Shown piece by piece: positions 1 through 64,000 of a stretch of 64,000 bases of DNA. Position 1 is the stretch's first letter, and each line of letters opens with the position of its first letter. The DNA comes from Candidatus Saccharimonas sp. (GTDB lineage: Bacteria; Patescibacteriota; Saccharimonadia; Saccharimonadales; Saccharimonadaceae), in assembly GCA_022736555.1 (NCBI GenBank), contig DZCW01000004.1:1-64000 (forward strand). Reading direction: 5' to 3'. The notes under the pieces were generated by a model that worked only from the letters and a program-made list of their open reading frames with translations, ran no database searches and was not told the origin of the DNA. The translations under genes were made by a program, and so were the position numbers.

Positions 1-90
1 TGGCGGAGAGGGAGGGATTCGAACCCTCGAAGGTGTTGCCACCTTACCGCTTTTCGAGAGCGGCCAGTTCAACCACTCCTGCACCTCTCC
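1..90 (-). tRNA. tRNA-Ser (anticodon CGA)
   Basis: Class II tRNA on the minus strand with encoded CCA (positions 1-3). The acceptor GGAGAGG pairs with CCTCTCC, the anticodon loop is CTCGAAA (CGA, reads UCG), a long variable arm is present and the T loop is TTCGAAT. Its 3' flank lies outside the window, so it cannot be tested for the mirrored element seen behind the next three tRNAs. Confidence 0.95.
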
Positions 91-124
91 ATTAATTATC
101 CATTTTAACAGATAAGATATTCTA

Positions 125-304
125 TTGGTATAACCGACAGGATATCGGATAAATCCTCCTCCGTTTGCTCGTAAAAATATGTAAACACATTTTTCCTTCA
201 CCACACTACGCCGAACCTCTTTTGCTTTGCAAAAGGACAGTTCTAACCTTGACGGCGTTTAACCAATAAAAATAGACTAGTAAAACTAGTCTATTTTTAT
301 TGGT
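125..304 (-). repeat. tRNA-mirroring element E1, behind tRNA-Arg
   Basis: Non-coding element directly downstream of tRNA-Arg in the transcription direction. The outer end (125-143) is a direct copy of the tRNA-Arg 3' end at 300-318 with two mismatches. The core holds a hairpin whose loop region reads TGTAAACA (about 170-195) and a second hairpin, CTTTTGC/GCAAAAG. The inner end (about 235-262) is an inverted, imperfect copy of the tRNA-Arg T arm and acceptor. It runs into the terminator palindrome 262-304. The same layout recurs at 1167-1352 and 2690-2878. Function is unknown. Confidence 0.7.
262..304 (-). terminator. Terminator of tRNA-Arg, invading its CCA end
   Basis: Perfect 19-bp palindrome, 262-280 paired with 286-304 around a 5-nt loop. 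It is A+T-rich with a CTAG at the centre and runs of U in the transcript. The right arm includes the three template bases of the tRNA CCA, so terminator folding would compete with the mature 3' end. Similar long palindromic terminators follow the other tRNAs, hsp20 and rpmH. Confidence 0.8.
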
Positions 305-377
305 ACACCCGACAGGATTCGAACCTGTGGCCTTTAGCTCCGCAAGCGAACGCTCTATCCAGCTGAGCTACGGGTGC
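301..377 (-). tRNA. tRNA-Arg (anticodon GCG)
   Basis: A 77-nt cloverleaf with encoded CCA. The acceptor GCACCCG faces CGGGTGT, giving a G1-U72 wobble. The anticodon arm is TTCGC/TTGCGGA/GCTAA, so the anticodon is GCG, with a C29-U41 mismatch in the stem. The T arm is ACAGG/TTCGAAT/CCTGT. Most bacteria read CGC/CGU with an inosine-modified ACG tRNA, so GCG is unusual. The loop differs from a typical tRNA-Arg(CCG) loop at two positions, so descent from that isoacceptor is possible. Confidence 0.93.
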
Positions 378-382
378 AAAAC

Positions 383-414
383 GTAGGGTTACATACAAAA
401 AGCAATAACCCTAC
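383..414. other. Hairpin just 5' of tRNA-Arg
   Basis: A 9-bp perfect inverted repeat, 383-391 with 406-414, lies six bases before the tRNA-Arg 5' end. It would be in the precursor transcript if transcription starts upstream (a TACAAT box lies near 470-475 on the minus strand). It could be a processing signal or a weak terminator of the upstream gene. Confidence 0.4.
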
Positions 415-505
415 TTTTCATGTAACTAGAAGGTGCTTTCGGTCGCAAAAATCGCGACAGAATACCAGATATTGTAACACAAGAGGTCGTAGTGGTAAAT
501 AACGA

Positions 506-1114
506 CTAAAGCCGGAGCTTGCGTACGATAATATCGATCACATCTAGTTTGAGTTTTTCCATTGGTAATCTAGCCCCTAAAATATCAACTATCTTTTCAC
601 CAACTTCATCAGGAAAGTAGACCGATACGCCAGGTGAAAAGCGTTTAGTAGGGATTAACATAATAGAATGTTGATCATGATCGATAATTAGCCCAAACGC
701 CTTGAACTCACTAAAATGATACAGCCTCTCACCAATATATAACCCTTGGTCACCGCTCAAAGCGTAGTCAATCAGCTTGGGGGCACGGCGCGAATACATA
801 AGTAGCGAAACAACCATAACTACAACCAGAAAAGAAAAAGTGTATGATTTCAAAACCATCATGTCGGCGATGATGAATAATACAGCAATAGTGATCAGTG
901 AAACAAACCATGGCCAGTTTTTATCTTCGTGTATATATTCGCTAGCGGCCCAATGAATCGGTTCGTCATTAGACATGGGCGTAGTAAGGTTAGCATCCGC
1001 TACCTCTGGGATATCATCATTATTTGGCTCTGGGGTATACATTTCAGGTGTATTATCCGGCCCAATATTATTAGGATCGTTTTGCCAATAATTGTTTGGT
1101 TTATCTGGCTGCAT
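506..1114 (-). CDS. Hypothetical membrane protein, two TM segments
   Basis: A 202-aa protein starting at ATG 1114. An N-terminal acidic, Asn/Pro-rich stretch of about 65 residues precedes two adjacent hydrophobic helices (about residues 70-110), followed by a cytoplasmic-looking C-terminal domain of about 90 residues. I do not recognise the family. A TATACT box ends 6 nt before the ATG, so the mRNA is probably leaderless. The open frame continues upstream to 1282, but that part lies in the tRNA-associated repeat and resembles the equivalent frame at 2700-2842, so it is not coding. Confidence 0.75.
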   Translation of the reverse strand: MQPDKPNNYWQNDPNNIGPDNTPEMYTPEPNNDDIPEVADANLTTPMSNDEPIHWAASEYIHEDKNWPWFVSLITIAVLFIIADMMVLKSYTFSFLVVVMVVSLLMYSRRAPKLIDYALSGDQGLYIGERLYHFSEFKAFGLIIDHDQHSIMLIPTKRFSPGVSVYFPDEVGEKIVDILGARLPMEKLKLDVIDIIVRKLRL

Positions 1115-1120
1115 AATTCT

Positions 1121-1126
1121 AGTATA
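1121..1126 (-). promoter_or_regulatory. -10 box of the 506..1114 gene
   Basis: TATACT on the minus strand, separated by 6 nt from the ATG at 1114. The start codon would be at or next to +1 (leaderless). Confidence 0.55.
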
Positions 1127-1166
1127 GCATGAGGGAAATCCGTTAAATAAAAAACATAAACTACAA

Positions 1167-1352
1167 GGAGGAGGGGAGATAGCGCCAGCAAGCTGGCTTT
1201 TCCACTTGCTTACGAAAAAATGTAAACACTTTTTCGTTTCGCTGCGTTTCACCGAACTCCGCGCTCGTTTTGTCTGCGACAAAACCGCGGGAGTTCGAAC
1301 CTGCCCGATCCGTTAAAATAAAATTACGACCAAAAAGGTCGTAATTTTATTT
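1167..1352 (-). repeat. tRNA-mirroring element E2, behind tRNA-Ser(GCT)
   Basis: The outer end 1167-1180 (GGAGGAGGGGAGAT) is identical to the tRNA-Ser(GCT) 3' region at 1357-1370 in the same orientation. Next come a GCCAGC/GCTGGC hairpin and the conserved core hairpin ACGAAAAA...TTTTTCGT with loop region TGTAAACA (about 1212-1237). A GTTTTGTC/GACAAAAC hairpin and a mirrored T arm and acceptor copy at 1287-1314 complete it; the latter shares 13 identical bases with the tRNA T arm when inverted. It joins the terminator stem 1315-1353. Confidence 0.75.
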
Positions 1353-1353
1353 T
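1315..1353 (-). terminator. Terminator of tRNA-Ser(GCT)
   Basis: Perfect 17-bp palindrome, 1315-1331 with 1337-1353, loop of five A on the plus strand (five U in RNA). The stem carries GGTCG next to the loop and an A+T-rich lower part. It begins at the last base of the tRNA CCA, and the mirrored tRNA copy extends the inverted repeat to about 45 nt per arm. Confidence 0.8.
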
Positions 1354-1445
1354 GGCGGAGGAGGGGAGATTCGAACTCCCGCTCCAGGTCTCCCCAGACT
1401 AACGATTTAGCAAACCGTCCCCTTGAGCCACTTGGGTACCCCTCC
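1353..1445 (-). tRNA. tRNA-Ser (anticodon GCT)
   Basis: A 93-nt class II tRNA with encoded CCA. Acceptor GGAGGGG/CTCCTCC, anticodon loop TTGCTAA (GCT, reads AGC/AGU), long variable arm, T arm GGGAG/TTCGAAT/CTCCC. Confidence 0.95.
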
Positions 1446-1524
1446 GTATATCGTTAGCTACACTAATCCGCGTAACTAACATGTAAAGAACTCGTTTATT
1501 ATATCACAATCAAGAGAGGTGAGA

Positions 1525-2634
1525 CTATAACTTTGCGCCAGTTAATTCTCGCATTATTTGCCCAGCCGATGCTATACCGGCGGCTTCATCCTCTTTTAAT
1601 CTATTGCTATTACTGCCCGTAAATAGGATCCCATTCTCAACGTCGCCGCGATGGACGTTATCTAAGGCTCTAATAATACAATAACCAGCCAATTTATTCT
1701 CGCGATATCCGCAACCACGCAAACAGCCAACACAAGGACCTAGGTTAAATCTCTCTCCTAAATTGGTTCTACGCACAAAATCATTCTCGATCGCTCGCCC
1801 CGGCATTCCAACTGGACTTTTGATAATTACAATCGGGTCGGTATTGTGTAGATGTCGATCTTTGAATGCCTGCGAAGCCCCACATTCATTAGTCGTCAGA
1901 AAACGAGTTGCCATCTGAACACCCTTGGCGCCAATCTTTAGCATTTTTTCAACGTCGCCTCTGTCCCATATACCACCTGCGGCAATTACTGGGATATCGT
2001 AACCGCTATTTTCAAGAGTCTCGACTAATTTAGGGATAACACTCTCTAAACTAAATTCATCTTTACCGATGTCGTCTATATTAGTAACCCCTAAATGTCC
2101 GCCTGCCGCATTAGGAGTTTCGATCACAAAGGCCGCCGGGAGAATAGGGTTTGGGCGCTTTCCCCATTTTTTTATTATAATTTCCGCAGCCCTAACACTT
2201 GAGACAATAGGTATTAGCTCGGGCAAAGGTATTCCAGACACTCTATATTTTTCTACGTAATCCGGTAAACTTAACGGCAAGCCTGCGCCGGACACAATAA
2301 ATTTAGCCCCATTCTCGACAGCAACTCTTACCGAATTTTCGTAATCAGTGGCTGCGACCATTAAATTAACACCTATATTACCGTTATTACTAGCTTCTAG
2401 GGCGCTCTGGATTTCGTATTTCAAAACTGATTCATTAGCCTGGAAATAGTCGTCTCTATTTCTAATATCCAGAGACATACCTAAACCAACCCCACCAATA
2501 GTTCCATAGCCGCCGTTATTCGCAATTTCTGCGGCCAGTTCTGATTTAGTTAATCCAGACGACATACCGCCTAGAACAATAGGATTGTCCGATTCAAGAT
2601 TTCCAATTCTTAGTGACGGTAATTTTTCGCTCAT
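1525..2634 (-). CDS. Nitronate monooxygenase-like FMN oxidoreductase
   Basis: A 369-aa TIM-barrel protein of the nitronate monooxygenase / 2-nitropropane dioxygenase family. These enzymes use FMN to oxidise alkyl nitronates, and FabK-type enoyl reductases are related. Seen: an N-terminal NPIVLGGMSSG strand, VSGAGLPLSLP in the middle, a GGHLG motif around residue 180, and the phosphate-binding segment IPVIAAGGIWDRGDV followed by GAKGVQMATRFL. A C-terminal CxxCLRGCGY-like cysteine cluster (near residue 300) is less usual and might bind a metal or cluster. The true substrate is not evident from the neighbours. A TATAAT box 11 nt before the ATG suggests a leaderless mRNA. Confidence 0.85.
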   Translation of the reverse strand: MSEKLPSLRIGNLESDNPIVLGGMSSGLTKSELAAEIANNGGYGTIGGVGLGMSLDIRNRDDYFQANESVLKYEIQSALEASNNGNIGVNLMVAATDYENSVRVAVENGAKFIVSGAGLPLSLPDYVEKYRVSGIPLPELIPIVSSVRAAEIIIKKWGKRPNPILPAAFVIETPNAAGGHLGVTNIDDIGKDEFSLESVIPKLVETLENSGYDIPVIAAGGIWDRGDVEKMLKIGAKGVQMATRFLTTNECGASQAFKDRHLHNTDPIVIIKSPVGMPGRAIENDFVRRTNLGERFNLGPCVGCLRGCGYRENKLAGYCIIRALDNVHRGDVENGILFTGSNSNRLKEDEAAGIASAGQIMRELTGAKL

Positions 2635-2645
2635 TTGTATCTATA

Positions 2646-2651
2646 ATTATA
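2646..2651 (-). promoter_or_regulatory. -10 box of the nitronate monooxygenase-like gene
   Basis: TATAAT on the minus strand, 11 nt upstream of the ATG at 2634. No ribosome binding site is visible between them. Confidence 0.55.
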
Positions 2652-2689
2652 GTCGATAATAGGGGAGTTGGATATACTAATACCACTAT

Positions 2690-2878
2690 GGCGAGATAGC
2701 GTAACCCGCTAGTCAGCGGATTACTTTTCCGCTTGCTTACGAAAAAATGTAAACACTTTTTCGTTACGCTACGCTCCACCGAACACGCGGTTGCGTCAGT
2801 TTCACTGACGCCCGCGAGCTCGAATCTCGGCCGTCCGTTCAAATTAAAATAATGACCACAAGGGTCATTGTTTTAATT
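2690..2878 (-). repeat. tRNA-mirroring element E3, behind tRNA-Ser(TGA)
   Basis: The outer end GGCGAGAT at 2690-2697 copies the tRNA-Ser(TGA) T stem at 2889-2896. A CCGCT/AGCGG hairpin follows, then the core hairpin ACGAAAAA...TTTTTCGT with TGTAAACA (about 2739-2764), nearly identical to E2. A GCGTCAGT/ACTGACGC hairpin comes next. The inner mirrored tRNA copy is at 2813-2840. With the terminator it makes two 45-nt arms (2813-2857 and 2863-2907), about 36 of 45 positions complementary. Confidence 0.75.
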
Positions 2879-2879
2879 T
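2841..2879 (-). terminator. Terminator of tRNA-Ser(TGA)
   Basis: A 17-bp palindrome, 2841-2857 with 2863-2879, one mismatch, A+T-rich lower stem and GGTCA next to a 5-nt loop. It abuts the tRNA CCA, as behind the other tRNAs. Confidence 0.75.
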
Positions 2880-2968
2880 GGCGGAGAGGGCGAGATTCGA
2901 ACTCGCGGTACCATTGCTGACACGACAGTTTTCAAGACTGTTCCCTTAAACCACTCGGGCACCTCTCC
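2879..2968 (-). tRNA. tRNA-Ser (anticodon TGA)
   Basis: A 90-nt class II tRNA with encoded CCA. Acceptor GGAGAGG/CCTCTCC, anticodon arm ACAGT/CTTGAAA/ACTGT (TGA, reads UCA), long variable arm, T arm CGAG-TTCGAAT-CTCG. Confidence 0.95.
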
Positions 2969-3017
2969 GTATTGATTATTTGCTAATTACCGACCAATAA
3001 TAACAGATACGAGTTGT

Positions 3018-3683
3018 TCAGTCGAGAGTTTGTCTGGCAATTAATGCTACCCAGACGTGCATTGCCCCCGCATCACGTAGAGCCTTAGCTGCGTATTTAA
3101 TAGTAGCACCCGTCGTCACAACATCATCAACTAATAAATATATAGATTCTGCGTTAATTTCGCCATTAATTTTAAAGGCACTTTTAGCCTGCATTATACG
3201 CCGACTAGCGTTTGCTTGGCGTTGTTTAGTGTTTGTCACACGAGCCAACAGTTGATTACATCTAAGCCCACGTGTTTTGGCAATATCATTAGCAATCAGT
3301 AACATGTGGTCATAGCCTCGTTCTCGAATACGCCCAGACGTAGTGGGGATAGGCACCACTACAACATTATTAGGTAATTCGGGCAAGGTTTCTAATAGCA
3401 AATCGCTTAGGGTTTTATACGCCGAACGAGCCCGCTCGAACTTGTAAAGTCCTATTAATCGTTGTAAAGTACCAGCTCTTTCTCCAACTACCCAAACGCG
3501 CACGTAAGGCGTCTTACAGGTGTTACATAGCCAATTACGCCCAGTTGGTCTATGACACGCCACGCAAACCATTCTAGATTCATTAATGATGTTTATTTTA
3601 CAATTATCGCATAATAGACCCCCAATTTTATCACACCCACAACAGTGGTGTGGAGCTATGAATGACAGTATGGTATCTAGCAT
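3018..3683 (-). CDS. comF: ComF family phosphoribosyltransferase-like protein
   Basis: A 221-aa protein of the ComFC/ComF family, needed for DNA uptake or handling of incoming single strands in competent bacteria. Seen: two N-terminal zinc-finger CxxC pairs (CCGCDK...CDNC and CVACHRP...CNTC, residues about 13-60) and the C-terminal phosphoribosyltransferase fingerprint LLVDDVVTTGAT near residue 185. Length fits the family. It is monocistronic between tRNA-Ser and hsp20. Symbol by family only. Confidence 0.88.
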   Translation of the reverse strand: MLDTILSFIAPHHCCGCDKIGGLLCDNCKINIINESRMVCVACHRPTGRNWLCNTCKTPYVRVWVVGERAGTLQRLIGLYKFERARSAYKTLSDLLLETLPELPNNVVVVPIPTTSGRIRERGYDHMLLIANDIAKTRGLRCNQLLARVTNTKQRQANASRRIMQAKSAFKINGEINAESIYLLVDDVVTTGATIKYAAKALRDAGAMHVWVALIARQTLD

Positions 3684-3790
3684 TGTGTTTTTTACGTTTA
3701 TATACCTTATGCGGTTGATTATACTGGATATGTTAGTTATAATGTGAGAGACTATTTGTCAATAGAGCCTAGAGAAAAGTGGAGGATATC

Positions 3791-4255
3791 ATGGCCCGGA
3801 AACAGAATGACGACCTATTAATCGAAGATGAGCTGACCGCAGCTTTTCTAAACGACGACACGCTAACATCAGACAACATGGGTACAGCAGTGGCTGTCGA
3901 TGCTAATTGGGAAGATTCCGAAGAAGAGTTCCCAGGTCAGCTAGCAGTTGATGTCTATGAAACCGACGACAAGTTGGTTGTCAAAGCTCGCACTGCCGGC
4001 GTTAACAAAGAAGAACTTGATGTCAGTATCAGCGATGGTATTTTGACTATCAGTGGCACACTTAGTAGCGGCGACGAAACAGATGCTACTAACTGGCATA
4101 TTCAAGAATGTTATTGGGGCGAATTCAGTCGCACCCTAGCACTACCAGTAAGCGTCAAAGAAGACGAAGTAGAAGCAGTCCTAAAAGACGGCGTACTAAC
4201 TATCCGATTCAACAAGATCCGCCAAGAAGCTGCTAAAAAGATTCAAGTTCAATAA
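3791..4255 (+). CDS. Hsp20 / alpha-crystallin small heat-shock protein
   Basis: A 154-aa ATP-independent holdase chaperone. The alpha-crystallin domain spans about residues 45-145: LAVDVYETDDKLVVKARTAGVNKEELDVSI, then ILTISG and the C-terminal signature DGVLTIRF. The acidic N-terminal 45 residues are the usual variable arm; the C-terminal I-x-I/V tail motif is weak. The start is set by a strong GGAGG at 3781-3785 ahead of ATG 3791, because an upstream in-frame GTG at 3779 overlaps this site. Two terminators follow. Confidence 0.92.
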   Translation: MARKQNDDLLIEDELTAAFLNDDTLTSDNMGTAVAVDANWEDSEEEFPGQLAVDVYETDDKLVVKARTAGVNKEELDVSISDGILTISGTLSSGDETDATNWHIQECYWGEFSRTLALPVSVKEDEVEAVLKDGVLTIRFNKIRQEAAKKIQVQ

Positions 4256-4268
4256 TAGATTCGAATAT

Positions 4269-4310
4269 TATATAAAAATACGACCTGCGAGATGGTCGTA
4301 TTTTTATATA
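4269..4310 (+). terminator. Terminator after hsp20
   Basis: Perfect 17-bp stem, 4269-4285 with 4294-4310, an 8-nt loop, A+T-rich base and GGTCG next to the loop. It has the same design as the tRNA terminators. Confidence 0.8.
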
Positions 4311-4330
4311 GCAGGGTAGGGTGGAACAAA

Positions 4331-4364
4331 AAAATATTCGCCACATTTCTATGGCGAATATTTT
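4331..4364. terminator. Terminator between hsp20 and the pilin operon
   Basis: A 13-bp stem, 4331-4343 with 4352-4364, flanked by A-rich and T-rich runs. It could stop transcription from either side. It lies just past the end of the minus-strand pilin operon. Confidence 0.65.
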
Positions 4365-4397
4365 ATTAAAACTTATTATATAAATCTAATAGGATTT

Positions 4398-4790
4398 TTA
4401 TGCTATAAGGGTTTTTAAAACAAAATTAACGATCGCGTAAGCTAGTAGCGCAACTACGATACCGATAACAGCGTACATAATTGTGTTCTTAGCTGCAGTT
4501 ACGCTAGAACTATCACCACCAGAGATTGTGTAGCGAATACCACCGTAGATCAACATTATTACGCTAATTGCACCAATTAGAGATAGGGCAGCATTAACGA
4601 TTTTATTAAATACACCGTCAGAAGCAAACAGGTCGGAAGGCTGGCTAGCACTCTTGGAGCTATCGGCACCACCCTGGATAGTCAAATCTGCTGCTGAAGC
4701 ATACTGCGATGGTGTAGCTGCGCTAATACCTAATGCTAACATAGGTACAGCAAGTACCCCAGCTAACATAACTTTTATTGATTTCTTCAT
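4398..4790 (-). CDS. VirB2/TrbC-like T4SS pilin, copy 5
   Basis: A 130-aa small membrane protein with an N-terminal signal peptide (about residues 1-33, ending near SAASAAD-type small residues). Two hydrophobic helices are separated by a short loop reading YGGIRYTISGGDSSSVTAAKN, the layout of VirB2/TrbC-type pilins that are cleaved and assembled into a pilus. ATG 4790 is chosen because AAAGGA lies 10 nt upstream; an ATG at 4808 overlaps that site. It is last in a run of five paralogous minus-strand genes and near-identical in its TM core to the gene at 4883. Confidence 0.8.
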   Translation of the reverse strand: MKKSIKVMLAGVLAVPMLALGISAATPSQYASAADLTIQGGADSSKSASQPSDLFASDGVFNKIVNAALSLIGAISVIMLIYGGIRYTISGGDSSSVTAAKNTIMYAVIGIVVALLAYAIVNFVLKTLIA

Positions 4791-4882
4791 TATTTTGATT
4801 CCTTTCATTATAATTCTTACTTCATTTATAACAGATATTGACGTTATTGTTAAGGTTTAAATAATATTAGATCACTCCTCTA

Positions 4883-5269
4883 TTACTGAAAGGCACCTAT
4901 AACGTAGTTTACGATAGCATATGCTAACACCGCAACAACCAGCCCGACAACCGCATATAGTAAGGTGTTCTTAGCCCGCGTGATCTGGCTACTGTCACCA
5001 CCAGATATAGTATAAAAAATACCAGATAGTATGATAACTATGATCGAAACCGCTCCTAATATATATAAGAGGGTATTAACTAAAGTTTTTATAAATGTAG
5101 GTACGTTATCAGTAGCCCGATCCTTACAAACGGCCGTATCAGCTGCATCACCACTACACGCACTGTCAAGAGCAGTGTTAGTTACAGCCCCAACCATACA
5201 CGGAACGGTCGCCAGACCAAAACCTAGCAGAACACCTATAGTTAATATCATGTACTTAATCTTTTTCAT
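4883..5269 (-). CDS. VirB2/TrbC-like T4SS pilin, copy 4
   Basis: A 128-aa protein with an N-terminal signal peptide. A short Cys-containing stretch (ACSGDAADTAVCKD) precedes two TM helices flanking the loop SGIFYTISGGDSSQITRAKN. It is the closest relative of the gene at 4398 in this window. GGAGATTTTAG stands before ATG 5269, which directly abuts the stop of the upstream gene (5270), so translation is probably coupled. Confidence 0.8.
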   Translation of the reverse strand: MKKIKYMILTIGVLLGFGLATVPCMVGAVTNTALDSACSGDAADTAVCKDRATDNVPTFIKTLVNTLLYILGAVSIIVIILSGIFYTISGGDSSQITRAKNTLLYAVVGLVVAVLAYAIVNYVIGAFQ

Positions 5270-5575
5270 CTAAAATCTCCCTATTACAAATTGAGTAATA
5301 ATAAAAGCCGCCAAAACCACGATTAATCCAACCGAGGCATATAATATAGCGTTTTTAGCCTTTGTGATTTTTGCTGGATCGTAAACGGCAGTGGCAAAAG
5401 TATAACCCGACAAGATAATCACAATCACTGCCACCACGCCAGCCGTAAAGTAAACTAGGTTTAAGCCATTGGCTAATACCACGTTAGCACTATCAGTCGG
5501 CATATTATTTATATCGCCAGCATTAATCTTTACGGCCATTAGATTAACTAGCGAGTTTAATACGTTCATTTCCAT
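5270..5575 (-). CDS. VirB2/TrbC-like T4SS pilin, copy 3 (short)
   Basis: A 101-aa protein with two TM helices and a loop reading SGYTFATAVYDPAKITKAKN, matching the VirB2-like siblings, but no clear signal peptide. Its start overlaps the 3' end of the preceding gene by 10 nt. A second in-frame ATG at 5569 is possible. The missing signal sequence might mean that it inserts directly or acts as an accessory subunit. Confidence 0.75.
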   Translation of the reverse strand: MEMNVLNSLVNLMAVKINAGDINNMPTDSANVVLANGLNLVYFTAGVVAVIVIILSGYTFATAVYDPAKITKAKNAILYASVGLIVVLAAFIITQFVIGRF

Positions 5576-6006
5576 ATCCCATCAATAACAAAGTTTATAA
5601 GCGCGACCGAAGCCATCGATATAATAAGCCCTACGACAGCATCTAACATAGTAGTTCTAGCTCTGGCAGCACCCTCGGGTTTACCTTGACTAACTATAAA
5701 TAGAAACCCGCCGTATAATACTAGGAAGGCTGCTATATAGCTGACCGCCACTAGGGCAATCTCTATACAATTCAAAACTATATGCCAGATAAATCCACTT
5801 AAACCGCCGGCATCATTAGGGCTCTTAATAGTGCAGTCGGCATTAGTCAGACCCCTATACCAGGCCGGGAAGCCCAAGAAACCGCTATTGCAGTTAGTAT
5901 CGGCAGCCATAACTACTTGTGGCACAGCCATAGTCAATATAGCTCCACCGGCTGACATAACAATTGCCAGCGATATAACCCAATTCTTAATATTATTTAT
6001 TTTCAT
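5566..6006 (-). CDS. VirB2/TrbC-like T4SS pilin, copy 2
   Basis: A 146-aa protein with a signal peptide (about residues 1-34), a loop with two Cys residues (TNCNSGFLGF...NADCTIK), and two TM helices around LYGGFLFIVSQGKPEGAARART. ATG 6006 overlaps the upstream stop in an ATGA arrangement, so translation is coupled. Confidence 0.78.
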   Translation of the reverse strand: MKINNIKNWVISLAIVMSAGGAILTMAVPQVVMAADTNCNSGFLGFPAWYRGLTNADCTIKSPNDAGGLSGFIWHIVLNCIEIALVAVSYIAAFLVLYGGFLFIVSQGKPEGAARARTTMLDAVVGLIISMASVALINFVIDGIWK

Positions 6007-6473
6007 TTTTGAAACAACCCGCCAGGAATTATGTAGTTTAAAAACGCGAACATCAATACATAGGCAACTATACCTATAACGACATTCTGGATAATTACTA
6101 TGGCTTTTTTTGTTTGGTCGACACCGCCACGAGCAGTTGCGTATAACACCGAAGCATACACGATACCACCGACAGCCGCGACACCAATACCGGCAGTTAA
6201 TATATTAATGACTAACAGTAATACTCCCCAAATGCCAGTACCCGAAACCGTATCGGGCGCAGAACCGTCCGAACATCTAGTACCGCTCTTTATATCATCT
6301 TTGCTAATAACAGCTCCATCGGGACACTTACCGGAACCATCGCCACTTTGATCACAACCTATAATACTAGTAGTAACGCCACCACAGGTGACTGCCGAGA
6401 CAGCGGGGGCTAAATAAAAACACCCGATACCTATAAATAACGCCAGTGATAGTATTGTTTGTTTTATCTTCAT
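6003..6473 (-). CDS. VirB2/TrbC-like T4SS pilin, copy 1
   Basis: A 156-aa protein with a signal peptide MKIKQTILSLALFIGIGCF and a periplasmic stretch carrying several Cys residues (VTCGG, IGCDQ, KCPDG, TRCSDG). Two TM helices follow with a loop YATARGGVDQTKKAIV. ATG 6473 follows AAGGTAGGT; the open frame continues to 6524 without a better site. It is first of the five-gene pilin operon, which is divergent from the T4SS lipoprotein gene at 6627. Confidence 0.78.
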   Translation of the reverse strand: MKIKQTILSLALFIGIGCFYLAPAVSAVTCGGVTTSIIGCDQSGDGSGKCPDGAVISKDDIKSGTRCSDGSAPDTVSGTGIWGVLLLVINILTAGIGVAAVGGIVYASVLYATARGGVDQTKKAIVIIQNVVIGIVAYVLMFAFLNYIIPGGLFQK

Positions 6474-6626
6474 ACCTACCTTATAAAATACGATAAAATC
6501 CATTCCTCTGCAAGTATCAACCATAAAACCCCTAATACTATTGCGTTTTTGTACAGTTTAGTGTATAGATATCTATAACAATAAAAGTTCCACGTAACCA
6601 CATAAGCATACAAGGAAAATTATCAC

Positions 6627-7568
6627 ATGATGTCAAATGAACATGTACTCTACAATCAAAACGAAACATTTAATGACGTTCCCGAGAAAAAGGGGATGAG
6701 CAAAAAACTTATTGCCACAATATCAGGTATTGCGCTAACAACAATGTTGTTAAGCGGCTGCGGTAGCGACACTAGTAAAGCTACAAACCCGAACCAACTA
6801 GCAGCTACAGTCACAGCAGGTGAAACTCAAAAACAACCTATTCCAACCGAGGCTAAGGGTTTCGTTGATCAATACGGCAGTCGATATGCTGATCCAGTCG
6901 CAACTTATTATGCAGAAGCTGCGTATGAAAAAAAGCATAATGGCACTAAATCGCTCATAGGTGATGAATATATTGAAAGCTATAAAATGACAGAGCTTTC
7001 TAATGGTGAAAGAAGTGATATAGGATTCACAAATAAAAGAGTAGCTTTAGATAAAAAGATGGACCAGGCTGGTTCGATTGATATATTTAATACCTATATT
7101 TCTGATAATTTAAACCTCTATATGAATATGCTAGCCAAGAACCCTACTGGCCGAACCAAGGAAATTATTGATAATCAATTCATGACTTATTGCGAGGGAA
7201 CGAGAACTGCCGTAGTAAATCATTCAGATTATCAAATGGATTCATATGCGGAAAAGTTACTAGATACACTTTGCGGTATAGTATCAGAATACGGAAGTTC
7301 AGCGAATTATAAAATTGCACCGGCCACCATGGATAATGCGGCCGACAGAAGCGGCACTCTATACTCTCATTCTACCCCCCCAATCTCATTGGTGAATTCA
7401 AAAAATAAAGTAATAGGTTATTCAGACTATGGTATTAAGCTTGTTGTTAACATAGAAGTATTCGACAAAAAGGGAGAAAGTTACAATACAACAGAATCCG
7501 TAGATAATTTTCAGCTAGTCGTAAAACAGAGAGACGAGACAGATTACATATCTTTTGGGCAAAACTAA
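6627..7568 (+). CDS. Putative lipoprotein beside the T4SS genes
   Basis: A 313-aa protein. A hydrophobic segment (about residues 27-45) ends in the lipobox LSGC, so the mature protein is probably lipid-anchored at Cys. About 23 charged residues precede the hydrophobic segment. That is long for a signal peptide: either the N-region is extended or translation starts at the internal Met of MSKKLIATIS (6696), which has only a badly spaced GGGG. I do not recognise the soluble part. It sits between the pilin operon and the VirB6-like gene. Confidence 0.7.
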   Translation: MMSNEHVLYNQNETFNDVPEKKGMSKKLIATISGIALTTMLLSGCGSDTSKATNPNQLAATVTAGETQKQPIPTEAKGFVDQYGSRYADPVATYYAEAAYEKKHNGTKSLIGDEYIESYKMTELSNGERSDIGFTNKRVALDKKMDQAGSIDIFNTYISDNLNLYMNMLAKNPTGRTKEIIDNQFMTYCEGTRTAVVNHSDYQMDSYAEKLLDTLCGIVSEYGSSANYKIAPATMDNAADRSGTLYSHSTPPISLVNSKNKVIGYSDYGIKLVVNIEVFDKKGESYNTTESVDNFQLVVKQRDETDYISFGQN

Positions 7569-7702
7569 TTATTTGCTTCGTATTCGATATAGCTTGGGGT
7601 TGTATTTATACCACAATTAATCAATAAACATATCTCATTCAAGTAAGGCTGGGCCGTTTTAATTCGCTAACCATTTGCAATTACACATGCTATAATTTTT
7701 CT
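7569..7702. promoter_or_regulatory. Spacer with -10 box for the VirB6-like gene
   Basis: TATAAT at 7691-7696 is followed by 6 nt and then the ATG at 7703, so the transcript is probably leaderless. No clear -35 element or terminator for the preceding lipoprotein gene is seen. Confidence 0.5.
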
Positions 7703-10700
7703 ATGCAACCTCACTATGAATCTTATCGAATACGAATATCTAGTAATTCGGCTGTAAAAAAAATAGCAAAGGGTCTGGTTTATCTTGTTGTAACTTTATT
7801 TTTTCTTCTTGCCCCATTAGTGACTACTGTTAAAGCAGCGTCTAGCCCTTCGTATAAATACTCTAATAGCGGCACAATAATAAACGCTACTGGCGGGGCT
7901 TTTGATGCCGATATTATTAATTTTACACAAACCACGACGAAGTCTAACACTTACTATGGCGAAAAACAAACATCATATATCGTGCCTGCAAGCGGTATGT
8001 TGTTGTCGTATAAGCCCGCAAAGACATACCAATGTATCGCGAAAATGGAAATAACAGTTGGCAGCGACAAAAAAAGCGCTTCAATAAAGACCTTACCGCC
8101 CGGATATTATATTACTGCTACGGGTTCCACCCATATCGACGATTGCACCGCGTCCCAGGCTCCGTCCGATTTTAATCAGTCCAGCATTATCATAGATGGT
8201 AGTATCACCGACACGACGTCCAGCCAAAGCACTTACGAGACCGACGAGCATAAGCAGATATCAGTTGCCGTGTATTCGAATAAGCAACCCTCGGAATTAC
8301 CTCAAGGAATAAAGGCAACACTAACAAATACATTAAAAACCGTAAATCAATCATGGGATATCTCGTTTGTGGGATCAGAGGAAAGGCCTGTTGATCAGAA
8401 ATTTTTCAAAGGCATATCCCCAGATACTTACACAGTTTGCATAACGCCCGATAAAATATTCAACTACAGCCAGTGCCAAACCGCGACCAAGAAAGTCGGA
8501 GCCGTACTATATATGAATTTTGGATCATCGGATACCGTATATTACGTAGACGGCAGGGTAGTTAACGCCGTGGTTAGCATCAACCTGGCTAATAGTGTCC
8601 TAAAGGGCACGTTTGGACCGATGGGTATATCACTAGAAGACACTAGCGGAAAAGTAATTGCCCAAGCGAGTACAAATAGTGTTAATTTAACCGGTGATGA
8701 AAACAAGTTGGATCCAATTTTATTAAATGCCAGAATAGACCCTGTTAATCCTGGTGATTATAAAGTTTGTATAACTGGACACCCAGAATTGTGTTCGGCT
8801 AAATTCACAAAAAAAATAAATACAATGAGTAGTTCTCCCGAGACTCAAATTAACATAAAAGCCGATCAATCAGATCAATTCCGCACAACCATCGCAGCTA
8901 GCACTTGTGAAATTGATGGTATCGGCTGGATCGTTTGCCCAGTCGTTAAATTTTTGTCTTTTATAGCCGACTCGGCTTTTACATTTTTGTCTGATAGCTT
9001 CCTAGCCACTAATGCCAAGATATTTGATACGAGCAACCCAACATACAGCGCATGGGTGATAATGCGCAATATAGCCAACGTAGCATTTGTAATAGCGTTT
9101 TTGATTATTATATTTTCACAGTTGACTGGGGCTGGTATTACAAATTACGGAGTCAAGAAACTATTACCTAGAATAGTAGTGGCGGCCATATTAGTTAACT
9201 TGTCTTATTTCATATGTCAGATAGCAGTCGATTTATCAAACATATTTGGGTATTCACTAAAGAACTTATTAGCTGGTTTGGTACCGATGTCATCAGGTGG
9301 AACGGCAGGGTTTTGGTCAGGTGGGACTTGGGCTGATATAGCAGGCACAGTACTAGCTGGTGCGGTCGGAGTCGGAGTAGTATGGGCGTCATTAGCATCA
9401 TTGATCCCTGTATTATTAGCAGCCGTAGTGGCACTTGTAATGATTCTATTTATATTAATCGCACGCCAAGCTTTGATCATATTATTAATAGTTATATCAC
9501 CGCTAGCATTCGTAGTATTCTTGTTACCAAACACCGACCAGTGGTTTAAAAAATGGCGACAAACATTCACAGCAATGCTAATGTTGTTCCCAATCATAGC
9601 GTTAGTTTATGGAGTATCAAGTTTAGCTTCGAATGTATTATCGCAGACATTCAGTAGCGGTGGTACTAGTTTGCAGGAAACGCTTGGCCAAATAGCGGCC
9701 GCAGCCGTTATGGTGCTACCATTATTCGCCGTTCCTACATTGCTCAAAAAATCACTCGATGGGGTAGGTAATATTGGCACTACACTCAATGGGTTGGGCA
9801 GTAAACTAAGCAAGAGTGCTGGTAACGCAGCGAGCAATTCTAGGTTGATGCAATATAAAAAATCGAAAGACGCTCAAAAGAGTGCAATGATACAAAGTGG
9901 TAATTATAGAACAACCGGTAGGTTTAGCAGGTTTAATCTAAATAATTTGAGAAGTAGTCTACATAAGAGATTCAATGAGAGCGGAGTTAGTGGTGAATAC
10001 GGCAATAGGGAATTGACAAGAGGTTTTTCAGTAGCAGATGCAGCGGATGCTGAAGTTATGAAAAATGCAAACTCAAGAATGGATAATATGGACTTCGGCG
10101 GAGTACCATTATCACAAGCTCAAACTATGCAGATTGCACTTGGTCAAAACGTAACAGACGAACATGGCAGTACGCTCGCGAAAGCGTCTAAATTTGATGT
10201 AAATATGAGAAGAAGTGCTATACAAAAAGCAGCAAAGATTGCCACGGTTAGCGATGCTCAAAGACTTGTCGATATGGCCCCATCAATGGAGACTGCAGTA
10301 GAACGAAAGACCTTAGTTGCATCGCTTGCTGGATCTAGTGCACTAGCGAAGGCGCCATATCTGAGTGGCAAAAATTTTGGATATATTACATCTGGCTTTA
10401 AACCTGAAGATGCAGAAGCAGACGAAAATGGCTATAAACATAATATGATAAAAGATGTCGACGAAAACAATAACCCAATAACAAGGCTCATGACATTGTC
10501 AGAATACTCCGCAGCCCAGACAATTAGAGACGGTAAAATAGATGCAGAAGCTCTAGCCTCTGGAGATGCAAATAGCACGAAGATGCTTTTGAAAGTTGCT
10601 CAAGGCAGTGTCGATGGTGCTGCAGAAAAACAACTATTAAAGGCTGCCTATGCTACACTCAACGCTCCGGAATCTAGGCTCAAAGAAAAGATCGTTGCTG

Positions 10701-10744
10701 GAAGTGATAAGGATAAAAATATACAAGAAATGGGTAGATTCTAG
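7703..10744 (+). CDS. VirB6/TrbL-like T4SS membrane channel protein
   Basis: A 1013-aa polytopic protein. A signal-anchor (about residues 22-44) is followed by about 370 residues of secreted sequence containing repeated Cys pairs. About six TM helices lie between residues 450 and 685 (AFVIAFLIIIFSQL, VVAAILVNLSYFICQ, a long hydrophobic block about 548-610, MLMLFPIIALVYG, AAAVMVLPLFAVP). A charged cytoplasmic tail of about 320 residues ends the protein. The layout matches the enlarged VirB6-like proteins of CPR T4SS loci, the inner-membrane core of the channel. The large extracellular domain and tail are not recognised; they may be species-specific contact modules. Confidence 0.8.
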   Translation: MQPHYESYRIRISSNSAVKKIAKGLVYLVVTLFFLLAPLVTTVKAASSPSYKYSNSGTIINATGGAFDADIINFTQTTTKSNTYYGEKQTSYIVPASGMLLSYKPAKTYQCIAKMEITVGSDKKSASIKTLPPGYYITATGSTHIDDCTASQAPSDFNQSSIIIDGSITDTTSSQSTYETDEHKQISVAVYSNKQPSELPQGIKATLTNTLKTVNQSWDISFVGSEERPVDQKFFKGISPDTYTVCITPDKIFNYSQCQTATKKVGAVLYMNFGSSDTVYYVDGRVVNAVVSINLANSVLKGTFGPMGISLEDTSGKVIAQASTNSVNLTGDENKLDPILLNARIDPVNPGDYKVCITGHPELCSAKFTKKINTMSSSPETQINIKADQSDQFRTTIAASTCEIDGIGWIVCPVVKFLSFIADSAFTFLSDSFLATNAKIFDTSNPTYSAWVIMRNIANVAFVIAFLIIIFSQLTGAGITNYGVKKLLPRIVVAAILVNLSYFICQIAVDLSNIFGYSLKNLLAGLVPMSSGGTAGFWSGGTWADIAGTVLAGAVGVGVVWASLASLIPVLLAAVVALVMILFILIARQALIILLIVISPLAFVVFLLPNTDQWFKKWRQTFTAMLMLFPIIALVYGVSSLASNVLSQTFSSGGTSLQETLGQIAAAAVMVLPLFAVPTLLKKSLDGVGNIGTTLNGLGSKLSKSAGNAASNSRLMQYKKSKDAQKSAMIQSGNYRTTGRFSRFNLNNLRSSLHKRFNESGVSGEYGNRELTRGFSVADAADAEVMKNANSRMDNMDFGGVPLSQAQTMQIALGQNVTDEHGSTLAKASKFDVNMRRSAIQKAAKIATVSDAQRLVDMAPSMETAVERKTLVASLAGSSALAKAPYLSGKNFGYITSGFKPEDAEADENGYKHNMIKDVDENNNPITRLMTLSEYSAAQTIRDGKIDAEALASGDANSTKMLLKVAQGSVDGAAEKQLLKAAYATLNAPESRLKEKIVAGSDKDKNIQEMGRF

Positions 10745-10794
10745 CATCGATTATAGTCTAGCTATTCTATAACGATAACCTTTTTTGTCTATGC

Positions 10795-10800
10795 TATAAT
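10795..10800 (+). promoter_or_regulatory. -10 box of the PrgI gene
   Basis: TATAAT, 9 nt before ATG 10810 with no ribosome binding site between. This suggests a new, probably leaderless transcript starting inside the T4SS run. Confidence 0.55.
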
Positions 10801-10809
10801 ATAAGCACA

Positions 10810-11706
10810 ATGGCCGTTTATAAAGTTCCCCAAGATGTCGAAGCTGATGATAAATTAATCGGTCCGTTTAGCTTTCGCCAATTTATATATTTAATTATTG
10901 TTGCACTGGCGATAGGGTTAGCTTGGGGGTTGGGTCAAGTGTTTATCCCGCTAGCCATTATTCCATTACCAATCGTTGTTTTGTTCGGGGCTCTGGCACT
11001 ACCACTGCGCAAAGACCAACCGATGGAGATATATTTATCGGCTATCGTGGCATTTTATTTAAAACCACGACGACGACTATGGGATCCAGATGGCGTCGAC
11101 TCATTAATCGAAATAACCGCACCAAAAACATTAGATTTCCAACGCACCAAAGACCTATCTCAGGGCGAAGCTGAGCGCCGCTTTAGCTATCTGGCTCAAA
11201 TAGTAGACACCAAGGGTTGGGTGGTCCGCGGAATAGGCATACAGACTCCCAATAACGCTATCAATAACGACGTGTATTTTGAAGCCCAACAAGCCCAGGA
11301 TATTATGGATAGTAATAATGCCATGGCGCAATTTTTTAAACAAAAACTAACTATAAGCGATACCACTAGACATCAAGAAGCTGTTGATCTAATGCACGGC
11401 CAGCCTAGCGTTTCTGCCTATAAAATTCCTGCGCCGAGGTCAAACAGCGATTCCACCACAACCACGGACAAAAAAATTAGATACAATCCATATCACGAAG
11501 ATATGCAGCAAGCAATCATCCAACCAATCGATCCGACAAAGCCAGCCGTCAAACCAAAACCAACCACTAGCGGAAAGGTGATATCTGCTGATATAATAAA
11601 CCTCGCTAGTAACTCTGATTTATCTATCGAAACGATTGCACGTGAAGCTAATCGTATAAATAAAAAATTAGAATCAGGCGATGAGGTGATTATATCACTA
11701 AGATAA
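10810..11706 (+). CDS. PrgI-family T4SS protein
   Basis: A 298-aa protein. The N-terminal 95 residues fit the PrgI family: MAVYKVPQDVEADDKLIGPFS, then two TM helices (about residues 25-65) and the post-TM segment LPLRKDQPMEIYLSAIVAFYLKPRRRLWDP. PrgI proteins act at the inner membrane with VirB4/TraC and VirB6 in Gram-positive-type secretion systems. The C-terminal 200 residues are soluble, Pro/Lys-rich and not recognised. TraC-like and VirB4 genes follow in the same direction. Confidence 0.85.
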   Translation: MAVYKVPQDVEADDKLIGPFSFRQFIYLIIVALAIGLAWGLGQVFIPLAIIPLPIVVLFGALALPLRKDQPMEIYLSAIVAFYLKPRRRLWDPDGVDSLIEITAPKTLDFQRTKDLSQGEAERRFSYLAQIVDTKGWVVRGIGIQTPNNAINNDVYFEAQQAQDIMDSNNAMAQFFKQKLTISDTTRHQEAVDLMHGQPSVSAYKIPAPRSNSDSTTTTDKKIRYNPYHEDMQQAIIQPIDPTKPAVKPKPTTSGKVISADIINLASNSDLSIETIAREANRINKKLESGDEVIISLR

Positions 11707-11745
11707 TGCAGATATTAACAAGAGGACGGGAAACAGAATAAAATT

Positions 11746-12567
11746 ATGCCACCAAACAGCCAATTTCCGAATCAGCCGCCTACCACCCCTGTTGGTAGTA
11801 GCGCTTTTCCGCAAGGCTCGGGTGATGCTCAGGCTGCACCGAAACTAAAAAACCCCAACTCAACCCAGAACAGTCTGCTACTATCCGAGGTTCGCGATAA
11901 TATGGTTATTATGGCGGACGGATCTTTTCGGGCTGTCATTGCTTGTAAATCAATCAATTTTGATCTGATGAGCAGCCGAGAACGCGAGGGTGTTGAATAT
12001 AGTTATCAGAATTTTTTAAACGCTTTGAATCACCCTATACAAATCCTGGTCAGATCACAACGCGTTGATATCGGCCCTTACATTGATCGTTTAGTTGAAA
12101 TACGCCGCAACCAAGACAATATGCTACTAAACGTGTTAATGGATGATTATATTAATTTCATAGATGTTTTATCCCAAGAAGCTAATATCATGGACAAATC
12201 ATTCTTCATCATAATCCCATATTATCCATCAGCCGACGGCACTAATTTAATTCAACAAAGCAAAGGATTTTTTAGCAAATTATTTGCTAAATCCCCAGAT
12301 GCCGTCACGAAAATCGACACCGCAACTTATGAAAAAGGTAAGACTGAAATTAAGAACCGAGTTGACGGTGTTATGGCCGGACTATTCCAATTAGGCGTGC
12401 AGAGCGTACAGCTAAACACCAAAGAATTAGGTGAATTGTATTACAACTTTTATAATCCAGATACCGCCGTCCGCGAGCCATTAGGTGATTTTGATAACAT
12501 AACCGCGACTTTTGTTAAAAAGGGGCAGTCGGCGAACACCACTAACCAGCCAGGGGGATTATTATAA
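11746..12567 (+). CDS. TraC-like T4SS protein (VirB4 N-domain-like)
   Basis: A 273-aa soluble protein. After a Pro/Asn-rich lead of about 45 residues comes a domain (MADGSFRAVIACKSINFDLMSSREREG, then LNHPIQILVRSQRVDI and KSFFIIIPYYPS) like the N-terminal half of TraC/VirB4 ATPases, but with no Walker motifs. It ends at 12567, where the VirB4 gene starts (TAATG, one-base overlap), so the two are translationally coupled and probably interact. Separate TraC-like and VirB4 genes are usual in CPR loci. Confidence 0.75.
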   Translation: MPPNSQFPNQPPTTPVGSSAFPQGSGDAQAAPKLKNPNSTQNSLLLSEVRDNMVIMADGSFRAVIACKSINFDLMSSREREGVEYSYQNFLNALNHPIQILVRSQRVDIGPYIDRLVEIRRNQDNMLLNVLMDDYINFIDVLSQEANIMDKSFFIIIPYYPSADGTNLIQQSKGFFSKLFAKSPDAVTKIDTATYEKGKTEIKNRVDGVMAGLFQLGVQSVQLNTKELGELYYNFYNPDTAVREPLGDFDNITATFVKKGQSANTTNQPGGLL

Positions 12568-14450
12568 TGGCACGAAAAAAGCCCGATGTAGTTGACATTG
12601 CCGCCGAACAACGTGCTCGCGAACAAGTTGAAGCCGAGCAAGCTTTCCTGAAGGGAGTAACCACACTTCGCGACCTAATCGCTCCTAGTAGCCTAGAAAT
12701 TCATTCGTCATATTTCCGCCTAGGCACTAAATACGGACGAACTATATATGTCTACGGCTATCCTAGGCAGATCTATACTGGTTGGCTAAGTTCACTGATT
12801 AATATCGATGAGGTGCTAGATATTAGTATGTTCGTCTACCCAGTCGAGAGCCAAGTAGTGTTAAATAACTTGCGCAAAAAAGTAACTCAATTAGAAGCAT
12901 CAATATCGATAAATAGCGAAAAGGGTCTAACGCGCGATCCAGGCCTCGAGGCTGCTATAAACGATGCCGAGGAATTACGTGATCAGCTGCAAGTCGGCGC
13001 CGAGCGATTTTTCCGCTACGGATTATATGTAACTCTATACGCTGATAGTTTAGATGAATTAGGTTTTGTTCAGCACAAAATCGAAACCTTATTCGGTCAG
13101 CAAATGATATTTAGTAAAGTCGCCAGTAGCCAACAAGAGCAAGGCCTAAATAGTACTATTCCGCAAATGTCCGACCAATTACAGATCCGTCGCAATATGA
13201 ATACGGGCGCTATTAGCACTAGTTTTCCATTTACTAGCGCCGACCTAACCCAAGAAAATGGTGTGCTCTACGGTATAAACATGCATAATAACGGTTTGGT
13301 TATTTTCGATAGATTCAGCCTGGAAAACGCTAACATGGTAGTCTTTGCTAAGTCTGGTGCAGGTAAGTCATTCACGGTTAAGTTAGAGGCTCTGCGTAGC
13401 ATGATGACCGGTAGTGAGATAATCATTATCGATCCAGAGAATGAATACCAGAAACTATCAGATGCCGTTGGCGGTAGTTATATTCGCCTTAGCCTGAATT
13501 CAGACACTCGTATTAATCCATTTGATTTACCGCGTGTTATTGACACTGACGAGACAGATAACGCCTTGCGCGCTAACCTAATCACACTACATGGTCTATT
13601 AAAACTAATGCTCGGCACAACAATGTCGACAGCTGGCGTGCCGATGTCTTCACTAACACCAGCCGAAGAGGCTGATCTAGACCAAGCCTTAATTGATACC
13701 TATGCTCGTGTCGGTATAACTAGCGATCCGCTAACTCACAACTCACAACCACCAACGATTAGTGATTTATACGACACATTATTACATATGGGTGGTAGTG
13801 GTCCACAATTAGCTCAGCGACTACGTAAATATACAACTGGAACATTTGCTGGAATTTTTAGTCAGCAATCAAATACGGAAATAAATAATCCTATGGTAGT
13901 GTTCAACATTCGTGACCTCGAGGATGAATTACGACCAGTTGCAATGTATATCGTCCTAAGTCATGTTTGGAATATTATCCGCACCGAACAAAAGAAACGC
14001 ATGTTAATTGTTGATGAAGCTTGGCAATTGATGAAATATGATGATTCCGCTAATTTCTTGTTCAGTCTAGCTAAACGTGCCCGAAAATATCATCTAGGAT
14101 TGACGACAATCACACAGGATGTCGAAGATTTTATGGGTAGTAAAATGGGACGTGCAATTGTCGCTAACAGTTCGATGCAAATACTACTCAAACAATCATC
14201 CAGCGCTGTCGACGTACTATCGGACGTATTTAAATTAACCGAAGAGGAAAAGAAACGCCTAGCAAACTTCCCAGTCGGCCAAGGTTTATTCTTTGCCGGT
14301 CAAAGCCATGTTCATATCCAAATCGAAGCCAGCCCAACCGAAAAACAGCTAATCACCACTAATCCTCAAACATCAAATCAACAAACTCAATCTATACCAT
14401 TAGATAATTCAGGTGTTAATAGTTATATAGATCCAGGCTCGAAAATTTAA
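12567..14450 (+). CDS. virB4: VirB4-family T4SS ATPase
   Basis: A 627-aa ATPase that powers pilus assembly or substrate transfer at the inner membrane. Walker A is FAKSGAGKSFT (about residues 259-269), Walker B is MLIVDEAWQLM (about 479-489), followed by the sensor-like stretch TTITQDVEDFMGS and a Gln/Ser-rich tail. The N-terminal third lacks TM helices. Upstream PrgI and TraC-like genes and downstream membrane and hydrolase genes complete a T4SS-like set. No relaxase or VirD4 coupling protein is seen in this window. Confidence 0.92.
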   Translation: MARKKPDVVDIAAEQRAREQVEAEQAFLKGVTTLRDLIAPSSLEIHSSYFRLGTKYGRTIYVYGYPRQIYTGWLSSLINIDEVLDISMFVYPVESQVVLNNLRKKVTQLEASISINSEKGLTRDPGLEAAINDAEELRDQLQVGAERFFRYGLYVTLYADSLDELGFVQHKIETLFGQQMIFSKVASSQQEQGLNSTIPQMSDQLQIRRNMNTGAISTSFPFTSADLTQENGVLYGINMHNNGLVIFDRFSLENANMVVFAKSGAGKSFTVKLEALRSMMTGSEIIIIDPENEYQKLSDAVGGSYIRLSLNSDTRINPFDLPRVIDTDETDNALRANLITLHGLLKLMLGTTMSTAGVPMSSLTPAEEADLDQALIDTYARVGITSDPLTHNSQPPTISDLYDTLLHMGGSGPQLAQRLRKYTTGTFAGIFSQQSNTEINNPMVVFNIRDLEDELRPVAMYIVLSHVWNIIRTEQKKRMLIVDEAWQLMKYDDSANFLFSLAKRARKYHLGLTTITQDVEDFMGSKMGRAIVANSSMQILLKQSSSAVDVLSDVFKLTEEEKKRLANFPVGQGLFFAGQSHVHIQIEASPTEKQLITTNPQTSNQQTQSIPLDNSGVNSYIDPGSKI

Positions 14451-14452
14451 GG

Positions 14453-14458
14453 TATAAT
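14453..14458 (+). promoter_or_regulatory. -10 box before the 858-aa T4SS-locus gene
   Basis: TATAAT inside the 19-nt spacer after virB4, 11 nt before ATG 14470. It suggests an internal start of transcription. Confidence 0.5.
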
Positions 14459-14469
14459 GTAGGTTAGTT

Positions 14470-17046
14470 ATGGGTGAACCTGCACGAAAACTAGAGGATA
14501 TCGAACCAGATATACGACCTAATCTTAATGTGCTCCAGGGGGGTGGTCAGAGTACTCCTGAACGAGCATCTCTTAAAGCGCTCAATAATCTAGAATCCAA
14601 CCCCGAAAAGCTCAATACCGGATCAATAGATGAACAAGAATCCAACGGATCAAACGTTATTCCTGAACCGTGGGCAAATAATGTCTCGGGTACCACATCC
14701 GATAAACCCAAATCGGGTGGTCGTTTCAAGTTCGCTAAAAAGAAAGGCCCATTAACTGCAATTATACTAACCCTAGTTGGTGGTGGGATTGGGATTGGTG
14801 GATTATTATCTCCAAGTTTATTAATAGTTAATCTCAAAGAGATGATGGTTAATAAATTCAATACTCAATTAACTAGCATGGATATTAGAAATAATAAAAT
14901 ACTAAAATCAAGAATATTAGGCAATAGTAGTTGTGGAACCATTATCAAATGTAAAATTTCAACAATGTCCGAGTATCAAGTTAAGCGTTTCGCAAAATCA
15001 GATATTACTGTTAATTTTGACGAGGAAGCTGGCACTAATCTACTCGGTAGAAAAAAGATAAAGAGCTTGTCGTATGACGGTAATGAAATTACCGCCGCCC
15101 AACTTAGTAATAAATTAAATACCGATGTTAAATTTAGATCTGCCGTAAAAAAAGCATATAATCCGTTATTCGCTGGATTTGCAGACAAGATATGGAACAA
15201 GACTCTATTCAAATTCAGAATAACAGAAAGTGGTGTAAAACTAACAGGTGCGACTGACGAAGAAAAATTAAAAAACATCCAAAAAGAGACTAAGAATCCA
15301 TCAAACATAAATGATAGTTTAAAGCAGCCTACATTAGAAGATTTAGATGAAAATGGTAATAAGAAATACTCTGGTGCGAATGACCCAAATTTTACAAAAG
15401 ATACAAATAGCTATACGCAACTAAAAAATGCAGGTTCCGAAATAGTCGAAGGAGCAACCGAAGTATTAGACACTGGCGTAAAATCAACTACTAAAATGGC
15501 AGCAAATGTAGTAAAGATAACCGGTATTGCTGATGACGCGTGTGTCGTCTACAATTCAATCCGAGTTGTTGGCTTTGCCGCAAAAACAGTCAGAGCGGTT
15601 CAGCTCGCTAGATATGCTATGATTTTCTTGACAGTAGCTGATCAAATCAAAGCCGGCGGAAACCCAGATCCCGAAGACGTATCTTACCTTGGATCAGTCT
15701 TAACAACCGAATCAGTACAAAAAGATTTTGATGGCACTGTTATAAAAGATGGTAGTGGTAACGCAATAACAAAATCCGCTACTGATTCATATGGCTATAA
15801 ATATGCAGCATACGGAGAAACCGGTGCGATGCCATCATCCGCAACTCAATTCTTGGCTGGCGCTGGGTTAACTGGAACATTAATTGGCGTAACTTCATCT
15901 ATAAACAGTATCCTAGATGGATCACCAAAAACAGTCTGTAAAACCTTAAATAATATATTTATCCAAATAGGGTCAGCCGCTGTTGGTATAGGATTAGCCG
16001 TTATCACTGGCGGTATATCATTCACTGTAAAAATGGCCGTACAAATTGGTTCGGGGGTTGCAGTGGCTATTGCTTTATCTTATCTACCGGCGTTGCTTCA
16101 GGATATAGTTGCGGGAGTTGTAATTGATGAAGGAACTGTCGGTGAACTTGCCGGTGACGCCATAACTTCCGGTTCAGGTACATTAATGAGTAACGTTGCT
16201 TCAGATGGTGGTAATGCGCCACTCACAGTAACCCAAGCAATAGCGTATGATAACCTCTCAAAAGAAATAGCCTCTCAATACGCAACAGAGGATAGTCTAG
16301 CTTATAACCAACTTGATATATCAAATAGTAACACCTTCTTGGGTAATATCGTTTCCAAGATATCACCATATATTGCAAATATAACGTCATTGCCAAAATC
16401 CATACTATCCCTATCTTCGCTAATCTCAAACTCACTTTCTCCATTTAGCCCAACCGCTAGAGCGGCTAATGTAAATCAGTATTCGGTATGTGAAGATACT
16501 GATTATAAAGATTTGAATTTAGCAACTGATCCGTTTTGTAATTTAATATACGGCATACCAACTAATACTCTTCAAAATATAAGCCCAGAAGAAGTTGTGG
16601 ATGTAATGATCAATAACGATCAAGTAGATACAATTACTGGTGAAGCTAAACCAGGAAGTGCCTATGAAACATTTTTAAAAGAATGTACAAATAGAGAAAA
16701 TCCAATTGGTTATACTGGTCAAAATTACGAAGAAGATGACGGAGCAACTTGTATTATTAACGAAAATAACTCAAGTCTAAACAAGTACTTTTATTTATAC
16801 CAGATCGATAAACGTATTTTGGATGGCATAGACGGTGAGGATACAATACTGAATACCGCCATTAATTCAAATTTAAATGCAAATATTGGTTTTTATAATG
16901 GCAATAATATAGACCAGAATATTGCCAAAGAATCATCAAATAAGGCTACTATCAATAAAACGCAAAATAAGACATCGTCAATTATTAGATCAATAATTGA
17001 ACCGTTAAATTTCAATCCATTTGCTAGAAGCGGGAATAGTTTATGA
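14470..17046 (+). CDS. Large membrane protein of the T4SS locus, family unknown
   Basis: An 858-aa protein. A polar N-terminal region of about 90 residues precedes a TM helix near 93-120 (AIILTLVGGGIGIGGLLS). A soluble domain with Cys residues follows (NSSCGTIIKCKIS), then hydrophobic clusters near 355-395, 455-480 and 495-560. The C-terminal domain, from about 660, is Asn/Ser-rich and carries three Cys residues. I do not recognise the family. Its position between virB4 and the wall hydrolase, and its stop overlapping the next start by 4 nt, make it a structural or substrate-side component of the secretion machine. Confidence 0.7.
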   Translation: MGEPARKLEDIEPDIRPNLNVLQGGGQSTPERASLKALNNLESNPEKLNTGSIDEQESNGSNVIPEPWANNVSGTTSDKPKSGGRFKFAKKKGPLTAIILTLVGGGIGIGGLLSPSLLIVNLKEMMVNKFNTQLTSMDIRNNKILKSRILGNSSCGTIIKCKISTMSEYQVKRFAKSDITVNFDEEAGTNLLGRKKIKSLSYDGNEITAAQLSNKLNTDVKFRSAVKKAYNPLFAGFADKIWNKTLFKFRITESGVKLTGATDEEKLKNIQKETKNPSNINDSLKQPTLEDLDENGNKKYSGANDPNFTKDTNSYTQLKNAGSEIVEGATEVLDTGVKSTTKMAANVVKITGIADDACVVYNSIRVVGFAAKTVRAVQLARYAMIFLTVADQIKAGGNPDPEDVSYLGSVLTTESVQKDFDGTVIKDGSGNAITKSATDSYGYKYAAYGETGAMPSSATQFLAGAGLTGTLIGVTSSINSILDGSPKTVCKTLNNIFIQIGSAAVGIGLAVITGGISFTVKMAVQIGSGVAVAIALSYLPALLQDIVAGVVIDEGTVGELAGDAITSGSGTLMSNVASDGGNAPLTVTQAIAYDNLSKEIASQYATEDSLAYNQLDISNSNTFLGNIVSKISPYIANITSLPKSILSLSSLISNSLSPFSPTARAANVNQYSVCEDTDYKDLNLATDPFCNLIYGIPTNTLQNISPEEVVDVMINNDQVDTITGEAKPGSAYETFLKECTNRENPIGYTGQNYEEDDGATCIINENNSSLNKYFYLYQIDKRILDGIDGEDTILNTAINSNLNANIGFYNGNNIDQNIAKESSNKATINKTQNKTSSIIRSIIEPLNFNPFARSGNSL

Positions 17047-18224
17047 GAATACAATATCTAAAAGTGCGCGCTTTGTTATTATCGGCGTTAATTATTATCT
17101 CAATGCCCGCTAGTGTAATGGCCTATGATAATGCCTTCTATAGTTCTAACGACATATTGTTTTACGATTCCAAGGCTACTAGTTGTATCGATGGGCCATT
17201 AGTCGGTAATGATAACTTAGAAAAGATACTTCGCTATTACATCGGAAAGGGTCTAACGCTAGAGCAAGCAGCGGGTATTGCTGGCAATTATCAACAGGAA
17301 TCAAGTTTTGACCCTAGAATGATTCAAGGTGGTACTATTGCCAATGATGAATACTTGCCAGTTAATGGTGTGGGGTTTGGGATTGCCCAATGGACATTTA
17401 CCGGAAGACAGTCTGTATTAGTTAATCTAGCTAAATCAAGCAACCGTAAAGTTATGGATTTATCACTACAATTAGATTTATCGTGGCAGGAATTAAGCAT
17501 AAGTCACCCAAATTGGCTATCTAACCTACAAAAAGCCACAACACCCGAATCCGCTGCTTATGTTTTTCATAGAGACTTTGAAGCTTCGGCTGATTCCGAA
17601 GCCGCTGTTAGAACTGTTCGCGGCGGTAATGCTGTAAAGATATATGATAACTATAAAAATAGCATAGCCAGCGGAACTTCATCGTGTGCTAATAATGGAC
17701 AGCCGTCAACATATATAAACGGGTTTGCTATATATAATCAAAACGATCCACAATGGTCGGACAAGGCCTACGGCACTAGTACTATAGGTAGATCTGGATG
17801 CGGACCATCAGCTATGGCCATGATCGTCAATGCGCTAACTGGAACAAAAACAACCCCTGTCGACACCGCAACATACGGCGCAGCTAATGGAACATATGTA
17901 GATGGTGTTGGTAGTAGTCATTCTATAACGACTATCATAAGCACTCATTGGGGCTTAACAGCAAAAAAAATAGGAGCTGATGTTACAAACATAAATACCA
18001 TCCTCAGAAGTGGTGGTCTAATTATTACATCTGGCACTGGTAGCGCGCCATTCACTAGTTCTGGTCATTTCATAATTATTCGTGCCGTTACGGCAACCGA
18101 TAAATGGATGATTGGTGATTCGAATAGTAATAAGGGTATAAAAAATAGCAAGAAGGAATGGAATCCTGCCGATTTAATAGCAAACGGCATGAACACCGAT
18201 AATGTATGGGCAGTAACTAAATAA
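17043..18224 (+). CDS. Two-domain wall hydrolase: phage-type lysozyme plus C39-like peptidase
   Basis: A 393-aa secreted protein with a signal peptide (residues 1-28). Domain 1 (about 45-180) resembles phage tail lysozyme: GLTLEQAAGIAGNYQQESSFDP with the likely catalytic Glu, then GVGFGIAQWTFTGRQ. Domain 2 (about 225-393) is a C39-like papain-fold peptidase: NDPQWSDKAYG, Cys in GRSGCGPSAM, His in SSGHFIIIRA and Asn/Asp in IGDSNSNKG. It could open peptidoglycan for the secretion apparatus, or attack the wall of a host cell if the organism is an epibiont. ATG 17043 overlaps the preceding gene, and the next starts at 18224. Confidence 0.85.
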   Translation: MRIQYLKVRALLLSALIIISMPASVMAYDNAFYSSNDILFYDSKATSCIDGPLVGNDNLEKILRYYIGKGLTLEQAAGIAGNYQQESSFDPRMIQGGTIANDEYLPVNGVGFGIAQWTFTGRQSVLVNLAKSSNRKVMDLSLQLDLSWQELSISHPNWLSNLQKATTPESAAYVFHRDFEASADSEAAVRTVRGGNAVKIYDNYKNSIASGTSSCANNGQPSTYINGFAIYNQNDPQWSDKAYGTSTIGRSGCGPSAMAMIVNALTGTKTTPVDTATYGAANGTYVDGVGSSHSITTIISTHWGLTAKKIGADVTNINTILRSGGLIITSGTGSAPFTSSGHFIIIRAVTATDKWMIGDSNSNKGIKNSKKEWNPADLIANGMNTDNVWAVTK

Positions 18225-18727
18225 TGTCAGACTCTAGAAAAAAAATAATTATTATTATCACAATTGTTGCTCTATTTATGATATTAATAGGTATCATATT
18301 CGCTATTAATTCTGGCAATACAAATTCAACCAAAGACCCGTCAATTACGAATGTTTATGTCGATCCAGGATCGGGCGAGACCGTCTATAGCACCCCCAAT
18401 AAAACCCCCGAAAAAGCCGGCGGTAGTAGCGTAGTTATATTAGGCTTATCTAAATTATTAGATATTGGACTTACCAGCAATCAGATTACCAAGCTAAGAA
18501 CTTATTTTTCAGATTACGCATCCGCACAAAAACCAAGCATAACAGAGATCAGCATAACGGTCGCATCAATCAAACGAACTATCAATAACGGTGAAGTTAC
18601 ACTAGATTTTATTATCACGATTAATCGCGGATCAACTATGAACGCCAAAATTATTTATAATAATATCAATGATTTAAATCTTAAAATATATAAAGTAACA
18701 GACAATTCATTAGTTTATAGTTCCTAG
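18224..18727 (+). CDS. Small membrane-anchored protein ending the T4SS run
   Basis: A 167-aa protein with one N-terminal TM helix (about residues 8-28, IIIIITIVALFMILIGIIFA) and a soluble exported domain. No family recognised. It overlaps the hydrolase stop by one base (TAATG), so it is coupled to it. The last four bases overlap the convergent recF stop. Confidence 0.7.
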   Translation: MSDSRKKIIIIITIVALFMILIGIIFAINSGNTNSTKDPSITNVYVDPGSGETVYSTPNKTPEKAGGSSVVILGLSKLLDIGLTSNQITKLRTYFSDYASAQKPSITEISITVASIKRTINNGEVTLDFIITINRGSTMNAKIIYNNINDLNLKIYKVTDNSLVYSS

Positions 18728-19767
18728 ATACTAAGGTTAATCGTATAGTAATCTTCTATGTATTCCGGCGTATGGGCTGATGTTATTATTATTTGGTTAT
18801 TTGATGATAATAAACTTTTTTGACGATCACTATCTAGTTCACTAAAAACATCATCGAGTAGAATAATTGGTTTTTGATCGATGATTTGTTCGATAATATC
18901 CACTTCCAAAAACTTTAATGCCAATATAATACTACGCACCTCGCCACGTGAGGCGACGTCTAGAGCGGGGGAGTTATTAAATTGGAATATCACATCATGT
19001 CGATGTGGGCCAGTACTAGTAAAGCCCAGCAAAGCATCCCGCGAGCTGTGATTATGTAGATCATTTAACAATTTTTGTTTTATATCACCGATATAAGTAT
19101 GTGAATAGTGAACCGAAACGATATCGTTTGATTTTGCTATATTATTATAAGCTTCATTTAAGTTATTATTAATTCTTTCAATAAAAGCAATCCGTTTTTC
19201 GATAATATAAGCCCCATATTCACTTAAATTTATATCCCAAACGAATAATTCATCGTGCGTAGTTGGTAGTTTTTTTAATAAATTATTACGCTGTTTCAGG
19301 GCACGTTCATATTTATGTATAGCATTAGAATATAACGGATCAAGTTGACTAATAAAACGATCTACAAATTGACGTCGGCGAGTAGGTGAGCCGTGTAATA
19401 AACGTAAGTCGTCTGGCTCAAATAAAACAACTGGATATTTATGCTTTATTGGCATTCGGTGCATGATCTTATCGTCTATAATTATTTTTTTTCGACCAGA
19501 TTTTAATTTAGGGTCAAAAGTAATTGATCTTTTTATATAATCATCGAATTCTAAATCTATTCGCCACCATGGCGACTCGTAACGCAAAACATCACTATCA
19601 CTTCCCTTAAATGAGCTGCCTTGAAGTGATATATATAAGGCCTCGAGTAGTGATGTTTTACCGCTGCCATTTTTACCAGTTATAACCGTAGTAGTGGGCG
19701 AGATTAATAGCGTAAAAACATCGTGTGAACGAATATTTTCAACTGATAATTTTCTTACCACCGCCAT
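18724..19767 (-). CDS. recF: DNA replication/repair protein RecF
   Basis: A 347-aa SMC-like ABC ATPase that loads RecA at gaps with RecO/RecR. Seen: Walker A GKNGSGKT (residues 31-38), the signature region SRGEVRSIILALK (about 270-282) and Walker B PIILLDDVFSELD (about 300). It lies 12 nt after dnaN in the same direction, the classical dnaA-dnaN-recF order. gyrB does not follow; the T4SS locus is there instead. Confidence 0.95.
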   Translation of the reverse strand: MAVVRKLSVENIRSHDVFTLLISPTTTVITGKNGSGKTSLLEALYISLQGSSFKGSDSDVLRYESPWWRIDLEFDDYIKRSITFDPKLKSGRKKIIIDDKIMHRMPIKHKYPVVLFEPDDLRLLHGSPTRRRQFVDRFISQLDPLYSNAIHKYERALKQRNNLLKKLPTTHDELFVWDINLSEYGAYIIEKRIAFIERINNNLNEAYNNIAKSNDIVSVHYSHTYIGDIKQKLLNDLHNHSSRDALLGFTSTGPHRHDVIFQFNNSPALDVASRGEVRSIILALKFLEVDIIEQIIDQKPIILLDDVFSELDSDRQKSLLSSNNQIIITSAHTPEYIEDYYTINLSI

Positions 19768-19779
19768 TTTTTAAAATCA

Positions 19780-20880
19780 CTAACTCTTAAGAGGCATAAT
19801 TATATGGAAATATTCAGTATCTGGTTTAGTAGATTTCAATATACATGGCGCAATTTTTCCACTAAAACTGAATTCAATTTCATCACTATCAATAACCGAT
19901 AAAGCCTCGCTGAGATAACGAGAATTTAATGTTATTTGGCCGATATTTGTAATTTTAGCGCTAGCTTCTGACGTATTTTCACCAAGTTGTGAGGCGATTG
20001 AATGAATTGATAGCACACTAGTTTCTTTATTAGTAGTTAGGGTTATACTACCACCTGATTCGCGTGCGAATAATCCTGATATTTTAGTTATACGGATAAA
20101 ATCAGCTTTATTTAACACCGCAGTTGTCTCCGAAGAAGCTGGAATGAGTTGACGATAATTAGGGAAATTACCGCCAATTAAACGGCTAATAATTTCAGCA
20201 TCATTAATTCTAAATCTGACCTGAGTGTCATCGAATAATATATCAATTTCACTTGACTCGTCAGATATATTACGTAAAACTTCCTGCAAAGTCTGGGTTG
20301 GTATAATAGCCGATATTTCACTCTTGGTTTCAACTAAACGTCGTTCAGATAGGCGATAGCCATCAGTTGCTGCTAAATATAATTGGCCCTGGAATGAATT
20401 CCAATAAACACCAGTTAATACTGGTCGAGTGGTATCATTACTAGTAGTTATAATTGTTTGTGAAATAGCTTGTTTGAAATCTTCAACCTTTATACTGTAC
20501 TGAATTGACGAAGACTCATTAATTGTAGGTAATTCAGGAAAATCATCAGCAATAAAACCATTAATAATCGATGAATATGTACCACATTTAATATGTAAGT
20601 TATCATTTATAACTTTTAATTCAACAGATTGCTTTGGTAGGTTAGATATGAATTCCGACATTAATTTAGCGGGTATAGTGATTGCTCCTGGTTTTGCAAT
20701 CTTAGCACCAATATATTGAGTAGTAGCTATTTCTAAATTAGTTGCGGCTACTAATAATCGATTACCGTCAGTACGAAGCAATATATTACTTAAAATTGGT
20801 AATTGAGTTTTTGTACTAGCTACTCGTCCAACAGCTGATATTGCACGATTTAAGTTTTCTTGGGTTACTGTGAGTTCCAT
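19780..20880 (-). CDS. dnaN: DNA polymerase III sliding clamp (beta subunit)
   Basis: A 366-aa clamp with three repeated domains. Seen: MELTVTQENLNRAISAVGRVASTK at the N terminus, TRPVLTGVYW and LYLAATDGYRLSERR in the middle domain, and the C-terminal sequence FHIIMPLKS typical of the family (MPxR/K). AAAGAAAGG lies about 9 nt before the ATG. It follows dnaA after a 266-bp spacer that carries a DnaA box. Confidence 0.96.
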   Translation of the reverse strand: MELTVTQENLNRAISAVGRVASTKTQLPILSNILLRTDGNRLLVAATNLEIATTQYIGAKIAKPGAITIPAKLMSEFISNLPKQSVELKVINDNLHIKCGTYSSIINGFIADDFPELPTINESSSIQYSIKVEDFKQAISQTIITTSNDTTRPVLTGVYWNSFQGQLYLAATDGYRLSERRLVETKSEISAIIPTQTLQEVLRNISDESSEIDILFDDTQVRFRINDAEIISRLIGGNFPNYRQLIPASSETTAVLNKADFIRITKISGLFARESGGSITLTTNKETSVLSIHSIASQLGENTSEASAKITNIGQITLNSRYLSEALSVIDSDEIEFSFSGKIAPCILKSTKPDTEYFHIIMPLKS

Positions 20881-21146
20881 TACTTATTACCTTTCTTTAA
20901 TTTATTCTTTTTAGGTTTAATAATAGGTGTTGTGGATAATGGGTAAAACTTTTATTCAACAGGTTAAATAACTGAATTAAGTGTGTGTATAAAATAGTGG
21001 AATAGTGGTTCAAGGTTTGGTGGTTAAATAGGTGTTTCACACAAGCTGGTATATATAATTGGTGTAGTGAGTTGTTGGTTGTGTATATATAATCACTAGA
21101 TATACTACTATTAAATCGCTGTTTGTTCACATTTTTTACACATAAC
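20881..21146. other. dnaA-dnaN spacer with DnaA box
   Basis: A 266-bp A+T-rich spacer. A perfect DnaA box TTATCCACA lies on the minus strand at 20931-20939, with weaker TTTTACACA/TTCACACA-like boxes near 21030 and 21130. It could be an accessory part of the origin or an autoregulatory site. A short frame across it is probably not coding. Confidence 0.6.
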
Positions 21147-22529
21147 TTAGGCATATAATTTCTCCCTAATCGAAGCGACTTGTTCGCGAATTATATAATC
21201 AAGTTTAATAGCTTTTTCGATCTTCTCAATTGAATGGATAGCTGTTGTATGGTCTTTGCGACCTAATTCATTAGCAATCTTAGGAAAACTGAGATGTAAT
21301 TCACTTCGTAGTAAATACATAGCTATTTGGCGAGGTACGACGATATGTTTATCGCGCTTTGAACCACATAGTTCACTAAGTTCTATTTGAAAGTGTTTAG
21401 CGGTTCTATCTATAATTTGCTTACTAGATATATGTTGTGGTCGTGAATGATGAATATTACCTAATAATCCTTCGGCGGTCGAGATATCCGGTTCGATTCC
21501 ACGCATTTCAGCGTAAGCTAGTAATTGATTTAAGGCACCCTCGAGCTCGCGAATATTTGTTTTTATATTCGTAGCCAAGTATTCTATCGTATCTTGTTTT
21601 AAGGTTATGCCAGATAGGGAAGCTTTGATGTTTAGAATTGCGCAACGTGTCTCGAAATCTGGCATCTGAATATCGATTGTCATACCCATTTCAAAGCGAC
21701 TTCGTAAACGTTCAGTTAGGGTAGGAATACTCTTTGGTGGTTTATCTGAACTTATAATAATTTGTTTATTGTTTTGATGTAGATGATTAAAGGTATGAAA
21801 GAACTCTTCTTGGGTTTTTTCTTTACCAGCAATAAACTGCATATCATCGATAATTAGAACGTCGACATTACGATATTTTTCCGAGAAACCTTTTTTCTTA
21901 AACCTAATGTAATCTAGAAATTCACTTACGAAAGTTTCGGAACTAATATATATAACTCGGATTTTTGGATCTTTTTTAATAATCTCATTACCGATAGCTT
22001 GCATTAGGTGAGTTTTGCCTAAACCAACACCACCATATAAATAAAGTGGGTTATATTTTACACCTGGGTTTGCCGCCACAGCTTGGCTAGCTGTGTACGC
22101 TAAGTCATTACTAGAACCAACTATAAAATTATCAAATGTATAGCGTGGATTTAGGTTACCGCTCGTTACTAAACGGGTAGTTGTACTCGGTTTATTATTT
22201 GATTGTAGTAATTCATCAACTGTCGAATTGTTGGCGTTTGTATTATTACTAAGAGTTGTTTCACGATTTAAACGGGCATGTTTATTAGAGGTGTTGATTG
22301 TATAAGTAACTTCTTTGGCATTAACGCCGTTTTTTGCCAAGACGTTTCTAATTTGGTCATCGAACTTTACTTCAAATTGTTTTTTTGCAAATATATTTGG
22401 AACCGATATAATTATCTCGGACTCATTCTGATCGATAAGCTCAGTGTTTTTAAACCAGGTCGTGAAAGTAGCGTGTGAAACAGTCAGTTCAATCTCACCG
22501 AGCACACTTTGCCACAACGCTTGATGCAT
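21147..22529 (-). CDS. dnaA: Chromosomal replication initiator DnaA
   Basis: A 460-aa AAA+ initiator. Domain I is at the N terminus (LWQSVLGEIELTVSHATFTTWF), with a Asn/Ser/Thr-rich linker about 85-120. Walker A GGVGLGKT is at residues 166-173 and Walker B VLIIDDMQF about 224-232. The C-terminal DnaA-box-binding signature GRKDHTTAIHSIEKI is present. ATG 22529 is chosen because AGAGAGG lies 8 nt upstream; the open frame extends to 22595 but has no site there and reaches into the DnaA-box region. Confidence 0.97.
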   Translation of the reverse strand: MHQALWQSVLGEIELTVSHATFTTWFKNTELIDQNESEIIISVPNIFAKKQFEVKFDDQIRNVLAKNGVNAKEVTYTINTSNKHARLNRETTLSNNTNANNSTVDELLQSNNKPSTTTRLVTSGNLNPRYTFDNFIVGSSNDLAYTASQAVAANPGVKYNPLYLYGGVGLGKTHLMQAIGNEIIKKDPKIRVIYISSETFVSEFLDYIRFKKKGFSEKYRNVDVLIIDDMQFIAGKEKTQEEFFHTFNHLHQNNKQIIISSDKPPKSIPTLTERLRSRFEMGMTIDIQMPDFETRCAILNIKASLSGITLKQDTIEYLATNIKTNIRELEGALNQLLAYAEMRGIEPDISTAEGLLGNIHHSRPQHISSKQIIDRTAKHFQIELSELCGSKRDKHIVVPRQIAMYLLRSELHLSFPKIANELGRKDHTTAIHSIEKIEKAIKLDYIIREQVASIREKLYA

Positions 22530-22786
22530 ATTTAATACCTCTCTAAAAACACACTTTGTTCTTATAACTATACTTAACATTGGGGTTTTCCACAACCCAA
22601 TAATCTGAGCGGCAGGGGATATAGGATTAGGGGTGGAAGTTATACACAGTTTAGAGCCACCTCAATAAATATGTGGAAAAATAATCAATTATAGAGGATA
22701 ACTTTTATATATTAAAAAATCCAATTGCTTAAAATTCAACTAATAGCTTGCTAAAATAGGGTATTTTAAGGTACACTATTACAGAT
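22530..22786. other. Probable oriC between dnaA and rpmH
   Basis: Divergent spacer of 257 bp with three DnaA-box-like 9-mers: TTTTCCACA at 22586-22594 (plus), TTATACACA at 22640-22648 (plus) and TTTTCCACA at 22672-22680 (minus). An A+T-rich stretch (about 22676-22740) follows and could be the unwinding element. The coding strand switches here: recF-dnaN-dnaA lie to the left on minus, rpmH-rnpA-yidC-jag to the right on plus. Confidence 0.75.
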
Positions 22787-22924
22787 ATGCCAAAAAGAAC
22801 ATTCCAACCACACACTCGTCATCGTGCGCGTACACACGGATTTCGTGCTCGTATTGCTACCGATGCTGGACGTGCTGTTATTAAACGCCGACGCATTAAA
22901 GGTCGCGCAAAATTGACAGCCTAA
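22787..22924 (+). CDS. rpmH: Ribosomal protein L34
   Basis: A 45-aa basic protein beginning [20 protein letters not shown] and ending in the typical arginine-rich [12 protein letters not shown]. It fits L34 in length and sequence and stands at the usual place next to dnaA, opposite strand. A TACACT box 10 nt before the ATG suggests a leaderless mRNA. Confidence 0.97.
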
Positions 22925-22964
22925 ATTTAAAAACACTGCATAAACCGCAGTGTTTTTAAATTAG
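22921..22964 (+). terminator. Terminator after rpmH
   Basis: Stem CACTGC/GCAGTG extended by A/T runs on both sides (about 22921-22939 with 22947-22964). It starts in the rpmH stop codon. It would give ribosomal-protein mRNA an end separate from rnpA, which has its own -10 box. Confidence 0.75.
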
Positions 22965-22977
22965 GTATCTTTTAAGT

Positions 22978-22983
22978 TATAAT
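22978..22983 (+). promoter_or_regulatory. -10 box of rnpA
   Basis: TATAAT, 7 nt before ATG 22991; leaderless transcript likely. Confidence 0.55.
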
Positions 22984-22990
22984 TAGGTAA

Positions 22991-23338
22991 ATGATTCCTT
23001 TTAATAATCGCTTTCATGGCCATAGCAGTTTGGCTTATGTATATAAAAACGGACAGGCGATTCGTTCGCATCTTTTTGTGTTGAAATTTATAGTAAACCC
23101 ACATCGTAAGGCTTCTAGGGTAGCGGTGGTTGTTAGTAAAAAAGTCTTAAAGAGTGCAGTTAGACGTAATCGTATCCGCAGAAAAATATATGAAAATATT
23201 CATCATCAATTGTCAAATATGAATAGGGTATATGATATCGTGATAATTGTCTCATCTGGTGAATTACTAAGTACTCCATATAATGAAATATCTGACCAGA
23301 TAAGTCAAATGTTCGATCAAGCTAGTATATTAAAATAA
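22991..23338 (+). CDS. rnpA: RNase P protein component
   Basis: A 115-aa basic protein that, with the RNase P RNA, matures tRNA 5' ends. The family signature is seen as RVAVVVSKKVLKSAVRRNRIRRKIYE (about residues 33-60), after a shortened N terminus (MIPFNNRFHGHSSLAYVYKNG). Gene order rpmH-rnpA-yidC-jag is conserved in bacteria. Confidence 0.95.
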   Translation: MIPFNNRFHGHSSLAYVYKNGQAIRSHLFVLKFIVNPHRKASRVAVVVSKKVLKSAVRRNRIRRKIYENIHHQLSNMNRVYDIVIIVSSGELLSTPYNEISDQISQMFDQASILK

Positions 23339-23423
23339 CAACAACATAAACCATGCCAAAAAACCACAAAAATGCTATAATTTATATCTATAAGTATTAA
23401 TGCTTTTTTGGAGTTTTTGTCCT

Positions 23424-24383
23424 GTGAATATATTTAACCTCATCATCGTTCAACCAATCTTTAACTTGCTTTTTGGGCTCTATAGTATTATCCCTGGCGG
23501 TGATTTTGGTGTTGTAATAGTAATTTTCACGGTTCTAGTTCGTTTTGCTATGTGGCCATTAATCAAAAAGCAGCTGCATCAGACCAAAGCTATGCAAAAA
23601 ATGCAGCCAGAGCTTGCCAGGATTAAAAAAGAATCTAAAGGCAATAAACAACTTGAAGGCATGCAGATGATGGAGTTGTATAAAAAACACGACATTCACC
23701 CATTCCGCTCTATTGGCATATTGTTGATCCAATTGCCTATTTTTATCGCTCTTTATCAGGTTATACAGATCTTTACATTGCATAGGGATGAGATTGCAGG
23801 TTTTACGTATAGCTTTCTAAAAGGTGTTGGCCCAATTAAGGATCTAATAGCTAATCCTGATAATTTTAATCAAAACTTCCTAGGTTTATTTAATCTCAGT
23901 CAGCAAGCAATCGCCTCTAACCCATTCGCTGTAAATATATTTATTCTAATCTTGGCAATTGGTGCAGCGGCAACACAATACATAATGTCCAAGCAAACAA
24001 TGCCTAAAAAACAATCCAACAAGCGCCTCAGGGATATTATGAGTGAAGCAGCTGATGGTAAACAGGCTGATCAGAGTGAAATGAATGCAATTATGATGGG
24101 CCAAATGACGAAGTTTTTACCAGTCATTATGTTCCTTATTATGATTTACCTACCTGGTGCGCTAGTACTTTACTATACAGTTTCTAACCTAATAGCTGTT
24201 TTACAACAAGGCCACGCCCTCAAGGATGATACTAAGGAAATGATAGCTATTGCCGATCAGGCAACGCCAATTCAAAACAAAAAAGCCACCGCCAAAGCGC
24301 GGGCCAAAGAAGCAACTGAAGCTAATATTATTCGTATTACAGCCAAGGACACGGCTAGTAAGAAGAATAAAAAAAGGAGTTGA
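23424..24383 (+). CDS. yidC: Membrane protein insertase YidC/Oxa1
   Basis: A 319-aa short (Gram-positive-type) YidC lacking the large periplasmic domain. TM helices near residues 8-30 and 25-48 are followed by the cytoplasmic hairpin KKQLHQTKAMQKMQPELARIKKES, then more TM helices and IYLPGALVLYYTVSNLIAVLQQ near the end. A basic tail follows. GTG 23424 is chosen for the upstream GGAG (about 10 nt away); an in-frame ATG at 23400 would add eight residues. Confidence 0.93.
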   Translation: MNIFNLIIVQPIFNLLFGLYSIIPGGDFGVVIVIFTVLVRFAMWPLIKKQLHQTKAMQKMQPELARIKKESKGNKQLEGMQMMELYKKHDIHPFRSIGILLIQLPIFIALYQVIQIFTLHRDEIAGFTYSFLKGVGPIKDLIANPDNFNQNFLGLFNLSQQAIASNPFAVNIFILILAIGAAATQYIMSKQTMPKKQSNKRLRDIMSEAADGKQADQSEMNAIMMGQMTKFLPVIMFLIMIYLPGALVLYYTVSNLIAVLQQGHALKDDTKEMIAIADQATPIQNKKATAKARAKEATEANIIRITAKDTASKKNKKRS

Positions 24384-24384
24384 T

Positions 24385-24846
24385 ATGAATAAAGAAGAAT
24401 CGGTTCAATTTGCGCAGAAATATTTAGAGGATCTATTGTCTTTCTTTGGAGCTAATATCACCGTATCATCAACTTGTGATGATGAAGTAATTGAACTATC
24501 TGTTCCATCAAACACCCTAAATAGCTTATTGATTGGTCGTAATGCCGAGACTTTGCGTAGTTTACAATATATTGTTTCAACAGTACTTCGCAATAAAGAT
24601 GCAGTGTTAACTCGCGTGAATATCGATATTGCTGGCTACAAGAAACAACGTGCTGATCGCCTGGTAAAACAAGCTCAGGAATGGATCGAAGAAGTTAGGC
24701 GTACTGGCGATTCTCGTATTGTTAGTATGAATGCAGCTGATAGGCGAATAATCCACCAAGTTGCCAGTGAATATAGCGATATTCAGACATTTTCAGAGGG
24801 TGAAGGTCGCGATCGTAAAATTACAATTGCTCAGGCTGGTTCATAA
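24385..24846 (+). CDS. jag: Jag / KhpB RNA-binding protein
   Basis: A 153-aa protein with a KH-like domain (LLIGRNAETLRSLQYIVS, about residues 50-68) followed by an R3H domain (RIVSMNAADRRIIHQVASEYSDIQTFSEGEGRDRKI). There is no separate Jag_N domain beyond a short lead. AAAGGAG stands 5-6 nt before ATG 24385, almost touching the yidC stop, so the two form an operon. The 3' end overlaps the convergent glycosyltransferase gene by 26 nt. Confidence 0.93.
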   Translation: MNKEESVQFAQKYLEDLLSFFGANITVSSTCDDEVIELSVPSNTLNSLLIGRNAETLRSLQYIVSTVLRNKDAVLTRVNIDIAGYKKQRADRLVKQAQEWIEEVRRTGDSRIVSMNAADRRIIHQVASEYSDIQTFSEGEGRDRKITIAQAGS

Positions 24847-25924
24847 CATTCAAATATACTAAGTGAGTTTGTTTGGCGGTATCTAGCCATGAATATTTAG
24901 CTAGTTGCTTATAACCTTTTTTAATTAAATCAGCCTGTAATTTTTTATCGGTTAAAACGCTATCGATAGTATTGGCCATATCGTCTATATCTAGTGGATT
25001 AAAATAACAGGCGGCATCGCCGTATATTTCTGGTAGACAAGTGGCACTACTACTAACCACCGGAGCTCCGTAGCCCATAGTCTCGAGCCCTGGTAGGCCG
25101 AAACCTTCCATAAGTGAAGGAAATATATATGCCGAAGTGTTAGTGTATAACCAATCACGTTCAGGATTAGATAGGAAATCTGTAAATAAGATATTACGAT
25201 ATCCTTTTTCCTCGAAATATTGTTTATTAATATTGGCACTCTTATCTATCTTACCTACTAATACCAATCCTAGCTCAGGATGTTTTTCTAATAATTTCTG
25301 ATGAGCATCACCTAGTCGTTTTATATTTTTATAATCGCTCTGTTTACCGACGTATAAAATATATTCCTTGAATGGATGTTTATATGGTTTTAATTTATCT
25401 ATGAATATATCTGCCGCTTCATAGGTAACGGTAATTTTTTTGGATGACACGCCAGAGAACTTAATTAATTCATCCTTAGTATATTTACTAGGAACAATTA
25501 ATTGGCGGCTAGTTCTAGCGACTCGTTTAAATACGAATTTTCCGATTAACTGTTTTGTATGGAATATTAACCAATTTTTGTCAGAGTTATAGGTTTTTAT
25601 TAACGTTAGATCGTGAAAAGTTGTAATATGAGGACCGTTATAAAAAACAGGTTGTTGTGGCATACAAAAATGCACCAGGTCGGGCGACAGACTATCTAAT
25701 AATTGTTTAAAACCAATCTGTTCGGATAATGAGTAATCATCAAAATCAGCTATTTGAACGCTGAAATTATCAGCACTAGGTTTCCAGAAATTAACGTCCT
25801 TGGATCGGATTAGGACTGTGTATTTATTAACCTTATCAATCTCTTGTAGATAGTGTAAAAGTCGTTCGACATAAGTCCCGGTCGAACTGTTAATTATTCT
25901 GGCATCAATTGCTATATGGCTCAT
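24821..25924 (-). CDS. Glycosyltransferase family 4 (GT-B fold)
   Basis: A 367-aa protein. The C-terminal nucleotide-sugar domain shows YILYVGKQSDYKNIKRL, then the loop FPSLMEGFGLPGLETMGYGAPVVSSSATCLPEIYGDAA, with the E-x7-E motif of GT4 retaining transferases (about residues 260-270). It belongs to the surface-polysaccharide locus. It ends inside the jag gene (26-nt overlap) and overlaps the GtrA gene start region by 4 nt. Confidence 0.88.
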   Translation of the reverse strand: MSHIAIDARIINSSTGTYVERLLHYLQEIDKVNKYTVLIRSKDVNFWKPSADNFSVQIADFDDYSLSEQIGFKQLLDSLSPDLVHFCMPQQPVFYNGPHITTFHDLTLIKTYNSDKNWLIFHTKQLIGKFVFKRVARTSRQLIVPSKYTKDELIKFSGVSSKKITVTYEAADIFIDKLKPYKHPFKEYILYVGKQSDYKNIKRLGDAHQKLLEKHPELGLVLVGKIDKSANINKQYFEEKGYRNILFTDFLSNPERDWLYTNTSAYIFPSLMEGFGLPGLETMGYGAPVVSSSATCLPEIYGDAACYFNPLDIDDMANTIDSVLTDKKLQADLIKKGYKQLAKYSWLDTAKQTHLVYLNVMNQPEQL

Positions 25925-26343
25925 ATCTTGTCCTTTTTGAAAACGAATTTACTATATAGTAGGTAATTCCAAACCAAAGTTACGCAGGTCGCAATTAATT
26001 TACCTATTAGTAATATAACACTACTATTTAGTAACCATTGTTCGACTAATAATTTTACTAAATTAATAATAATTGGTTGGATGATCCATAACCCAACTAG
26101 GGTTATTAATAAGAAGTAAGCCATCTGTAATTTATCGGTATTATTGTTTTTAAAAGTAAATTTCTTATTTGCAAAGAAACTAAAGATTAGGGCTACGGAG
26201 GTAGATATGATGTTACCAAAAAATACGGGTGTACTGAATATATTTACCAAGAAAAATAAAATACTAAAATCGATTAATGTATTCAGGCCACCAACGACAA
26301 TAAAGCGTATTTTCTCAGCGTGTTTTTTTAGGAGCTTTTCCAA
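25921..26343 (-). CDS. GtrA-like four-TM membrane protein
   Basis: A 140-aa protein with four TM helices (IRFIVVGGLNTLIDFSILFF at the start is typical of GtrA/DPMS3). The family helps flip or position polyprenyl-linked sugars. A TTG start at 26343 is proposed because GAGGAATATC lies just upstream, inside the 3' end of the preceding GT2 gene (29-nt overlap). The longer open frame to 26445 would be unusual for the family. It pairs with the adjacent GT2 as in GtrA/GtrB modules. Confidence 0.82.
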   Translation of the reverse strand: MEKLLKKHAEKIRFIVVGGLNTLIDFSILFFLVNIFSTPVFFGNIISTSVALIFSFFANKKFTFKNNNTDKLQMAYFLLITLVGLWIIQPIIINLVKLLVEQWLLNSSVILLIGKLIATCVTLVWNYLLYSKFVFKKDKI

Positions 26344-27265
26344 GATGATATTCCTCGATAAAGTACAGTGGGCGACCCTTTGTTTCGTTAAAAATTCGTC
26401 CAATATATTCACCAATAATGCCGAGTGATAGTAATTGGATTCCACCTAGAAACAATATAACTGCCATTAGCGACGGATAACCGGCGACCGGGTCGCCAAA
26501 TATTGTCGTTTTAATGATGATTATTAGAATGAATATGAAGGCGATTATGGATACTAAAAATCCCATAAATGAAGATATTCGAAGTGGGGCGGTAGTAAAC
26601 GAAGTAATACCATCTACAGCTAGATTAAATAGCTTCACGTAGTTCCATTTAGTTTCACCGGCGACACGTGGGTCGCGGTGGTAGGTAATTTCTTTTTTAC
26701 TATAACCAATCCAGCTAAACATGCCTTTAGTGTAGCGCTGTGATTCGCGAATCTGTTTTATAGCCTCAACACAACGTCGGTCGAGCAATCTAAAATCACC
26801 CGTATCGATTTGGATAGGGATGTTGGTGGATTTTTGTAATATCTTGTAAAACCACTGCGAGCTGGTTTTTTTGAACCACGTCTCGCCTTCACGGCTAATG
26901 CGTTTAGCGTACACGTCGTCGTAACCATATTCCCAATATTTAATCATTTTAGGGATTAGTTCTGGTGGATCCTGTAGATCGGCATCTATAATTACCGTGG
27001 CATCGCCGGTTACGTGGTCAAAACCAGCAATCATTGCGATTTCCTTACCAAAATTACGCGATAGATTGACATATGATACGCGGTCGTCGGTTTTTGAATA
27101 TTCTTTGATTATTTCAAGTGTCTTATCGCGGCTGCCGTCGTTTATAAATAAAAATTCAAAATCGTAATCTCGATTATTATTAGCTAATTTACCGAGTCGT
27201 TGATATAGCGATTCAAGGGAAGCTTCTTCGTTGTAGGCGGGTATTAATACGCTGATCTTTTTCAT
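26315..27265 (-). CDS. GT2 polyprenyl-phosphate glycosyltransferase (GtrB/DPM1-like)
   Basis: A 316-aa enzyme. An N-terminal GT-A domain has KISVLIPAYNEE, the metal-binding DADLQDPPEL (about residue 93) and the acceptor-site segment RYTKGMFSWIGY. Two C-terminal TM helices (about 225-290) follow. This is the architecture of enzymes that load a sugar on undecaprenyl phosphate. The next gene, GtrA-like, would move the lipid-linked sugar across the membrane. ATG 27265. Confidence 0.88.
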   Translation of the reverse strand: MKKISVLIPAYNEEASLESLYQRLGKLANNNRDYDFEFLFINDGSRDKTLEIIKEYSKTDDRVSYVNLSRNFGKEIAMIAGFDHVTGDATVIIDADLQDPPELIPKMIKYWEYGYDDVYAKRISREGETWFKKTSSQWFYKILQKSTNIPIQIDTGDFRLLDRRCVEAIKQIRESQRYTKGMFSWIGYSKKEITYHRDPRVAGETKWNYVKLFNLAVDGITSFTTAPLRISSFMGFLVSIIAFIFILIIIIKTTIFGDPVAGYPSLMAVILFLGGIQLLSLGIIGEYIGRIFNETKGRPLYFIEEYHLGKAPKKTR

Positions 27266-27518
27266 CTCGTTAGAAATCCTTTGATAGGTTATTATTATCA
27301 GTAATCACTCGTTTAATTATTATATAAGCGTAGATGTGTGCGGAATTCATCAATACTAGTATATCACTAGAAAAGAGTGTCTTGGCCGTCCGATTCGCCA
27401 AATATCGAATGGAGCCTCATATCTGACCTGGTTAAAATCGTAATGAGCATATTGAGGACTAACGCTAAAATGTCTATAGCTCAAATAACCCTGATATAAT
27501 TAATCAATCGGAGGAAAT

Positions 27519-28073
27519 ATGCCAGAATTATTAAATCAATTATCGAATATAGATACTAACGAATCGGTCAGTAAGGGTCAAATTGTTAACGAAATAAAAG
27601 AGTATATAGAAGCCAATAATTATACTATTGTCGAGATGGATGACAAGAGGCCTTGGGGGGCTTATTTCAAACTAGATAATAATGAAGCTGATATATTTGT
27701 AAAAGAATTTTTTCCAGAGTTAAGCTCTACGGAAGCTAGATTAGGAAATGATAAAGCAGAACTAAGTCCAAAAATTTTATTAGTGTCACCTAGCCAAAGA
27801 TTGAGTTGGCAGTATCATAATCGTCGTGCTGAAATATGGGCATTCTTAAATAAAGGCTCATATAATAAAAGTCTAACTGATAACGAAGGAGAGGTGCAGA
27901 CCGCGGATGCTAGTGACGTCGTTCAATTCGCCGCAACTGAGCGTCATCGTTTAATCGGTTGTGTCGCCACCTATTCCTTAGTGGCAGAGATATGGCAACA
28001 TACTGATTCGAATAATATGTCAGATGAAGGTGATATAGTGCGAATTCAGGATGACTACAACAGAAATTCATAA
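27519..28073 (+). CDS. Cupin protein like type II mannose-6-phosphate isomerase
   Basis: A 184-aa protein. From RPWGAYFKL (about residue 45) a cupin barrel follows, with SPSQRLSWQYHNRRAEIW supplying probable metal-binding His/Glu, and GDIVRIQDDYNR at the end. This resembles the isomerase part of bifunctional PMI/GMP proteins. A role in fructose-6-P to mannose-6-P conversion for GDP-mannose is plausible, since manC is at 47263, but the N-terminal 40 residues are unusual. GGAGG lies 5-6 nt before ATG 27519, with TATAAT about 20 nt further upstream. Confidence 0.72.
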   Translation: MPELLNQLSNIDTNESVSKGQIVNEIKEYIEANNYTIVEMDDKRPWGAYFKLDNNEADIFVKEFFPELSSTEARLGNDKAELSPKILLVSPSQRLSWQYHNRRAEIWAFLNKGSYNKSLTDNEGEVQTADASDVVQFAATERHRLIGCVATYSLVAEIWQHTDSNNMSDEGDIVRIQDDYNRNS

Positions 28074-28385
28074 TTCAAAGATGGTGTAAAAAGTGGGACG
28101 GTCTAACTACGGTTATCTGCTAAGCGTATTTATACAGTCTTAAAGACGAGCCCAGCAACTTATATTAAAGGGCTTAAACAAAATAAAGAAATGCCTAAAC
28201 TAAGTCGAGAATTGGTGTCCTATAAAAGCAGAGGTTGATATACATAAGCCAAAAGACTTTGTCGTGTCTAACCCTGATGGTCTCATTAAGGTAAGATGTT
28301 AAGGCATCTACCAGATACTAGGTTTAGACACTATGTCTTCGTAGTTGTAGATGTCGATAATATTGATTTAAGATGATTTTGTCTC
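28074..28385 (+). pseudogene. Possible decayed transposase fragment
   Basis: No intact gene. Frames broken by stops and shifts read like pieces of an IS3/IS481-type transposase: a KPKDFVVSNPDGLI segment and, one frame over, HLPDTRFRHYVFVVVDV, reminiscent of the rve-domain strand carrying the first catalytic Asp. No terminal inverted repeats found by eye. Recognition is weak. Confidence 0.3.
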
Positions 28386-28391
28386 TATAAT
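28386..28391 (+). promoter_or_regulatory. -10 box of the wzm-like gene
   Basis: TATAAT, 10 nt before the GTG at 28402. Confidence 0.5.
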
Positions 28392-28401
28392 AGTAGTAAT
28401 T

Positions 28402-29223
28402 GTGAAAACTTTCGAACAACTCAAACAGAAATATCATTACTCGGCTATTCTACTTAGGCAACTTGTTATTACTGATTTTAAAATTAGGTACAAGAATTCA
28501 GTCTTGGGTTATGTTTGGACATTAATACGGCCTTTAGCACTTTTTGCTATATTGTATGTTGTTTTTGTGATGTTCTTGAGGGTTGGCGATGCGGTGCCGC
28601 ATTATGCAGTCTATCTGTTGCTAGGTATAATATTATGGAATTATTTCGTTGAAGTTACTAATAATGGTGTATCGGCCATAGTGGGCAAGGGTGATATGTT
28701 ATGTAAGCTGGCTTTTCCTCGTTATGTAGTTGTTGTTTCTGGTTCATTTTCTGCGCTCATTAGCTTAATGATTAATTTAATGGTTTTTACTTTCTTTATG
28801 ATTATTAATGGGGTGCCATTCACCTGGAATATATTGTGGTTAATCCCATTGATTATTGAGCTTTTTATATTTTCGTTATCGATTGCGTTCATATTGAGCG
28901 CATTATATGTTCGTTTTAGGGATATAAATTATATATGGGAAGTTGTATTACAGGCTGGATTCTATGCGACACCAATTTTATATCCAATCACACTCGTCGT
29001 GGCGATGTCTCCATTAATATCTAAAATAATGATACTAAATCCGATTGCCCAAATTATGCAGGACGCTAGGCATTTAATCATAACCCAAGATGCTGTGACT
29101 ATCGGTGGCATCTATGGCAATACATTCGCAAGGCTCATACCGCTTGCGATAGTTATTATCCTTGCATTGATTAGCTCAGTTTATTTCAAGAAAAAGTCCC
29201 CAAGCTTTGCGGAGGAGATTTAA
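28402..29223 (+). CDS. ABC-2 polysaccharide export permease (Wzm-like)
   Basis: A 273-aa inner-membrane protein with six TM helices. The N-terminal amphipathic lead with VITDFKIRYKNSVLGYVWTLIRPL is characteristic of Wzm/TagG permeases. It forms the channel for lipid-linked polysaccharide with the ATPase encoded next, whose ATG touches its stop (TAATG at 29221-29225). GTG start. Confidence 0.9.
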   Translation: MKTFEQLKQKYHYSAILLRQLVITDFKIRYKNSVLGYVWTLIRPLALFAILYVVFVMFLRVGDAVPHYAVYLLLGIILWNYFVEVTNNGVSAIVGKGDMLCKLAFPRYVVVVSGSFSALISLMINLMVFTFFMIINGVPFTWNILWLIPLIIELFIFSLSIAFILSALYVRFRDINYIWEVVLQAGFYATPILYPITLVVAMSPLISKIMILNPIAQIMQDARHLIITQDAVTIGGIYGNTFARLIPLAIVIILALISSVYFKKKSPSFAEEI

Positions 29224-30431
29224 TGAACGAAGATATAGCTATTAGCGTAAAAAACGTTTCAAAAAATTTTAAACTGCCACATGAAAAGGCAGATAGCATT
29301 AAAAGTCTTTTTGTAAACCCATTTAATAAAAGCCGAAATAAGTTCGAAGTTCAGCATGCCCTGCGTAACATTTCCTTCGATATCCCTAAGGGTGAATTCT
29401 TTGGTATCGTTGGACGAAATGGGAGTGGAAAGAGTACTCTGTTAAAGATAATCGCTGGTATATATCAGCCGAATAAGGGGAGTATATCAGTTAACGGAAA
29501 GTTGGTGCCGTTTATCGAACTAGGCGTGGGATTTAATCCTCAGCTAACTGGTAGGGAAAACGTCTATCTAAATGGTGCATTACTTGGTTTTTCGGAAAAA
29601 GAAGTCGATAAAAAATACGATTCAATTGTTGATTTTGCTGAAATTGAACGTTTTATGGATCAGAAGCTCAAAAATTATAGTAGCGGTATGCAGGTTAGGT
29701 TGGCCTTCTCGGTTGCAACGATACTTGCCGAATCAGACATACTCCTCATCGATGAAGTTCTTGCTGTTGGTGATGCCGATTTTCAACGTAAATGCTTTGA
29801 ATACTTTAAAAAGTTGAAAAAACACAAAAAGACAGTCGTCTTCGTGTCGCACGACATGTCGGCTGTACGCGAGTTTTGTGATCGAGCTATTCTGATTGAA
29901 TCTAGTGAAATTATTGCTGAAGGTTCTGTAGATACAGTAGCCAGCCAGTACAGTCGTCTCTTTTTAGATATTGACGAAGAAACACGCAGTAATCAATCTT
30001 CAGAACGGTGGGGCGACCAGAGAGCTAGTTTCAGACGAGTAAAAATCACTTCTGGTAAAGTTCTAAATGATTCAAGCCAAACGATTATCTTTGAAGCTGA
30101 GATTATAGCTAATAAGGATATTGATAGTCTCGTGACAGGATCATCGATTACTACGGCCACAGGAGAAGAGTTGTGCGGCACGAACACACAGCACCGAAAA
30201 GTGAAAATTGAGCACATCAAGAAGGGTGAAGTAATGAAAATCGTTTGGGAATATCCGAATATCTTTTCAGATGGCCGTTACACTATAAACGTAACACTTC
30301 ACGGACCAAATGGTGGAGTAGTCGCAGAATGGTGGGAGGGGGCTGAGAGTTTCGTTGTGAGACGAGAAGAGAAGTCACCGTTCCCTACTACCCCAGATAT
30401 CAAACTACAACTAATACGTAAGGTGAGTTAA
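29223..30431 (+). CDS. ABC polysaccharide export ATPase (Wzt-like, with C-terminal domain)
   Basis: A 402-aa ATPase. Walker A GRNGSGKST (64-72), ABC signature YSSGMQVR (about 155), Walker B ILLIDEVLAVGD (about 178) and the H-loop VFVSHD. About 150 extra C-terminal residues (from SSERWGDQRASFRRVKI) form the beta-sandwich Wzt C domain, which in O-antigen exporters binds the non-reducing end of a finished chain. Export by the ABC route, with chain-end recognition, is therefore likely for at least one polymer. Confidence 0.9.
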   Translation: MNEDIAISVKNVSKNFKLPHEKADSIKSLFVNPFNKSRNKFEVQHALRNISFDIPKGEFFGIVGRNGSGKSTLLKIIAGIYQPNKGSISVNGKLVPFIELGVGFNPQLTGRENVYLNGALLGFSEKEVDKKYDSIVDFAEIERFMDQKLKNYSSGMQVRLAFSVATILAESDILLIDEVLAVGDADFQRKCFEYFKKLKKHKKTVVFVSHDMSAVREFCDRAILIESSEIIAEGSVDTVASQYSRLFLDIDEETRSNQSSERWGDQRASFRRVKITSGKVLNDSSQTIIFEAEIIANKDIDSLVTGSSITTATGEELCGTNTQHRKVKIEHIKKGEVMKIVWEYPNIFSDGRYTINVTLHGPNGGVVAEWWEGAESFVVRREEKSPFPTTPDIKLQLIRKVS

Positions 30432-30433
30432 CG

Positions 30434-31633
30434 ATGAAAATGAATGCCAAGATCCCCCATATTAAAGTAGACGCATTCCCCCTCGTGGATAACCATTTTA
30501 GCGGTGTGGGACACTATACGCTCGGTATCATATCTGGTTTTGATGAACTTGCGGGCGAGGGGAAGCTTACCTACGATCTTATTACACCACATAATCGATC
30601 GGGTATGCTTGCTAAATACGGCTTTAGGAATTACCGAAAAGTTATAAAGAGCCCCATTTCAAGTAAGGTCTTACGGGGCTTTATGAAGTACCGCTGGCGA
30701 GTTCCGATTGACTTTATATTTGGTCAGGGAAAGTATTACTTCCCGTCTTTCTTGTCGTGGCCAACTTGGGTGGCGGAATCGGTAGTCGTTATCCACGACG
30801 TAACATATTTGGCTGTGCCCGAGTGTGTCGATAAGGGAAACAGGGAATATCTATCGAAGACAGTCCCATTCTCTATGAAGAACTCAAAGAATATTATCGC
30901 TGTGTCCGAGTTTAGTAAATCAGAAATCATTAAATACTACAATATTGAGCCTTCACGAATCCACGTTGCAACCCCATCTATAGACAGAAGAAATTTTTAT
31001 AAGAGGAGCGACGAGGAAATATTTAAGGTGAAGATGAAGTATGACATCTTTAGCGACCATTACATCTTGTCTGTAGGTAATATCGAACCTCGCAAGAACT
31101 ATGACAAGTTGGTAGATGCATATACGAGCCTACCAAGATCGATTACGGATAAGTACCCACTTGTTATTGTCGGTGCGGGCGGTTGGAACAATGCACACGT
31201 GAAGGAGCGCATTCAAGCTGCAAAAGAGAATGGCTATCACATCATAAATCCTAAGCAATTCGTTGAGGACAAGGATATGCCGGCACTGTATAGTGGCGCT
31301 CAATTTTTCGTCTTTACTCCAATATACGAAGGATTTGGTATGCCTCCGCTTGAGGCGTATGCGTGTGGAACGCCTGTCTTGGCGAGTAGGGTTGCCTCTG
31401 TTCCCGAGGCTGCCGGCAAGGCAGCGGTTTACGCTAACCCATTTGATGTAGAAGATATTGCAAAAAAACTAGCCTACATGGTAAAGGTAACAGAAAAAGA
31501 TAGACATCAATTCGATAAGGCTATAGAAAAGCACCTTGCTGAGCTTAGTTGGCGAAAGAGCGCGGAGATTACCGCATACGCTTTGACTAACTTGCCGATT
31601 GAATATTTCCAGAAAGGAACAGGCGACGTATGA
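30434..31633 (+). CDS. Glycosyltransferase family 4
   Basis: A 399-aa GT-B enzyme. N domain with [16 protein letters not shown] domain with [27 protein letters not shown] and [38 protein letters not shown] (E-x7-E motif). It starts 2 nt after the Wzt-like gene and overlaps the next GT by 4 nt, so it belongs to the same operon. Base composition becomes visibly G+C-richer here than in the genes at 25-29 kb. Confidence 0.88.
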
Positions 31634-32859
31634 ATATAGGAATAGATTTGAGGCCATTACAGACCGGTCATAAGTATCGAGGTATCGGGGAGGTGACAAA
31701 ACAGGTTACGAATCGGATTTTATCTCTTGCCCAAAAACAGGAGGGTGTAAAGTTTATATTCTACGAATACGATGATGACGATCCAAAAGAACTTCTGACT
31801 CTTCCCAAAGGCATCGAATACGCAGTTATTAAACAGGGATTAATGCCCGAGAATAATAAGAATCGTACTATGTCAGACAAGATTCGAGATGTATTTAATG
31901 CACTGTACGGCAACCCCGTTAATGGTTCGAATGAATCTGATGTGTTTTTGCAATTTGACTATGCATTTGGTGTGCCCCGAGATTCAAAGACACTTCTTAT
32001 AAAACATGATCTTATACCCCTCGTATTTTGGGACCAATTCTTTGAATCCGCATGGGTACCTTTCAAGAACTACGCTGCCCGTACGACGATACGCACGCTT
32101 TTTATTAACTATAAATACAATCGCGTATTGCGCCGCTCGCTACATCGAGCCAAAAAAATCGCAACAGTATCTGATAGTACAAAGCGCGACATCATACGAT
32201 TTTTCCATGTGAACCCAAAAAAAATAATCACAACACATCTCGGTGTAAGTCTTGAAGCAGTGAAGACAGATGCAAAAAAAGCTTCGACCACTATGCCAAC
32301 CAAGCCGTACTTGCTTTTTGTGGGTGCCGGCGACGCCCGTCGTCGGATTGACGACTTAGTAGCGGCGTATAACAACCTAAAAGCCGAAGGACGTAACATA
32401 CAACTGGTATTGGCGGGTGAAAATTTTCAGAGTCCTGACAGTATACCGAATAAGTTGACGCGTCAGGCGGTGAAAGAATCGTCGTATCGAGGAGATATCC
32501 TTACAGTAGGGTATGTAGACGATTTCGTAAAACAAGAACTCTTCAGGAAAGCCATAGCTTTTGTCTATCCGACACAATATGAGGGATTCGGGATACCGAT
32601 ACTCGAGGCTATGCTGCTTGAATGTCCAGCTATCTCTTATTGCAATTCATCGATACCTGAAGTCGGCGGAAACTATGTGTACTATGCAAGGAACTGGGCG
32701 GATATAAAACGTCAGGCTGAATATATATTGTCACTCCCGGAAAAAGAGAACGACTTACGAAAGAAAAAAGCAAAGACCCATGCAGAGCAATTCACTTGGG
32801 AAAAGACAGCAGCCGTCATATATCGCGAGTTAGTAGATTCGACAAGAGCTAGAATCTAA
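31630..32859 (+). CDS. Glycosyltransferase family 4
   Basis: A 409-aa GT-B enzyme. Seen: IDLRPLQTGHKYRGIGEVTKQ at the start, YLLFVGAGDARRRIDDLVAAYN and YPTQYEGFGIPILEAMLLECPAISYCNSSIPEVGG in the C domain. It overlaps the preceding GT by 4 nt and runs 11 nt into the convergent epimerase gene. Confidence 0.88.
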   Translation: MNIGIDLRPLQTGHKYRGIGEVTKQVTNRILSLAQKQEGVKFIFYEYDDDDPKELLTLPKGIEYAVIKQGLMPENNKNRTMSDKIRDVFNALYGNPVNGSNESDVFLQFDYAFGVPRDSKTLLIKHDLIPLVFWDQFFESAWVPFKNYAARTTIRTLFINYKYNRVLRRSLHRAKKIATVSDSTKRDIIRFFHVNPKKIITTHLGVSLEAVKTDAKKASTTMPTKPYLLFVGAGDARRRIDDLVAAYNNLKAEGRNIQLVLAGENFQSPDSIPNKLTRQAVKESSYRGDILTVGYVDDFVKQELFRKAIAFVYPTQYEGFGIPILEAMLLECPAISYCNSSIPEVGGNYVYYARNWADIKRQAEYILSLPEKENDLRKKKAKTHAEQFTWEKTAAVIYRELVDSTRARI

Positions 32860-33976
32860 AGTACGACTCCCCGTGGAGCGAGTCAACGATAACTTGCGAA
32901 GGAGAGAAGTCCTCAATATTACGCATAAGGTCCTTTTTGTTTTTATGATTTGTTAAGAACTTTTCTACATTTGTAACATCAAGACCTGATAACTCTGCGT
33001 TAAAGCCGATTCCATCAGGACGTTCAGTTTTTTTGCGATGAATTATCAATGGTATGCCAAGGAAGTACGCGTCTTCTTGTAATCCTCCGCCGTCCGTAAC
33101 GATATAATCAGCTCTACGAACTATTTCCATAAAATCGAAGTATGGTTGTTTTGGAATGACTGTAATGCCTTTTTTTTCAAAGTAATGTTCAAAGCCATAA
33201 GACTTAACCTTCTCCCATGTCGTAGAGTGTTGTGTGAAAACGACACGGTTTTTGGTAGAGGCATGACTATTGATTGCTTTAAGAATAGCCTCGAAATCAG
33301 CCCTGTTCTCAATTAACTCAGTACGATGCAACAAAACAAGACAATAATTAATCGGCAACTTTAAATCTTTAAAATCTGGGGTTAGGTATTTGTACGACTG
33401 CTCAATCGCATCCTTTGCTGTATTATAGCGAGTGTTGATTACCTTTCCCTTCAGGTGCTCATTACGAATATTCTGTTCGGCTTCGTTATTTGGCGGAAAG
33501 TGAACCCGCGAAAGCTTGCCCGCAATCCTTCTGTCGATTTCTTCAGGGAAAGGAGACCGCCAGTTGTGGGTTCGGAGACCTGCCTCGACATGTGCAACCT
33601 TCAGGCCAAGCATACGTCCCATGTAGGCGCCAATAACAGTCGTAAGTGTGTCGCCATGCACAATGGCAATGCTCTTCGTATTATGCTCGCGATCGTGTCG
33701 TCGTATTCTTGCTCGAAGTGAAATGAGATGGCGCAAAAAATTTGCGTGAGCAAAGAGCATCATGCCAAACATTTGTTTGATATTGCGGACATCCTCGCCA
33801 AACCATCCGCTAGATAAAGTAATGTCTGGAGTAATGCCAAGTTGCTCGTGTATTTTTTTAAGACCACCGTGGTGCTGCGACGAACAGATAAGTAATTGTT
33901 CTGACCGAGGAATTCGCTGGATAATGCCGAGCATCTTAATAAGCTCTGCGCTTGTGCCGTAAAAGATAATTATCAT
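32849..33976 (-). CDS. UDP-N-acetylglucosamine 2-epimerase family protein (WecB-like)
   Basis: A 375-aa protein. Seen: an N-terminal Rossmann-like start, IAIVHGDTLTTVIGAYMGRMLGLKVAHVEAGLRTHNWRSPFPEEIDRR (strong WecB/NeuC fingerprint, about residues 105-150), LLHRTE and DYIVTDGGGLQEDAYFLGIPLI. It would make UDP-ManNAc from UDP-GlcNAc or hydrolyse the nucleotide sugar. It is transcribed against the surrounding GT genes and overlaps one by 11 nt. Confidence 0.85.
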   Translation of the reverse strand: MIIIFYGTSAELIKMLGIIQRIPRSEQLLICSSQHHGGLKKIHEQLGITPDITLSSGWFGEDVRNIKQMFGMMLFAHANFLRHLISLRARIRRHDREHNTKSIAIVHGDTLTTVIGAYMGRMLGLKVAHVEAGLRTHNWRSPFPEEIDRRIAGKLSRVHFPPNNEAEQNIRNEHLKGKVINTRYNTAKDAIEQSYKYLTPDFKDLKLPINYCLVLLHRTELIENRADFEAILKAINSHASTKNRVVFTQHSTTWEKVKSYGFEHYFEKKGITVIPKQPYFDFMEIVRRADYIVTDGGGLQEDAYFLGIPLIIHRKKTERPDGIGFNAELSGLDVTNVEKFLTNHKNKKDLMRNIEDFSPSQVIVDSLHGESYFRF

Positions 33977-34024
33977 AAGATAAGTATATCACGCAAGAGA
34001 GCCGCAGCTTAAGTCGAGGATTCT

Positions 34025-35293
34025 TTATTGTGTTGTTTTGCTGTCCGTATGCCGGAACAGCTGACGTATAGCTATAATAATGGCATAAAGTACCACGCCG
34101 CAAATTGCGGATAGCCAGAGCGTAAGTATCATTGTTGCTGGGCTAGTACTGCCAAATATCGGTGGGAGGGTTATACATAACGCAAACACGAGACCGGCAA
34201 GGAGTACTGCACGCTTTTTACGGCGAACAAGCAGCGAGTACGCATAAAGTGCAACGGACGCGATAGTTAGTTGGTAAAGCGCACCGAACAGTAACCACTC
34301 GGTTTTGCCGCTGTATGCCGGTCCAAGAATGACTGGCAATAATGAATCTCCGAGTAGTGTGATGCCTGTGACGGCCGCAATAGCTAGAGCGAGGTAGAGT
34401 TTATAGGTGGTAGTAAGTACACGTCGATTAATATTCTGATTGTCCATCGATATTTCCGGGAGAATAATCCATACAAGAATGAATGCAAGATAGTATAGTG
34501 CGGCACCGAGGATACTGATTCCACTATACATACCTGCAAGTTCTGGCGCAAAAAATACCTTAGAAAGAGATATGTCGTAGCTTTGGATGAAACCCAGGGT
34601 CCCAACAACGAGCGCTACTTCGATGATATAGGAACGTATTCTAAGAAGACTGCGGAGTTCGGTGTGTGACATTTTTTTAAATAACGTGTTTAGGCTGGGT
34701 GTTTTGATGCCTGGATAAAGCTTCAGTAGGGCGATGCCAGCTAGCGCTCCAACAAGAACGCCAAACATTGCGCCTACAGAACCAGCTAATAGGCCCAGAA
34801 TCACGGCGAACATTAATTTTGCAAGGGAAGCTCCAAGTGTGCCAATGCCGATACGAACAAGCTCTTTATTGCCCTGTAGGTAGCCGTTCCACACAGTCAA
34901 TAGGATACTGAGTATGAGCACCGACGCCATCGGGATGAATATTAGAGCGTGCTCTATTTTGAATACAGCCTGAAGGAGTGGCCAGCACGCCAGCATAAGG
35001 ACACATAATATTCCAAACAACCAAAGTAGGGCTTTTTGGACAGTTTGAGTATACGCCCTGGCGTCTTCTTCGTTATATTTCTTTACTAGGTAAATGGAGA
35101 TGATATTGATTGCGAGTAGAATAGAGAGCACCTGACTTAGGGTGGCAGATGCCACGGCAAAGTCACCAAACTCAGACGGCGGTAGTATGCGCACGAGAAA
35201 AGGATATAGTGCGTAGTTGCAAAGTGCTGCAACTAGCGACAATATCGTGAAGAGAGTTGATTTTACATAAAAATTGTCTAAGTTTTTTTTCAT
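34025..35293 (-). CDS. Wzx-like polysaccharide flippase (MOP superfamily)
   Basis: A 422-aa protein with about 12 TM helices. The N-terminal STLFTILSLVAALCNYALYPFLVRILPPSEFGDFAVASA is typical of polysaccharide_synt family flippases that move undecaprenyl-linked repeat units. Having both an ABC exporter and a flippase suggests two export routes or a composite locus. The start lies 89 bp from the divergent GT gene at 35382. Confidence 0.87.
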   Translation of the reverse strand: MKKNLDNFYVKSTLFTILSLVAALCNYALYPFLVRILPPSEFGDFAVASATLSQVLSILLAINIISIYLVKKYNEEDARAYTQTVQKALLWLFGILCVLMLACWPLLQAVFKIEHALIFIPMASVLILSILLTVWNGYLQGNKELVRIGIGTLGASLAKLMFAVILGLLAGSVGAMFGVLVGALAGIALLKLYPGIKTPSLNTLFKKMSHTELRSLLRIRSYIIEVALVVGTLGFIQSYDISLSKVFFAPELAGMYSGISILGAALYYLAFILVWIILPEISMDNQNINRRVLTTTYKLYLALAIAAVTGITLLGDSLLPVILGPAYSGKTEWLLFGALYQLTIASVALYAYSLLVRRKKRAVLLAGLVFALCITLPPIFGSTSPATMILTLWLSAICGVVLYAIIIAIRQLFRHTDSKTTQ

Positions 35294-35381
35294 AGTGCTT
35301 GTCTGTATTTAGTATATACTAACGTGTAGTAGGATAATAATCCATGGCTTGTGTAGCAGCTATGGCTGGAGGTAAGGTTTA

Positions 35382-36557
35382 GTGCAGAAAAAAGGTTCTA
35401 GCGATAAAAAAAGTATGACTACAGGAGCCCTTTCTTTTACTATTATGAGCAATGGATTCGCCGACGGGCCATCGCAGGCGTTGCGCGACTATCTAAATGA
35501 CCATAGGGCAAGCCAAGTAACGATGGTTATGCACCCACTTGTAGGCGGCACAGGTGATGCACACAAAATAACGTACTATAAAAAAGGGAAGGCAGTAAGA
35601 AACAAGGACGTAAGATTATATAATAAACCTCCGCTAACGTATGGATTTGATTTATTCGTTCCGTCTAGGCTATCAAAAGATACAGCGTGGTTCGGGTTTA
35701 ACAATCTAGGATGTATTCGTGGTATTATTCGGAGAAAAATTGGGCGTAGCAAAAAAGTTATATACTGGGCTGTTGACTTTGTGCCAAATAGGTTTGGGCA
35801 TGGCTTTGCAACGAAAGTATACGATGCGGTGGATCGCTACGTTTGCAAACATGCCGACTGCCGGGTCGAGCTGACCCAAGAGGGCATTGATGGACGGAAC
35901 GCCTATATGAACATCCAAGCAGGGGACCTTGCTCCAACTATAGTGATACCTATGGGCGCATGGTTGAGCAGGACACCAAAAACAACTCAAGAATCTTGGC
36001 GAAAGAAGAAGATTGTGTACATGGGGCATATTGTTGAGCGACAAGGAGTGAAGAATGTAGTGGAAGCGATGGCGGTTCTCGTTAAGAAGGACTCTTCGAT
36101 TACGCTCGATATCGTTGGTGGTGGCCCCGATGAACCATTAATGAGGGAGCTAGCAAGAGGCCTCGAACTAGAAAAGCACATTACATTTCATGGTTTTGTT
36201 GATGATCACAAAGATGTTGAGGCTCTCCTTGCTGATGCCACGGTCGCCGTGGCCCCGTATGCAAAAATACCAGACAATTTTTCCGTGACATCTGACCCCG
36301 GAAAAGTAAAAGCTTATCTAGGTGCTAGCCTCCCGATTGTCCTGACCGACGTACCCCCGATAGCTAAGATACTCAAGAAAAGTGGTGCTGGTATTTTATG
36401 CGAAGACAACCCAGAATCGGTTGCAGCGAGTATTCTACGGTATCTCACCGATGAAAAACTCTGGATCCGTGCACGTGCAGCATCTGAGAAAATGGCAAAA
36501 GAGTACGACTGGGAGGTGATTCTCGCGGCCAAACTTAAAGAGATGGACGTTATCTAG
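35382..36557 (+). CDS. Glycosyltransferase family 4
   Basis: A 391-aa GT-B enzyme. The N domain has FADGPSQALRDYLNDHR; the C domain has KKIVYMGHIVERQGVKNVVEAM, LDIVGGGPDEPLMRELA and VAPYAKIPDNFSVTSDPGKVKAYLGASLPIVLTDVPPIA. In the last, the usual EGFG is replaced by SDPGK, as in some distant GT4 groups. GTG start after GGAGGTAAGG. The 3' end overlaps the convergent fcl-like gene by 8 nt. Confidence 0.85.
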   Translation: MQKKGSSDKKSMTTGALSFTIMSNGFADGPSQALRDYLNDHRASQVTMVMHPLVGGTGDAHKITYYKKGKAVRNKDVRLYNKPPLTYGFDLFVPSRLSKDTAWFGFNNLGCIRGIIRRKIGRSKKVIYWAVDFVPNRFGHGFATKVYDAVDRYVCKHADCRVELTQEGIDGRNAYMNIQAGDLAPTIVIPMGAWLSRTPKTTQESWRKKKIVYMGHIVERQGVKNVVEAMAVLVKKDSSITLDIVGGGPDEPLMRELARGLELEKHITFHGFVDDHKDVEALLADATVAVAPYAKIPDNFSVTSDPGKVKAYLGASLPIVLTDVPPIAKILKKSGAGILCEDNPESVAASILRYLTDEKLWIRARAASEKMAKEYDWEVILAAKLKEMDVI

Positions 36558-37485
36558 CCACTATATTAGCGAGATACCAGTCGTAGGTTCTTTTCAAACC
36601 CTCATCAAAGTTAATGTCGTGACGCCAGCCTGTTTTATGGAGTTTAGATACGTCAAGTAATTTTTTTGGCATGCCGTCTGGCTTGGTAGTATCAAACACT
36701 AGATCGCCATTGTAGCCAATGAGATCTTTGATTTTGAGCGCGAGTTCCCTAATGGATATGTCCTCACCGGTGCCGATATTAAGAAATTGCTTGTCCTTAT
36801 AATTTTCCACAAGCCACACAATAGCACTAGCAAGATCGTCGACGTGCAAGAACTCACGGCGTGACGCACCCGTTCCCCATATGACGACCTCAGAGTTATT
36901 GGCCGCTTTTGCTTCGTGTATTCGGCGGATAAGTGATGGAATAACATGCGACGTCTCTAGGTCGAAGTTGTCATTTTCGCCATAGATATTTGTCGGCATA
37001 CATGATGTAAAGTCAAGCCCATACTCGGTGTTGATGTATTCGCAAAGTTTCATGCCGGCAATCTTGGCGTACGCGTAAGCCTCATTTGTAGGCTCAGGTG
37101 CCCCAGTGCTAAACGATTCCTCGCGCATTGGCTGCTCTACATCGCGCGGGTAGATACAGGAGCTTCCAAGGAAAAGAAACTTTTTTACACCATATTCCTT
37201 TGCCGACCATATGAGGTTGTTCTGAATCTGTAAGTTTTCATACATAAATTCGGCTGGGTAAGTCATATTCGCTTTGATTCCACCAACTTTTGCAGCAGAG
37301 TCAATGACATATTCGGGTTGTTCGTTAGCAAAGAACTCTCGAACATCTACTTGGTTTGTTAAGTCTAATTCCTGGCGGGTACGAGTAAGAATATTTGCGT
37401 AGCCTTCGGCTTTTAGCTTTCTAACGATTGCTGAGCCAACCAAGCCTCTATGCCCAGCAACATAAATTTTTGAAGTTTTGTTCAT
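36550..37485 (-). CDS. GDP-sugar 3,5-epimerase/4-reductase: Fcl- or ColC-like
   Basis: A 311-aa SDR enzyme. Seen: NAD(P) motif AGHRGLVGSAIV (about 10-21), AAKVGGI, catalytic-loop LGSSCIYP (Ser and Cys), YAYAKIAG (YxxxK), and SHVIPSLIRRIHEA with the conserved His. These fit GDP-L-fucose synthase. The closely related ColC makes GDP-L-colitose by the same 5-epimerisation/4-reduction. Because the next gene upstream in the operon is a ColD-like dehydratase, the ColC role is favoured here, though fucose synthesis from the same intermediate cannot be excluded. Confidence 0.82.
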   Translation of the reverse strand: MNKTSKIYVAGHRGLVGSAIVRKLKAEGYANILTRTRQELDLTNQVDVREFFANEQPEYVIDSAAKVGGIKANMTYPAEFMYENLQIQNNLIWSAKEYGVKKFLFLGSSCIYPRDVEQPMREESFSTGAPEPTNEAYAYAKIAGMKLCEYINTEYGLDFTSCMPTNIYGENDNFDLETSHVIPSLIRRIHEAKAANNSEVVIWGTGASRREFLHVDDLASAIVWLVENYKDKQFLNIGTGEDISIRELALKIKDLIGYNGDLVFDTTKPDGMPKKLLDVSKLHKTGWRHDINFDEGLKRTYDWYLANIVAR

Positions 37486-37487
37486 AA

Positions 37488-38651
37488 TTATTTCCCCAAT
37501 AGACTACAAAGGGTGTTAATTTCTTCCTTTGTCATTTCTGGGTTATTGCCGAAGTAAAATCCGTTAGCATGAACTAAATCAGAATTTGGTCGTGGGGCGA
37601 TATCTTGAACGTATTTTTGGTAGAAGGGTTGCTTGGTCATATTGCCAGCAATAACTGGTCGAATTTCAACACCGGCGGCGTCAAATTTGGCCTTATATTG
37701 TTTAGTTAGTTCAGTGGTTTTACAAATAATCGGCATTGAAAAGTTTGAAATCATATCCATGTGCGATAAATCATATTGATAAAAATCATCATTTTTAGTC
37801 ATGGCATTTACGAAACTATTAAAATTATCGGCGCGTTTAGTAACAATTTCATCCCAATAAGGCATTTGTGTATTACCAATAAAACCATTAATCTCGGTTG
37901 GTCTGTAGTTTGAGGCTAGATCATAGAAAGTATATTTTGCATAAAACGTATCGGTATCGGTTTCGGAACGCATTTTCTCTTGAACTTCCGGAGATAAATT
38001 ACGATCCCAGCCGTGGGCTCGTCCCATTACGAGATAATTATAGAGTTCGTCGTCATCCGTACAAACCATTCCGCCTTCGATAGTAGACATATGGTGCCCT
38101 ACAAAGAACGAAAATGTTGATGCTAGGCCGAAGTTGCCGAGCAGCTTGCCGTTAGATTCCGAACCCAACGATTCGCAGTTATCTTCGATTAGTATTATGC
38201 CTTTTTCGTCGCAGATTTTTTTAATCCCAGCAATATCGTCACAAAAGCCAAGCACATTCGTCAGGAATAAGCCTTTCAAATCGTCGACATATCCATTTAA
38301 TTTGGCAGGTGAAACATTTAAAGTGTCGAGCTCGCAATCGATTGCGACTGGAATCAAGCCGAGTTGAATTAAAGGCATAACATTCGTAGGCCAGGTTAGC
38401 GAAGAGAAACCGATTTTATCACCTTTTTTGAATACGCCAGTATTCATTAGTGATTGAATTAGTAGGGAATTAGCAACACTGCCATTACCGACATAAACGG
38501 CGTGTTTGCGACCTTGTTTAGCAGCAAAGCTTTCTTCGAATTTTTTACATTCTTTATTCATACTTAGAATTTCTTCGTTTAAGATGAAATCAACTAAAGC
38601 TTGTTTGGTTTCGGCTTCGTGGTAAAAACTTGATTTGATAAGTTTAATCAT
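37488..38651 (-). CDS. ColD-like GDP-4-keto-6-deoxymannose 3-dehydratase
   Basis: A 387-aa PLP protein of the DegT/DnrJ/EryC1 fold. The position that carries the Schiff-base Lys in aminotransferases reads SFFVGHHMSTIEGGM, with two His (residues 186-187) and no Lys. That is the hallmark of sugar 3-dehydratases such as ColD and RfbH. Further ColD-like stretches are LIEDNCESLGS, RAHGWDRNL and GVEIRPVIAGNMTKQ. It would remove the 3-hydroxyl of GDP-4-keto-6-deoxymannose. ATG 38651 follows GAGGTG; gmd ends 3 bp upstream. Confidence 0.85.
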   Translation of the reverse strand: MIKLIKSSFYHEAETKQALVDFILNEEILSMNKECKKFEESFAAKQGRKHAVYVGNGSVANSLLIQSLMNTGVFKKGDKIGFSSLTWPTNVMPLIQLGLIPVAIDCELDTLNVSPAKLNGYVDDLKGLFLTNVLGFCDDIAGIKKICDEKGIILIEDNCESLGSESNGKLLGNFGLASTFSFFVGHHMSTIEGGMVCTDDDELYNYLVMGRAHGWDRNLSPEVQEKMRSETDTDTFYAKYTFYDLASNYRPTEINGFIGNTQMPYWDEIVTKRADNFNSFVNAMTKNDDFYQYDLSHMDMISNFSMPIICKTTELTKQYKAKFDAAGVEIRPVIAGNMTKQPFYQKYVQDIAPRPNSDLVHANGFYFGNNPEMTKEEINTLCSLLGK

Positions 38652-38653
38652 TT

Positions 38654-39700
38654 TTAAGCGCACCTCATTAATGATTTTTGTTCTTCAAGATCAAAATCTG
38701 TCATGATCTCAACCAGCTCTTTAAAGAGAACTTTTGGCTCCCATCCTAGTTGTTTTTTAGCTTTAGCTGGATTGCCAATTAAGAGGTCGACTTCGGCTGG
38801 TCGGAAATAAATTGGGTCAATTTTGATAATTGTCTTGCCGGTATTTAAGTCAACGCCGATTTCATTAACGCCTTCGCCTCGCCATTCAAGTTCATAACCA
38901 AGTCGTTTTGAGGCGATTTCAATAAATTCACGAACCGTGTGAGTTTCGTTAGTAGCCAGGACGTAGTCGTCTGGTTTGTCTTGTTGCAACATTAGCCACA
39001 TACCTTCGATATAATCTTTAGCATAACCCCAGTCGCGTTTGGCATCAATATTACCAAGATATAGGGTATCTTCAAGGCCAAACTTAATTCGAGCAAGACC
39101 GCGCGTAACTTTTCGAGTTACAAAGGTTTCGCCACGACGAGGTGATTCGTGATTGAATAAAATGCCATTACAGGCAAATAAGTTGTAGCTTTCACGATAG
39201 TTGCGCGTAATCCAATAAGCATAAACCTTCGCGACACTGTATGGTGAACGAGGGTGAAAAGGCGTTTCTTCGGTTTGAGGAATTTCTTTGACTAAACCAA
39301 ACATTTCTGATGATGAAGCTTGATAATATTTAGTTTTGATGCCAGATTCTCGGATAGCATCAAGCAGGCGTAAAGCGCCAAGCCCAACGACATCACCGGT
39401 ATATTCAGGAATATCAAAACTAACCCGAACATGGCTTTGAGCGGCTAAGTTATAAATTTCATCAGGTTTAATCTTTTCAATTAGACGAGATAAATTACTA
39501 CTGTCAGCTATATCGCCAAAATGTAGAATTAAACGTAAATGGCTCTCATGCGGATCTTGAAAAATATGGTCGATTCGAGTTGTGTTAAAACTTGATGAAC
39601 GACGAATTATTCCGTGAACTTCGTAGCCTTTTTCTAATAAAAATTCCGCTAGATATGAACCATCTTGGCCAGTAATGCCCGTTATTAGAGCTTTTTTCAT
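38654..39700 (-). CDS. gmd: GDP-mannose 4,6-dehydratase
   Basis: A 348-aa extended SDR. Seen: [33 protein letters not shown] (NADP motif), [30 protein letters not shown] and [17 protein letters not shown] (YxxxK, about residue 155). It gives GDP-4-keto-6-deoxy-D-mannose, the common precursor of GDP-fucose, -colitose and -perosamine. ATG 39700 starts the conserved MKKALITG; the open frame extends to 39823 but without homology. First gene of the three-gene gmd-colD-colC/fcl operon. Confidence 0.94.
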
Positions 39701-40012
39701 GACTAATACACCCCTTCCGTTAATCAGTAGATTCTTATACAATAATAAACCATTTAATTCGCAGATACTAGGGGACCTCGCACACTCAAGGAGGCGCTTA
39801 CTCTTTGCGAGCAGACCGACCACGAGTGACCTTGGTAACCCAGCGAACCAGTCAAGACTATATTAGGGCAATACCTGGAGGAGTTCGGCACGGCTCGCTG
39901 GGTCGGTTTTTGGTATCGATGCAGTTTAAATTTGTATCGATACGCGAGGCAAACCGTGACGGAGTACTCTAAATAGTAGACATCAACCAAAAATTAGATA
40001 TACTGAGATGTA
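39701..40012. other. 312-bp spacer with strong dyads
   Basis: No gene supported. It holds a 9-bp perfect inverted repeat ACCCAGCGA (39838-39846) with TCGCTGGGT (39895-39903), followed by CGGTTTTT, so it may be a terminator or the end of a small RNA on the plus strand. It also holds an 8-bp dyad GTATCGAT/ATCGATAC (39913-39920 and 39936-39943) upstream of the GT2 gene. I could not assign it to a known RNA. Confidence 0.45.
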
Positions 40013-43000
40013 ATGGTGAAAAAGCGAGGAGAATATAAAGTTAGTTTGGCATCTGCTGATGTTGCTGATGGAGTAAGTGTCGTTATACCGAGCTATAATG
40101 CCGCCGATTGGCTACCGTCAACAACCGGCAAAATACAAGAGGCACTACTGAACGCCGGACTTAATAAGAAGAATGCGGAGATTGTCATCGTGGATGACGG
40201 CTCTAGTGACCAAACAAGCAAGGTTGTCACTGATTTGTCAAATAAATCTCAGATACCGATTATCTACGTGCATCAGAAGAATGGCGGTAGGTATGTAGCA
40301 CGCAAAAATGGTGTGTCCAGTGCTCGTTTTGCGAATGTTTGGTTCATAGACTCAAGGGTGTATGTCGCTGCGAACTCACTAAAGTTTGCGTATGCGGAGA
40401 TGCAAAAATCGAGTGATAATGCCGTATGGAACGCTCATGTAAATGTGCAGAAAAAAGGTAATATCATTGCTCGCTTCATGGACGCTATTACGTTCATCGG
40501 ATGGCGCAAGTATTTTAAGAAGCCTAGGCGCGTAGCATACGGCTTAAAAGAATTTGACCACTACCCAAAAGGCACAACAAGCTTTCTTGCACCAAAACGG
40601 GCTATTGAGTCTGCTATGGAGGAGTTCGAGAGAGAGGACCGGGACATCAAGTATTCCAGTGATGACACGCACCTTATTCGTATTATCGCACGTGATTATC
40701 TTATCAATCTTTCGCCCAGGTTTTCTTGCGTTTACCATGCACGCACCACACTTAAAGGGTTTGTTCTGCAGGCGTTCTATAGAGGCCGAACTTTTGTCGA
40801 TGGCTTTTTTCGCCCCGGAACACGCTTCTATGTACCTCTGATAGCTTTTCTAGTACTTTCGGCATTAGGTTTACTCGCTATTGTCCTGCACCCAGCGCTG
40901 GCTGGCTGCTTGTTCTTGTTGCTTGCCGGGTTATGGGTGGGTGAATTATTGATTGCGTTGCTTCTCGGACTCAATCACTTGGATGCTCTGAGCCTTTTTG
41001 CGCTTAGCCCTGTCTTTTTCGTTACATATGGAATGGGGATTTGGGTGGCGATAATCAAACGATGGTGGCGCAAGATGGCTACGGGCGAGAATCGTCGTAA
41101 CGCGATTTCACTTGTTGTGGCGACACTGTTTTTCGTCCTCTGTACGAGTTTTTACTATCTTGGCAATAAGACTATTGGTAGTTGCACCGACACGCTGGCA
41201 AGTGGCGCTGGTGACCAAACTGGTCTCATATGGCTGAATAGTACCGTTAATGCTCCGCTTTGGGGATCGACCAATGTGACCAACGCGCCTTATGGTGAGA
41301 GCCTGCAATCCCCGACACATATTACGGGTGCTTTGGAGTATGGGTTGTACTGGCTTGTGGCACAATTTTCAGGTTCTGTCTGCGGGTATAATTTATTTAC
41401 TGCACTCGGTTTTATTTTTTCTGCAATGATCGTCTTTTTGTTTACTAGATCGATTACTAAACGCAACGACGTTGCGCTATTTGCTGGTTTCGCGGCATCA
41501 TTCACCCCTTACTTGCAAATCAAGACGGGCGTGCACCCATCGTATGCTTTTTTTGGAATATTTGTGATTGCGATATGGCTGGCATTGAGTATCTGGCGTG
41601 CACCAACGGCCAAGAAAGCCATCATGCTTGGTCTGGTCAGTACGAGCTTCTTTTTCTTCGACCCATACTTCATCCTACTAGGAGGGCTGGTAGTGGGTGT
41701 GGTTTTTGCAACGATGCTTACCAGGCTGGCCTATCTTACATATAGGGCTCGAGGTGGTAACGAAGAGCGAATTATTAAAGAGAGGTTGAGACGGTTTCTC
41801 AAGTGTGCACTATTGGCGGCTGGGGTTACGGCCGCGTGTGGCGTGTTGCCGCTGCTTATCGTGAATCTCCAGCATGGTGCGCAGATCAATCAAGAGGTGA
41901 GTAACGTTCGGAGCGACATTAAGGTGGAGGCGTTCACCTACAGTGCTCGACCTTCCGAGTACCTTTTACCCGCTATTCAAAATCCTTACCTGGGCAATTT
42001 AGCCGCCCAGTTATCACTGCCTGATGTTTTGACAAGAAAGGCGCACGGTTCTAACCCTGCTGAAGACTCACTCTCTCTCAGTATTCTCGTCATGGTTCTT
42101 TCGGTTGCTACGTGTGTCGTAGTATTCCTTTCTCAATTTAACAGATACCGTCACACTTTTAAATCATTGAAACGCATGTATTTATTGCCGATTGTCGTGT
42201 TGGTAGCCGTTGGATTTGTTGCGCTTGTGACAAGCTTTCCGCCTAAAGCCCTGGGGATTTCTTGGCCTTCAGATATTATTACAAACTATCTAGTTGTATG
42301 GCGCGTCTTCGCTCGTCTGGCAGTTATAGTCGCGTTTGCAGCGGCGATAATTGCGGCAATTGGATTGGCGATGGTTACCGACAGGTTTAAAGCAAAAGGA
42401 CGGAGAGCTATAGTAATATTGGCTGTGATTATCGTTGCATTTGAGTATCTGACATTTATACCTTTTAACGACAATAGATCATGGTCATATAGTCAGGTAA
42501 ATTCCTTCTATAAGTGGTTGCGGGTACAGCCAGATATCGATACGATTGCCGAGTATCCACTCAATGAGCCTGGTCGCACTAGCGTTTCTGTGGACTACTT
42601 TAGGGACCAGTACGTTCACAAAAAACGTTTGATCAATACTTTCAGAGCGGCAAGCGCGCAAGCACCTATAAGAAACGGCCTTCGTAATCTCAGAGACCCA
42701 CAGACTCCCGGGGTGTTGGCTGCGCTTGGCGTAGACATGGTAGTTGTTCATGCAGAAGACAAGAATCCAATCCCGAGTATTAATGGACTTGAGCTGATTG
42801 ACTGGAATAATAGCCCCGTAGACCCTGACAGTATCTATGTTGGGGGTGAGATGTGGGTGTACCGCGTTACTGCTGCTAAAGATGAAGACGGATTATTCCT
42901 TGTGCCCGGCGAAGGCTTTTCACCTCAAGTACGGATAAATTCTACCTACACTGAGGCGGGCTATGTCTTTAACGATAAGGCGTCGCTATCTATATTTGAC

Positions 43001-43249
43001 CTAAAAACTGGAGCTAAAGTCCTACCGAGCGGTGACTATTTAGTGACACTCACAATCTTTTCTGCTGATAATTCGCCTCAACTTATAATTAGCCAAGCAG
43101 GTAGGGTTGTGTGGCAAGGAAACGTAATGGCGCACGATAAACAGATACAGTTCACCGTTAACGCTAGTAAGCTAATCGAACTCAAGCGGCTGGGTGGCAA
43201 GGGTGAGGATGGCGTGATTATCACGAATATGGATATGCGCAAATTATAA
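40013..43249 (+). CDS. GT2 glycosyltransferase fused to a large polytopic membrane protein
   Basis: A 1078-aa fusion. The N-terminal GT-A domain (about 20-240) has VSVVIPSYNAADWL, IVDDGSSDQTSK and SSDDTHLIR. About 14 TM helices follow between residues 272 and 800 (with YfhO/GT-C-like features such as FTPYLQIKTGVHPSYAF), and an extracytoplasmic C domain of about 260 residues ends in a beta-rich fold. A plausible role is transfer of a sugar to a lipid carrier on the inside and use of that lipid-linked donor outside. G+C content is high (for example 35 of 60 bases at 42301-42360), unlike the oriC genes. Confidence 0.8.
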   Translation: MVKKRGEYKVSLASADVADGVSVVIPSYNAADWLPSTTGKIQEALLNAGLNKKNAEIVIVDDGSSDQTSKVVTDLSNKSQIPIIYVHQKNGGRYVARKNGVSSARFANVWFIDSRVYVAANSLKFAYAEMQKSSDNAVWNAHVNVQKKGNIIARFMDAITFIGWRKYFKKPRRVAYGLKEFDHYPKGTTSFLAPKRAIESAMEEFEREDRDIKYSSDDTHLIRIIARDYLINLSPRFSCVYHARTTLKGFVLQAFYRGRTFVDGFFRPGTRFYVPLIAFLVLSALGLLAIVLHPALAGCLFLLLAGLWVGELLIALLLGLNHLDALSLFALSPVFFVTYGMGIWVAIIKRWWRKMATGENRRNAISLVVATLFFVLCTSFYYLGNKTIGSCTDTLASGAGDQTGLIWLNSTVNAPLWGSTNVTNAPYGESLQSPTHITGALEYGLYWLVAQFSGSVCGYNLFTALGFIFSAMIVFLFTRSITKRNDVALFAGFAASFTPYLQIKTGVHPSYAFFGIFVIAIWLALSIWRAPTAKKAIMLGLVSTSFFFFDPYFILLGGLVVGVVFATMLTRLAYLTYRARGGNEERIIKERLRRFLKCALLAAGVTAACGVLPLLIVNLQHGAQINQEVSNVRSDIKVEAFTYSARPSEYLLPAIQNPYLGNLAAQLSLPDVLTRKAHGSNPAEDSLSLSILVMVLSVATCVVVFLSQFNRYRHTFKSLKRMYLLPIVVLVAVGFVALVTSFPPKALGISWPSDIITNYLVVWRVFARLAVIVAFAAAIIAAIGLAMVTDRFKAKGRRAIVILAVIIVAFEYLTFIPFNDNRSWSYSQVNSFYKWLRVQPDIDTIAEYPLNEPGRTSVSVDYFRDQYVHKKRLINTFRAASAQAPIRNGLRNLRDPQTPGVLAALGVDMVVVHAEDKNPIPSINGLELIDWNNSPVDPDSIYVGGEMWVYRVTAAKDEDGLFLVPGEGFSPQVRINSTYTEAGYVFNDKASLSIFDLKTGAKVLPSGDYLVTLTIFSADNSPQLIISQAGRVVWQGNVMAHDKQIQFTVNASKLIELKRLGGKGEDGVIITNMDMRKL

Positions 43250-43268
43250 GCTCAGTGGCAGCCTTAAT

Positions 43269-45281
43269 CTAGTTACCGCCGACTAAGCGCGTAGAATCCC
43301 ATTTCCACCCCTGTGAAGGGTATTGCCAAGCAACCATCGCTGGATCGGACGGCTGGAGTCCACCCGCTGACCCCTTGAGAATGTGCCGAACAATCTCATT
43401 GTTTGGTCCACGGTGGAAGATGACAAGATCATCAAAGCCGTCATTATTCACATCGGTTACGGCTGGTTTTGAGCTGCTGTATAGCCAACCGCCAGGGTTA
43501 GGCCCTAGTGTACGTTGAAAGACAGGGGAGCTAAGACCGCTTGCAGAGCCAGGGAATAGCCATAGGTTGAATGATTGGCCATCTGGGTTTATAGAAATCG
43601 CTAGTATATCGCCATACTTATCGCCGTTAAAGTCGCCGCCGCCGACTAAGCGCGTAGAATCCCATTTCCACCCCTGTGAAGGGTATTGCCAAGCAACCAT
43701 CGCTGGATCGGACGGCTGGAGTCCACCCGCTGACCCCTTGAGAATGTGCCGAACAATCTCATTGTTTGGTCCACGGTGGAAGATGACAAGATCATCAAAG
43801 CCGTCATTATTCACATCGGTTACGGCTGGTTTTGAGCTGCTGTATAGCCAACCGCCAGGGTTACTGCGGAGCTCAACTTTGTTTGTTGGGTCCTGGAGCT
43901 TTTCGCTTGCTGATCCAGGGAATATCCAGCTCGAATAACTATAGCCGTCCTGTGCAACCGTAAAGACGGCTATATCACCGTAGCCATCACCATTAAAGTC
44001 CCCCCCACCAACAACCCTCATGCTCGTCCATGACCAGTCTTGTGTTTTCTGTTGCCATACGACAAGGGCGGGATCAGAGGCTTGTATGCCACCCGCTGAA
44101 CCCTTGAGAATGTGCCGAACAATCTCATTGTTTGGTCCACGGTGGAATATGACAAGATCATCAAAGCCGTCATTATTCACATCGGTTACGGCTGGTTTTG
44201 AGTCTTGATATGACCAGCCGCCATAAGCGGGCCCTAATGTGCGCTGAAAAATAGGTGCGCCGAGCCCAGATACCGATCCAGGGAATAGCCAAATATTGAA
44301 GGTTTTACCATCTGGATTTACCGAGAAGGCTAATACGTCACCGTAGCCATCACCATTAAAGTCGCCCGATACTGAGTTGCTCTCTTGAGTTGAATTTAGT
44401 TGGCAGCCGCCATGAACAGGCGCACCATTTATGTTCTTACATAAATCGATACCATTAATCAAGTCATCACCATCATTGTCGTACACCCAGTCGCCAGTGG
44501 TTGCGCCGAACCAGTCATTAAATAGTCGCCAGTAGTTCCTATTTCCATAGGAGCTACATTCGTCACCTGATCCATATAAATTATTAAGGGCGGCTTGGTT
44601 AGGTTGGTATGGAGTGTAGTTGTAGAGAGCTGAGGTACTCCGTGTATCGATACTGACGTCACTTCCTCCACAGCTACTCGTTGGGCTCCACTTTATGTAG
44701 TTTGTACCGGTTACGTATGGAGTAAACCAATTTGGGTCATTATCAGTAATTGCCTGAAACATGCGCGAGGCCCAGCGTACTTGGTTGGATAATCCGTAGT
44801 ACCGACTATCACAAGCGGCTGTGTCGGGGCAGCCGTATCCTGTAGCGGAACGGTATTGGGTTGACAGTGGCCATGTATCGGTAACCAGACTCTGCTCTTT
44901 CTGGAGGAGCGTGATGATGACTTGAGGATTTATTGTATATTGCTGTGCATGGTCGTAGATAATCTGCGCAGCACTCTTCCCATTCTCCGAGTAGTCTCGA
45001 AGACAAGTATAGGGTGGTGCGTAGCCGCGAGCGGTCGCCCATTGTGCTCGGGTGCCTCCACCAAATTCAGAAGTTTGCGTGCCCCAGGTGTCACAAGCTG
45101 GTACTTTTGCATTTAGAAAGCTTTGTACGTCTGAAACAGACATGCTTGAGGTGTTTCTAAAAACTCCGTCATCAGTAATGGCTCCCGCTTTCCAATCACC
45201 TCCAGTTACTGCGTGGGCAGAACTAGCGATTAATATAGCGGCGGAAGTACTTGCGATTAAACGAATGAAGAATTTTATCAT
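43269..45281 (-). CDS. Secreted FG-GAP/VCBS-repeat protein with N-terminal lysozyme-like domain
   Basis: A 670-aa secreted protein with a signal peptide (1-24). The first domain (about 30-270) has SVSDVQSFLNAKVPACDTWGTQ and INPQVIITLLQKEQSLVTD, similar to wall-associated domains seen in actinobacterial and CPR surface proteins; an enzymatic role is unproven. From about 300 follow FG-GAP-type beta-propeller repeats with Ca-binding loops DFNGDGYGD and DVNNDGFDD, often used for adhesion. At DNA level the repeat array is near-identical between copies. Its start overlaps the stop of the 45281..45850 gene (TAATG). Confidence 0.82.
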   Translation of the reverse strand: MIKFFIRLIASTSAAILIASSAHAVTGGDWKAGAITDDGVFRNTSSMSVSDVQSFLNAKVPACDTWGTQTSEFGGGTRAQWATARGYAPPYTCLRDYSENGKSAAQIIYDHAQQYTINPQVIITLLQKEQSLVTDTWPLSTQYRSATGYGCPDTAACDSRYYGLSNQVRWASRMFQAITDNDPNWFTPYVTGTNYIKWSPTSSCGGSDVSIDTRSTSALYNYTPYQPNQAALNNLYGSGDECSSYGNRNYWRLFNDWFGATTGDWVYDNDGDDLINGIDLCKNINGAPVHGGCQLNSTQESNSVSGDFNGDGYGDVLAFSVNPDGKTFNIWLFPGSVSGLGAPIFQRTLGPAYGGWSYQDSKPAVTDVNNDGFDDLVIFHRGPNNEIVRHILKGSAGGIQASDPALVVWQQKTQDWSWTSMRVVGGGDFNGDGYGDIAVFTVAQDGYSYSSWIFPGSASEKLQDPTNKVELRSNPGGWLYSSSKPAVTDVNNDGFDDLVIFHRGPNNEIVRHILKGSAGGLQPSDPAMVAWQYPSQGWKWDSTRLVGGGDFNGDKYGDILAISINPDGQSFNLWLFPGSASGLSSPVFQRTLGPNPGGWLYSSSKPAVTDVNNDGFDDLVIFHRGPNNEIVRHILKGSAGGLQPSDPAMVAWQYPSQGWKWDSTRLVGGN
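43277..43863 (-). repeat. Long near-identical direct repeat inside the FG-GAP gene
   Basis: About 224 bp at 43277-43500 recur at 43640-43863 (period 363 bp, 121 codons) with no difference that I can see. A shorter block of about 95 bp recurs a third time at about 44109-44202. Such identity in a propeller array points to recent duplication or gene conversion. Confidence 0.88.
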
Positions 45282-45850
45282 TATTTTTGCACCTCCACGG
45301 TTGTTGTTTTTGAAGATGTACTACCCTTTTCGGTTGATAAGGATGCCTGTATTGTCCATGTGCCTGAAGTTGGAAAGTCTATGGCTGCGATATTAAAACC
45401 TTGGCAGAGTGCGTAGTGAGCCTGGGTAGTCACTGGCGCCGATCTAGTGAGTGATGTTTGCCCCGGTTTTGAAGCAGTCAATGTGCAAGTTCCGGAGGTT
45501 GCACCCTCAATGAGGGTTCGGATTAGCACAGTGTCATCTTGTTGTTTGGCGGTTGTAATCGTTACCGTGACCGAGTTAGTGCTAGCACTGCCGCTATCTG
45601 TACCAGACGTGGTAAGTTGTTCCTTAGCATTTTCGTTCGCAATATTGTCGGACTCTTTTGCTGGACTATAGTCTATTTTATTCACTTCGGGGCGCTGAGT
45701 ATCTGATTGTGCGGGGCTTGTAGTTGGCGAGGGCACTCTATGCCTTAAGGAATACCACGTTGCCATTCCGGTGAATAGCAATAGTAGGGGGACTATTATG
45801 TATATCACAGTGCGAGTCCGAGTACCTTTTTTACTTTTTGTTTTTTTCAT
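45281..45850 (-). CDS. Membrane-anchored secreted protein, family unknown
   Basis: A 189-aa protein: a basic N terminus, one TM helix (about residues 15-33, VIYIIVPLLLLFTGMATWY), a Ser/Thr/Asn-rich linker and a beta-rich C domain (about 90-189) with two Cys. It looks like a surface partner of the FG-GAP protein, whose ATG overlaps its stop codon by one base, so expression is coupled. A TATA-rich stretch lies just upstream (45860-45890). Confidence 0.65.
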   Translation of the reverse strand: MKKTKSKKGTRTRTVIYIIVPLLLLFTGMATWYSLRHRVPSPTTSPAQSDTQRPEVNKIDYSPAKESDNIANENAKEQLTTSGTDSGSASTNSVTVTITTAKQQDDTVLIRTLIEGATSGTCTLTASKPGQTSLTRSAPVTTQAHYALCQGFNIAAIDFPTSGTWTIQASLSTEKGSTSSKTTTVEVQK

Positions 45851-46157
45851 ATTTACTTATAGTATATAATAAAATATAAGCTATATACAATAGTAACCAG
45901 TACTCAGAGCATCGCATATTCTTGAGGACTGATGTTGATTAGTCAACGATAGGTAGTGAACATCCCAGAGCATGAGCGAGAACGTGGTATAAGTTAATAG
46001 CAAGCACCCCCACGGTATAAGAATGTACTAACTAGGAAGACGACGATCGTTCTAACGACGGCCGCTCCAGTCGTCCCTAAACCCAAAAGGTCACCCGTTC
46101 AGTCGATAAGGAAGAGGCTGTCACGGGGTGAGGGGACGGCCTTCAGTACTTCTATCA
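45851..46157. other. 307-bp spacer, no gene seen
   Basis: No open frame with coding character. There is an A+T-rich promoter-like stretch (45858-45890) for the minus-strand gene, then a G+C-richer part with several short inverted repeats such as GACGAC (46039-46044) with GTCGTC (46070-46075). I looked for RNase P RNA, tmRNA and SRP RNA signatures on both strands and did not find them. Confidence 0.4.
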
Positions 46158-47105
46158 TCAAAGATTGATTGAGTGTGTAACGTCAACTACATACATTGGA
46201 CGGCCTTGTGTCTGTGTGTGGATATGGGAGATATATGTGGCAAGCAGTGATTGTGAGATGAGAACAAGACCTACGAGGAACGACATAAGAATGCCGAGCA
46301 TGGCAGTGCCCGTGAAGTGTAGTGCAAGTGGATCCCCAAGCAAGAGTTGTTCGATGATAATGAACACGCCAGTTAGCACTGAGATGGCTGTAATACCGAC
46401 TCCAACCCATCCAAAAAAGAAGAGCGGTTTTAATGACAGGGATATGAAGCTATTAAAGGCCAACTTTACTAACTGACTAGTCTTGTAACTAGCCGTACCT
46501 GCTATTCTTGCTGGTGCATCAAACTCGATGTAGTCCCTCTTAAAGCCAAGCCAATCTATGAGGCCACGGGTGATACGGTGTCTTTCAGTAAACTTGACCA
46601 GCTCATCTCTTACGGCGGCGTCAATGAGCCGAAAGTCGGTCGAGCCTGGGACTATTTGACTTCCCGACGTCGTATTGAAAAGCTTGTAAAATATTTTGGA
46701 GCCGTATTTCTTTACAGTGCCCTCCTTCTGGTTAGAGGATCGTACGCCGATAACTACTTGAATGCCATTTTTCCATTTTTTGACGAACTCTTTTATGAGG
46801 CGCGGTGGGTGCTGACCGTCGGCATCAAGAAGGATTACCGCATCTCCGGTTGACGCCCCGATGCCTGCAGTAGTAGCCATTTCTTTACCAAAATTTCTTG
46901 AAAAGCAGAGTACTTTTATCTTTTTGTTTGATTGAGCGAGTTTCGAAATCTTGTCGATAGAATCATCTGAACTGCCGTCGTTTACATAAATAAGCTCATA
47001 GTCGTCGATGTCATTTTTTGGATTTAGGTAAGATATGAGTGACTTATGAAAAATCTCGATACCGTCTGATTCGTTATATACTGGCACAACAACTGACAAT
47101 AGCAT
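46158..47105 (-). CDS. GT2 polyprenyl-phosphate glycosyltransferase (DPM1/GtrB-like)
   Basis: A 315-aa enzyme. Seen: LSVVVPVYNESDGI, VILLDADGQHPPRLI (metal site), TERHRITRGLIDWLGF and two C-terminal TM helices (about 228-290). It shares its architecture with the gene at 26315 but is G+C-richer and only moderately similar, so it is a paralogue or separately acquired copy. No GtrA-like partner is adjacent. Confidence 0.87.
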   Translation of the reverse strand: MLLSVVVPVYNESDGIEIFHKSLISYLNPKNDIDDYELIYVNDGSSDDSIDKISKLAQSNKKIKVLCFSRNFGKEMATTAGIGASTGDAVILLDADGQHPPRLIKEFVKKWKNGIQVVIGVRSSNQKEGTVKKYGSKIFYKLFNTTSGSQIVPGSTDFRLIDAAVRDELVKFTERHRITRGLIDWLGFKRDYIEFDAPARIAGTASYKTSQLVKLAFNSFISLSLKPLFFFGWVGVGITAISVLTGVFIIIEQLLLGDPLALHFTGTAMLGILMSFLVGLVLISQSLLATYISHIHTQTQGRPMYVVDVTHSINL

Positions 47106-47128
47106 TTCAATACTCCATTATAATCTTC

Positions 47129-47158
47129 TATATAGTATATAGTATATAGTATATAGTA
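47129..47158. repeat. Short tandem repeat (TATATAG)4
   Basis: Four exact 7-bp units plus two bases, just upstream of the minus-strand GT2 start at 47105. The units resemble -10 boxes, so a change in copy number could alter promoter spacing. Confidence 0.85.
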
Positions 47159-47250
47159 AATTTATGATTACTGTAACTATTGGAAGAGTACGCGACAACT
47201 CCCTGTGACTAATACTGTGTGTACAATCGTCGTTCGCGGCAGTCAAGTGA

Positions 47251-47256
47251 TATAAT
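47251..47256 (+). promoter_or_regulatory. -10 box of manC
   Basis: TATAAT, exactly 6 nt before ATG 47263; leaderless mRNA likely. Confidence 0.55.
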
Positions 47257-47262
47257 GTCATT

Positions 47263-48312
47263 ATGATTACAGTAATTATAGCCGGCGGGTCTGGAACTCG
47301 CCTATGGCCACTATCAACCCCAAAGTACCCTAAACACTTATTAAAATTAACTGGTGAGCGCACGATGCTACAAACAGCATACGACCGTGCAGTTAAGCTA
47401 GGTGACAGGATATATGTAGTCACCGAGGCTAGTCACTCTGATATAGTGCGCGAACAGTTGCCAGAATTACCCGATGAGGCCTTTTTGATCGAACCAGGTC
47501 GACGCGGCACTGCACATTGTATTATATTTGCACTTGATGCTATCTCGCGCGTACACGACCATGACGAGCCGGTAGCCTTTATCCATTCAGATCATCACGT
47601 GCGTGATATTGGTGGTTTCGCTAGATCATTTTCTCTGGCCGCCAAAGTGTCGCAGACTAATAATCAGATTACGCTAATCGGTATCGAACCAACCTTTCCG
47701 TCAACCGGCTTTGGTTATATCGAACGTGATGGCGTTAAACAAATAGATGGTGGTGTATTTGATGTTGAGTCTTTCAAGGAGAAACCCGACTATGAAACTG
47801 CCAAGAAATACGTTGAGTCCGGTAATTATTTGTGGAACTGTGGATATTTTGTAGGTTCGGTCAGTACTTTTTTGAGTGAGATGAGATTAAGCGCGCCTGA
47901 TCTGTACAATAATTTCGAAATATTAGCATCAATACCTAACATTCATAATCCTGAATATAATGAAAAATATCTAGAATTTGATAACCAGGTTATAGATATT
48001 GCCCTGATTGAAAAGGCTAAGAGCTTAGCGGTGGTTGCTGCAAATTTCGATTGGATGGATGTTGGCTCGTTCAAGGACCTACACGATGTCGTACCCAGGG
48101 ACGAGAGCGGCAATTACTATTCCGGCGATAATATTCATGCAATTGACGTTACTAACGTTTATATTCGTAACGAAGAAAGCGACAAGCCAATTGCGGTTAT
48201 TGGCCTCGATAACATAGTAGTTGTTAATACACCTGATGGTATATTGGTTTCTCGCAAGGATGTCAGCCATAGAACTGGTGAAGTAGCTAAAAAGCTGCAA
48301 TCAAATAGCTAA
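47263..48312 (+). CDS. manC: Mannose-1-phosphate guanylyltransferase
   Basis: A 349-aa nucleotidyltransferase making GDP-mannose from GTP and mannose-1-P. Seen: VIIAGGSGTRLWPLSTPKYPKHLLKL (pyrophosphorylase signature), IEPTFPSTGFGYIERD, FKEKPD, LWNCGYFVG and FDWMDVGSF. It lacks the C-terminal isomerase domain of bifunctional enzymes; the separate cupin at 27519 might supply that activity. GDP-mannose feeds gmd (38654). No phosphomannomutase is seen in the window. Confidence 0.92.
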   Translation: MITVIIAGGSGTRLWPLSTPKYPKHLLKLTGERTMLQTAYDRAVKLGDRIYVVTEASHSDIVREQLPELPDEAFLIEPGRRGTAHCIIFALDAISRVHDHDEPVAFIHSDHHVRDIGGFARSFSLAAKVSQTNNQITLIGIEPTFPSTGFGYIERDGVKQIDGGVFDVESFKEKPDYETAKKYVESGNYLWNCGYFVGSVSTFLSEMRLSAPDLYNNFEILASIPNIHNPEYNEKYLEFDNQVIDIALIEKAKSLAVVAANFDWMDVGSFKDLHDVVPRDESGNYYSGDNIHAIDVTNVYIRNEESDKPIAVIGLDNIVVVNTPDGILVSRKDVSHRTGEVAKKLQSNS

Positions 48313-48314
48313 TA

Positions 48315-49433
48315 TTAAATGATTTGGTCGGTAACGACTTTACTGATTTTAGACATAAATAAACTTTTATCGAAGCGCTTAGCTTTGCGGCGTAATGTAC
48401 CCGGTAAAAAAGTTGTTTGCTCTAATTGTTGTATAGCATTAGCTACGGCTGTGACTGATTGTTCATGGAATAATATGCCACTTTCATTATTCTGAACTAT
48501 ATCTAGTGCGCCACCTTTGCCGTAGGCTATAACTGGAGCGCCGGCGGCTAGGGCTTCGACCATTACGATACCGAAGTCTTCTTCGGCTGGAAAGATATAA
48601 CCCTTGGCGCTATCTAAAGCCTCGGTGACAACATCGTCCGAGGCATCACCAAATCTATCGGTGAAAAATTGCACATTAGGGCCAGCCATGTCTACTAGGT
48701 TCTGATGTTCGCTGCCATTACCGTAGACGTGTAATTTGGTACCAAGTTGGGTTGCAGCTGCAACGGCCAGATCAATGCGCTTATAGGGCACTTGACGACC
48801 TATGGCAACATAATAATCACCTCGTTCGCGAGCTGGCGTGAAACGATCAACGTCAACGGGTGGGTGAATGATCGTAGCATTTTTACCGTAATATTCTTTG
48901 ATGCGTTTTTGGACCTCGCTGCTGTTAGCGATAAAAACGTCAACATTTTGAGCTGCCTTATAGTCGGCTTTTTTAAGTGGCGGGATCATTAATGGCATCA
49001 TCAAACGAATTAGCCAATTTAATTTGCCAAAACCCGGGTCTTGCCTATATTCATTATAGTGACTCCAGTAATAGCGTATCGGTGTGTGGCAATAACAAAT
49101 ATGAATCTGGTCTGGTCTGGTTTTTCTAACCTGTTTAGATTCGGCGCTGGAACTACTGATTATAATGTCGAAATCGGATAGATCGAGTTTACGGAATGCG
49201 TGAACACGTAGCATTGGCAGGAATTTATGTAATTTGCGTAGTGGTTTTGGCAGGTTTTGCAAATAGGTAGTACGAACATCTAATTTGGCAAAATCTGGCA
49301 TTGTCTCGGGCGTGAATGTCGAAGTATAGATTGGAGCGCTAGGAAAAATTTCGTGGATAGCTAGGACAACTTTTTCGGCACCGCCCATATTGGTTAGCCA
49401 GTCGGCTACTATGGCGATTTTAGGAGTTGCCAT
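48315..49433 (-). CDS. Glycosyltransferase family 4 (WbaZ-like)
   Basis: A 372-aa GT-B enzyme. It begins IAIVADWLTNMGGAEKVVLAIHEIFPSAPIYTSTF, typical of the WbaZ-like GT4 subgroup, with YCHTPIRYYWSHYNEYR in the N domain. The C domain has YYVAIGRQVPYKRIDLAVAAA and FPAEEDFGIVMVEALAAGAPVIAYGKGGALDIV (E-x7-E). It starts at 49433, sharing one base with the stop of the sugar transferase gene (TAATG), so the two are co-translated. Confidence 0.9.
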   Translation of the reverse strand: MATPKIAIVADWLTNMGGAEKVVLAIHEIFPSAPIYTSTFTPETMPDFAKLDVRTTYLQNLPKPLRKLHKFLPMLRVHAFRKLDLSDFDIIISSSSAESKQVRKTRPDQIHICYCHTPIRYYWSHYNEYRQDPGFGKLNWLIRLMMPLMIPPLKKADYKAAQNVDVFIANSSEVQKRIKEYYGKNATIIHPPVDVDRFTPARERGDYYVAIGRQVPYKRIDLAVAAATQLGTKLHVYGNGSEHQNLVDMAGPNVQFFTDRFGDASDDVVTEALDSAKGYIFPAEEDFGIVMVEALAAGAPVIAYGKGGALDIVQNNESGILFHEQSVTAVANAIQQLEQTTFLPGTLRRKAKRFDKSLFMSKISKVVTDQII

Positions 49434-50869
49434 TATTTAGCCCCTTTTTTTCTCAGTACAACCCCTATCGTCTTGAATAGGATTTTAATGTCTAGCCAGA
49501 ATGTCCAGTTTTGGGCATAAAATAACTCTAATTCGATGCGTTCATCAAATGATAATTCACTACGGCCAGATACTTGCCATAGGCCGGTAACACCAGACTG
49601 AACGCTATGTAATAATGCCGTGCGACCGTGGGCTAGTTTTGTCTCTTGGGGTAGAATAGGGCGTGGTCCAACTAAACTTAAATCACCTTTTAATACATTA
49701 AAGATTTGGGGTAATTCATCTAGCGAAGTGTCGCGTAGGAACTTTCCGAAACGGGTGATTCGTGGATCATTTTCGACCTTGCGATTTTTATTATATTCGA
49801 TTACCAGATCATCACGTCCCATTTCATGAAATTCTTCGGCGGCATCACGACCACCGTATTTAGCGCCCATACTACGAAACTTTATCAGTTTGATCGGTTC
49901 CGAAAAACGGCTGAGGCGTTTGCTGATATAGAATGCTGGGCCTGGATCGAAAATCTTTTTAGTAATAAAGATCACTAAAATAGCGGGGGATAGAATAATA
50001 ACTAATAACAGGCTAACTATCATATCAAAGAATCGTTTGGCGATTGCTCCCCAACCGACTAACGGCGTTTGGTAAACCGATATCATCGGATAGCCTAAAA
50101 ATACGTCAATGGTGTTTTTGCCCGAATAAAACTCTGGTTCGCCTGGGATAAAGCTATAACTAATATGGTTGGATTGAGCGGCTCCTAGGATTTTTTGGTT
50201 ACGTTCAGTTGAATCATATAGATCAGTTTGAATGATTGTCGTAATATTGTTAACTTTAATATCACGCAAAGCAGTTTCGACTAACGGATAATGTTGGATA
50301 TTCAATCCATCTGGCACGTTCTTTTTAGGGCCAGCTATTGCGACTATTTCATAGCCACTCTTTACGGTGTTTGCTAGATTACGAGCTATGTCTTTGGTAG
50401 CGTTTGTCGTACCTATTAATAAAACTCGGTTAATGCCTCGCCCACATCTAAACATTAGACTACGAATCAATCTGAGGGTTTCACGTTCAATTACTATTAA
50501 CCCGAAAGCCGCAAATAACCCATATACTGCCACTAATCTGGCGGGGAATATATCCTTGCCACTAGCGTATTGCCAGCCAATCACTAGTAGGATACCGATG
50601 AATGAGCCGATAGCTATCTTGGACCATTCAACCAGGCGACGGTTATAAGTATTGGATTGGTATAGTCCAAGTACTGTAAATACTAAGATCCAGAAAGGGA
50701 TTATTAGTATGAAGGTTTGTAGGTAGTCGTAGGCGTGAACATTTGTTAATAGCGGGCGAGGATCGTATTGAACTCGGGCTATATAAGACACCGTAAAAGC
50801 GCCCAGTAACACGATTGTATCGATAATTATTAATAATAAACTGTAAAGTTTTGTATTCTTGCCTAGCAT
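49433..50869 (-). CDS. Polyprenyl-phosphate sugar-1-phosphate transferase (WbaP/WcaJ-like)
   Basis: A 478-aa membrane enzyme that starts repeat-unit synthesis by placing a sugar-1-phosphate on undecaprenyl phosphate. Four or five TM helices (about 10-125), a Rossmann-like middle domain (VLLIGTTNATKDIARNL), then the catalytic bacterial sugar transferase domain (about 275-478): KRFFDMIVSLLLVI, LIKFRSMG, DPRITRFGKFLRDTSLDELPQIFNVLKGDLSLVGPRP. TATAAT lies 10 nt before the ATG. The promoter region is shared with the divergent gene at 50911. Confidence 0.92.
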   Translation of the reverse strand: MLGKNTKLYSLLLIIIDTIVLLGAFTVSYIARVQYDPRPLLTNVHAYDYLQTFILIIPFWILVFTVLGLYQSNTYNRRLVEWSKIAIGSFIGILLVIGWQYASGKDIFPARLVAVYGLFAAFGLIVIERETLRLIRSLMFRCGRGINRVLLIGTTNATKDIARNLANTVKSGYEIVAIAGPKKNVPDGLNIQHYPLVETALRDIKVNNITTIIQTDLYDSTERNQKILGAAQSNHISYSFIPGEPEFYSGKNTIDVFLGYPMISVYQTPLVGWGAIAKRFFDMIVSLLLVIILSPAILVIFITKKIFDPGPAFYISKRLSRFSEPIKLIKFRSMGAKYGGRDAAEEFHEMGRDDLVIEYNKNRKVENDPRITRFGKFLRDTSLDELPQIFNVLKGDLSLVGPRPILPQETKLAHGRTALLHSVQSGVTGLWQVSGRSELSFDERIELELFYAQNWTFWLDIKILFKTIGVVLRKKGAK

Positions 50870-50910
50870 CGGTAATACAATTATAACATCTTGGGGTACA
50901 ATAATACCTA
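50870..50910. promoter_or_regulatory. Divergent promoter region
   Basis: A 41-bp spacer. The minus-strand TATAAT at 50880-50885 serves the sugar transferase, 10 nt before its ATG. The plus-strand TACAAT at 50897-50902 serves the ligase/polymerase-like gene, 8 nt before its GTG. The two -10 boxes are only 11 bp apart, so the promoters must overlap. Confidence 0.5.
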
Positions 50911-52218
50911 GTGAAACAGCATAAGCAACTAGTGTTAGGTAAAATCTATGTCGGCATATTGCTAGTTATATTTGGTGGCATAGTATTGCATGCGCCATTC
51001 AGCGTGGCCGTAGGTACGTTATTCCCGAGCCATAGTCTACTGATCAAATCCTGGAAAGAGATATTGATGCTCGTGGCGGGTGTTATCGCTATATTTTTGT
51101 TATATAAAACCAAGAAAACAAAAATATTGTGCGATCCTATAATTCTAATAATTGCAGCTTATGCTGTGCTACATCTGGTGCTACTAACCTATAATTTTCA
51201 GGGTGTATCTGCTAGTCTGGCTGGACTGGCGATTGATCTACGCTATATACTTTTCTTTGCTCTGGTATATATTACTATTAATTTATACCCGGAATATCGT
51301 AAAATATTCATTCGTGTCGGTATAGCTGGGGCGCTGGTTATATTGATTTTTGCACTACTACAAGTATTCATATTACCGCACGATATCCTGAAATATATTG
51401 GCTATAGTATAAATACGATTAGTCCATATTTAACTGTCGACCAGAATAACGATTTCATTCGAATTAATAGCACTTTGCGTGGGCCTAACCCGTTAGGTGC
51501 GTATTCGGTTATTATTCTGGCGATAGCTATAGCAGCGATTTCTAAGAATAAGGTTGATAAGGTAAAAACTTCGATAACTATCACGGCAATTCTACTAGTT
51601 GGTGGGTTGGTGGCGCTCTGGTCGAGTTATTCACGTAGTGCATTGATAGCGGCAGTATTGTCGGTTGCGATAGTGTTAGCTATTACCGTTTTTCATAAGT
51701 TATCCACTAAAATGTGGATAACTATTGGTTTATCTATGGTTATATTAACAGCGGGTGTTTCTATGATTGCGGGGAATCAGTTTATATCTAACGTGTTGCT
51801 TCACGAAAACCCTAGTGGCGGTAGTAACATTAGTTCCAACGAAGGGCATATTAGCTCCCTACAAGACGGCGTGAACCAATTAATTAGACAGCCATTAGGG
51901 GCTGGCATAGGTAGTACTGGCTCGGCCTCGCTATATAGTAGCAATCAAGAAATAATCGAAAACCAGTACCTATTCACTGCCCATGAATCCGGTTGGCTGG
52001 GATTGATTGGTTTTGTCGTTATATTCGGGTCAATAATTTATCGGCTATGGAGATCGCGAAGTAATTGGCTAAGTTTAGGTGTATTCGCGAGCGGTATAGG
52101 TTTGGCATTAATTGGTATGTTATTACCGGTATGGGTGGATGATACCGTTGCGATTATTTGGTGGGGGCTAGCGGCGATTGCTATATATTCCAAGAATAGG
52201 AATATAATTGATTTATGA
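50911..52218 (+). CDS. O-antigen ligase/polymerase-like membrane protein
   Basis: A 435-aa protein with about 11-12 TM helices. The Wzy_C/WaaL-type pattern is a long extracytoplasmic loop (about 295-355, GGSNISSNEGHISSLQDGVNQLIRQPLGAGIGSTG) with an EGHISSLQ-like segment, preceded by GLVALWSSYSRSALIAA. It would polymerise or attach the glycan outside. GTG start. The 3' end overlaps the LexA-like gene by 4 nt. Confidence 0.85.
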   Translation: MKQHKQLVLGKIYVGILLVIFGGIVLHAPFSVAVGTLFPSHSLLIKSWKEILMLVAGVIAIFLLYKTKKTKILCDPIILIIAAYAVLHLVLLTYNFQGVSASLAGLAIDLRYILFFALVYITINLYPEYRKIFIRVGIAGALVILIFALLQVFILPHDILKYIGYSINTISPYLTVDQNNDFIRINSTLRGPNPLGAYSVIILAIAIAAISKNKVDKVKTSITITAILLVGGLVALWSSYSRSALIAAVLSVAIVLAITVFHKLSTKMWITIGLSMVILTAGVSMIAGNQFISNVLLHENPSGGSNISSNEGHISSLQDGVNQLIRQPLGAGIGSTGSASLYSSNQEIIENQYLFTAHESGWLGLIGFVVIFGSIIYRLWRSRSNWLSLGVFASGIGLALIGMLLPVWVDDTVAIIWWGLAAIAIYSKNRNIIDL

Positions 52219-52661
52219 GCGAACAACGATCCAGTAAATGCCAGAGGGAATTGCTGAATTTTGTTGATGGTTTTATTCAAGGGCATGGTTATGGGCCTAG
52301 CTATCGTGAGATTATGCGTGCGTTAGGCTATAAATCGGTTTCAACTGTGGCGGTCCACATCGATGGTTTGATGGCCAAGGGTTATTTGCGTAAACGCGAT
52401 CGTTCAGCCCGTTCACTCGAAGTAGTGACGACACATTTGGACGATTCGCCGGTTCGCAAAGCTCCAACTCCAGCCCAAGAAAAATGGCTTATTAATGCCG
52501 TAAATAGTAAGTTTGATGAATTTAATGAATCGCATTCCCAGGATTCGCTAGATGAAATATATGTTTTAGTCGGAGCTCTGAAAGTTCTAGGACTAGATGG
52601 GGCGCATGTCGCAATGAAAACTCGTTTGATCGATTATCTAAAAACTCAACCAAAGCTATAG
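52215..52661 (+). CDS. LexA-type DNA-binding protein without peptidase domain
   Basis: A 148-aa protein. The N-terminal winged helix (about 6-72) matches the LexA DNA-binding domain: LLNFVDGFIQGHGYGPSYREIMRALGYKSVSTVAVHIDGLMAKGYLRK. The S24 autocleavage domain of LexA is absent; the remaining 75 residues are helical. It may regulate without SOS-type cleavage. It overlaps the preceding membrane gene by 4 nt. Confidence 0.85.
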   Translation: MSEQRSSKCQRELLNFVDGFIQGHGYGPSYREIMRALGYKSVSTVAVHIDGLMAKGYLRKRDRSARSLEVVTTHLDDSPVRKAPTPAQEKWLINAVNSKFDEFNESHSQDSLDEIYVLVGALKVLGLDGAHVAMKTRLIDYLKTQPKL

Positions 52662-52705
52662 CAGTTGACTAACTCAAGTGGTCGCGTATATAATATCACT
52701 TGTAT

Positions 52706-52780
52706 TCCGGCGTAGCTCAATGGTGGAGCAAGAAGCTGTTAACTTCGAGGTTACTGGTTCGAACCCAGTCGCCGGAGCCA
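52706..52780 (+). tRNA. tRNA-Asn (anticodon GTT)
   Basis: A 75-nt tRNA with encoded CCA. Acceptor TCCGGCG/CGCCGGA, D arm GCTC/GAGC, anticodon loop CTGTTAA (GTT), T arm ACTGG/TTCGAAC/CCAGT. Unlike the tRNAs at 0-3 kb it has no mirrored element; a mobile island begins after it. Confidence 0.95.
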
Positions 52781-52801
52781 AGCTGAGCAGGCAAACACCC
52801 T

Positions 52802-52998
52802 GACCGGTTTCCATGACCGACAGGTAGATTTACCTCTTTAGCTAGAAAAAACCGAGCCGTACATCGTAAAGTGCGAAAAAGACTGGAACTGCTAGAAATA
52901 GCAGTTCTTTCTTTTTTACCTCTGTGAAAAAGTTCCAAACCTGACCGATATCCCATATAGCGACTGAGCGGTCAAAATCACGACCGGTTTCCATGACC
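52802..52998. repeat. 17-bp direct repeats behind tRNA-Asn
   Basis: GACCGGTTTCCATGACC occurs at 52802-52818 and 52982-52998, 180 bp apart, between tRNA-Asn and the first island gene. The unit is partly dyad (GGT...ACC). It could be a recombination site or remnant of island insertion. Confidence 0.65.
52886..52917 (+). terminator. Terminator downstream of tRNA-Asn
   Basis: Perfect 9-bp stem GAACTGCTA/TAGCAGTTC (52886-52894 with 52899-52907) around a GAAA tetraloop, followed by TTTCTTTTTT. Confidence 0.85.
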
Positions 52999-53008
52999 AG
53001 ATTGTTTA

Positions 53009-54529
53009 CTAACCCCTGAAACGATTATATTTTGATCTAACTAATTCATACAGTAAATGCATTGCATCTTCGTCTCTATGCGGTATATCTTGGCCCTTTA
53101 ATTCCTGTTCAATTTGACGAGCTAATAAATTCATATCTCTTCGTTTGTAGTTTGATGTTAATAATGGTTCATTATTGGTTTTTTGCAGTAATGGCATAAA
53201 GGCATAGATAAATATAGGTATTTTTGATGCAGTTTCTTTTGTGCTCACTTCGTCAGTAAAAGGAACGCTATTTTGAGTTTTAAGTTGATTTACTATGCTA
53301 TCATCTGTAGTAACTACAGAGGCGCTATTTTCCCAACTTATTAGACTGTTGAGCTCATTAACCCAACCTCTATCATTTCTATCTCTTATCCCTCGCCACC
53401 GCTCTCCAATAGATGTTAATAACTTTTGTCCACCTCTATTTTCAAAGATAGGGTATGGATAGTTTGAATTTGTTTGATTATTTTTATAAACACTGGACTG
53501 AAATAGAATAACCATACTACGTAAATAGCTCGACTTATCCTCGTTAAATACTATCTTAGAATCAGTAGCTTCGTTAGGTTGAATGTTATTAACTATATTC
53601 AGTGATTCATGAACTACTACTATATGAAGCAATAAATACCATATTAGATCTGATAATTTGATAGTCTCTATTTTATTGCCGACACCCCAATTTCTTACGA
53701 TATCGTTAGAGTCGAGTAGTTTGCTTAACGTATTACAAAATGTATTTTTTAGATCATTGATTTCATTATCGATGTATATTTCTGCATCTGTAAGTTTGCG
53801 TAAAAAAGTTGATGCGCTGGATTCGTCTAAGTTTAAGTCTTTTGCTATGGCTTTATTTATTATCTTCTTATATATGGGCAATAGTATGATTACATTTGGT
53901 AGAAGCCTAAGCTTTTCTACCATTCTAAGTACATCAACAATCTCATTCGGCCTTAATCTATCTAAATCATCTAATATGATAATTACGGTTGACTTATCTT
54001 TAAGTTTCTTGAATTTTGCAATTAAATTTTGTATATTAAGGGCGCCTCTATTACTGCTAAATTCTTTTGATATTGATACTGGTCCGAAATTTGCAGTTAT
54101 GCCAGTTCTCTCGCTATTAGGCGTAGATTCTAGTATAAATTGAGATATTTCATTATTGATATCGATTAAATTTTCATCTCTCATTCTTCTTGAGAGGTCG
54201 TTTAAAAAAGTCGATATTGACTCACTGACATTTCCAAAAGGCAGGAGGGATCTGTCGATAATAACAGGGTTAGTTATATTTACCTTAACCTCATTAATTA
54301 ATGCCCATGTAGCGGTACTTTTGCCAGCACCCCAAGCTCCATTTACGGTAATTACAAACCCGCGATTACAAATACCATCTTTTTGTGATCCTTTAATTAG
54401 ATTGTCTATTGTTGTCTTGAATCTATCTAATTCTTTCAACGTCTTCTCGTCGTCTATGTCCTTAAATGTTTTTTCTTTCAGCTGCTCTTGTGATTCGACA
54501 TCAAAAACATAAGTTGAAGAGTTTTCCAT
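53009..54529 (-). CDS. KAP-family P-loop NTPase
   Basis: A 506-aa protein. KAP signature: Walker A VNGAWGAGKSTATW (about residues 61-74) and Walker B with DDLDRLRP in VIIILDDLDRLRPNEIVDVLRMVEKL (about 175-200). No clear TM inserts. KAP NTPases often work at the membrane and several belong to phage-defence systems. The start ATG 54529 shares a base with the stop of the small membrane protein gene (TGATG), pointing to a two-protein unit. Confidence 0.87.
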   Translation of the reverse strand: MENSSTYVFDVESQEQLKEKTFKDIDDEKTLKELDRFKTTIDNLIKGSQKDGICNRGFVITVNGAWGAGKSTATWALINEVKVNITNPVIIDRSLLPFGNVSESISTFLNDLSRRMRDENLIDINNEISQFILESTPNSERTGITANFGPVSISKEFSSNRGALNIQNLIAKFKKLKDKSTVIIILDDLDRLRPNEIVDVLRMVEKLRLLPNVIILLPIYKKIINKAIAKDLNLDESSASTFLRKLTDAEIYIDNEINDLKNTFCNTLSKLLDSNDIVRNWGVGNKIETIKLSDLIWYLLLHIVVVHESLNIVNNIQPNEATDSKIVFNEDKSSYLRSMVILFQSSVYKNNQTNSNYPYPIFENRGGQKLLTSIGERWRGIRDRNDRGWVNELNSLISWENSASVVTTDDSIVNQLKTQNSVPFTDEVSTKETASKIPIFIYAFMPLLQKTNNEPLLTSNYKRRDMNLLARQIEQELKGQDIPHRDEDAMHLLYELVRSKYNRFRG

Positions 54530-54861
54530 CAAAAATTGAGCCCAATTAATATGAGAACAAATCCAATAATTGAAGCTATTGGGATAAACCTAAACTCTTT
54601 TATAATTAGATATTTTTGCTCTATAAATATCCAGATTAAACATAAGCCGTTTAGAGTTATGCCAGACAGGGCTATACCAAACCAATTATGTGGTGATATG
54701 GCTACAGAAATCCAGTCCCAGAAAGTTACAGTTTCGTTTATTTCTAAAAAACGCAGGCCGTCTTTATAGACGATTACAGCAATAAATACAAAAAGTAGCC
54801 AAAGAATAACCCAGGCGAATATTTTTCTTTCTTTAAGTATGTGGGATTTTATGTTATCCAT
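54529..54861 (-). CDS. Small membrane partner of the KAP NTPase
   Basis: A 110-aa protein with three predicted TM helices (about 14-33, 50-72 and 85-108) and no recognised family. Its stop overlaps the KAP start by one base. It would be the membrane module missing from this KAP protein. GGGAGA lies about 8 nt before the ATG, and a TATAGT box lies further upstream on the minus strand. Confidence 0.72.
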   Translation of the reverse strand: MDNIKSHILKERKIFAWVILWLLFVFIAVIVYKDGLRFLEINETVTFWDWISVAISPHNWFGIALSGITLNGLCLIWIFIEQKYLIIKEFRFIPIASIIGFVLILIGLNF

Positions 54862-54971
54862 AATATATTTCTCCCACCTTTTTAAATACTATAGCATATT
54901 ACCTATTGTTTTTTAAAGGGTATTAGACATAATTGAGCCTATTTATAAGCTACATAACACTAGTTTTATGT

Positions 54972-54977
54972 TATAAT
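54972..54977 (+). promoter_or_regulatory. -10 box of the small RNA candidate
   Basis: TATAAT, 6 nt before the first base (about 54984) of the closing helix of the structured region. No good -35 element is visible. Confidence 0.5.
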
Positions 54978-54983
54978 TACATA

Positions 54984-55113
54984 GTCTAGATTTAAACAAT
55001 TAAGTTATGTTGCCTTGCGGCTGCTTGCATTCAGAAATGGGCAGCCACAAATAATTCAGTAGAGTGCAAGCTTTATTGTTTAGGTCTAGACAGCCAGTGG
55101 CTGTCCTTTTTTT
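54984..55113 (+). ncRNA. Structured small RNA or leader with pseudoknot
   Basis: About 130 nt. The closing helix pairs 54984-55000 with 55075-55091 (17 bp including two G-U). Inside, hairpin GGCTGC 55019-55024 / GCAGCC 55041-55046 has a loop (55024-55032) that pairs with 55062-55070 (9 bp, one G-U), giving an H-type pseudoknot. An intrinsic terminator follows: GACAGCC 55089-55095 / GGCTGTC 55099-55105 then CT7. It shares 3 nt with the closing helix. It stands between the divergent KAP pair and the nuclease gene 26 bp downstream. It may be an independent RNA or a transcription-terminating leader of that gene; no known family recognised. Confidence 0.7.
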
Positions 55114-55139
55114 ATTCAGCCATTAGCAGAAAGAAGTTG

Positions 55140-56246
55140 ATGGCTATTATTATTTCAAAGAACAATCAAAACGCACGACGTATCGAAGAGGCTAAATTCA
55201 ACTTGGAAGATAATCTCCAAGAATACGTTATTAATAATCCTGAAATTATACCGATTTACGACATAGATTCTGATGCTCGTTTGTTTGTCGCCGCTCGTGA
55301 ATTTGCAACTAACAGTGGCCCGATTGATGCTATCGGATTTGATCAGAGTGGAAATATCTATGTTATTGAAACGAAACTATTTAAGAACGCTGATAAACGC
55401 ACTGTTGTCGCACAGGCGCTTGATTACGGCGCATCTATGTGGCGACACGCGACAAACTTTGACAGTTTTGTTGATCAACTTGATAAACATATGGGGAAGC
55501 AATTTAATACCTCGTTCAAAGATCAATACGAAAAATTCTTTAATATCGATAACTCAGCAATTAACCTATTAGCAATAAAAGATAACTTAGCCGAAGGTAA
55601 TATTAAATTTGTTATTTTGATGGATTCGCTAGACGAACGCCTAAAAGACCTTATTATTTATGTTAACCAAAATAGTAAATTTGATATCTATGCAGTTGAT
55701 TTTGAATATTATAAACATGATGAATTTGAAATAGTTATTCCAAAAATTTATGGAAGTGAAGTAAAGAAGACCATTCCAACAAAGACAACTTCGCGTAAGC
55801 AATGGAGTGAATCGGAATTCTTTAATGCCGTAGATAACGATCGAAGTCTAGTCAGTGAATTGCAGAAAGAAACTGTATATAAATTATGGAACTGGTCAAA
55901 ATCACAAAATGCTCAATTTAGCTGGGGAACTGCAAATATTTATGGAACATTCAGCCCGGTATTTCCTAATTTATTTAATCGTTCTTTTATGACCATCTCA
56001 ATTGATGGTTATATAAGAATAAATTACGGCCACCTAGACCAATATCCAGAATCGATGATTCTATTAAGAAATACACTGAAAAAGTATTTAGGAGACAGAT
56101 TGCCAAAAGTCACCGATATTTCAGACGAAGACTTAGTCCATAGTTTTCCAAGTATCACAGCTAAAGAAATGCCTGAACACGTCGATATCGTAATCTCGGC
56201 ATTAAATGAATTTATACAGGTATCGATGGGCAATTATGAAAACTAA
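55140..56246 (+). CDS. PD-(D/E)XK nuclease-like protein
   Basis: A 368-aa protein. The N-terminal domain (about 15-130) has the PD-(D/E)XK pattern as in NucS/DUF91-type proteins: LQEYVINNPEIIP, then REFATNSGPIDAIGFDQSGNIYVIETKLF (acidic residue, ID, ExK) and the following ADKRTVVAQALDYGA helix. The C-terminal half, from about 225, is a separate domain (WSESEFFNAVDND..., QFSWGTANIYGTFSP) that I do not recognise. ATG 55140 is preceded by GAAAGAAG. The next gene starts within its last codons. Confidence 0.8.
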   Translation: MAIIISKNNQNARRIEEAKFNLEDNLQEYVINNPEIIPIYDIDSDARLFVAAREFATNSGPIDAIGFDQSGNIYVIETKLFKNADKRTVVAQALDYGASMWRHATNFDSFVDQLDKHMGKQFNTSFKDQYEKFFNIDNSAINLLAIKDNLAEGNIKFVILMDSLDERLKDLIIYVNQNSKFDIYAVDFEYYKHDEFEIVIPKIYGSEVKKTIPTKTTSRKQWSESEFFNAVDNDRSLVSELQKETVYKLWNWSKSQNAQFSWGTANIYGTFSPVFPNLFNRSFMTISIDGYIRINYGHLDQYPESMILLRNTLKKYLGDRLPKVTDISDEDLVHSFPSITAKEMPEHVDIVISALNEFIQVSMGNYEN

Positions 56247-56889
56247 TATAAATAAAGTAGCTCTAAAAAGATTTTACGAAATACACAAAGATGAATATTT
56301 ACGTCGTAGATTGTCTGGTGATATAAAATTGTGGGATGAACAATACAAGTGGGATATATTGCCCGAACTAAATAAAAGATTGTCGATTTATGAAAAAATA
56401 ACTCGCGAGAATGTCGTAGACTTCATATCGATTATTAACAACAACTCCAATAAAAGTAATTTTGCTCACTGGATCGACATGGATGACCTTAAGATATTGG
56501 CGGAGCTACCATACGGAAATCAAATATTAGATATCGTGTGGCAGGCAAATTCTGAAGATGCGGAAGAGGCGATAGATACCGCTAATGACATTTCAAATTC
56601 ATTCAAACCGAATAAAAAGTTTAGTCCTTCAACGTGGGGGTATATCTTAGCCGCAAAAGACTGTAACAGATTTTCGATTTATCGTGAATCAATCCTAAAG
56701 CAGTTAATCGAAATAAACTTTGTTGATAGAAATGGTATAACTCAAGGCAAAAAATACCAACTGCTAAATGATTCTGCGTTATATCTTGGCTCTATTATGA
56801 ATGCAGAAAAGTTGGGCGGAATTAATAATGATCAAAATGCGCTCAACGGCCAAGATTTTCTTTGGATTACTTTATCTCAGTATAACTAA
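56236..56889 (+). CDS. Unknown protein paired with the nuclease-like gene
   Basis: A 217-aa soluble, mostly helical protein (MKTNINKVALKRFYEIHKDEYLRR...). No family recognised. The ATG at 56236 lies inside the end of the nuclease gene in another frame (11-nt overlap), which indicates coupled translation; a longer frame from 56206 is less likely. Its last four bases overlap the convergent recombinase gene. Confidence 0.68.
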   Translation: MKTNINKVALKRFYEIHKDEYLRRRLSGDIKLWDEQYKWDILPELNKRLSIYEKITRENVVDFISIINNNSNKSNFAHWIDMDDLKILAELPYGNQILDIVWQANSEDAEEAIDTANDISNSFKPNKKFSPSTWGYILAAKDCNRFSIYRESILKQLIEINFVDRNGITQGKKYQLLNDSALYLGSIMNAEKLGGINNDQNALNGQDFLWITLSQYN

Positions 56890-58154
56890 CCGAGTCGAAG
56901 TGCTCCGTTTTTGATTAGAACTTTATTTGTTATCCCGTTTGCAAAAGCTGTTTTTTCAACTTCATTTCCTTCGCGAAGTACGTATCTTGAATATTCAATA
57001 ATAGGTTTGTTTAATATTTGTTCAATCCCATATTGCTTAAATACGCTATTTGCAACTTTGTGGTGTCGTTCAATTTTACTTTGAAGCTTTGGGGTAACGT
57101 GTATTTTTCTTGGTTCTTTTTCGATTAATTCCAGCAGTAATTCGCAGAGAGTATCTTCATTCATATACCTTTCGCTACAGTTAGGATTAGTCTTTTTTGT
57201 GCAGTTGTAATATACGAATCTTTTATAACCACCAGTCTTTTTAATTATCTTAATCTTTTCCTGAGCTGTTATTTCAGCACCGCATCGACCACATTTTAGC
57301 AGCCCTCTGAACGCAAATTGTTTTGATCCCCATATGCCTTTGTTGACTCCTCGAGTTTGTTGAATTTCATCCCATAATTCTTTTGACACTAATGGTTTAT
57401 GGGCACCATCGTACCATGGATTACCTGCGCCTTCTGGGTATTGAAACCTTCCGTAATAAAAGGGGTTTATTAGCATAGCAAGGATGCTACTAACTGGAAC
57501 TGGCTTACCACTTCGTGTTGTAACTTTTTCTTTTTCGAGCCATGTTTTTAATTTTCGACCACTCCATCCTTGTGCTGCCTTGTGAAACATTTCGGTTATT
57601 ATCTCTGCTCTGTCGGGGTCTGGGATGATATCGGTTATACCTCCGAATGTTCTATTGATGTATCCAAGTGGGGCAGTGCCCGGTCGCCAACCCATTTCAC
57701 ACTTGGATCTAATTCCTCTTTTTACGTTAATACTTTTATTATCGTTTTCCAGTTTAGCTTGAGAACAGAGTATCATTAACAGGAATTTTTCATTCGGGCT
57801 GTTCGTAAAAGTTTGTGAATAGGTACGAATGTGCAGTAATCGATGTTGATCCATTAGATCTACGATTGAACCAAGGTCGCCTGCATTTCTGGATAATCGG
57901 TCGGGAGCCCATGTTAATATAGCGTTATATTTGCCAGACGCTAATTCGGATAACATTTCATTATATAAAGGTCGCTGGCCTGAATCTTTTGCGGAATGGC
58001 TTTCGTGTTTTTCGCATACGACATTCAATCCTTCAGAATCTGCCAATGATCGCATTTCTGATAATTGAGAGTCGATTGACATCGCTTGACGCTCGTCGCT
58101 TTCCGAGCTTTTTCTGGCATATAAACAATATGTAAGTTCTTTTATTTTTTCCAT
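56886..58154 (-). CDS. Large serine recombinase
   Basis: A 422-aa site-specific recombinase. The resolvase-type catalytic domain (1-150) has CLYARKSSESDERQAMSIDSQ (Ser16/Ser17 candidate nucleophile) and WAPDRLSRNAGDLGSIVDL. A recombinase domain follows (about 165-270, GTAPLGYIN...VSSILAMLINPFYYGRF). Then comes a zinc ribbon (about 298-330, LLKCGRCGAEIT...YYNCTKKTNPNC) and a short C-terminal helix, with only a brief coiled coil. ATG 58154 follows AGGTACCTTG-type sequence inside a 35-bp direct repeat. It probably mobilises the island. Confidence 0.9.
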   Translation of the reverse strand: MEKIKELTYCLYARKSSESDERQAMSIDSQLSEMRSLADSEGLNVVCEKHESHSAKDSGQRPLYNEMLSELASGKYNAILTWAPDRLSRNAGDLGSIVDLMDQHRLLHIRTYSQTFTNSPNEKFLLMILCSQAKLENDNKSINVKRGIRSKCEMGWRPGTAPLGYINRTFGGITDIIPDPDRAEIITEMFHKAAQGWSGRKLKTWLEKEKVTTRSGKPVPVSSILAMLINPFYYGRFQYPEGAGNPWYDGAHKPLVSKELWDEIQQTRGVNKGIWGSKQFAFRGLLKCGRCGAEITAQEKIKIIKKTGGYKRFVYYNCTKKTNPNCSERYMNEDTLCELLLELIEKEPRKIHVTPKLQSKIERHHKVANSVFKQYGIEQILNKPIIEYSRYVLREGNEVEKTAFANGITNKVLIKNGALRLG

Positions 58155-58162
58155 TGCAAGGT

Positions 58163-58197
58163 ACAAGGTACCGTATAACAGAGGTAAAGTCTAGCTA
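58163..58197. repeat. 35-bp direct repeat, left copy
   Basis: Starts ACAAGGTACCG and ends GTAAAGTCTAGCTA. It matches 59403-59437 with three mismatches. It lies 9 bp upstream of the recombinase start codon. Confidence 0.85.
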
Positions 58198-58204
58198 ATT
58201 GTGA

Positions 58205-58210
58205 TATAAT
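58205..58210 (+). promoter_or_regulatory. -10 box of the GIY-YIG gene
   Basis: TATAAT, 9 nt before ATG 58220. Confidence 0.5.
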
Positions 58211-58219
58211 GTCGTTAAT

Positions 58220-59047
58220 ATGCAAAACTCACCACGATTAATTCAAACCTATCTTCCATCCGGAACGCTCGAGGGGCCACGAATCATTGAACTAAGTGAT
58301 AGTTCTATAAAAGCCTTTGTTATTCCTCGTTTGCAGCTCACAAATATACGCAATCGTGCAGAGTTAACCCAACCAGCTTTGTATTTTTTGGTTAGCGGTG
58401 ATGAATCTTTGGGCTATATAGGTGAGAGCGAAAACTTTATTCATCGAATGCGAGATCACGATCAAAAGAAGGATTTTTAGGATGTAGTTATAGCGATTAT
58501 TTCGACTGCTAATAGCCTAGAAAAGGGTGATGTTAAGTATCTTGAATCACTAGCAGTCGAACGCGCGCAATCTGGCAGTATGAAGATCCAAAACAAAACA
58601 GCTCCAATTAAAAATAATGTTCATGAATTCAAACTTCATACCCTTAACAAAATTATTGATGATGCTCAGCTAATATTGACATCACTTGGTTATGATATAT
58701 TATCGCCATCTCAAAAAATGGAAGATCTTTGGTATTGTGTTTTCAAAAAGACAGCAGCCAAGGCGCAGTTTAGGGGTGATAAATTTGTACTACTTGAAGG
58801 GTCGGTTATTGATAAATCTAGCGCGCCAAATCTAAAAGTAAGTCAGCCACAAACTATCGCTGAAAGAGAAGATATTTTCAATAAATATGGAAAAGACCTT
58901 GGCGATACAGTTGAACTAACTGAAAGTGTTGCGTTTAAGAGCCCAAATCATGCAGGCAAGTTTGCGACTGGCGGTAGTGTTAATGCTTGGATTATATGGA
59001 AGAACAAAGACGGCCGGACTATGGATGAGGTTATGCGAAAATCTTAA
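58220..59047 (+). pseudogene. GIY-YIG nuclease family gene interrupted by one TAG
   Basis: The frame is open for 275 codons except for TAG at 58478-58480. Before it: ALYFLVSGDESLGYIGESENFIHRMRDHDQKKDF (GIY-YIG-type core). After it, in the same frame: DVVIAIISTANSLEKGDVKYLESLAVERA and a C-terminal domain (about 205-270) like DUF4357. Family members usually have Trp at the interrupted place (TGG to TAG). Either a recent nonsense mutation, or readthrough. The 58580-59047 part has its own ATG but only a partial domain. Confidence 0.82.
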
Positions 59048-59052
59048 TTGAT

Positions 59053-59379
59053 CTAGTTCTTTAGTCGATTAGTGATATATTTCAATACTTCGTTTTTTAT
59101 ATAAACATACGTCTCGGTATTTTTTCCACCAACATGCCATTCGCATATATTAATAAAATCTAATCCATCGTCGCCTAAATAGGATTTTCCATCTTTGTAG
59201 TTATAAATAGTTGCAATTCCGAATGGTGTTTTTATTATCCATTCAGCATCAATTTTGCAATCATCAATATTAGTTATTGGCCAACTGAATACCGATACTA
59301 AATCATTATAATTTGCCAGTAAATAGCCTTTGAAGCTCGTTCCTTCTCGGCTCTTTAGTATGTCTCTGTATTTCTTCAT
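59053..59379 (-). CDS. Small protein in the repeat-bounded cassette, unknown
   Basis: A 108-aa soluble protein (MKKYRDILKSREGTSFKG...). No family recognised. ATG 59379 is preceded by AAAGGA with about 7 nt spacing. It is convergent with the GIY-YIG gene and lies between the two 35-bp repeats. Confidence 0.6.
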   Translation of the reverse strand: MKKYRDILKSREGTSFKGYLLANYNDLVSVFSWPITNIDDCKIDAEWIIKTPFGIATIYNYKDGKSYLGDDGLDFINICEWHVGGKNTETYVYIKNEVLKYITNRLKN

Positions 59380-59402
59380 TTTATGTCCTTTCTTTTTATA
59401 CA

Positions 59403-59437
59403 ACAAGGTACCGCTTAACAGATGTAAAGTCTAGCTA
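59403..59437. repeat. 35-bp direct repeat, right copy
   Basis: Pair of 58163-58197. It includes the stop codon of the terminase-like gene (59431) and bounds a 1.24-kb cassette. Confidence 0.85.
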
Positions 59438-60033
59438 TCTTGGGCTTCTTGTTGACTTTTCTTTAGGCGATATTTTTGCATCTGTTCAGCTATTTTTTCC
59501 TTTGCATCGGGGAACACGCGATAGAATTCTTCGGCGTATACTCTTCCAAGAGACTCAATGTTGATTGGCTCATCTGGATCGTACATTTTGCCCGCAATTT
59601 TAGCTTCTTCTAATTCTCGTCGAATCGTTAATCTTTCGACAAGATTATCAATTATTTTTAATTCTTCACTATAGTACATACCGTCAACCCCGACTGGCAT
59701 ATACGTCGTGCGACCAACTCCACGCTTATCAAGATAATCAGCCTCGACTCGGTTCGAAGCATATTTTGGATTATTGTGGCGTAAATAAAACTCTATAGAT
59801 CTTGGAATTCCGTTGCGAGCGTTTTCTATTAGTCTTGATTCAATATAGTCATTCATTGTATCTTGGCCAATTTCTTGAGCGTCTCGCACGGCATCACGAA
59901 AAAAACTGTCGCTTTCCATCCAGCGGTACAATGTACTTCTGGCTATACCTGTCTTTTTGCAAGCACGTAAAAGGTTCGGATTCTCTTCAAGTAATTCGAG
60001 AACCTTTTTCTTGTTATTCTTGGATATCCTCAT
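59431..60033 (-). CDS. Terminase small subunit-like HTH protein
   Basis: A 200-aa protein. The N-terminal helix-turn-helix (LLEENPNLLRACKKTGIARSTLYRWMESDSFFRDAVRDAQE) followed by IESRLIENARNGIPRSIEFYLRHNNPKYA resembles phage terminase small subunits, which recognise packaging sites. No large terminase, portal or capsid gene is seen, so this may be a reused DNA-binding protein. It overlaps the ParB-methyltransferase gene by 20 nt. Confidence 0.7.
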   Translation of the reverse strand: MRISKNNKKKVLELLEENPNLLRACKKTGIARSTLYRWMESDSFFRDAVRDAQEIGQDTMNDYIESRLIENARNGIPRSIEFYLRHNNPKYASNRVEADYLDKRGVGRTTYMPVGVDGMYYSEELKIIDNLVERLTIRRELEEAKIAGKMYDPDEPINIESLGRVYAEEFYRVFPDAKEKIAEQMQKYRLKKSQQEAQDS

Positions 60034-61375
60034 TCGCGTTGCCTCGTGAGATTAACTTTCGTTTTAATCCAGTTTCGTTTTCCCATCGTTTCATAATGAC
60101 TTCGGCATAAGTTGGGACTTTTTCCATGATAAAACAGCGTCTTTTTAATTTTGTTGACGCAATCAATGTGCTGCCAGATCCGCCAAAAGGTTCGACAACC
60201 AGACTGTCGCGTCTCGTTAAAACCTTTATATATGGGATTAATATGTCGATTGGTTTAGTACCAAATATGATTCCTTGTCCGGAATGTTTTTCGTCGCTAG
60301 CATTAAAATCTATAAAGTCGGTTGGCATATATCTTTGGCCTTTTTCATAACCTTCCCATTGAGGCTTGCCAGATATCGCGAATAGGGCAGTTTCGTATAA
60401 TTCTTGTAAAGGCGACTCTTCTTCGTCTGTGTTATATTCGACGTCGCCCGATCCGCCGACCATAGCGATGTCATGTTTTGAAAAGAATTTGTATTTGGCC
60501 GAAAAACCTTGATGTCTATTTGGTAAATGCCAGACAATCATGTTTTTGATTTTCCAATGCTTTTCCATTTCACCCCAAATAACTCGTAGGTTTTTCCAGT
60601 TCTCATAACAAATAATAGAGAAGTCAGGGTTTGAGTTTTTTGCAATATTATTCATCCATAGTTCGGTGAAATTATCTGGTAAGCTGTCGGTTTCTAGGTA
60701 TACTCTATCTTGTCTTGCACCAAATCCCTTAACTGGTTTGCCACCGCGTTTTGCGTGTAGGTAGTCAAGAATATATGGTGGGTCTGTCATGCACATATCG
60801 GCTTTTTCACCGTTCATTAGTTTGTCAAAGTCAGCCTCAATCGTAGAATCGCCACACATCAGCTTTGATTCACCCAATAGATAAACATCGCCTTTTTGAA
60901 CGGCAATTGTTTTTATATCTAACTTTTTCAATTCTTTCTTTAGATCAAACGAATTCTTTTCGTCCATATCTTCGATGTCGAATATTTGATCAAGTTCTTC
61001 TGATTCGAACCCGATATCTGCGAGAAAATCTTCATCAAATTCTTTTAATAGTCCATAATCCCAATCACCACCTGATTTATTTAGACGTAAGTTTAATTCT
61101 TTTTCCTTTACTTCATCAAGTGATATATAGACAACTGGTACTTCGCTAAATCCCATATCTTTTAGGACTTTTAACCGCATATTGCCACCGATTACTATAT
61201 TTTGTCGTGGTCCGAAAGCATTCACGATAATCGGGTCGACGACTCCGAACTTTTCGATACTTTCACGTAGATGCGTTAATTGTTCCTCGCTCCATTTTCG
61301 AGGATTGTATTCACTTGATTTTAGTTCGTTTATGTTTAGCTGACGAACTTGCAACTTTCCGTTAATAGTGGCCAT
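60014..61375 (-). CDS. ParB-like nuclease domain fused to DNA methyltransferase
   Basis: A 453-aa fusion common in phages and mobile islands. The ParB/Srx domain (about 10-110) has LNINELKSSEYNPRKWSEEQLTHLRESIEKFGVVDPIIV and IVIGGNMRLKVLKDMG. The methyltransferase has DPPY in CMTDPPYIL (about 197) before the AdoMet motif VEPFGGSGSTLIA (about 393). This is the beta order of N6-adenine/N4-cytosine enzymes. AGAAAGGA lies ahead of ATG 61375 inside a hairpin loop. Confidence 0.9.
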   Translation of the reverse strand: MATINGKLQVRQLNINELKSSEYNPRKWSEEQLTHLRESIEKFGVVDPIIVNAFGPRQNIVIGGNMRLKVLKDMGFSEVPVVYISLDEVKEKELNLRLNKSGGDWDYGLLKEFDEDFLADIGFESEELDQIFDIEDMDEKNSFDLKKELKKLDIKTIAVQKGDVYLLGESKLMCGDSTIEADFDKLMNGEKADMCMTDPPYILDYLHAKRGGKPVKGFGARQDRVYLETDSLPDNFTELWMNNIAKNSNPDFSIICYENWKNLRVIWGEMEKHWKIKNMIVWHLPNRHQGFSAKYKFFSKHDIAMVGGSGDVEYNTDEEESPLQELYETALFAISGKPQWEGYEKGQRYMPTDFIDFNASDEKHSGQGIIFGTKPIDILIPYIKVLTRRDSLVVEPFGGSGSTLIASTKLKRRCFIMEKVPTYAEVIMKRWENETGLKRKLISRGNANEDIQE

Positions 61376-61376
61376 A

Positions 61377-61399
61377 GGGCACTATTCCTTTCTGTGCCC
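61377..61399 (-). promoter_or_regulatory. Hairpin around the methyltransferase ribosome binding site
   Basis: GGGCAC pairs with GTGCCC (6 bp) and presents AGAAAGGA in its loop, ending one base before the start codon. It may tune translation. Confidence 0.4.
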
Positions 61400-61715
61400 A
61401 TATAAAAAGCACGAATTAAGATTGATAAAAATGAACAACGAAAAATCCACACTGTGGTTAGTTAGGATTTTCGCCTCCTTTTTTACGCAATCTCAAGCCG
61501 TGCTTGTAGGTTTCGCGTTCATTAATTTTAGGTACACTTACTTTTTTGTAAGTAATTTAATTTTAGCATAGGCACATTGACGCGTCAACTATTTTGTTGC
61601 TTGGTATGTTTTTGTCAATATTGGTCAATGTTTGTATGAAATGAAACGTTTTAGTAGATTCTAGTCAATTCCGAACGTGAGTTATTTGGAAAATAAGAGT
61701 ATAATATTATGTAAT
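61400..61715. other. 316-bp divergent regulatory spacer
   Basis: No gene seen. It contains a hairpin ACTTAC/GTAAGT near 61537-61556, a perfect 12-bp palindrome TTGACGCGTCAA at 61577-61588 and a plus-strand TATAAT at 61700-61705, 10 nt before ATG 61716. The palindrome is a candidate operator between the methyltransferase and helicase genes. Confidence 0.5.
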
Positions 61716-64000
61716 ATGGCTGTTAAAAATACAAAAAACAATCTTACTTATTCTATTAGTCCTACTTTTTCATATGGAGTAATTTATATATATTCAATTC
61801 CCGATGAGCGACATAAAGGGCGATTAAAAATTGGGTCTGCAACGTTAACTACTGCAAACCCAACTGAAGACGATATCAATAGGGCTGCTCATGATAGGAT
61901 TCGCCAACAGACAAAAACTGCAGATATAGGTTATAGGCTAGAGCATGCTGAAATTGGATTAACTCATAAAAATCAATATTTATCAGATTATGATATTCAT
62001 AATATATTAAAAAGGTCTGGCTTTGACAGGAAATCGGAAAATACAAATAACTCTCATTCTGAATGGTTTGAAATTGATTTATTAACAGCCAAACGTGCTA
62101 TTAATGCGGCAAAAGAAGGACGATCTGCTCTTGATACAAATGAACGTATAATTGATTCTCCTAGGGCTTTTGATTTTCGCCCGAACCAACTTGATGCTAT
62201 TGTGCAAACAAACAAAGCTATAAAGCAGGGTCGAAAACACTTTCTTTGGAATGCAAAGATGCGTTTTGGAAAAACTTCAACCGCTATGCAAGTAGCAAAA
62301 GAGAATGGATTTAAGAAGGTTTTAATAATCACACACAGACCGAGTGTTAGTGCGGATTGGTACAATGATTTTAATATAGTTTTTCGTGGTACTGATTATC
62401 AATACTCTTCAAAATCAAAAGGCGAAAGTTTAACGAAGCGTTTAAATAGTGGAGAACCGTTTGTATATTTCGCTTCAATTCAAGACCTAAGATTGTCAGA
62501 AGCTGTTATATCAGATGAAGCTGTTAATTCACGAGCTAAGGGTTTCAAAAAGAATGAGGATATCTTCGGTACAGATTGGGACATGTTAATCGTAGATGAA
62601 GCTCATGAGGGAACCCAAAGCAACTTGGGTGATATTACAATATCTAAAATACCAGCAAAATTCACATTACAGCTCTCAGGAACTCCATTTAATATCATGT
62701 ATAAACTTGAAGAGAGTGATATATATACTTGGGATTATGTTATGGAGCAGCGCGACAAGCTAAATTGGGATATTGACCATCCCGGAGCGCCTAATCCATA
62801 TGCGGAACTGCCAGCACTCGAAATGCTTACTTATGACATCGATACATTCGCTGACCATATTGGCTCTATTGGTCATGATTTTCATGATGCGCTCGATGGC
62901 GGTTTCAAATTCCATGAATTCTTCCGTGTCTTAAAAGATGATGAAGGCAATGATGTTGCGCAATTCGTTCACGAAACAATGGTTAAGAAGTTTTTAGATT
63001 TACTATCAAACAATAATTTACCGACCAAATTCCCATATGCAACGGATGACTATAGGGGTTACGTAAAACACTCTTTATGGCTTTTGCCTAACAGGACAAA
63101 AACTATTGAAGCAATGGAGAAACTTCTTAAGGATCATCCAATTTTTGGGAAATTCGGTATTGTTAATATTTCTGGAATAGCCAAAGAGGATGATGATAGC
63201 GATACAGACGCGAAGCACCGCGTCGTAAAAGCTATTGAGAATAATGACTACACTATTACACTAACCGGCCAACGCTTAACAACTGGTGCTTCAATTCCTG
63301 ACTGGACTGCTGTATTTATGATGTCCGATACTAATTCTGCTACGACGTATCTTCAGACGGCCTTTCGTTGCCAAACACCGGCTAGAATAGATGGCAGGTT
63401 GAAGACAAAGGGTTACGTATTTGATTTTGCACCCGATAGAACATTAAAATTGGTTGCGGAAGCAATAGAGCTTAATCATAGATCAGGAAAGACAAATACC
63501 CCTGAGCAAAAACTTGCTATGACGGAATTCCTTAATTTTTGTCCGATTATAGCAGCTGATGGTGGCTCAATGAAGCTTTACGATGTTAATAAAATGCTCG
63601 AACAGCTCAAGAAGGCTATTATTGACCGTGTTAGCCGCAACGGATTTGACGATCCTAGGTTGTATAACGATGACTTACTTCAACTTGATGAACTTGAGAT
63701 TAATAAATTCAACGAACTAAAAGCGATTGTCGGGTCTGTTAATAATGAGAGAGTTAATGAAATCCAAGTTAATGATTTAGGCATGACTGACTTACAGACT
63801 AAAAAAGCTGAAGAGGCTGAGCGTAAGAAAAAACAGAAGAAGCAACTAACCGAAGAAGAAAAAGAACTTATAAAAAAAGCCAAAGAAGCTCGTGAACAGA
63901 AGAAGACTGCTATCAGTATTCTTAGGGGAGTTAGTATCCGTATGCCTATGCTTGTATATGGCGCTAATGTTTCTCTGCATGAAGACATTACATTAGAAAA
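61716..64000 (+). CDS. GIY-YIG-like/DEAH helicase restriction-type protein (3' end outside)
   Basis: Open frame of at least 761 codons to the window edge. The N-terminal 120 residues (YGVIYIYSIPDERHKGRLKIGSA) resemble T5orf172/GIY-YIG nucleases. An SF2 helicase follows: Q-like FRPNQLDAI, Walker A MRFGKTST (about 181-188), VDEAHEGT (about 292), SGTPFN, and motif VI-like LQTAFRCQTPAR with TTGASIPDW before it. A Lys/Glu-rich coiled segment occurs near 700-735. This looks like a type III- or Res-like nuclease-helicase. With the divergent methyltransferase it may form a restriction-modification pair. Confidence 0.85.
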   Translation, partial: MAVKNTKNNLTYSISPTFSYGVIYIYSIPDERHKGRLKIGSATLTTANPTEDDINRAAHDRIRQQTKTADIGYRLEHAEIGLTHKNQYLSDYDIHNILKRSGFDRKSENTNNSHSEWFEIDLLTAKRAINAAKEGRSALDTNERIIDSPRAFDFRPNQLDAIVQTNKAIKQGRKHFLWNAKMRFGKTSTAMQVAKENGFKKVLIITHRPSVSADWYNDFNIVFRGTDYQYSSKSKGESLTKRLNSGEPFVYFASIQDLRLSEAVISDEAVNSRAKGFKKNEDIFGTDWDMLIVDEAHEGTQSNLGDITISKIPAKFTLQLSGTPFNIMYKLEESDIYTWDYVMEQRDKLNWDIDHPGAPNPYAELPALEMLTYDIDTFADHIGSIGHDFHDALDGGFKFHEFFRVLKDDEGNDVAQFVHETMVKKFLDLLSNNNLPTKFPYATDDYRGYVKHSLWLLPNRTKTIEAMEKLLKDHPIFGKFGIVNISGIAKEDDDSDTDAKHRVVKAIENNDYTITLTGQRLTTGASIPDWTAVFMMSDTNSATTYLQTAFRCQTPARIDGRLKTKGYVFDFAPDRTLKLVAEAIELNHRSGKTNTPEQKLAMTEFLNFCPIIAADGGSMKLYDVNKMLEQLKKAIIDRVSRNGFDDPRLYNDDLLQLDELEINKFNELKAIVGSVNNERVNEIQVNDLGMTDLQTKKAEEAERKKKQKKQLTEEEKELIKKAKEAREQKKTAISILRGVSIRMPMLVYGANVSLHEDITLE

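Follow-up and report, generated by a model that had tools for sequence, protein, structure and literature searches.

Organization of the units in the window

The window, i.e. the whole analysed stretch of 64,000 nucleotides of Candidatus Saccharimonas sp. (contig DZCW01000004.1), carries near its beginning three tRNA genes that are each followed by a unit of about 0.2 kb without open reading frames (Table 1). The genes lie on the minus strand, which corrects the plus-strand description of the sequence-only reading. In what follows, A denotes the 5' half of the T-arm and B the 3' half of the T-arm plus acceptor and CCA, both written on the tRNA strand. On this strand the order in all three units is the tRNA ending in A-B-CCA, a terminator palindrome, an inverted T-arm, a loop, A, a core and B. 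A unit can accordingly be written as B-CCA-terminator-(partial B')-A'-loop-A-core. The terminators are bidirectional. Palindromes flush with the CCA (CCA...TGG) constitute many tRNA terminators of this genome, also behind some tRNAs that have no recognizable unit (L099-L128).

Table 1. Positions of the tRNA genes and unit parts in the window.
Feature	Position	Strand	Basis
tRNA-Arg(GCG), restored target gene of unit 1	301-377	-	ARAGORN, Rfam
Unit 1, terminator palindrome starting at CCA	262-304	-	arms 20/20 complementary
Unit 1, inner hairpin A'-loop-A (T-stem 5' half and inverted partner)	211-248	-	sequence, arm statistics
Unit 1, type-1 core	156-222	-	covariance model match, 83.9 bits
Unit 1, displaced tRNA-Arg 3' end, B copy through CCA	126-143	-	15/17 match
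tRNA-Ser(GCT), restored target gene of unit 2	1353-1445	-	ARAGORN
Unit 2, terminator palindrome starting at CCA	1309-1359	-	arms 91% complementary
Unit 2, inverted T-arm copy (1287-1306) and inner hairpin A'-loop-A	1251-1306	-	repeat search, fold
Unit 2, type-1 core, hairpin 1214-1235	1197-1263	-	covariance model match, 90.2 bits; pattern
Unit 2, displaced tRNA-Ser 3' end, B copy	1167-1180	-	14/14, exact
tRNA-Ser(TGA), restored target gene of unit 3	2879-2968	-	ARAGORN
Unit 3, palindrome of inverted T-arm copy, terminator and tRNA 3' end	2812-2908	-	46-nt arms, 80% complementary
Unit 3, type-1 core, hairpin 2741-2762	2724-2790	-	covariance model match, 85.2 bits; pattern
Unit 3, displaced tRNA-Ser 3' end, short decayed B copy	2686-2697	-	sequence

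The terminator palindromes and shared cores that had been described from the sequence were seen in all three units, and the covariance model recovered each of the cores. An inverted copy of the T-arm and acceptor had also been reported. The fit of the arms to their own tRNA and to other isotypes was compared over 83 units. For the inverted copy, A (z 18) and the 3' part of the T-stem (z 9) fitted the own tRNA, whereas the acceptor did not (z 1.4). The T-arm part of that claim, mainly its 5' half, is therefore retained and the acceptor part is not. In the main, then, the inverted copy serves to pair with A in the inner hairpin. For the direct copy all three parts fitted the own tRNA (A, z 20; T-stem 3' part, z 20; acceptor, z 12). 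Thus, as had been noticed from the sequence, the flanking copies follow the identity of their tRNA far better than that of other isotypes. The direct copy of the tRNA end had been noticed as well, and it is present in the three units (at 2690-2697 in unit 3), but it is split. The core separates its A half from its B half and so sits where the T-loop of another T-arm copy would be. In other words, the 3' end of the tRNA is present once more as a displaced copy, A-core-B, in which the core has taken the place of the T-loop.

When the displaced B was compared through the CCA with the tRNA to which it belongs, 10 units matched at 17/17 positions and 21 of the 83 at 15/17 or more; the remainder showed a graded decay. 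The control against other isotypes gave 0.4%. In fresh units the displaced CCA is followed by a second, different terminator. That the displaced copy still matches through the CCA in these 21 units implies that a unit of about 0.2 kb was inserted in the T-loop and that the tRNA was restored.

A tRNA-Asn gene in the window (52706-52780) has no unit. The region behind it (52781-64000) contains a serine recombinase gene (56886-58166, minus strand; PF00239, PF07508) and genes resembling ParB/methylase and a small terminase, which suggests a prophage or an integrative element. In the genus, genes for large serine recombinases (LSRs) are convergent with tRNA genes at at least 11 loci, and these loci are serine-integrase elements using tRNA genes. 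RAYT-like Y1 genes (about 210 aa; L220-L239) are flanked by GGACGGACC-type or similar palindromes, and several of them lie directly behind tRNA-Glu.

Core structure and core families

In helix 2 of the type-1 core 97.3% of the cells were paired, and 10 of the 11 pairs showed double changes. The compensating changes first seen between the stems of the window are thus borne out. The covariation score was 0.343, vs 0.154 after shuffling and at most 0.116 after sliding. The G-U pairs of the hairpin assign the structure to the tRNA-sense strand, i.e. the minus strand in the window, where they preserve the stem. A large tRNA-like fold of the plus strand, which had been proposed, is contradicted by these pairs and by the missing inverted copy of the acceptor. 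Rfam contains no family that matches the cores. A dif-like reading of ATGTAAACA is disfavoured, because the hairpin sequence varies between cores.

A second type of core (GTGAGAACTGCC..GGCAGTTCGCAAGG...GGTCGCG..CGTGACC) is unrelated in sequence to type 1 and occupies the same loops. It gave 49 exact matches in 18 of the 28 genomes of the genus (reversed-pattern control, 0). Its helices are mostly invariant, with a few compensated pairs, and the covariation is weaker than in type 1. A third type is represented by a single short hairpin in the T-loop of Gly(GCC), and a fourth, which shares the TGTTTACAT hairpin, occurs in the T-loop of Trp in G009 and G015. Matches to the hairpin only, in G009, G015 and G023, proved to be further insertions in tRNA arms.

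Distribution of the cores and link to tRNA genes

A covariance model built from five cores detected the type-1 core in 26 of the 28 genomes of the genus, with up to 12 copies each. The core was present in 52 of 151 genomes of the family and in 48 of 295 genomes of the class, all of the latter within families of one order (Saccharimonadales); likewise, a phylum sample of 380 genomes contained it only in Saccharimonadales. Named records with the exact core sequence were mostly labelled Saccharibacteria. In the genome of the window, two further type-1 copies lie behind tRNA-Gln and tRNA-Tyr and type-2 units lie behind Pro and Val tRNAs. Carriage by viruses or plasmids was rejected, because the search patterns used detected neither type-1 nor type-2 elements in IMG/VR (the hairpin alone was matched twice, once apparently in a promoter), no type-1 element in PLSDB and no type-2 element in INPHARED. 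Among open-licence PMC papers no description of such elements was found.

The link to tRNA genes, for which a scan with a covariance model had been suggested, is confirmed: 83 of the 103 examined matches start 45-110 nt behind a tRNA of the same strand and of almost any isotype, where about 0.2 would be expected by chance according to our estimate. Several of the remaining matches have a displaced or decayed tRNA body, lie at contig ends, adjoin masked sequence or are part of arrays, and the core is not scattered free of tRNAs. The 20 additional loci that were checked, 17 type-1 and three type-2 loci mostly from other genera or families, all lay behind tRNAs. Alongside tRNAs with a unit, many tRNAs of the same genome have none.

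The most similar cores were mostly found at other isotypes in other genomes; the same isotype was shared in 12.5 of 83 cases, vs 4.7 by shuffling. Core similarity was nearly equal within (0.724) and between (0.702) isotypes, and tRNAs that differ were followed by near-identical cores, each time with arms matching the local tRNA. From these sequence relationships, cores seem to move between isotypes while the arms follow the local tRNA.

Evidence for mobility

At the same isotype, terminators and flanks mostly differ between genomes, and vertical inheritance at each tRNA was therefore rejected. At Ser(GGA) of G011 a new unit is followed by a B-CCA-terminator identical to the tRNA-proximal terminator of G014. 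Behind tRNA-Asn of G023 a second unit is found exactly at the position of the junctions between core, B and flank in G022. Arrays in which each core is followed by B occur at five loci, and reversed cores at four. In six mirror cases the core lies in the D-loop of a duplicated tRNA 5' end, with the inner hairpin on the opposite side; an intact tRNA follows 130-210 nt downstream, and it is the promoter side and the 5' half that are duplicated. Cores were also found behind dead tRNAs. Behind tRNA-Asn, genes are present between cores: DUF2177, DUF1295, DUF1697 and pilin-like genes in G008, and a TdeIII-type restriction endonuclease and adenine methyltransferase in G023. None of those tested was a recombinase.

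Insertion polymorphism between relatives, arrays, reversed cores, D-loop mirrors and an unrelated second core family at the same sites speak for mobility of the units and against a role as tRNA mimic or in processing. Together with the fixed position in the T-loop and the displaced ends with terminators of their own, this upholds the tRNA-targeting mini-element, one of the options that the sequence-only reading had offered. That reading is partly confirmed, as its observation is real in its main parts, and its interpretation is partly supported in that the mini-element option holds with a corrected anatomy.

Proposed mechanism and alternative explanations

We consider it likely that the units are gene-less integrative mini-elements of tRNA genes, inserted in the T- or D-loop by recombination in trans. 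As the comparison of sequences shows, the unit lies between the 5' (A) and the 3' strand (B) of the T-stem and gives the tRNA a new 3' end and terminator, the old 3' end being left behind the core, together with the old terminator when fresh. A unit entering the T- or D-loop would rebuild the tRNA half that it replaces and displace the old one. Insertion would be site-specific, with recombination where the outer half that is shared begins (for T-loop insertions, at the start of B). The site that recombines is probably single-stranded, of tRNA sense, and folded in such a way that the core is extruded as hairpins and A is paired with A'. This pairing would make the folded site resemble a bare tRNA arm, somewhat like an integron attC site. 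A complete attC-like duplex would not be formed, as the inverted partner of the outer half is partial at best (acceptor z 1.4) and was not seen at all in the D-loop cases. After insertion older units would be displaced and decay, which would yield arrays.

The recombinase would act in trans, and the host Xer protein is a candidate; no recombinase gene was found inside the units. Tyrosine recombinases were present in all 12 genomes tested (one each in 10 and two each in two), and the one read in the genome of the window looks like Xer. The Xer-type enzyme was the only tested candidate for a mover that occurs in every genome examined for it, a finding that concerns its presence alone. The numbers of serine recombinase, Y1 transposase and reverse transcriptase genes did not correlate with the copy number of the core. 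Against the mini-element explanation stand this lack of correlation, the partial partner of the outer half and the absence of a recombinase from the units, as well as the fact that neither circles or other excised forms nor an active enzyme were seen. Moreover, one core lineage is found at about 20 isotypes, though a unit may have to carry a B fitted to its tRNA. A broader scheme, which we regard as rather doubtful, is a tRNA-anchored integron-like system with D- and T-arms as receiving sites and folded cores of several unrelated families as attC-like sites; its units might rebuild tRNAs with matching halves and sometimes carry gene cassettes, e.g. the TdeIII-type restriction-modification pair.

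Other origins of the units have to be weighed. They could be non-autonomous relatives of the LSR elements that integrate at tRNA 3' ends, with the LSR moving them in trans. In the genus, at least 11 LSR genes do end on a tRNA 3' end, and the TTCGAA of the T-arm is palindromic, as is typical for LSR sites. However, the far ends of the LSR elements have no core and keep only the last 7-9 nt or so of the tRNA, which implies that the LSR crossover is in the acceptor and not in the T-loop. LSR elements moreover displace existing units (three loci), and whereas four genomes without an LSR have at least four cores, three with an LSR have at most one. This derivation is very improbable in our opinion. 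The same holds for a REP/RAYT-like system in which the cores would be hairpin repeats moved by Y1 transposases (PF01797). GTAG- and GGAG-like motifs are indeed located beside hairpins within the core, but they are variable, and REPs have no tRNA-matched arms. Y1 genes were detected in 17 of 28 genomes and all four genomes with at most one core are devoid of them, but so are seven genomes with at least four cores, that of the window included, and the Y1 genes carry their own GGACGGACC-type palindromes instead of the core. A tRNA-primed retroelement, suggested by the likeness of B to an 18-nt primer-binding site, was rejected as reverse transcriptase genes are missing from most of the core-rich genomes.

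It can also be argued that the unit is a functional RNA, i.e. a structured transcript behind the tRNA that regulates or processes it, with selection for the complementarity of the arms. The strong covariation, the G-U pairs on the tRNA-sense strand, the bidirectional terminators and the arms that follow the tRNA would fit such a role, and a transcribed mimic or 3'-processing device had been among the initial suggestions. Yet the inverted arm is without acceptor, no Rfam family fits the core, presence at the same tRNA varies between relatives and the displaced ends decay. Cores that are reversed, situated in D-loops, arranged in arrays or left behind dead tRNAs are equally hard to reconcile with it, as are unrelated cores at the same place and the many tRNAs of the same genome without a unit. 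We consider a functional RNA unlikely. Finally, template switching during replication at tRNA palindromes might have made the direct, inverted and direct copies, with the hairpin repeat inserted later. This would account for the order of the copies and for the terminator palindromes flush with the CCA. It is disfavoured and seems highly improbable, because the inverted copy has no acceptor even in fresh units, terminators differ between the new and the displaced copy, and the same structured core is always at one position of the loop.

Comparison with known mobile elements

Integration of mini-elements at tRNA genes, the reading that we prefer, has features in common with several known systems. 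Islands and phages integrated in tRNA genes use a tyrosine integrase with a crossover in a tRNA loop, and the 3' end is restored (Islander, PMC4383910). The units resemble them in the target, in the restored half and in the displaced fragment that marks the far end. Unlike islands, they have neither an integrase nor any other gene in their 0.2 kb or so, they carry the same core at about 20 isotypes, with arms on both sides of it and an inner hairpin, and they also enter D-loops, where the promoter side and the 5' half are restored. Tycheposons are tRNA-integrated elements of marine cyanobacteria that are kilobases long and encode a tyrosine recombinase. An intact tRNA at one end, a partial tRNA repeat at the other and cargo in arrays are common to both, whereas our units are gene-less and of about 0.2 kb; we know of no conserved folded core in tycheposons.

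With integron cassettes the units share the suspected folded single-strand site, which as in attC has covarying stems (type 1; more weakly type 2), the arrays beside a fixed anchor and the occasional gene cargo (G008 and G023). They differ in being anchored at a tRNA arm and in that the half which is joined consists of 17-22 nt from the tRNA. No attC R or L boxes (GTTRRRY) were found in the aligned units, of which the left boundary is GTTCGGC or GGTCGCG, and no IntI was recognized in a search for tyrosine recombinases in general (12 genomes). Like REPINs/RAYT and other MITEs the units are short, multicopy, gene-less and hairpin-structured; in contrast to these, they enter one exact place in a tRNA loop, and restore the tRNA, and no matching transposase ends were found. 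The core hairpin was not seen flanking a RAYT gene, and the crossover and ends of LSR elements are not those of the units. In the comparison with Xer-exploiting elements (IMEX), for which a dif-like site recombined by the host Xer would be expected, the sequence of the core hairpin was not conserved across variants and no chromosomal dif was located. The units thus share features with islands, tycheposons, integron cassettes and REPINs. For all of these but the tycheposons, one or more of the defining features that were tested are lacking.

Significance

tRNA genes are classic landing sites of mobile DNA, and the elements that use them bring their own integrase. In the minimal genomes considered here, gene-less elements of about 0.2 kb occur at a large number of tRNA genes; the arms fit the tRNA concerned, and the cores are common to the isotypes. 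If confirmed, they would be among the smallest integrative elements known and would provide a natural record of insertions per tRNA. They may also be of use as ready-made docking sites for the genetics of Saccharibacteria. Their confirmation would furthermore point to a new recombination activity in trans in an episymbiotic lineage with very small genomes.
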